Made by a program: the position numbers and the translations under genes. From the IMG/VR virus record IMGVR_UViG_3300024518_001849, positions 1 through 20,279 of that record: 20,279 bases of DNA. One strand, written 5' to 3'. This document shows positions 1-20,279 of the stretch, in pieces. The notes under the pieces were generated by a model, which saw only the letters and a program-made list of their open reading frames with translations, made no database searches and had not been told where the DNA came from. The DNA comes from a virus. Numbering within the stretch: the stretch's first letter is position 1; the number at the start of each line of letters is the position of its first letter.

Positions 1-110
1 TTATCTATGAGTATGGTGACCTCAAATTTACCAACTTTACCGCTAAAAACAGACCTTTGAAATACGCTGGGGAAATTCAATCGTATATTTTCAAGTTTTA
101 TTCTATTCAT
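1..110 (-). CDS. DUF2815-like ssDNA-binding protein, N-terminus only (partial)
   Basis: The first 36 codons of a minus-strand gene start with ATG at 110 and run off the left edge with no stop. The start IRLNFPSVF followed by a short Lys/Gly stretch and FEVTILID fits the N-terminus of the DUF2815 family, phage proteins annotated as single-stranded DNA-binding (seen: residues; known: family pattern; inferred: function). A Shine-Dalgarno-like AAAGGATG lies just upstream. The next gene upstream in transcription order encodes a DUF2800 nuclease-like protein, and DUF2800-DUF2815 is a familiar phage pair, which supports the call. The gene has its own promoter and a long leader hairpin (137-251), so it may be made at higher level than the rest of the operon. 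The C-terminal part cannot be assessed. Confidence 0.7.
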   Translation of the reverse strand, partial: MNRIKLENIRLNFPSVFQRSVFSGKVGKFEVTILID

Positions 111-136
111 AATTTCATCCTTTATCTTATCTAATT

Positions 137-200
137 AAAATATGCTGGGGGTCACCTAGTAGATGTGGGCAGGTACATACGATGACCCCCAGCATATTTT
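137..200 (-). other. Perfect 18-bp inverted repeat, leader hairpin of the DUF2815-like gene
   Basis: AAAATATGCTGGGGGTCA (137-154) is the exact reverse complement of 183-200, with a 28-base loop. In the minus direction it lies between promoter P1 (223-251) and the ribosome binding site of the gene starting at 110, so the RNA would carry it in its 5' leader. The stem ends in AUAUUUUAAUU, not a classic U-run, and the loop is large, so a simple terminator is possible but not the best fit. A similar G-run hairpin ending in TATTTTAAT follows promoter P4 (7011-7059). Confidence 0.8.
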
Positions 201-222
201 AACGTGACACACATGCACATCT

Positions 223-251
223 TTTATATCACACATATCACATATTGTCAA
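223..251 (-). promoter_or_regulatory. Promoter P1 (minus strand)
   Basis: On the minus strand TTGACA (246-251) and TATAAA (223-228) are separated by exactly 17 bases, close to the sigma-70 consensus. It lies in the 148-base gap between the DUF2800 and DUF2815 genes and points into the latter. The stretch TTGACAATRTGTGATATGT is shared with the plus-strand promoter at 6570, suggesting common regulation. Confidence 0.75.
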
Positions 252-258
252 CTGTATT

Positions 259-1410
259 TTAAAATAAATCAACTATTTTGTCCACTGTAACACCCTTTCT
301 AACGTCATCTTGTCTCACCGCCTGCAGTTTGGCTTGAGGTTTGACCGTAAAATTACTCACAAAATCCTTATCTAACAGTTTGTCAGCTTGAGTGACACCT
401 ATAAAACTCTTTTTATAAGCTTCTTCACCTAATTTTTCATATACCGCTGACTCAGCACCGTCTACCCAAATTCTGGAACTTCTACCCTCCACGAGTTTAT
501 AACCTTCAAATGTGCCACCTCCAATCAATGTACCATACACATCGTTGTAGACCGATTTCAAGAACTTTTCAATCATAACTTTATTGTCTAAAATTCTTCT
601 CTTATCGTCATCACTCAGCATCAAACTGTCAACGTCTTGTGTCAAGTCTTCTAAATCACTGCATAACACATCCTCAACATATTGCCCTAACACGTTGCAA
701 TCTGATTGAGCTAAACACCAGTGGCATTGCTTAGCCCCAGCATTCCTTACGGGGTTACTCACTAAAGTCAATTTAACTCTAGCTTTAACACACTCCGCCC
801 ACTCCAATAATTCTTTTGTTGACACCTCCCACTTACTGTAGTTTACACGTCTCGGTTGGACAATGTGTATAGTTATATGACTCACCTTGTCATATAGGAA
901 ATCAAAATCGTTGAGACAACCCAAAGCATACAACATGCATTGCGTGTTATTCTCAGCTTGTACTAATGTCATACCATACTTCAAGTCGAATATGTGTATA
1001 TCACCATCGTTCAATATAGCGTAGTCACATGTTCCGAAACCGTCTTTTGCCAAATGGTTATAGTTAACTCTAACCTCAGACAATGCTAACGAACTTTTAT
1101 CTTGAAAACTGTAAACGTAATCTAAGTAACTTTGTACGTGACGACACATCTCCCTTGAAATCGAACCTACGTCATTCTTTTCCATCTCGTCTATAACGTT
1201 AACGTCTGTAGTTAAATCAGACACCTCACTATCTATAAAATGTACAGCTTCTTTACCTGAGGTGATACACTCATCCGCCAACATGTGGGCTAACGTACCT
1301 TCTAAGGCAAATATTGATGACGAGTTGTCATAACTCTCACACGCCTTTATTGACCCGGGACAATTTAACCAACGGCTGGAACCTGACGCACTGTGTTTGG
1401 AGTGGGACAC
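259..1410 (-). CDS. DUF2800 family PD-(D/E)XK nuclease-like protein with predicted Fe-S cluster
   Basis: A 383-aa protein that reads as DUF2800, phage relatives of the Cas4/AddB RecB-type nucleases. Visible: the N-terminal SASGSSRWLNCPGS with Cys17, then EGTLAH (37-42); a GTCD motif with Asp129; the DLK core (142-144); a motif IV Gln157/Tyr161; and the C-terminal CHWC-x5-C (Cys229, 232, 238). One distant N-terminal Cys plus C-x2-C-x5-C is the Fe-S pattern of Cas4/AddB, so a 4Fe-4S cluster is likely (inference). The start is GTG at 1410, with AGGAG ten bases upstream inside the end of the preceding gene. The expected role is DNA end processing during replication or recombination together with the DUF2815-like protein. 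The substrate is unknown. Confidence 0.8.
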   Translation of the reverse strand: MSHSKHSASGSSRWLNCPGSIKACESYDNSSSIFALEGTLAHMLADECITSGKEAVHFIDSEVSDLTTDVNVIDEMEKNDVGSISREMCRHVQSYLDYVYSFQDKSSLALSEVRVNYNHLAKDGFGTCDYAILNDGDIHIFDLKYGMTLVQAENNTQCMLYALGCLNDFDFLYDKVSHITIHIVQPRRVNYSKWEVSTKELLEWAECVKARVKLTLVSNPVRNAGAKQCHWCLAQSDCNVLGQYVEDVLCSDLEDLTQDVDSLMLSDDDKRRILDNKVMIEKFLKSVYNDVYGTLIGGGTFEGYKLVEGRSSRIWVDGAESAVYEKLGEEAYKKSFIGVTQADKLLDKDFVSNFTVKPQAKLQAVRQDDVRKGVTVDKIVDLF

Positions 1411-1415
1411 GATAA

Positions 1416-1601
1416 CTATTCTCCTGTAGATGTGGATGTAGAATAGTCTTTCAATAACTCCACCACACCAGTGTAACCGTTATCAACCGCTATGCAATAA
1501 GCCTGTCTAAATGCCTTATCCATAACTTGAAAGTTAGTATCTCCAACTTGTTCAATCATATCATCAAGTAACTCTAACGATAGTGGTTTTAATTCACTCA
1601 A
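1416..1601 (-). CDS. 61-aa ankyrin-like fragment protein
   Basis: A small protein whose second half (AYCIAVDNGYTGVVELLKDY, then STSTSTGE) reads like one ankyrin-type helix pair. It resembles the C-terminus of the upstream ankyrin protein, and both genes end in the same 12 bases, ACAGGAGAATA(A/G), encoding Thr-Gly-Glu-stop. That element also supplies the ribosome binding site of the next gene. The likely start is TTG at 1601, seven bases after AGGAG; an in-frame Met occurs at residue 15. It lies two bases after the ankyrin gene and five before the DUF2800 gene. Function unknown; it probably arose by partial duplication of its neighbour (inference). Confidence 0.6.
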   Translation of the reverse strand: MSELKPLSLELLDDMIEQVGDTNFQVMDKAFRQAYCIAVDNGYTGVVELLKDYSTSTSTGE

Positions 1602-1603
1602 AA

Positions 1604-2137
1604 TTATTCTCCTGTTTCTGTAGGTAGGGAACTCTTCAACAATTTCAACATCTCGAAATCACCATTACCCAACGCCGATCGATAACAGAAGTTTCCACGT
1701 ACGCTCTCACTTGTGCAACCTTTTTCTAACAGCAACTTTACAATGTCAATATTCCTCATCTCAACAGCACACAATAGTGCAGAATTTTGGACAGATACGC
1801 AATCACTATAAGGTAGTATCAATTCTACAATGGTCACCTTACCCGTCTCAACTGCAGTGCGTAAAAAACGAGATTCCAAATCCGAGGTAGAAAAATCCAA
1901 CTCGTTCAACACCATTTCAACAACCTTAGGTATTCTAGAGGATATGGCACACTCTAACACTTGTTCAGCTAACTCCTCATAGTCATCAAAGTATCGTGAG
2001 GTAACCTCATATAACATTGATTCCACCACTGATATATCTGCCTCGTAACATGCTGTAACGAGGTCAATTTTAAAATCTATCTCCCTCTTTTCTTGTAACA
2101 TTTCTTGCAGCATGTCGTTGAAATCTAAATCATCCAT
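1604..2137 (-). CDS. Ankyrin-repeat protein
   Basis: A 177-aa protein with about five degenerate ankyrin-like helix pairs: LVTACYEADISVVESML, VLECAISSRIPKVVEMVL, FLRTAVETGKVTIVELIL, ALLCAVEMRNIDIVKLLLEKG and YRSALGNGDFEMLKLLKSS. Ankyrin repeats are protein-binding scaffolds; no catalytic domain is visible, so it may bind a host or phage protein. The start chosen is ATG at 2137: AAAGGG lies nine bases upstream, and the frame then clears the upstream gene, whereas the longer frame beginning at 2224 would overlap it by 73 bases. An acidic start (MDDLDFNDML) precedes the repeats. The partner is unknown. A role against host defence is possible but only a guess. Confidence 0.7.
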   Translation of the reverse strand: MDDLDFNDMLQEMLQEKREIDFKIDLVTACYEADISVVESMLYEVTSRYFDDYEELAEQVLECAISSRIPKVVEMVLNELDFSTSDLESRFLRTAVETGKVTIVELILPYSDCVSVQNSALLCAVEMRNIDIVKLLLEKGCTSESVRGNFCYRSALGNGDFEMLKLLKSSLPTETGE

Positions 2138-2151
2138 GACTATAAACCCTT

Positions 2152-2739
2152 TTAGTTTGTAGTGTTGTGAATCAATTTGGCACGAAATTCTTCCAGAATT
2201 TTCATTTTGATGTTGCAAACCCAAATTTCTAACAGTTCTACAACTTCTTTGATTTCACTGAAAGGTGGGATTAAACAAATTGAGTCTCTGATATCAATAA
2301 CTCCACCCATGTATATTGCATCAAAATTTACTCTAATTTCAACAGCTTCACCTTTCATCACAGGGTCCAAAGACAACTCTCGGGGATTACTCAACTTCAA
2401 AAACGTGTTATCATCAACTAACCTAACGCTTAAATAGCAAAAAATTTGGTTCCACATGTCAGCCCTACTACTACTTAACTCCGTTGACTCGGTGACAGGA
2501 TTAAAAGATCCTTCACGTTCATCACCATACGTTAGGATTCGACCATGAGTTGAATTCATGTTAGAATATTCAAAGGCATCACTAATGTTAGAATATTCAA
2601 AGGCATCACTAATGTTAGAATATTCAAAGGCATCACTAATATCACAACCTTTGGGGGCGTAATTACGTATGTAGTTAGTTATCAAATCTGACAACTTGTC
2701 ACTTGAAATACTACCATATTTGAACTCTATTTTAAACAT
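2152..2739 (-). CDS. Hypothetical protein with three identical 9-residue repeats
   Basis: A 195-aa protein of unknown family. The start is ATG at 2739, with AAGGAG seven bases upstream overlapping the end of the previous gene. Near residues 34-60 the motif ISDAFEYSN occurs three times in a row, encoded by identical 27-bp units. The C-terminal half is a mix of predicted strands and a final helix (about 165-190, EIKEVVELLEIWV). There is no signal peptide, membrane segment or recognisable active site. It sits between a coiled-coil protein and the ankyrin protein in the replication-side operon. No function is proposed. Confidence 0.7.
   Translation of the reverse strand: MFKIEFKYGSISSDKLSDLITNYIRNYAPKGCDISDAFEYSNISDAFEYSNISDAFEYSNMNSTHGRILTYGDEREGSFNPVTESTELSSSRADMWNQIFCYLSVRLVDDNTFLKLSNPRELSLDPVMKGEAVEIRVNFDAIYMGGVIDIRDSICLIPPFSEIKEVVELLEIWVCNIKMKILEEFRAKLIHNTTN
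2560..2640 (-). repeat. Three perfect tandem copies of a 27-bp unit (in-frame)
   Basis: Units at 2560-2586, 2587-2613 and 2614-2640 are identical; each starts GTTAGAATATTC on the plus strand and encodes ISDAFEYSN on the minus strand. Copy number can change without breaking the frame. Perfect identity suggests recent expansion. Confidence 0.97.
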
Positions 2740-2750
2740 AACTAAACTCC

Positions 2751-3128
2751 TTACATTTTAGAAACCCGTGCGTAAAAAATATCACGACTACTGGGCTTCA
2801 ACTCTGACAAAGATGACACTTTAAAATCGTCATTCAACATATCTTTCAACGATTGTTTGTCTACACCTTCAGCTATTTTTAACTTAGCTAACTTTTGCAC
2901 TTCTTCTAATGTTTTACTATCAAACTTACCAAGTTTATCGTCTTCCGTGGTATCTACCCCCATAATCGACGAACCTTCGTCAACTTCCGTTGGTTCTACA
3001 CGTTCACCACCCTCAACCGCAATCTCAATATCAATTGCATTCTCAATCGTTGAGCAAAGTTTTTCCATTGTTTCGTGGAATTTTTCCAACGATACAGTTA
3101 GTTTTTTTATTTCACTTTCTATTGACAT
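2751..3128 (-). CDS. Hypothetical coiled-coil protein, first gene of the minus-strand operon
   Basis: A 125-aa protein. Residues 1-35 (EIKKLTVSLEKFHETMEKL) form a likely coiled coil. An acidic, low-complexity linker follows. The last 55 residues (TLEEVQKLAKLKIAEGVDKQ, then LSELKPSSRDIFYARVSKM) resemble a small helical module that I associate with accessory proteins in phage DUF2800/DUF2815 gene neighbourhoods (weak recollection). The start is ATG at 3128, with AGAGGAT upstream. It is transcribed from promoter P2 (3272-3300) with a leader of about 135 bases. Function unknown; oligomerisation through the coil is likely. Confidence 0.65.
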   Translation of the reverse strand: MSIESEIKKLTVSLEKFHETMEKLCSTIENAIDIEIAVEGGERVEPTEVDEGSSIMGVDTTEDDKLGKFDSKTLEEVQKLAKLKIAEGVDKQSLKDMLNDDFKVSSLSELKPSSRDIFYARVSKM

Positions 3129-3271
3129 GATTTCTAATCCTCTATTTGTGATTCACTTATGATGCCGACAGGTAGGGAGAGTGATGGAGAGGTTACCAAT
3201 CTAAATTGCAACTACTTTGGAGGCATAAACAACTTAGGAGTATCCAACCATCAACCTATCGACATTGAACA

Positions 3272-3300
3272 GTTATAGGGTTATATTTTACTATTGTCAA
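3272..3300 (-). promoter_or_regulatory. Promoter P2 for the minus-strand operon
   Basis: On the minus strand TTGACA (3295-3300) and TATAAC (3272-3277) are 17 bases apart, a near-consensus sigma-70 promoter. Transcription would begin near 3265 and reach the coiled-coil gene at 3128. The divergent plus-strand promoter and palindrome lie directly upstream. Confidence 0.75.
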
Positions 3301-3315
3301 TATTAAATGTGACAT

Positions 3316-3334
3316 ATGTAAATTGTATTTACAT
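3316..3334. promoter_or_regulatory. 19-bp palindromic operator candidate
   Basis: ATGTAAAT-TGT-ATTTACAT has perfect 8-bp arms. It covers the -35 hexamer of the plus-strand promoter (3328-3333) and lies about 15 bases upstream of the -35 of P2, so a bound protein could control both directions. The 68-aa helix-turn-helix protein encoded next door is the obvious candidate ligand (inference). Confidence 0.6.
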
Positions 3335-3356
3335 TACTGTGAACAAGTGTTACCTT
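3328..3356 (+). promoter_or_regulatory. Weak promoter for the HTH and primase-helicase genes
   Basis: TTTACA (3328-3333), a 17-base spacer and TACCTT (3351-3356). The -10 matches only in part, so it may need activation. The palindrome at 3316-3334 overlaps the -35. A TATATT at 3369-3374 is an alternative -10 without a good -35. Confidence 0.4.
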
Positions 3357-3394
3357 TCTAAACTTACTTATATTAATGCAAACAAGGTGTGATT

Positions 3395-3601
3395 ATGACT
3401 ACTAGACCGCTAATGACTTTGAATCAAATTAAAATAGGGCTCAAAGATATACGCTTCCATTCCGTAACACAAGCAACCAACTTGAGTTATCCCACATTAC
3501 AAAGGTTAGCTAAAGGTGAAGCTAACAACTATACATTGGAAACTTTGACCAAGATATCCGATTATTTATGGGATAGAAAAGAAGCCGTAGATATTGATTA
3601 A
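3395..3601 (+). CDS. Small helix-turn-helix protein (Cro/XRE-like regulator)
   Basis: A 68-aa protein. The core ATNLSYPTLQRLAKG, then NYTLETLTKISDYL, has the spacing of an XRE/Cro-type DNA-binding helix-turn-helix: a turn at NLSY, a recognition helix PTLQRLAKGE, and a supporting helix LETLTKISDYL. It lacks the C-terminal oligomerisation/peptidase domain of CI-type repressors. The start chosen is ATG at 3395, with AAGG seven bases upstream; an in-frame GTG at 3389 overlaps that site. It lies between the divergent control region and the primase gene (23-base gap), so it probably regulates this switch region and may autoregulate. Confidence 0.7.
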   Translation: MTTRPLMTLNQIKIGLKDIRFHSVTQATNLSYPTLQRLAKGEANNYTLETLTKISDYLWDRKEAVDID

Positions 3602-3624
3602 TTATAAAATCTAGGTTAAAACCG

Positions 3625-5958
3625 ATGGTAAATAAGCATATTGTAAACGAATACCTAGATAATGACAAAACTCTTACCCTGCTACAAAACAACACTAAGA
3701 AGTTAGTAAGAAAAGATTTGCTTCCCAAAACAATAACCAAGGAGGTGTTGCACAAGTACAAAGGTAACTTGGCATGGGTATTGGGTATGAACGATTTGGT
3801 AGTGGATGTTGACCCTAGAAACGGGGGTTTTGAAGGTTTCGACAAACTGAAATCACATATCAAAGAACATGACCCACATCTTGAGCTAGAACCTACAGTA
3901 TACACCGCACAAGGGGGGTTTCACATATACTTATCAATTCCCACAAACTATCAAGGTGAGCGATATAGGAAGGAATTGAAAGATTATGAGGGGGTTGAGT
4001 TCATAACCTCAGGTCTTAGATGTCTGATTGCTGGTTGTGAAACAGAAAAAGGTAGTTACACATGGGGTGATGACTTAACAGGTGGGTTCACACAAGAGAT
4101 TGCTCCTAACTCCATAATGTCACTAATCACCAGAAGTGACGAACCAGTAACCAAACCTGTAACTAATTATGATAAACCCACTTCAAAAAAGGTTGAAGGG
4201 TGGTTAGATACCCTAGACCCGTCCACAGATTATAACACTTGGCTCAATGTGGGTATGGCACTGCATAATTGGGACAGTGAAAACGGTTGTGACTTGTGGG
4301 TTAATTGGTCTAAGTATGGTGACAATTACGAGGTTGGAGTATGTGATGACAAGTGGAAAAGCTTCAAATCGGATTCCGAAAATGGGGTGACTATAGGCAC
4401 TATATCGCATATGGCTAAAGAAGGTCGTTACGATGAGTTGACCCAGAGGGTGGACGACTACATATCTAAGATAAACAAAGCTAACCAGAAAGAAATTGAA
4501 TTGAATATAATACCCAAAATAAAAAGTTGCGGGTTTAATGGGACAGATTTGGAAAAATTATGCCTATCTATAAAAGATAAATATAAATCCTTTGGTTCAC
4601 CCATAGGAATAGCACATATAAGAAAATTATTAGTGAACAATGTGCAAAAGTTGGATGATGTGGTACCTGCATGGTGTAACAAGTGGTTGCACGTGAATTC
4701 GCACGACCAGTTTGTGAACATGGATACGAGAGAATGTTACAGTTACTCATCTTTCAATCAAGTCAACGGTAAGTTTGTCCCACGGGGTGGCGGAGGTCAC
4801 AAACCTTCAGCCTCCAAATTCACGGCAGATGGTGGATTGATACAACAAGTGTCGTCTATAACATACCTACCCACATATAACGGGGCTATATGTCAGATTG
4901 ATGGTAAGAAGTTATTCAACACATTCAATCCGAAATCAATACCCAAGGAAGCTGCTGAATTAACTGAAGGAGGTAAACAATATGTAGAAATGTTGGTAAA
5001 TCACATCAACATGATTATAGGGACAAAAGAAGACTCAAAAATATTTATAGAATGGTTGGCACATCAAGTACAACACCCGGGTAAAAAGATTTTGTGGTCA
5101 CCCCTAATACAAGGAGTGCAAGGGATAGGTAAGTCATTCTTTGGAAATATATTACGTCAATGCCTTGGTGACGCAAACGTTGGGGTCATAGGCCCAAAAG
5201 ATATCGCATCAGATTTCAACCAGTGGGCAACAGGCGTGTGCGTAAACATAATAGAGGAATTGAAAATATCCGGTAAAAATAGATTTGAAGCTGCAAACGC
5301 TTTGAAACCTTTAATAACTGAACCAATAATCCCCGTGCATGCGAAGAATGTAAATCTATACAACACATACAACACCTGCAACTACATAGTGTTTACAAAC
5401 TACAAGGATGCCATCCCCTTGGAGTATGGAGATAGGAGATGGTGGATAATATTCTCAAAATTAGAATCCGACAGTGATTTAATAAAGAACTTTGGCAAAA
5501 GCACTGAAGACTATTTTGATGAATTGTTCGAGGGTTTAGGTAAGTATTCAAGTGAAGTTAGATTGTGGTTGTTAGACCATAAAATAAGCGACGAATTTAT
5601 GAAAATTAAAAAAGCCCCCATGACATCACACAAGAGAATCATGATAGCAACTGAAGAATCTGCCAACGATGGTTATGTGGAAGTTAGAAACGTCATAGAT
5701 GATGGTGGAGACTACTATAATAAAAAAATAATAGCTTCTGAAAACTTATGGTTAGATATGATAATGCTTCACCCAGACGTATCATTGAATAATAGAAGTA
5801 AGAACATGATACTAAAACGGTTGGGGTATCTGAACATACGTAGTCGATTCCGTGTCGATGGTGAACTAAAAAGTATTTGGGCAAAGTATGATTATTCCGA
5901 TGATGAGATAAGAGAATCTCTATCAAAAGCCTCCCCGAATGACGGATTTTTACTATAA
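3625..5958 (+). CDS. Primase-polymerase / SF3 (D5-like) helicase fusion
   Basis: A 777-aa replication protein. N-terminal primase-polymerase domain: LVVDVDPRNGG carries the paired catalytic Asp61 and Asp63, and GGFHIY (about 97-102) carries the nucleotide-binding His100. Residues about 189-270 (WLDTLDPSTDYNTWLNVGMAL, ending SHMAKEGRYD) look like a PriCT-type linker domain. The helicase half has Walker A GVQGIGKS (497-504), an acidic Walker B VNIIEEL with Glu544/Glu545, a sensor-like IVFTNYKDAIP and the DRRWW motif typical of DUF5906/D5-type phage helicases. It is expected to unwind the origin and prime synthesis. The adjacent repeat array at 5979-6454 is the likely target. Start ATG 3625 has only a weak ribosome site. 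Confidence 0.88.
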   Translation: MVNKHIVNEYLDNDKTLTLLQNNTKKLVRKDLLPKTITKEVLHKYKGNLAWVLGMNDLVVDVDPRNGGFEGFDKLKSHIKEHDPHLELEPTVYTAQGGFHIYLSIPTNYQGERYRKELKDYEGVEFITSGLRCLIAGCETEKGSYTWGDDLTGGFTQEIAPNSIMSLITRSDEPVTKPVTNYDKPTSKKVEGWLDTLDPSTDYNTWLNVGMALHNWDSENGCDLWVNWSKYGDNYEVGVCDDKWKSFKSDSENGVTIGTISHMAKEGRYDELTQRVDDYISKINKANQKEIELNIIPKIKSCGFNGTDLEKLCLSIKDKYKSFGSPIGIAHIRKLLVNNVQKLDDVVPAWCNKWLHVNSHDQFVNMDTRECYSYSSFNQVNGKFVPRGGGGHKPSASKFTADGGLIQQVSSITYLPTYNGAICQIDGKKLFNTFNPKSIPKEAAELTEGGKQYVEMLVNHINMIIGTKEDSKIFIEWLAHQVQHPGKKILWSPLIQGVQGIGKSFFGNILRQCLGDANVGVIGPKDIASDFNQWATGVCVNIIEELKISGKNRFEAANALKPLITEPIIPVHAKNVNLYNTYNTCNYIVFTNYKDAIPLEYGDRRWWIIFSKLESDSDLIKNFGKSTEDYFDELFEGLGKYSSEVRLWLLDHKISDEFMKIKKAPMTSHKRIMIATEESANDGYVEVRNVIDDGGDYYNKKIIASENLWLDMIMLHPDVSLNNRSKNMILKRLGYLNIRSRFRVDGELKSIWAKYDYSDDEIRESLSKASPNDGFLL

Positions 5959-6023
5959 TCAACTACAACCTCCACTACTGTTCGTAAACTATCGTTAATC
6001 CGAACATTAAACAATCAATAGTA

Positions 6024-6155
6024 GTTAATGTTCGAATAACTTTTTTACGAACAGCGTTAACAATTCAAATATCGCAAAAAAACCAACTGTTCGGATTAAA
6101 TCCACATTCCGAACAGGTAATTATCTGTTCGTAAAAAAGTTATTCGAACATTAAC
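6024..6155. repeat. Perfect 31-bp inverted repeat within the array
   Basis: 6024-6054 is the exact reverse complement of 6125-6155; each arm carries one inverted motif pair with a 13-base spacer. A further six bases (TCAATA) match outside, after a 3-base gap. The pair at 6087-6116 (CTGTTCGGA / TCCGAACAG) lies in the loop. 6001-6010 is also complementary to 6025-6034, so alternative cruciforms are possible. Confidence 0.95.
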
Positions 6156-6272
6156 TATTGAAGTTAACGTTTGAAGTGTTCGGAATGTGAAAACACTTCG
6201 AACACTTATTTAACAATTGGTTACGTTAACCTGTCAGTTGTGTGAATTGTCAATATGCAACCGGTAAGTGTT

Positions 6273-6293
6273 TTCTATTGCAAAACAATAGAA
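6273..6293. other. Small hairpin in the array region
   Basis: TTCTATTG, loop CAAAA, CAATAGAA: a perfect 8-bp stem in a stretch otherwise free of the TGTTCG motif. Role unknown. Confidence 0.5.
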
Positions 6294-6390
6294 TTCTATT
6301 TCGAACAGGTTATTATCAGGTAGAATCAATAACTTGAGCTATTGTGTTCGGAATGTTCGGAATAAACGTCACTTTACTGAGATATATAGG

Positions 6391-6407
6391 AATTTTTTTA
6401 TTTTTTT
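6391..6407 (+). other. T7-A-T7 tract, possible DNA unwinding element
   Basis: Two runs of seven T separated by one A (6393-6407), between the direct motif pairs at 6345-6359 and 6440-6454. An easily melted tract flanked by repeated binding sites is what origins commonly contain; here it is inference. Confidence 0.45.
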
Positions 6408-6569
6408 GTAGTACACTGTATCCCGATTTGCAGTTATTCCGAACACTTCGAACAGTTGACTTTGAACTTTTGTTGAACGATAAGGAATTAATAGATTTGG
6501 CGTGTTGTAAAGTTTACTCCACAACTAAACTTTTTGGTGTTATGGAGTAAAATGATATTGAATATGTGA

Positions 6570-6598
6570 TTGACAATGTGTGATATGTATGTTAAATT
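6570..6598 (+). promoter_or_regulatory. Promoter P3
   Basis: TTGACA (6570-6575), 17-base spacer, TAAATT (6593-6598). It shares TTGACAATRTGTGATATGT with P1 of the minus strand. No gene with a ribosome site follows directly, so its product may be a short RNA. Confidence 0.6.
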
Positions 6599-6670
6599 AA
6601 AATCCTCCTTATTAAAGAGGTTATTGTATCTCTGTTGGACGTTAAGGTTTAACGGGGTCAGACAACCATC

Positions 6671-6706
6671 AAAAGTGATATCACATAAAGTACTTGTATC
6701 ATTTTT
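6671..6706 (+). terminator. Weak AT-rich terminator-like hairpin after P3
   Basis: AAAAGTGATA (6671-6680) pairs with TATCATTTTT (6697-6706) over ten positions, including one G-U, with a 16-base loop and a terminal T5. Few G-C pairs, so termination may be inefficient. Confidence 0.35.
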
Positions 6707-6790
6707 GAAATTCACGTGATGCTGTCGAGTCTTGGCGTGAAGTGTAAGTTTTCATATTACTGTCTTGCTAACGTGATATGAAGCTCACAG

Positions 6791-6863
6791 GTGGTGATAT
6801 GTGAATATACGGGGTTGTATTGAATCTGCAATTTTCGTAAATTTGTATGCCACACATCACCAC
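6791..6863. other. Imperfect long-loop inverted repeat
   Basis: GTGGTGATATGTG (6791-6803) and CACACATCACCAC (6851-6863) match at 12 of 13 positions with a 47-base loop. Role unknown. Confidence 0.4.
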
Positions 6864-6899
6864 AAAACTGGGTAGACGTACCTAGTAACTCGATAAAGT

Positions 6900-6936
6900 G
6901 TGGTAGGTGGCAATCTAGTAAATTGCTGCCTACCAC
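6900..6936 (+). other. Strong 15-bp hairpin
   Basis: GTGGTAGGTGGCAAT (6900-6914) pairs with ATTGCTGCCTACCAC (6922-6936) throughout, using two G-U pairs, with a 7-base loop CTAGTAA. The G-U pairs favour function as plus-strand RNA over the complement. No U-run follows, so it does not look like a terminator. Confidence 0.65.
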
Positions 6937-6939
6937 CTG

Positions 6940-7013
6940 AACACATAACATATTGTAGTTGACACTATGTAACATACGTGTTAATTTAAAGTTAGAGCAA
7001 TATGTTATGTGTT
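6940..7013. repeat. Perfect 16-bp inverted repeat bracketing promoter P4
   Basis: AACACATAACATATTG (6940-6955) is the exact reverse complement of 6998-7013. The 42 bases between contain the whole of P4 (6959-6987). Placement around both sides of a promoter suggests paired protein-binding sites or a cruciform that controls it. Confidence 0.85.
6959..6987 (+). promoter_or_regulatory. Promoter P4
   Basis: TTGACA (6959-6964), 17-base spacer, TAATTT (6982-6987). It is a near copy of P5 (shared TTGACACNATGTAACATA), and the spacer of both holds the small palindrome ATGT-A-ACAT, a possible operator half. Confidence 0.6.
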
Positions 7014-7059
7014 GGGGGTGATTGTGGTGATTTGTGCTTTATTATTCACCACCCCTAAC
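7011..7059 (+). other. Leader hairpin with alternative pairing
   Basis: GTTGGGGGTG (7011-7020) pairs with CACCCCTAAC (7050-7059) over ten positions, one G-U. The inner GTGGTGA (7024-7030) can instead pair with TCACCAC (7046-7052), which shares three bases with the outer stem, so the two folds compete. Followed by GTATTTTAAT, like the hairpin at 137-200. Confidence 0.5.
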
Positions 7060-7087
7060 GTATTTTAATGCTTGTATAACTAACTCT

Positions 7088-7130
7088 AAAAGTGGCACGC
7101 ATATTTTGACACAGAGTGCCACTTTTCTTT
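7088..7130 (+). terminator. Intrinsic terminator upstream of the late promoter
   Basis: AAAAGTGGCAC (7088-7098) and GTGCCACTTTT (7116-7126) form a perfect 11-bp stem with a 17-base loop, continued by CTTT. The A-run on the other side makes it potentially bidirectional. It would insulate the structural operon from upstream transcription and end the P4 transcript. Confidence 0.8.
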
Positions 7131-7157
7131 TGAATAAATCACCCAAACACATCGCAG

Positions 7158-7186
7158 TTGACACCATGTAACATAACTGTTATTTT
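7158..7186 (+). promoter_or_regulatory. Promoter P5, probable promoter of the packaging/structural operon
   Basis: TTGACA (7158-7163), 17-base spacer, TATTTT (7181-7186), about 30 bases before the first packaging gene and just after a terminator. Duplicated version of P4 with the same ATGTAACAT spacer element. Confidence 0.75.
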
Positions 7187-7215
7187 GACATGAGGTTAAC
7201 GATTTTAGGTGGATG

Positions 7216-7521
7216 ATGTACCACACACGAAGAAAAGACGTAAATGAGGCTCGCAGACTGTTAGCTAAGATGCAGGAGCAGGGGGGTGATACCCCACTTT
7301 CGTTCATGTTCAAAGTTTTAAACCATCCAAAACTAGATTACCCGATTAAGTTGGAGGCTGCTGCAAAGTTAGCACCATATCTATACAGTAAACAACCTGT
7401 AGAGTTACAACATACGGGTGAAATACAAGCGTTAGCCTTCTATACCCCCAATAGGCGAGAAATGAAAGTTTGCGATTCCGATTTCATAGACCCTGAGGAC
7501 GTGGATATCGATGACTTATGA
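7216..7521 (+). CDS. terS: Small terminase subunit-like protein
   Basis: A 101-aa protein immediately before the large terminase gene, overlapping it by 11 bases. The central segment (GGDTPLSFMFKVLNHPKLDY, then KLEAAAKLAPYLYSKQPV) matches the helical region seen after the DNA-binding domain in many small terminases, where the subunit recognises packaging DNA and stimulates the large subunit. It is short: no N-terminal helix-turn-helix domain is visible, only a basic stretch (YHTRRKDVNEARRLL). Two ATG codons stand in tandem (7213 and 7216). AGG at 7207-7209 is six bases before the second, which I prefer. The tail is acidic (DPEDVDIDDL). Assignment rests on position plus weak sequence resemblance. 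Confidence 0.65.
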   Translation: MYHTRRKDVNEARRLLAKMQEQGGDTPLSFMFKVLNHPKLDYPIKLEAAAKLAPYLYSKQPVELQHTGEIQALAFYTPNRREMKVCDSDFIDPEDVDIDDL

Positions 7522-8773
7522 CCTAGTTAAAGATTACTGCGATAATGTAATCGGAAACCTAACCTTACCACAGAAGAAAATTTTTTATTCAGATAAGAGG
7601 TTTAAGGTTGTGGTTGCTGGTCGCAGGTTTGGTAAAACGGTGTTGGGTATAAACGATTGCTTATACGAGGCTATGCAAGGTTCAAATAGAGAAATCTGGT
7701 ACGTTGCACCCACTTACATGTTGGCGAAATCCTTGGTATGGGAAGCGTTAAAAGGTTCTATACCTATAGAGCTGTTGAAAAGTAAGAATGAGAAAGAATT
7801 ATCAATAGTCCTAAGAGGTTTCAACTCCAAGATTGTTTTGAAGGGTGCTGACAATCCTGACAGTCTGAGGGGTGCAGGGTTAAATCATGTGGTATTTGAT
7901 GAGGCTGCTGATATATCACCTGAGGCATGGTATCAGGTGATATATCCAGCTCTCACAGATAAACAAGGTTCAGCGTTATTTATCGGAACACCTCAAGGTT
8001 ACAATTGGTTTTATGACTTGTATGTTGACGCTGAGAATGATTCGCTTTGGCAAGCGTTCACGTTCACTACTGCGGACGGTGGTAATGTACCGCAAGAGGA
8101 GTTGGATTACGCCAAGCGGACATTGTCGAAAAAACACTACGAACAAGAGTTCTTAGCTTCATTTGAAACTTTGTCAAATAGAGTTTACTTTACTTTTGAT
8201 AGGCGATATAATGTTGATAGTAGTGTCGAAGATTTGGGGGGTGATATTCACATTGGGATGGATTTTAACGTTAGCCCTATGTCGTGTACGATAAGTAGTA
8301 AGTGTTCAGACCAATTACACACGTGGGACGAGATATGCATATTGAACGGTAATACTGAAGAAATGGCACTAGAGATAAAAACCAGATTTGCAGATAGAAA
8401 GATTATAGTTTATCCCGACCCCTCTGGAAAGAGTAGGAAAACAAGTGCGGTGACAGGTAGAACCGATTTTACTATATTGAGAGAGTTCGGGTTTGAAGTT
8501 GTGTCACCTAACAAAGCGCCACCCGTAGTTGATAGGATTAATGAGGTCAACGCCTTAATGTGTAATTATAAGGAACAAAGACGGGCGTTCATTCACCCCA
8601 GATGTAAGAATTTGATAAAAGGTTTTGACGGTTTGACGTATAAAAAGGATACGTCGCAGCCAGATAAGACTTTGGGGTTAGACCACTTCCCCGACGGTTA
8701 TGGTTACAAAGTTCACATGATGTTCCCTATCGTTGGGAATAAGGTTAGTAAGTTAAAAATATTAGGGTTGTAA
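7511..8773 (+). CDS. terL: Terminase large subunit (packaging ATPase and nuclease)
   Basis: A 420-aa motor that pumps DNA into the prohead and cuts the concatemer. ATPase: Walker A AGRRFGKT (36-43), Walker B VVFDEA with Asp130 and catalytic Glu131, coupling motif FIGTPQG (about 157-163). The RNase H-like nuclease domain shows GMDFN with Asp251, YPDPSG with Asp303 and the third acidic site in DHFPDGYGY (Asp391/Asp395). The length is usual for compact terminases, and no segment is missing. The start ATG 7511 lies inside the end of the preceding gene, so translation is likely coupled. Confidence 0.95.
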   Translation: MTYDLVKDYCDNVIGNLTLPQKKIFYSDKRFKVVVAGRRFGKTVLGINDCLYEAMQGSNREIWYVAPTYMLAKSLVWEALKGSIPIELLKSKNEKELSIVLRGFNSKIVLKGADNPDSLRGAGLNHVVFDEAADISPEAWYQVIYPALTDKQGSALFIGTPQGYNWFYDLYVDAENDSLWQAFTFTTADGGNVPQEELDYAKRTLSKKHYEQEFLASFETLSNRVYFTFDRRYNVDSSVEDLGGDIHIGMDFNVSPMSCTISSKCSDQLHTWDEICILNGNTEEMALEIKTRFADRKIIVYPDPSGKSRKTSAVTGRTDFTILREFGFEVVSPNKAPPVVDRINEVNALMCNYKEQRRAFIHPRCKNLIKGFDGLTYKKDTSQPDKTLGLDHFPDGYGYKVHMMFPIVGNKVSKLKILGL

Positions 8774-8775
8774 TT

Positions 8776-10194
8776 ATGTCAGTTGACACCGAACACGAGA
8801 CGTATAAAGAATTTAAAAGTATCTGGTCGAAATGTAGGGACGTGGTGTCGGGTCAAGAGAAGGTGCATAGTAAAGGTGACCTATATCTACCTAAGTTGTC
8901 AGGTCAAAACTCATCGGAGTACGAGGCATATAAATATAGAGCTTTGTTTTACAATGCCACCCAAAGGACAGTTGACGCAATGGTTGGGTTATTGTTCAGG
9001 AAAGACCCTAACGTTGAAGTTCCGACAAGTGTTGAACTTTGGTTAGATAACATTGATATGCAAGGTAACTCGTTAGATAATTTTGTACAGAAGTTAGCTG
9101 AGGATGTGTTGACTGTGGGGAGGTACGGTGTACTTGTTGAACACCCTGTAAAGACGGACGACGTAGTTACTCAAAATGACGCTGAGAGGGTGGGATTGAG
9201 ACCTTTTATAACGGGTTACTCTGCTGAAAATGTTGTGAATTGGAACACCACCGTAGTAAACAACGTCACACTACTCAATCAAGTGGTACTGAGGGAGTAC
9301 AGTACCGAGCCAGGTAATAGTGATTTTGAGTGGAATTGCGTAGAGAAATATAGGGTTTTAGATTTGAGCCTTGAGAATGGTGGGCGTTACCGACAAAGAG
9401 TCTTTAGAGCAGTAGATAACGGTAACTTCATGTTGGAATCGGAAGTATTCCCTACAAATAACGGTAATCCGTTTTTTGAAATACCGTTTATTATTATCAG
9501 TGCTAAAGATTGTGATTTCGAGGTTGTTAAACCCCCTATTTTGGACTTGGTAAATGTAAATGTATCTCATTACGTGACTACTGCGGATTTGGAACATGGT
9601 GCACATTACACAGGACTACCTACAGTGGTGGTAACTGGTCACAGTAAAGGTGAAAATGAGTCGTTTAAGATTGGTTCAACTTCAGCGTGGGTATTTGCTG
9701 AAGAAGAAGCGGACGTAAAATATCTAGAGTTCACAGGTCAAGGGTTGGAGGCTTTGGAGAAACGTACCGCATCAAAAGAGCGACAAATGGCAACATTGGG
9801 GGCAAGATTGTTGGCTGAGGATAAGGCTGCAGCTGAGACGGCAGAAGCTCACAATATAAAACGGCAAGGTGAAAACTCAGCTTTATCAGCGGTAGGACAA
9901 TCGATATCGTCGGGTGTAACACAAGCGTTGCGGATTTTGTCCGAGTGGTCTGGTGTGGACGGCGGAGAGATTGAATATTCCATAAACGATGACTTTACAC
10001 CTGATAGTATGGATTCAACCATGCTGGTGGCATTACTTCAAACGTGGCAATCTGGGGGTATGTCATACGTAGAATTTATCCGAAATCTAAAAAGAGGGGA
10101 GTTGATTAGTGCGGATAAAAGTGCTGGAGATGTGAAAGATGAGATTGAGCTTGAGGGTCCCATAATTACCAACACTGTAGATGAAGGGTTTTAA
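8776..10194 (+). CDS. Portal protein, DUF4055 family
   Basis: A 472-aa protein following the large terminase after two bases. YLPKLSGQNSSEYEAYKYRA, NATQRTVDAMVGLLFRKDP and a segment with VGRYGVLVEHP match DUF4055, the portal family of many siphoviruses. The portal is the dodecameric ring at the capsid vertex through which DNA enters and leaves and to which terminase and neck proteins dock. A helical stretch near 320-380 (SKERQMATLGARLLAEDKAA, then AEAHNIKRQGENSAL) corresponds to the crown/stem-proximal helices of this family. The stop overlaps the next start by one base (TAATG), indicating coupled translation. Confidence 0.85.
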   Translation: MSVDTEHETYKEFKSIWSKCRDVVSGQEKVHSKGDLYLPKLSGQNSSEYEAYKYRALFYNATQRTVDAMVGLLFRKDPNVEVPTSVELWLDNIDMQGNSLDNFVQKLAEDVLTVGRYGVLVEHPVKTDDVVTQNDAERVGLRPFITGYSAENVVNWNTTVVNNVTLLNQVVLREYSTEPGNSDFEWNCVEKYRVLDLSLENGGRYRQRVFRAVDNGNFMLESEVFPTNNGNPFFEIPFIIISAKDCDFEVVKPPILDLVNVNVSHYVTTADLEHGAHYTGLPTVVVTGHSKGENESFKIGSTSAWVFAEEEADVKYLEFTGQGLEALEKRTASKERQMATLGARLLAEDKAAAETAEAHNIKRQGENSALSAVGQSISSGVTQALRILSEWSGVDGGEIEYSINDDFTPDSMDSTMLVALLQTWQSGGMSYVEFIRNLKRGELISADKSAGDVKDEIELEGPIITNTVDEGF

Positions 10195-11246
10195 TGGTCA
10201 ACGCTAATGATGAGATTTTTGAAAAGACCTTAGACCAACAGTTGAACAGCTTTAGGATTGAGGGTGATATACGGACTAAGGTTTTGAAAGACTTGTTGAA
10301 AATGGAAAAAAAGATAATCAAGAAAATTGAACTTATCGCACCGGAACAAGCTGAGAACTTCACAACTAGACGACTTAACCGAATGTTGAGAGAGGTTAGA
10401 AAGATAATTAGAACCGACTATAAAGATATAGATAAAAAACTTGGTGAGGAGTTGGCGGAGTTGGCTAGAATAGAATCTAAAAGACAGGGGGTTATATTAG
10501 CCGATTCCTTAGATGTGGAGTTAGATACCGACTTTCTGCCTATATCTAAGATAAATTCAATCTACAAAAATTCTTTGATTGAAGGTGCACCAAGTTCTGA
10601 ATGGTGGTCAAGGCAGTCTTCACAATTGCAAAGAAAGTTTCAAGATGAGATGCGTGTTGGGATTCTTTCAGGTGACACTAACGCACAACTTGTGCGTAGG
10701 GTTAGAGGTAGTAAAAGTTTTAATTTTAAAAACGGTATAATGCAAGTTTCGAGAAGGAACGCCGAGGCTCTGGTTAGAAGTTCTGTGCAAACATCGTCTA
10801 ATCAAGCTAGATTTGAGATGATGGAAGCTAATGTAAATTTGATAGGTTCATATAGACATGTGTCAACTTTGGATTCGAGAACTAGTAGCGTATGCATTGT
10901 TAGGGATGGTAAACGGTGGAAAGCTGACACTAAAGAACCCCTAGGACATTCGCTACCTTTTCTAATACCCCCGATACATTGGAATTGTAGGAGTAGTTCA
11001 GTTGCTGAGGTTAAGGGTACTAGATTACCTAAAGATGCAACTAGAGCTTCCGACTCTGGGGAAGTGCCTGCAAATGACAATTTTGAGGATTTTTTATCTA
11101 AGAAAGGTAAAGGTTATCAAGATGAAACTTTAGGTAAAGGTAAAGCTGAATTGTGGAGAAATGGGAAAATAACTTTAAATCAACTTTTAGACCAGCAGGG
11201 TAACCCTTTGACGTTATCCCAGTTGGAAGCTAAATATAATCAATAA
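10194..11246 (+). CDS. Minor head protein, Mu gpF-like
   Basis: A 350-aa protein. The N-terminal 130 residues are strongly helical and charged. The C-terminal part carries the signature of the Mu F-like head morphogenesis domain: STLDSRTSSVC, DGKRW, then LIPPIHWNCRSSS (about residues 225-270), with the conserved Cys and His-x-Asn-Cys-Arg. Members sit next to the portal inside proheads and are needed for head assembly; their chemistry is not settled. It overlaps the portal stop by one base and is followed after 12 bases by the scaffold, the usual order. Confidence 0.85.
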   Translation: MVNANDEIFEKTLDQQLNSFRIEGDIRTKVLKDLLKMEKKIIKKIELIAPEQAENFTTRRLNRMLREVRKIIRTDYKDIDKKLGEELAELARIESKRQGVILADSLDVELDTDFLPISKINSIYKNSLIEGAPSSEWWSRQSSQLQRKFQDEMRVGILSGDTNAQLVRRVRGSKSFNFKNGIMQVSRRNAEALVRSSVQTSSNQARFEMMEANVNLIGSYRHVSTLDSRTSSVCIVRDGKRWKADTKEPLGHSLPFLIPPIHWNCRSSSVAEVKGTRLPKDATRASDSGEVPANDNFEDFLSKKGKGYQDETLGKGKAELWRNGKITLNQLLDQQGNPLTLSQLEAKYNQ

Positions 11247-11258
11247 AGGAGTGTCCAA

Positions 11259-11915
11259 ATGGATTTAACTGAAGTGAAAAACTTTTTATCTACTAACGAT
11301 GAAGGAAAAACCTATCTCAATGAGTTGATAGAGAAAGCTAAGGAGGGGTTAGTGAAGAAGAATAGCGAGTTGTTGGGTATAAATAAGAAGTTGAAGACTG
11401 AGAAAGAGGAGGTTAAGAAAATTAACGACAACCTAATTGCCGACAATGAGAGGCTTGAGGATTCTAAAACGCAAAAAACCAGTGACGTGGAGGAGGCTTT
11501 GAAGAAGCAAAAAGAGCGTTATGATAGGGATTTTGAAAAATTGACGGGTGAAAAAAATTCAATTTCGACCCAATTGACTAGTTTATTAGTTGATTCTGGC
11601 TTAAAAGATGCATTAATTTCATCAAATGTGTCAAAAGAGTATTTACCTGCGGTGACGGCTCTGTTAAAGTTAGATAACAAGATTGAAATATCTTCAGAAG
11701 GAGATATACCGAAAGCCGTAATTGGTAGTGAAGACTTGTCGGACTTTGTTAAAAGTTGGTCGGAGTCGGATACAGGTAAATTATACACCTCTGCAAGGGA
11801 TAATTCAGGCGGTGGAGCTCACGGCTCAAACATTAAAAGCAACGCTATAAATGTCGGGAACTTGTCACCACAAGATAGGATGGTGTTAGCAAGAAAACAA
11901 TCACAAAGCAATTAA
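11259..11915 (+). CDS. Scaffold-like protein
   Basis: A 218-aa, highly charged protein with a long predicted coiled coil at about residues 25-110 (LVKKNSELLGINKKLKTEKE and onward), a middle segment SGLKDALISSNVSKEYLPAV and a Gly/Ser-rich linker before a short C-terminal helix (SPQDRMVLARKQ). This layout (coil, then a C-terminal capsid-binding tip) is that of phage scaffolding proteins of the DUF4355/gp20 kind, which shape the prohead and then leave. It lies directly before the major capsid gene. A strong AAGGAG precedes ATG 11259. No protease domain is visible here or next door. Confidence 0.75.
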   Translation: MDLTEVKNFLSTNDEGKTYLNELIEKAKEGLVKKNSELLGINKKLKTEKEEVKKINDNLIADNERLEDSKTQKTSDVEEALKKQKERYDRDFEKLTGEKNSISTQLTSLLVDSGLKDALISSNVSKEYLPAVTALLKLDNKIEISSEGDIPKAVIGSEDLSDFVKSWSESDTGKLYTSARDNSGGGAHGSNIKSNAINVGNLSPQDRMVLARKQSQSN

Positions 11916-11936
11916 ATTTAAACAAGGATAATTATA

Positions 11937-12869
11937 ATGCCTATTACTTTAGTCGAAGCTAACAAGTTAGCGTTAGGACGTAACCAAACAATGTTATCAG
12001 CTATCATAGAATTGTTTGCCACAACGTCACCAATTCTAAAAATCTTACCTTTCAGAGATATTGAAGGGAATGCTTTATCTTACAATCTGCAAGAGACTCT
12101 ACCCGGTATCGGATTTAGAGGGGTGAACGCTGCTTTTGCAGAATCAACCGGTGTAATCAACCCAAAAACTGAGCAATTAGTTATTGCTGGTGGTGATATG
12201 GACGTTGACAGTTTCATCATTAATACTCAGGGTTCAGGTATACGTGAAACTCACGAGACTATGAAAGTTACGGCTGCTGCATTACGTTGGACAAAAGAAT
12301 TTATTAAGGGTGACAACACCACAGACCCTACGGTATTTAGTGGGTTACAAGCTCGTGTTTCTGGAGATCAGGTGATTAGTGCCGGTAGTGATTCAGGTGG
12401 GTCAGCATTATCTTTGAATTCCTTGGATAGGTTAATTGACCAAGTGAGTGGTCCAACCCATTTAGTAATGAACAAGACTCTACGTCGCAGATTAACCGCA
12501 GCTTCAAGAGACCCTGCGGTTGGTGGTGATATTCATCGTACGGTTGACCAGTTTGGGGTGCAAGTCACGTCATATGCAGGATTACCCATTTTGGAGATGG
12601 AGCGAGATAATGAGGATAACGAAATCTTAGGTTTTGATGAAGCTGCCTTCACGGGTACGCCCACAGCAACATCAATTTACTGTTTGAGTGTCGGTACAAA
12701 TAAGTTATCTGGTATTCAAAACGGTGGTATTCGAGTTAGAGACTTAGGAGAATTACAATCTAAACCTGTTATGCGTACACGTGTGGAATGGTACACGGGT
12801 ATGACTATATATAATGGGAGGTCTGTGGCGAGATTGAACCATATCGCTGATGCACCAGTTGTCAAATAA
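11937..12869 (+). CDS. Major capsid protein (HK97-fold expected)
   Basis: A 310-aa protein between scaffold and cement genes. Segments such as ALRWTKEFIKGD (long spine-helix region), SGPTHLVMNKTLRRRLTAASRD and GLPILEMERDN (peripheral/axial domain) read as a major capsid protein of the type found beside Bbp16-like cement proteins. There is no N-terminal delta domain, consistent with a separate scaffold gene. AAGGATAATT provides the ribosome site. Hundreds of copies per particle are expected, so strong expression is needed. I see no obvious cross-linking Lys/Asn pair and cannot judge one from sequence. Confidence 0.85.
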   Translation: MPITLVEANKLALGRNQTMLSAIIELFATTSPILKILPFRDIEGNALSYNLQETLPGIGFRGVNAAFAESTGVINPKTEQLVIAGGDMDVDSFIINTQGSGIRETHETMKVTAAALRWTKEFIKGDNTTDPTVFSGLQARVSGDQVISAGSDSGGSALSLNSLDRLIDQVSGPTHLVMNKTLRRRLTAASRDPAVGGDIHRTVDQFGVQVTSYAGLPILEMERDNEDNEILGFDEAAFTGTPTATSIYCLSVGTNKLSGIQNGGIRVRDLGELQSKPVMRTRVEWYTGMTIYNGRSVARLNHIADAPVVK

Positions 12870-12891
12870 TTATTTATAAGGAGTAAGTACT

Positions 12892-13347
12892 ATGTCTATT
12901 AATTCACAACGCCCCATTGCTAACGGTGTCGTCAAAGATGTTTTATTAGAGTTAAAAGATTCGGGTTTGGTAGCTGTGTCTGCAGCTGCTCAAGTCGGTG
13001 GTCAGGATAAAATATTAGATTTAGGTTTAGGTAAGTTTAGAGCTGACGTAATTATTGATGCTTCAGCGGTTGAAGTTGACACGGATGATGAACGTTATAC
13101 TATCATCACTCAATTCTCAACTTCAGATACCTTTGCATCCAATATCGTGAATGGTACAACGTTGTACCTAGGTTCTGACGGTGGGGCTTTGGCAAACGCT
13201 GATACGGGTAATGTTGAAGGTAGATATAAACTACCTTTCACAAACATAATTGATGATGTACACTATCAATATATGCGATTGTTTACGATTGTGAGTGGTA
13301 CAATTGCCACAGGTATAGATTATGAAGCTTTTGTAACTATACGATAG
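12892..13347 (+). CDS. Bbp16-like capsid cement (decoration) protein, copy 1
   Basis: A 151-aa, strand-rich protein right after the major capsid gene. The pattern ILDLGLGKFRADVII, ITQFSTSDTFAS, GRYKLPF and HYQYMRLFTIVSGTIATGI follows the Bbp16 family, whose members bind the outside of the capsid as trimers and stabilise it (established for phage BPP-1; assignment here by pattern). ATAAGGAG lies seven bases before ATG 12892. It is paralogous to the next gene: both start MSI(N/I)SQR and share ILDLG/IIDIG, QFS..(D/G)TFAS and DVHY(Q/R)YMR in register. A hairpin follows its stop codon. Confidence 0.75.
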   Translation: MSINSQRPIANGVVKDVLLELKDSGLVAVSAAAQVGGQDKILDLGLGKFRADVIIDASAVEVDTDDERYTIITQFSTSDTFASNIVNGTTLYLGSDGGALANADTGNVEGRYKLPFTNIIDDVHYQYMRLFTIVSGTIATGIDYEAFVTIR

Positions 13348-13355
13348 TTGTTGAA

Positions 13356-13381
13356 AGAGGTGGGGGTAACTCTCCACCTCT
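13356..13381 (+). other. Hairpin between the two cement genes
   Basis: AGAGGTGGGGG and TCTCCACCTCT form an 11-position stem (two G-U pairs) with loop TAAC. No U-run follows and the next ribosome site begins within ten bases, so it may limit readthrough, block RNA decay or slow initiation on copy 2. Confidence 0.6.
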
Positions 13382-13399
13382 ATAATGCGGAGTAAAAAT

Positions 13400-13849
13400 A
13401 TGTCCATAATTTCCCAACGTCTTGTTGCCAATACCAACACTCAAGACGTCACCTTAATACTGAAGGATAGTGGTTTTGTGTTGACTTCTTCACCTGCCCA
13501 AGTTGATGGTCAGGACAGGATAATTGATATCGGTACGGGTAAGGTTGAAGGTGATGTGATTGTAAAGGTTACAGACATTGAAGTTGACTCAGGAAACGAA
13601 TTGTATGGTATCATTTGCCAATTTTCAAATGATGGTACTTTTGCATCGGGGGTAACGTCACCATTAACGCTATTTGCTGGAGTACCGAACCCTATACCGG
13701 GTGACATCACCTTAGGTGTGGGTAATTACACGTTACCTTTTGTAAATGTGTTTGGGGATGTACATTATAGGTATATGCGTCAATATACGTTCATACTTGG
13801 TGCAGTTGTGTCAGGTATCAACTACACTTCTTATATAGTTTATAAATAA
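13400..13849 (+). CDS. Bbp16-like capsid cement (decoration) protein, copy 2
   Basis: A 149-aa protein paralogous to the preceding gene, with the same order of motifs: SIISQRLVAN, VTLILKDSGFVL, RIIDIGTGK, CQFSNDGTFASG, YTLPFVNVFGDVHYRYMRQY and SGINYTSYIVY. The chosen start ATG 13400 has CGGAGT eight bases upstream and aligns with the start of copy 1; an ATG five codons earlier (13385) has no such site. The paralogues have diverged well below identity, so they are probably both functional: two decoration proteins at different capsid positions, or a mixed trimer. Which one is abundant cannot be told from sequence. Confidence 0.75.
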   Translation: MSIISQRLVANTNTQDVTLILKDSGFVLTSSPAQVDGQDRIIDIGTGKVEGDVIVKVTDIEVDSGNELYGIICQFSNDGTFASGVTSPLTLFAGVPNPIPGDITLGVGNYTLPFVNVFGDVHYRYMRQYTFILGAVVSGINYTSYIVYK

Positions 13850-13862
13850 AAGGATTAGAATA

Positions 13863-14312
13863 ATGATAAACGAAGAATATACGAAAGTCGTAAGACTAAA
13901 ATCCAAAGATGAAGAATTGTTCAAGAAAGAGGGTGTGATAATAAGACGACCCATTGACGCTAGGGAGATTTTAGCTTCTGGAGGTTATGAAGTGGTTCCT
14001 AACATTACTAAAGTGGTTGGGGTTGCAAACGTCTTAGATGATAAGGTGGAGTTGATTAAGTCTATGAATACTAAAACTCTAACTTCATTTGTTAAAAATG
14101 AGGGTTTGAACGTGAATATTTCTTCTGGAAATCTAGTTGAAAAGCGGAGTAAAGTTATAGATGCGTTACAAAACCCCCCGGAACAGGAGGTTGAACAGGA
14201 AGTTGAACAGGAAGTTGAACAGGAAGTTGAACAGAAAGTTGAACAGGAAGTTGAACAGGAAGTTGAACAGAAAGTTGAACAGGAAGTTGAACAGGAAGAC
14301 GATGATTTATAG
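13863..14312 (+). CDS. Head-region protein with HeH/SAP-like helices and EVEQ-repeat tail
   Basis: A 149-aa protein. Residues 1-58 are a compact unrecognised domain. Residues about 59-102 (DDKVELIKSMNTKTLTSFVK, then a basic KRSKVIDAL helix) resemble the HeH/SAP-type helix-extended-loop-helix fold seen in small phage head proteins (moderate confidence). The last third is nine tandem tetrapeptides, mostly EVEQ with two KVEQ, then EDDDL. The tail is strongly acidic and helix-prone. It lies between cement and neck genes, as do other small head proteins of unknown role. AAAGGATTAGAATA supplies a ribosome site. Possible nucleic-acid or capsid binding is inference. Confidence 0.65.
   Translation: MINEEYTKVVRLKSKDEELFKKEGVIIRRPIDAREILASGGYEVVPNITKVVGVANVLDDKVELIKSMNTKTLTSFVKNEGLNVNISSGNLVEKRSKVIDALQNPPEQEVEQEVEQEVEQEVEQKVEQEVEQEVEQKVEQEVEQEDDDL
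14187..14294 (+). repeat. Nine tandem 12-bp units (EVEQ codons)
   Basis: The unit GAAGTTGAACAG occurs nine times in register over 108 bases; the first has GAG for GAA, and units 5 and 8 begin AAA, changing Glu to Lys. The pattern 4+1, 2+1, 1 suggests expansion by larger blocks. In-frame copy-number change would not disrupt the gene. Confidence 0.97.
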
Positions 14313-14324
14313 TGTAGGTGTGGT

Positions 14325-14828
14325 ATGGTTTTAGTAGTTGAGTCAGGTGAAGGTGATTTATATGCCGATGCTTACGTAAGCATCGCCTTTACCGATACTT
14401 ATCATTCTGACAGGGGTAACCTTGACTGGGCATCGGTTATAACCTCAGTCAAAGAGGAAGCTATCCGTAACGCTACTGAATATTTAGACGCAACGTATGG
14501 TTGGATAGGTTACATAAAGTTACAGACTCAGGCGTTAGGTTGGCCCAGAACATTTGCGTATGATAAAGAGGGTCGGGATTTGAGTGATATCGTACCTTTG
14601 GGTGTTGAAAGGGCTTGCTCTGAATTAGCGTTAACCGCCCTTTCATCAAACCTTCTGGACAATACCACGCGTTCGGATTTTGTAACTAGAGAAAAGGTTG
14701 ACGTAATTGAGGTGGAATATAAAGACGGGTCGCCTAAAGGTGTGCAGTACAACTATGTGGATAGATTGTTGGGTGGTTTAACTTCTGGTTCGGCAGATTC
14801 TTCGCAAGTTAGTTTGGTGAGGGTTTGA
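14325..14828 (+). CDS. Head-tail adaptor ("DnaT-like" phage protein family)
   Basis: A 167-aa protein. YADAYVSIAFTDTYHSDRGN, then W, then EEAIRNATEYLDATYGWIGY, QALGWPR, GRDLSDIVPLGVERACSELA is the pattern of the phage family annotated in databases as putative DnaT-like ssDNA-binding protein. In structural operons it occupies the first neck-ring (adaptor) position, comparable to HK97 gp6 or SPP1 gp15, which binds under the portal. I therefore favour an adaptor over a DNA-binding role (inference from position). TAGGTG precedes ATG 14325. Confidence 0.7.
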   Translation: MVLVVESGEGDLYADAYVSIAFTDTYHSDRGNLDWASVITSVKEEAIRNATEYLDATYGWIGYIKLQTQALGWPRTFAYDKEGRDLSDIVPLGVERACSELALTALSSNLLDNTTRSDFVTREKVDVIEVEYKDGSPKGVQYNYVDRLLGGLTSGSADSSQVSLVRV

Positions 14829-14829
14829 T

Positions 14830-15192
14830 ATGGTAGATTATGCGAAGTTGTCAGATACAGCCCTGAGCTTGATTGATGATAATGGTAGGGATTTAGTGTT
14901 GCGGAATACGTCGGGTGGGGTGTATGATACTTTGACAAATTCTATAACTGGTGCAACTGTAGTGGATGAGAATGTTAGGGGTGTCATGTCTGGTTACTCT
15001 AAGATGCAGGTGGACAATAAGAATATTAAAGTTGGTGATAAGCTTTTCATACTACCTGCTAGGGGGATTTCTGGGGAAGTTAATCAAGATACCGTTATTA
15101 TAGACGGTTCCGACGAATGGTACGCAATAAAGGTTGATGAGATTAGACCGGGTGACGTGGTAATCATGTATAAAGTTCAGGTGAGAAAATGA
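14830..15192 (+). CDS. Probable head-closure/neck protein
   Basis: A 120-aa, strand-rich protein directly after the adaptor (one base between stop and ATG) and overlapping the next gene by four bases. The second half, VGDKLFILPARG to DEIRPGDVVIMYKVQVRK, reads as a small beta-barrel ending like phage stopper proteins ("KVDEIRPGDVVIMYKVQVR" is a frequent ending in this position). The expected role is to close the portal channel after packaging and join the tail. Assignment is mainly by gene order. Confidence 0.6.
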   Translation: MVDYAKLSDTALSLIDDNGRDLVLRNTSGGVYDTLTNSITGATVVDENVRGVMSGYSKMQVDNKNIKVGDKLFILPARGISGEVNQDTVIIDGSDEWYAIKVDEIRPGDVVIMYKVQVRK

Positions 15193-15587
15193 CCATAAAC
15201 TTGAGTAAGCTAGCTATAGCTATACATAAAGCAGAGAAGGAGATTGAGTTGACAACTGTGAACGTGATGAAGTCTTTGGCATTACAGATAGATCAAAGTC
15301 TAGTATTAAATACACCACGTGACACGGGTAGAGCTGCTGGTAACTGGATAACTTCAATAAAAGAACCTTCAAGGGAAGTTAGAGAAATTGAGTCAAATGG
15401 TGGTATACCCACAGAAGACCTTGACGTAATTGCTAGTGCAAAACTTGGTGATACCATATACATATCTAACAACCTACCGTATATCGGGGTACTGAATGAC
15501 GGCTCTTCTCAACAAGTGGCTGCAGGTTTTGTTGAAAAGTCAATTATAGTTGCTGAGGAGAGTTTCAATAGTGAGGGTGAGTTATGA
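15189..15587 (+). CDS. Tail-completion/neck protein, HK97 gp10-like
   Basis: A 132-aa protein. An N-terminal helix is followed by NTPRDTGRAAGNW, the conserved "T(P)xDTGxxxxNW" signature of the gp10-like tail component family, then YISNNLPYIGVLNDGSSQQVAAGFVEKSI, where the N-x-LPY and GSS-x-QAP/A features are also typical. Members lie at the head-tail junction and are required to complete tails. It overlaps both neighbours by four bases (ATGA), so the block 14830-16000 is translationally coupled. Confidence 0.75.
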   Translation: MTINLSKLAIAIHKAEKEIELTTVNVMKSLALQIDQSLVLNTPRDTGRAAGNWITSIKEPSREVREIESNGGIPTEDLDVIASAKLGDTIYISNNLPYIGVLNDGSSQQVAAGFVEKSIIVAEESFNSEGEL

Positions 15588-16000
15588 CGTTTTCAGATAG
15601 AAAAAAGGAGATGTTGGGGTATTTCAGTACTAACCTGTTGGGGATAAGTGACCCTCAAATTGTGTGGGACGGTGTTGCCAACGAAGCTATTGATAAAGAT
15701 ATACCTTGGATTTCTGTGTCAATACAACCTACTATAGCTAACATAGTTAACTTGAATAGGTTATCAAAAAGGGTTAGGCATGTGGGTTTGTTCATTGTAC
15801 AGATTTTCATCAAACCTAACCGGACTACTGAGCAAGCTGATATATTGGTGGATGCTGTTGGTTCAGCATTGGAGGGTAGTCGTAGTTCGAACGGTGTAAT
15901 ATTTACCACCACAAATATCAATAGAGTGGGTGTGACCAACGGTTACTACCAAATAAACACCTTTACAAGGTATAAGTACGATGATGTGCGTAATATTTAA
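15584..16000 (+). CDS. Tail terminator-like protein
   Basis: A 138-aa protein with an N-terminal helix (SDRKKEMLGYFSTNL), a strand-rich centre (IPWISVSIQP, VRHVGLFIVQIFIKPN), a helix with EQADILVDAVGSALEG and a final strand (YYQINTFTRYKYDD). This matches tail terminators of the lambda gpU/DUF4128 type, which cap the tail tube at its final length and attach it to the head. Position after the gp10-like gene and before the tube supports this. The sequence itself is only moderately distinctive. Confidence 0.65.
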   Translation: MTFSDRKKEMLGYFSTNLLGISDPQIVWDGVANEAIDKDIPWISVSIQPTIANIVNLNRLSKRVRHVGLFIVQIFIKPNRTTEQADILVDAVGSALEGSRSSNGVIFTTTNINRVGVTNGYYQINTFTRYKYDDVRNI

Positions 16001-16055
16001 TTCGGTTCACCTACGGTTATCGCCGATTTTGTTTAATTAAAATGAGAGTAACAAC

Positions 16056-16223
16056 ATGGAACTAGTACGGATTAAATTTTTACGTGATAAAGGTTCGGCA
16101 AAAAGAGGTCATAGGGGGTATTATGAGAAGTCGGTTGCTGAAAGATTGATTATTTCAGGTGTGGCTGAAAAGGTCACCAGTCCTAAGAATGAAGTGAAAC
16201 CTAAAATCAAGGATAAAAAATAA
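16056..16223 (+). CDS. 55-aa basic protein before the tail tube gene
   Basis: Translates as MELVRIKFLRDKGSAKRGHR, a short middle with VAERLIISGVAEKV, and a Lys-rich end. Such small proteins (KxKFL...G..., then a helix ending GxAE) are common next to phage tail tube or head genes, with no established role. ATG 16056 has GAGAG upstream; the stop overlaps the start of the tube gene by one base (TAATG). The preceding 55 bases (16001-16055) hold no clear signal. Confidence 0.65.
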   Translation: MELVRIKFLRDKGSAKRGHRGYYEKSVAERLIISGVAEKVTSPKNEVKPKIKDKK

Positions 16224-17380
16224 TGTCAGATACATCACAAGTACAGGTACGCATATATGAAGAAGTGTCATGGGGCGAAGACCCTAGCACTTCCAACAAG
16301 ATGTCGGATTTAAATATTGTTTCCGCAGACCTAAAAGCTGAGGTTAGAAAGAAAAGCTCTGACGTTATCAGAAGTGACGGTAACAACAAGAGTATAAGCT
16401 TGATTGGTAAGGGTGCTTCTGGGTCTATGGGTTACGAGTTGGCTCACAAGGAGTTAGAGACAATTTTTGCAGGGTTGTTGCGTAGCGACTATTCGACACC
16501 GCTTGACGTTACTGCTGCGACCATATCAGCTACTGATATAGGTAACACTATTGATGATAGTGGTAGTGGTTTTGGTGATGCTGTGGTCGGGCAATGGGTC
16601 AGAGTATCGGGATTTTTGGGTGACCCCTTAAACAACGGGTTTGCTAAAGTTACAGCTGCCACAGCTGCACAATTGACTTTGTCGGCTATAGATTTATCCG
16701 ATGAGGCGTTGGGGAACCCTATTACTGTGGAAGGTCGTTTTTTGGTCAATGGAATAGCTGAAAAGTCCTTTTTAATTGAGCAACAATTTTCGGCAGCAGA
16801 TTTTGAATACTTCACAGGTATGGAGGTGGTGAGTTGTACGTTCAACTTTGTCTTAGACGACCACGTTAAAGTCACCTCTGAGTGGTTGGGTAAAGAGGGT
16901 TTTAGAGCTGTAACAACTCAAGGCGACGGTTCTCCAAATCCTGCGGAAACTACGCAATCAATGGGTGTTGTTGATGCATTATCCTTTTATATCGACAATA
17001 CTTTGACTGTGGAGGATGTGGTATCATTCAACGTGACAGCCACCCCAGTACTTAGAACACAAAACGCTATAACTGCGAGGGGTTTAGCTGTGGGAATTGG
17101 TTCAGGTACGTTTAACGTCACGGGTACTTTAGAGGTTCACAACGAGAACAACGATTTACTATCTGATATGGACGGTTTTGAGACGAAATCTTTAACCGTG
17201 ATTGTTGGAGACACTGACGGGAATAACATCGTTTTAGATTTCCCAGCGTGCAAACTTAGTGACGGAACAAGAGCGGTGCCGGGTCAAGATCAAGATGTGA
17301 TCACGTCCATACAATTTGAAACACTACTAGACGAAACTATTGCGGGTCAAATGGGTATTACAATCATTGACGCACTTTAG
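16223..17380 (+). CDS. Major tail tube protein
   Basis: A 385-aa protein. The N-terminus VQVRIYEEVSWGEDPSTS, then MSDLNIVSADLKAEV and ISLIGKGASGSMGYELAHKELETIFAG, is the usual opening of long tail tube proteins. A segment near 95-165 (IDDSGSGFGDAVVGQWVRVS, NNGFAKVTAAT, LTL) is the Gly-rich insertion common in this family. The remaining part (FEYFTGMEVVSCTF to FETLLDETIAGQMGITIID) completes the beta-barrel. Stacked hexameric rings of this protein form the tail tube. The length and the absence of a sheath gene after it point to a siphovirus tail. Confidence 0.85.
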   Translation: MSDTSQVQVRIYEEVSWGEDPSTSNKMSDLNIVSADLKAEVRKKSSDVIRSDGNNKSISLIGKGASGSMGYELAHKELETIFAGLLRSDYSTPLDVTAATISATDIGNTIDDSGSGFGDAVVGQWVRVSGFLGDPLNNGFAKVTAATAAQLTLSAIDLSDEALGNPITVEGRFLVNGIAEKSFLIEQQFSAADFEYFTGMEVVSCTFNFVLDDHVKVTSEWLGKEGFRAVTTQGDGSPNPAETTQSMGVVDALSFYIDNTLTVEDVVSFNVTATPVLRTQNAITARGLAVGIGSGTFNVTGTLEVHNENNDLLSDMDGFETKSLTVIVGDTDGNNIVLDFPACKLSDGTRAVPGQDQDVITSIQFETLLDETIAGQMGITIIDAL

Positions 17381-17383
17381 TTA

Positions 17384-17447
17384 CTTCTTACCCTGTTTTA
17401 ACCTTGTGTTTTATGTGGTGGAAGGGTGTCGCAGGGTCACCAAGAAG
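17384..17447 (+). other. Intercistronic hairpin between tail tube and chaperone genes
   Basis: CTTCTTACCCTG (17384-17395) pairs with CAGGGT (17432-17437) and AAGAAG (17442-17447), a 12-bp stem with a 4-base bulge CACC and a 36-base loop. It lies in one of the few gaps (92 bases) of the operon. It may lower readthrough from the highly expressed tube gene, or slow decay of its RNA (inference). Confidence 0.45.
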
Positions 17448-17472
17448 CCACTCCTAAATATAGGAAACTGTT

Positions 17473-17934
17473 ATGACTAATTTACTAGATGTATTTGGTA
17501 CCGATTTAACCTTAGAAAAAGAAGGCGTGTGGGTTGAATTTGCGGAAGGGATTAAATTTAAAATACGCCCTATGCGAAACAAAAAATTTATAGCACTTTT
17601 GCAAAAACTACAGAGACCTTACAAGTCCGCAATTAGAAATGGCTCTATCAAAGAAGACTTGCACCAAGGGTTAATAACCAAAGCGTTGGCAAAAGAGGTG
17701 GTTGTTGACTGGTTGGGTGTGAATGATTTGGAGTCTGGTGAACCTTTAGATTACTCTTGGACTAACGCTACAAGATTGTTATCCGATGCTAGAATGGAAA
17801 GACTGTTATTGATGGTCGTAGAAGTTGCTGGAGAGCAAGAAACCTTTAAAAATATTGAGGAAGAAGAAACGGAAAAAAACTCAGAGAAGTCCTCAAGTGG
17901 CAATTCCAATGGGAAGAAATCAGCGAAAAGTTAA
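17473..17934 (+). CDS. Tail assembly chaperone, short form (gpG-like)
   Basis: A 153-aa protein between tube and tape measure genes, the position of lambda gpG. FKIRPMRNKKFIALLQKLQR and WLGVNDLESGEPLDYSWTNA, then LSDARMERLLLMVVEVAGE are typical of this chaperone group, which coats the tape measure protein and recruits tube subunits. The tail (EEEETEKNSEKSSSGNSNGK) is low-complexity. The slippery heptamer A_AAA_AAC lies in the E-K-N codons at 17872-17880, so most ribosomes make this form and a fraction make the longer one. TAGGAAA precedes ATG 17473. Confidence 0.8.
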   Translation: MTNLLDVFGTDLTLEKEGVWVEFAEGIKFKIRPMRNKKFIALLQKLQRPYKSAIRNGSIKEDLHQGLITKALAKEVVVDWLGVNDLESGEPLDYSWTNATRLLSDARMERLLLMVVEVAGEQETFKNIEEEETEKNSEKSSSGNSNGKKSAKS

Positions 17935-18212
17935 AACCGCTGATTGCTCGTGGGAAGCCGATAAAAGAGTGGGATGATAGACCCGTTTTATTTGAGGACT
18001 TACACCCTGTGTGGGGTGCATTTTGGACATTACACAAAGGTAGAGTGTGTGGAGTATCTGGGGTTAATCCTATACAGGTATCTGAAATCATATGTTATAG
18101 TAATGCTTTCAACATGGACATAGAAAATCTTTTGTTTTGTGTCCAAATATTAGATAATGAATACTTGAAGTGTATTCAAGACAAACATAAAGGGCGTGAG
18201 AAGGTGAAGTAA
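17473..18212 (+). CDS. Tail assembly chaperone, -1 frameshift product (gpGT-like)
   Basis: Slipping back one base at 17874-17880 continues from CTC at 17880 into an open frame that ends at 18212, giving 136 + 110 = 246 residues. The added part begins LREVLKWQFQWEEISEKLKP and includes EWDDRPVLFEDLHPVWGAFW and INP-like VNPIQVSEI. It has no ribosome site of its own at the GTG near 18009, as expected for an extension. Its stop overlaps the tape measure start by one base (TAATG). In lambda the GT extension bridges tape measure and tube proteins; the same role is inferred. Confidence 0.8.
17874..17880 (+). promoter_or_regulatory. Programmed -1 frameshift slippery site A_AAA_AAC
   Basis: In the zero frame the codons read GAA AAA AAC; A AAA AAC fits X XXY YYZ exactly. 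The -1 frame is open for 110 codons and joins a conserved-looking extension. I see no strong stem-loop directly downstream. Confidence 0.85.
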
Positions 18213-20279
18213 TGACGACGGTACCCATTGACGTTAAGGTTGACTCCTCAGGTGCAAAATCAGGTGCAAAAGGGGTCACACGCTCTTTCAACTCTATCAT
18301 GAGTAAGGCAAAACAAACTGACAGGGCAACAAGTAAGTTAAATCGAAGTTTGAAGGATACTGCTACGGTCACAAACCAACTTGGTAAATCTGTCAGAAGT
18401 TTTGCTATATTCAGTTCTGCGATAGCTTCCACAACCTTGGTTATAAAAAATAGCGTCGCTCAAGCTATTAAATACAGAACCGCCTTAGCTGAGGTAAATA
18501 CACTTGTTGGGGACACCTTCAACTTTCAGAAGTTGAAGGAGGGTGTCAGAGAGGTTTCACTTGAATTTGGGAAAATGCCCACAGAACAAGCTAAAGCTGC
18601 CTATCAAATCATATCGGCTGGCGCGTCTTCTGCTGCGGAAGCGTTGGATATTCTCAGTGCGTCTAACAAGTTAGCTATTGGGGGCGTAACTCAAGTTTCC
18701 GTTGCTGCCGACGGTCTGACGAGTATTTTAAATGCTTACGGGGATGGTGTTAAGGGTGCCACTGAGGTCAGTGATGCACTATTTGTTGCAATGAAGGGTG
18801 GTAAGACTACCATAGGTGAGTTGAGTGCTGCAATAGGTAAAGTGGCACCTATTGCAGCACAAACAAACGTATCACTTGATGAATTGTTAGCGTCGATATC
18901 CGCACTTACCAAAGGGGGTATTGCTACGACTGAGGCGGTGACGGGTGTCAGAGCAATTCTTGCAGCCGTGGCGAAACCTACCAAAGAAGCTACCGATTTA
19001 GCCAAAGAACTAGGTATAGAATTTAGTGCGTCCGCTTTGAAGGCTAAGGGTTTTGCAGCTTTTTTGCAAGAACTTAAAGAAAAGACTGGGTCTAATACTG
19101 AATCTATGGCTCAATTGTTCGGGGGTGTTGAAGCCCTAATTCCCATATTAGCTTTGACAGGTAAATCCAGTAAAGACTTTTCAAAAATATTAGATGATAT
19201 GGGTAAAAAGGTTGGGGAAACAGGTGAAGCTTTCGAAAAGATGGCCAGTACCCCAGAACAAGCCATAAACAGGCTTAAAGTTAGGTTTGTCGACTTAAGC
19301 ATATCTATTGGGGATAGTGTTACGGATAGGATGTTACCAGCCATTAAAGCCCTCACTGAGAACTTTGACGCAATGGTTGTTGTGCTGATTGGTGGTATTG
19401 GTGGTATAGGTGTAGCTTTAGCGTTAATATTCCCACAAATAACCGCGGTAACGGTGGGGGTGTTGGCAGCAGTCGCAGCGTTTGAATTGTTAAGGGATAC
19501 GTTCCCAGCAATAGATGACGCCTTTAAAGGTTTGATACATGACCTAAATGAAGTTACCAACCCTCTCAAAGCACTAAATGCGTTATGGATAGTTGGTATA
19601 GGAGAGATGGCAAAGTTTGCACTATCAGTGAAAAACTTAGGTTCTGCGATACTGACGGCAATAGTCGAACCATTTAAAAAAATAGCTAGGATATTTTCAG
19701 CTTTCTGGCAAGATTTGACATCTTTGGCAAATCCTTTTGGCGGTTCAGGTTTCTCTAACAAATTGGAGAGGGAGTTGCAGACTGGTTTTGTAGATGAGTT
19801 CACGGGAGCATTCCAAAAAGTTAGGTCAGAAGGTGAGGTATTTGATAACTTAATAGATTCATGGGTGGATGGTAAGCTTGTGGAGTTGTCTGATTCGGCA
19901 ACACAGGTTGCAAAGTCAGTGGGTAGCGGTGACAAAGATAGTATTTCTGGAAGTTTGGAAGTGGCTTCTAAATCAGTCAACGAACTCGGCGAGGATTTCG
20001 AAGGGTTAGATAAAATTTTCAAAGGTGTTGGTAGAACAATAAAAGACTCGTTCAACGACTTGTTCAAAGGGTTGTTTAGCAAAGGTAAGTTTGAGTTTGA
20101 TGACTTCTTGGACAATATGTTATCTGGTTTTTCACAGACTCTAGCTAACATGGCGACCATGGCTATATCTAAGCCTGTAATTGTTCCGATGGTGGGTACT
20201 GTTAGCGGTATGTTTGGTAATCAGGATACGGCACTTGCAGGTTTAAGTAGTCAAGGTGCTGGAGGATTTGGCGATATAA
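18212..20279 (+). CDS. Tape measure protein, N-terminal 689 residues (partial)
   Basis: The frame is open from ATG 18212 to the right edge. It overlaps the chaperone stop by one base. The region at about 100-330 (GKMPTEQAKAAYQIISAGAS, LSASNKLAIGG, GLTSILNAYG, FVAMKGGKTTIGELSAAIGK) is the TP901-type tape measure core. A hydrophobic stretch at about 388-430 (VVVLIGGIGGIGVALALIF and TVGVLAAVAAF) is the membrane-like segment expected for a protein that enters the host envelope. The end of the window (FNDLFKGLFSKGKFEFDDFL, then AISKPVIVP) looks like the C-terminal region of lambda H-like proteins, so the gene may be near its end. It sets tail length and helps DNA enter the cell. Confidence 0.9.
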   Translation, partial: MTTVPIDVKVDSSGAKSGAKGVTRSFNSIMSKAKQTDRATSKLNRSLKDTATVTNQLGKSVRSFAIFSSAIASTTLVIKNSVAQAIKYRTALAEVNTLVGDTFNFQKLKEGVREVSLEFGKMPTEQAKAAYQIISAGASSAAEALDILSASNKLAIGGVTQVSVAADGLTSILNAYGDGVKGATEVSDALFVAMKGGKTTIGELSAAIGKVAPIAAQTNVSLDELLASISALTKGGIATTEAVTGVRAILAAVAKPTKEATDLAKELGIEFSASALKAKGFAAFLQELKEKTGSNTESMAQLFGGVEALIPILALTGKSSKDFSKILDDMGKKVGETGEAFEKMASTPEQAINRLKVRFVDLSISIGDSVTDRMLPAIKALTENFDAMVVVLIGGIGGIGVALALIFPQITAVTVGVLAAVAAFELLRDTFPAIDDAFKGLIHDLNEVTNPLKALNALWIVGIGEMAKFALSVKNLGSAILTAIVEPFKKIARIFSAFWQDLTSLANPFGGSGFSNKLERELQTGFVDEFTGAFQKVRSEGEVFDNLIDSWVDGKLVELSDSATQVAKSVGSGDKDSISGSLEVASKSVNELGEDFEGLDKIFKGVGRTIKDSFNDLFKGLFSKGKFEFDDFLDNMLSGFSQTLANMATMAISKPVIVPMVGTVSGMFGNQDTALAGLSSQGAGGFGDI

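Follow-up and report, generated by a model that had tools for sequence, protein, structure and literature searches.

A two-orientation TGTTCG repeat array downstream of a phage PrimPol-SF3 helicase gene as a very probable iteron-type replication origin

The locus and its repeat array

The window analysed here, a whole stretch of viral DNA of 20,279 nucleotides, contains a primase-helicase gene that is followed by an array of TGTTCG/CGAACA repeats in non-coding DNA and, on the same strand, by the genes for the terminase subunits (Table 1). The array begins 21 bp past the primase stop codon. An earlier note made from the sequence had placed it beside a primase-helicase, and Pfam analysis agrees, identifying a PrimPol-PriCT_2-SF3 protein directly 5' of the repeats. 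With its Prim-Pol, PriCT_2 and SF3/DUF5906 domains and its NrS-1 CTR fold, this protein belongs to the NrS-1-like family of PrimPol helicases; its sequence matches PDB entry 6k9c (E 4e-11), and the NrS-1 CTR is the top match in Foldseek (E 2e-19). AlphaFold predicts a C-terminal winged helix at about residues 684-753, with the order H-E-H-H-E-E and a pLDDT of about 95. A fold search with the C-terminal domain returned generic winged helices only, with Z up to 6, and the P4 alpha domain was absent among the matches listed, which carries no weight against it.

The array lies about 2.4 kb from the small HTH gene that precedes the primase. The HTH protein, mentioned in the earlier note with 68 aa, is 70 aa long when read from GTG. 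Several relatives also have a small gene upstream of the primase (L031, L036, L030 and L032, by gene order). Because the primase and terminase small subunit genes are co-directional, the space between them is not a divergent regulatory region.

Table 1. Genes and repeat features at the locus (window coordinates)
Feature	Position	Strand or sites	Remarks
HTH gene, small, Cro/CI type, adjoining the primase gene on its 5' side	3389..3601	+	Pfam HTH_26, E 5e-7
Prim-Pol / PriCT_2 / SF3 (DUF5906) helicase gene, 777 aa	3625..5958	+	Pfam; proposed initiator
Upstream block of five convergent TGTTCG pairs	5979..6204	5979/6001, 6029/6048, 6088/6110, 6126/6145, 6177/6199	spacers 16, 13, 16, 13, 16
Perfect 33-bp inverted repeat	6022..6157 (arms 6022-6054 / 6125-6157)		70-bp loop; pairs 2 and 4
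Lone site	6302..6307	-	position conserved in relatives
Left core tandem pair, TGTTCGGAATGTTCG	6345..6359 (sites 6345/6354)	+	9-bp spacing
AT-rich stretch, 80 bp, 71% AT	6360..6439		holds T7-A-T7; proposed melting region
Right core tandem pair, opposite orientation	6440..6454 (sites 6440/6449)	-	9-bp spacing
Terminase small subunit gene, bordering the intergenic region on the right	7213..7521	+	phrog_641, E 2.5e-5

All fifteen sites reported in the earlier note were recovered as exact matches with the same positions and orientations, as were the alternating inner spacers of the five convergent pairs and the T7-A-T7 tract, which lies at 6393-6407. TGTTCG is not dense elsewhere, a condition on which the reading in the earlier note depended: 5979-6454 holds 15 sites in 476 bp (31.5/kb) compared with 4 in the other 19.8 kb (0.20/kb), a difference in density of about 150-fold. 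The next-densest 6-mer cluster in the window reaches 11 and lies within a coding repeat, and no cluster equals that of TGTTCG. When the 1.25-kb intergenic region was shuffled 1000 times under a Markov model, no G/C-containing 6-mer exceeded 9 copies per 480 bp, against the 15 observed. The conserved unit exceeds six bases and reads TGTTCGnAn(T); all 15 sites have A at position 8, and the core copies are TGTTCGGAA or TGTTCGAAG. Since pairs 2 and 4 form a perfect 33-bp inverted repeat, the 13-bp pair represents one unit present in both orientations. Further downstream, the opposed 9-bp tandem pairs flank the AT-rich stretch, as expected of an origin of the SaPI Rep or P4 alpha kind; the AT enrichment of this gap is modest (71% vs 66% for the intergenic region). 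Two candidate features of the same DNA were discarded. An ORF of 68 aa at 6344-6550, which spans the core, matches no family and was judged spurious, and an Rfam match to mir-5014 falls far under the gathering score and reflects the 33-bp inverted repeat.

Other features were observed along the window. Promoter-like sequences of the form TTGACA-N17-TAAATT/TAATTT/TATTTT lie at 6570-6598, 6959-6987 and 7158-7186, the second and third sharing CACyATGTAACATA; the three may serve, in front of the terminase genes, as late promoters that share an operator. The same intergenic region has two strong inverted repeats, GGTAGGTGGCAAT...ATTGCTGCCTACC at 6909-6940 and AAAAGTGGCAC...GTGCCACTTTT at 7092-7135, which are candidate terminator or cos-region structures. 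Left of the primase, an ISDAFEYSN-repeat protein and an ankyrin-repeat protein (2152-2739 and 1604-2224) adjoin a DUF2800 exonuclease gene, and among the structural genes 13863-14312 encodes a protein that carries a tract of EQEVEQ repeats close to the C terminus.

Repeats downstream of related primases

The relatives comprise named phages, whose primases are 23-27% identical over the alignment and which often share the gene order, together with 80 IMG/VR loci, 7 of them 38-44% identical over most of the protein. The array, whose possible absence from relatives the earlier note had raised, is not missing there: in most of them the same place is occupied by a cluster in both orientations, with a different repeat word. 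In counts that include the window itself, and whose effective numbers are smaller because several loci fall into related groups, a two-orientation cluster score of at least 4 was found after the primase in 35 of 61 non-redundant loci vs 47 of 544 equal-sized control segments (P 3e-18), and the post-primase region was the best segment of its locus in 29/61, with 6.6 expected. Opposed tandem exact 6-mers near the primase stop occur in 20 of 84 loci, a set that was not de-duplicated, vs 2/379 controls and about none in shuffles. Around 40% of the relatives show no clear cluster at the post-primase place, and in a few (L033, L056, L074) the cluster sits elsewhere. Five extra named records came from outside the set on which the tests were built. 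Four of them have candidate two-orientation repeats downstream of the primase, the fifth (L132) has no such repeats there, and the strict opposed test was passed by Silvanus only.

The repeat word differs by lineage, being TGTTCGGAA, GGTCCGAAT (BcepNazgul and others), ATACCGAAT, GTATCCGAA, GGTAACA (L037/L041), ACTGTCAC (AhaSv) or GCCCCGAA; Vibrio phage 1.017.O carries TATCCGAA and PCA1 carries AGGTTCC. After correction for overall relatedness, the iteron word and the winged-helix sequence covary weakly (partial r 0.13, p 0.04). The word by itself has no diagnostic value, because two contigs (L006/L007) carry TGTTCGGAA three times near terS without an opposed set. These are short contigs resembling Gram-positive-type prophages, and their copies (L006 530-553, L007 502-525) lie directly 3' of a small gene and 5' of the terminase genes. 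An exact-match search with the tandem 19-mer returned mostly unrelated phages, and a terminase-based search found relatives without a TGTTCG array.

Spacing rules are shared across the relatives. Tandem copies lie 8-9 or 12 bp apart in the site maps and the pooled histogram, in which convergent copies are mainly 17-23 bp apart and divergent copies concentrate at about 43-47 bp. Two opposed tandem pairs around an AT-rich gap of about 60-110 bp recur among the relatives, and the counterpart of the lone site is a minus-oriented copy 41-50 bp ahead of the tandem pair. The window obeys each rule, with 9-bp tandems, convergent pairs at 22 and 19 bp and a distance of 43 bp from 6302 to 6345; the 'lone' site and the two 9-bp pairs fit the relatives' pattern. 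Expressed as five sites (minus, 40-50, plus, 7-12, plus, 70-125, minus, 7-12, minus), this arrangement was detected at the end of the primase gene in 12 of 60 non-redundant loci, the window being counted here too, vs 2/316 controls and 0 in shuffles. The peculiarity of the window is its five convergent pairs. Relatives have at most two, none with more than two at 17-25 bp being seen in the pooled spacings, and a pattern search for further five-pair arrays found two contigs only (L117 and L118), neither of them a PrimPol-SF3 phage on the DNA seen. The suggestion of two kinds of initiator sites, also made in the earlier note, survives in part: there are two arrangements, tandem and convergent pairs, both recurring in relatives, but they are built from a single word.

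TGTTCG arrays, opposed or dense, also occur in two phage groups with other helicase types (L005/L022/L023 and L118). In the former, TGTTCG(G/T)AA is present in sets of 2-3 copies opposed around about 100 bp (L005 131-274, L022 11542-11748, L023 3311-3516), and the phage to which L005 belongs (L026) has an AEP primase fused to a DUF927 helicase, plus a DNA polymerase A. In the latter, whose contig ends seem to overlap, a dense array at 13329-13504 coincides with the 3' end of an apparent RepA-like AAA helicase gene on the minus strand; here the same word accompanies a third helicase type.

Weighing an origin against other functions

We consider it highly likely that the phage replicates from the array and that its own PrimPol-SF3 helicase binds there. 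A phage origin was the first suggestion of the earlier note, and it is the reading best supported by the position 3' of the helicase gene and by the enrichment and spacing in relatives. GC skew changes sign near 3.2 kb, at a divergent gene boundary and not at the array; because the skew follows gene direction, it is uninformative on the origin.

A different kind of origin has been described for proteins of similar architecture. According to one proposal, AEP-SF3-winged-helix proteins, the one encoded by Bordetella phage BIP-1 among them, use a large stem-loop located 3' of the gene; iterons are said to be absent, and 'not yet identified sequence motifs' are invoked (PMC4234260). Applied to the window, the replication protein would recognise an extruded hairpin, formed by the 33-bp inverted repeat or by the near-palindromic core, and not repeated double-stranded sites. 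The domains of the window protein follow the same order (AEP, helical domain, SF3, winged helix), 19/21 positions of the core arms can pair, and the 33-bp stem with its 70-bp loop, starting 64 bp past the primase stop, comes near the values for pRN1, in which a 21-nt stem with a 58-nt loop lies 54 bp after orf904 (PMC4234260). Nevertheless, we regard this model as unlikely for the window. In 14 of the 19 relatives that have opposed tandem pairs, the spacing differs between the two arms; this interrupts a continuous stem but leaves the sites intact, so that stem pairing is not conserved among them. Relatives also commonly have additional sites, in either orientation, that lie outside any stem. 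Moreover, the pRN1 and BPP-1 stems are themselves 9-bp tandem repeats. The 21-nt stem of pRN1 holds two copies of TGTCCA at a 9-bp interval, which face an identical pair across 64 bp, and in BPP-1, which is near-identical to BIP-1 (PMC4234260), a 22-nt stem 3' of the primase holds TTGCCTC at 9 bp, opposed across 72 bp; both arrangements are absent in shuffles. The BPP-1 element may be the hairpin drawn in that study (PMC4234260). Judged from sequence, this suggests that the experimentally mapped 'stem-loop' origin of pRN1 may equal the opposed-iteron pattern of the phage relatives. Among other plasmids inspected by eye, pHEN7 and pRN2 have partial repeats, and no repeats are visible in pDL10 and pSSVx.

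The array could also be an operator through which a repressor or the initiator regulates transcription of the primase or the late genes, and autoregulation is indeed frequent among initiators, with three TTGACA-N17 promoter-like sequences lying further downstream (6570, 6959, 7158). Yet the sites are behind the primase stop instead of at its promoter, the array is 100 to 1200 bp upstream of the promoter-like sequences, the flanking genes are co-directional, and the position of the array is conserved with the helicase gene, all of which makes this improbable as the main function. The variant put forward in the earlier note, an operator for divergent regulons, is weakened, as no divergent genes flank the array and the iteron position tracks the helicase gene. 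A regulatory side role may exist alongside origin function. It is very unlikely that the array serves packaging as a cosB or pac site to which the terminase small subunit binds, even though terS is the next gene downstream and, in BcepNazgul, about 100 bp separate the end of the repeat region from the annotated cos. It is the primase and not the terminase that the arrays accompany: in L040 the repeats are at the primase end and terS lies about 2.5 kb further, with three opposite-strand genes in between, the next genes in L046 and PCA1 are not terminase genes, and the R22L array is away from any annotated terminase. Plasmid pRN1, which does without packaging, shows the same pattern. Finally, iterons plus an AT-rich region recall theta plasmids and could point to a host-type iteron-plasmid origin with DnaA, but the phage has its own primase-helicase, no DnaA box with at most one mismatch is found in 5979-6454, and the total in the window equals chance, which leaves this reading barely credible.

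Proposed initiation and comparison with known origins

Very probably the array is an iteron origin of the kind known from P4 alpha or SaPI Rep, extended upstream by five convergent pairs in an unusual block. At such an origin the C-terminal winged helix of the 777-aa protein would bind TGTTCGnAA in double-stranded DNA, and two protein assemblies would form on the opposed 9-bp tandem pairs, with the site at 6302 aiding their placement. By analogy with the biochemistry of P4 alpha, SaPI Rep and NrS-1, the 80-bp AT-rich stretch would melt, two SF3 hexamers would load head to head and then move apart, and priming would be done by the same polypeptide as the helicase. The role of the five upstream pairs is the least certain element of this scheme. 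They could be extra docking sites that raise the local initiator concentration or act as a copy-number sink; alternatively, they might fold over the core, as P4 crr does on P4 ori.

On how PrimPol-helicase replication proteins locate their origin, the comparison yields a rule of sequence and spacing that predicts origins in many uncultured and cultured phages and offers a specific re-reading of the pRN1 data. A broader generalisation, possible but in our view somewhat short of probable, is that a single origin code, with fixed spacings and a freely evolving word, serves AEP-SF3-winged-helix replicons as far apart as tailed phages and the archaeal plasmid pRN1; tandem copies would lie at about 9 bp, opposed across about 60-110 bp, with a guard site about 45 bp out. 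If so, the published pRN1 'stem-loop' would be a pair of opposed iterons, the origin could be read from any such genome without experiments, and the window phage would carry the largest version, a crr-like block fused to the core. Combined with a constant spacing frame, winged helices that differ in specificity would also lend themselves to use as orthogonal replicons.

The closest solved structure to the window protein, by sequence and fold, is the NrS-1 polymerase. The NrS-1 account, in the part available to us, describes an 8-nt priming site present twice in the genome and, unlike the case of the window, mentions no iteron array (PMC7102993). pRN1 ORF904 and BPP-1 resemble the window in having an AEP-SF3-winged-helix protein, an origin 3' of its gene and opposed 9-bp tandem pairs; they differ in their single core, which lacks an upstream block and was published as a stem-loop without iterons. 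P4 has type I iterons of the form TGTTCACC and also requires crr, a further repeat region, in cis. P4 alpha combines primase, SF3 helicase and a repeat-binding winged helix in one polypeptide, the primase being of the Toprim type (PMC4234260). The window protein shares this combination, the likeness of the winged helix being one of domain type only, and differs in its primase; ori and crr are apart in P4, whereas the corresponding blocks of the window are adjacent. The SaPI ori consists of oppositely oriented iteron sets around an AT-rich region of about 80 bp, a layout that matches the 9/80/9 core of the window. In the case of SaPI Rep and SCCmec Cch2, the C-terminal domain of the helicase binds iterons that directly follow the helicase gene itself (PMC7581432), and the iterons of the window likewise lie directly downstream of the helicase gene. 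Unlike these systems, the window unites primase and helicase in a single PrimPol-PriCT_2-SF3 protein of the NrS-1 type, uses another iteron word and adds the block of five convergent pairs.
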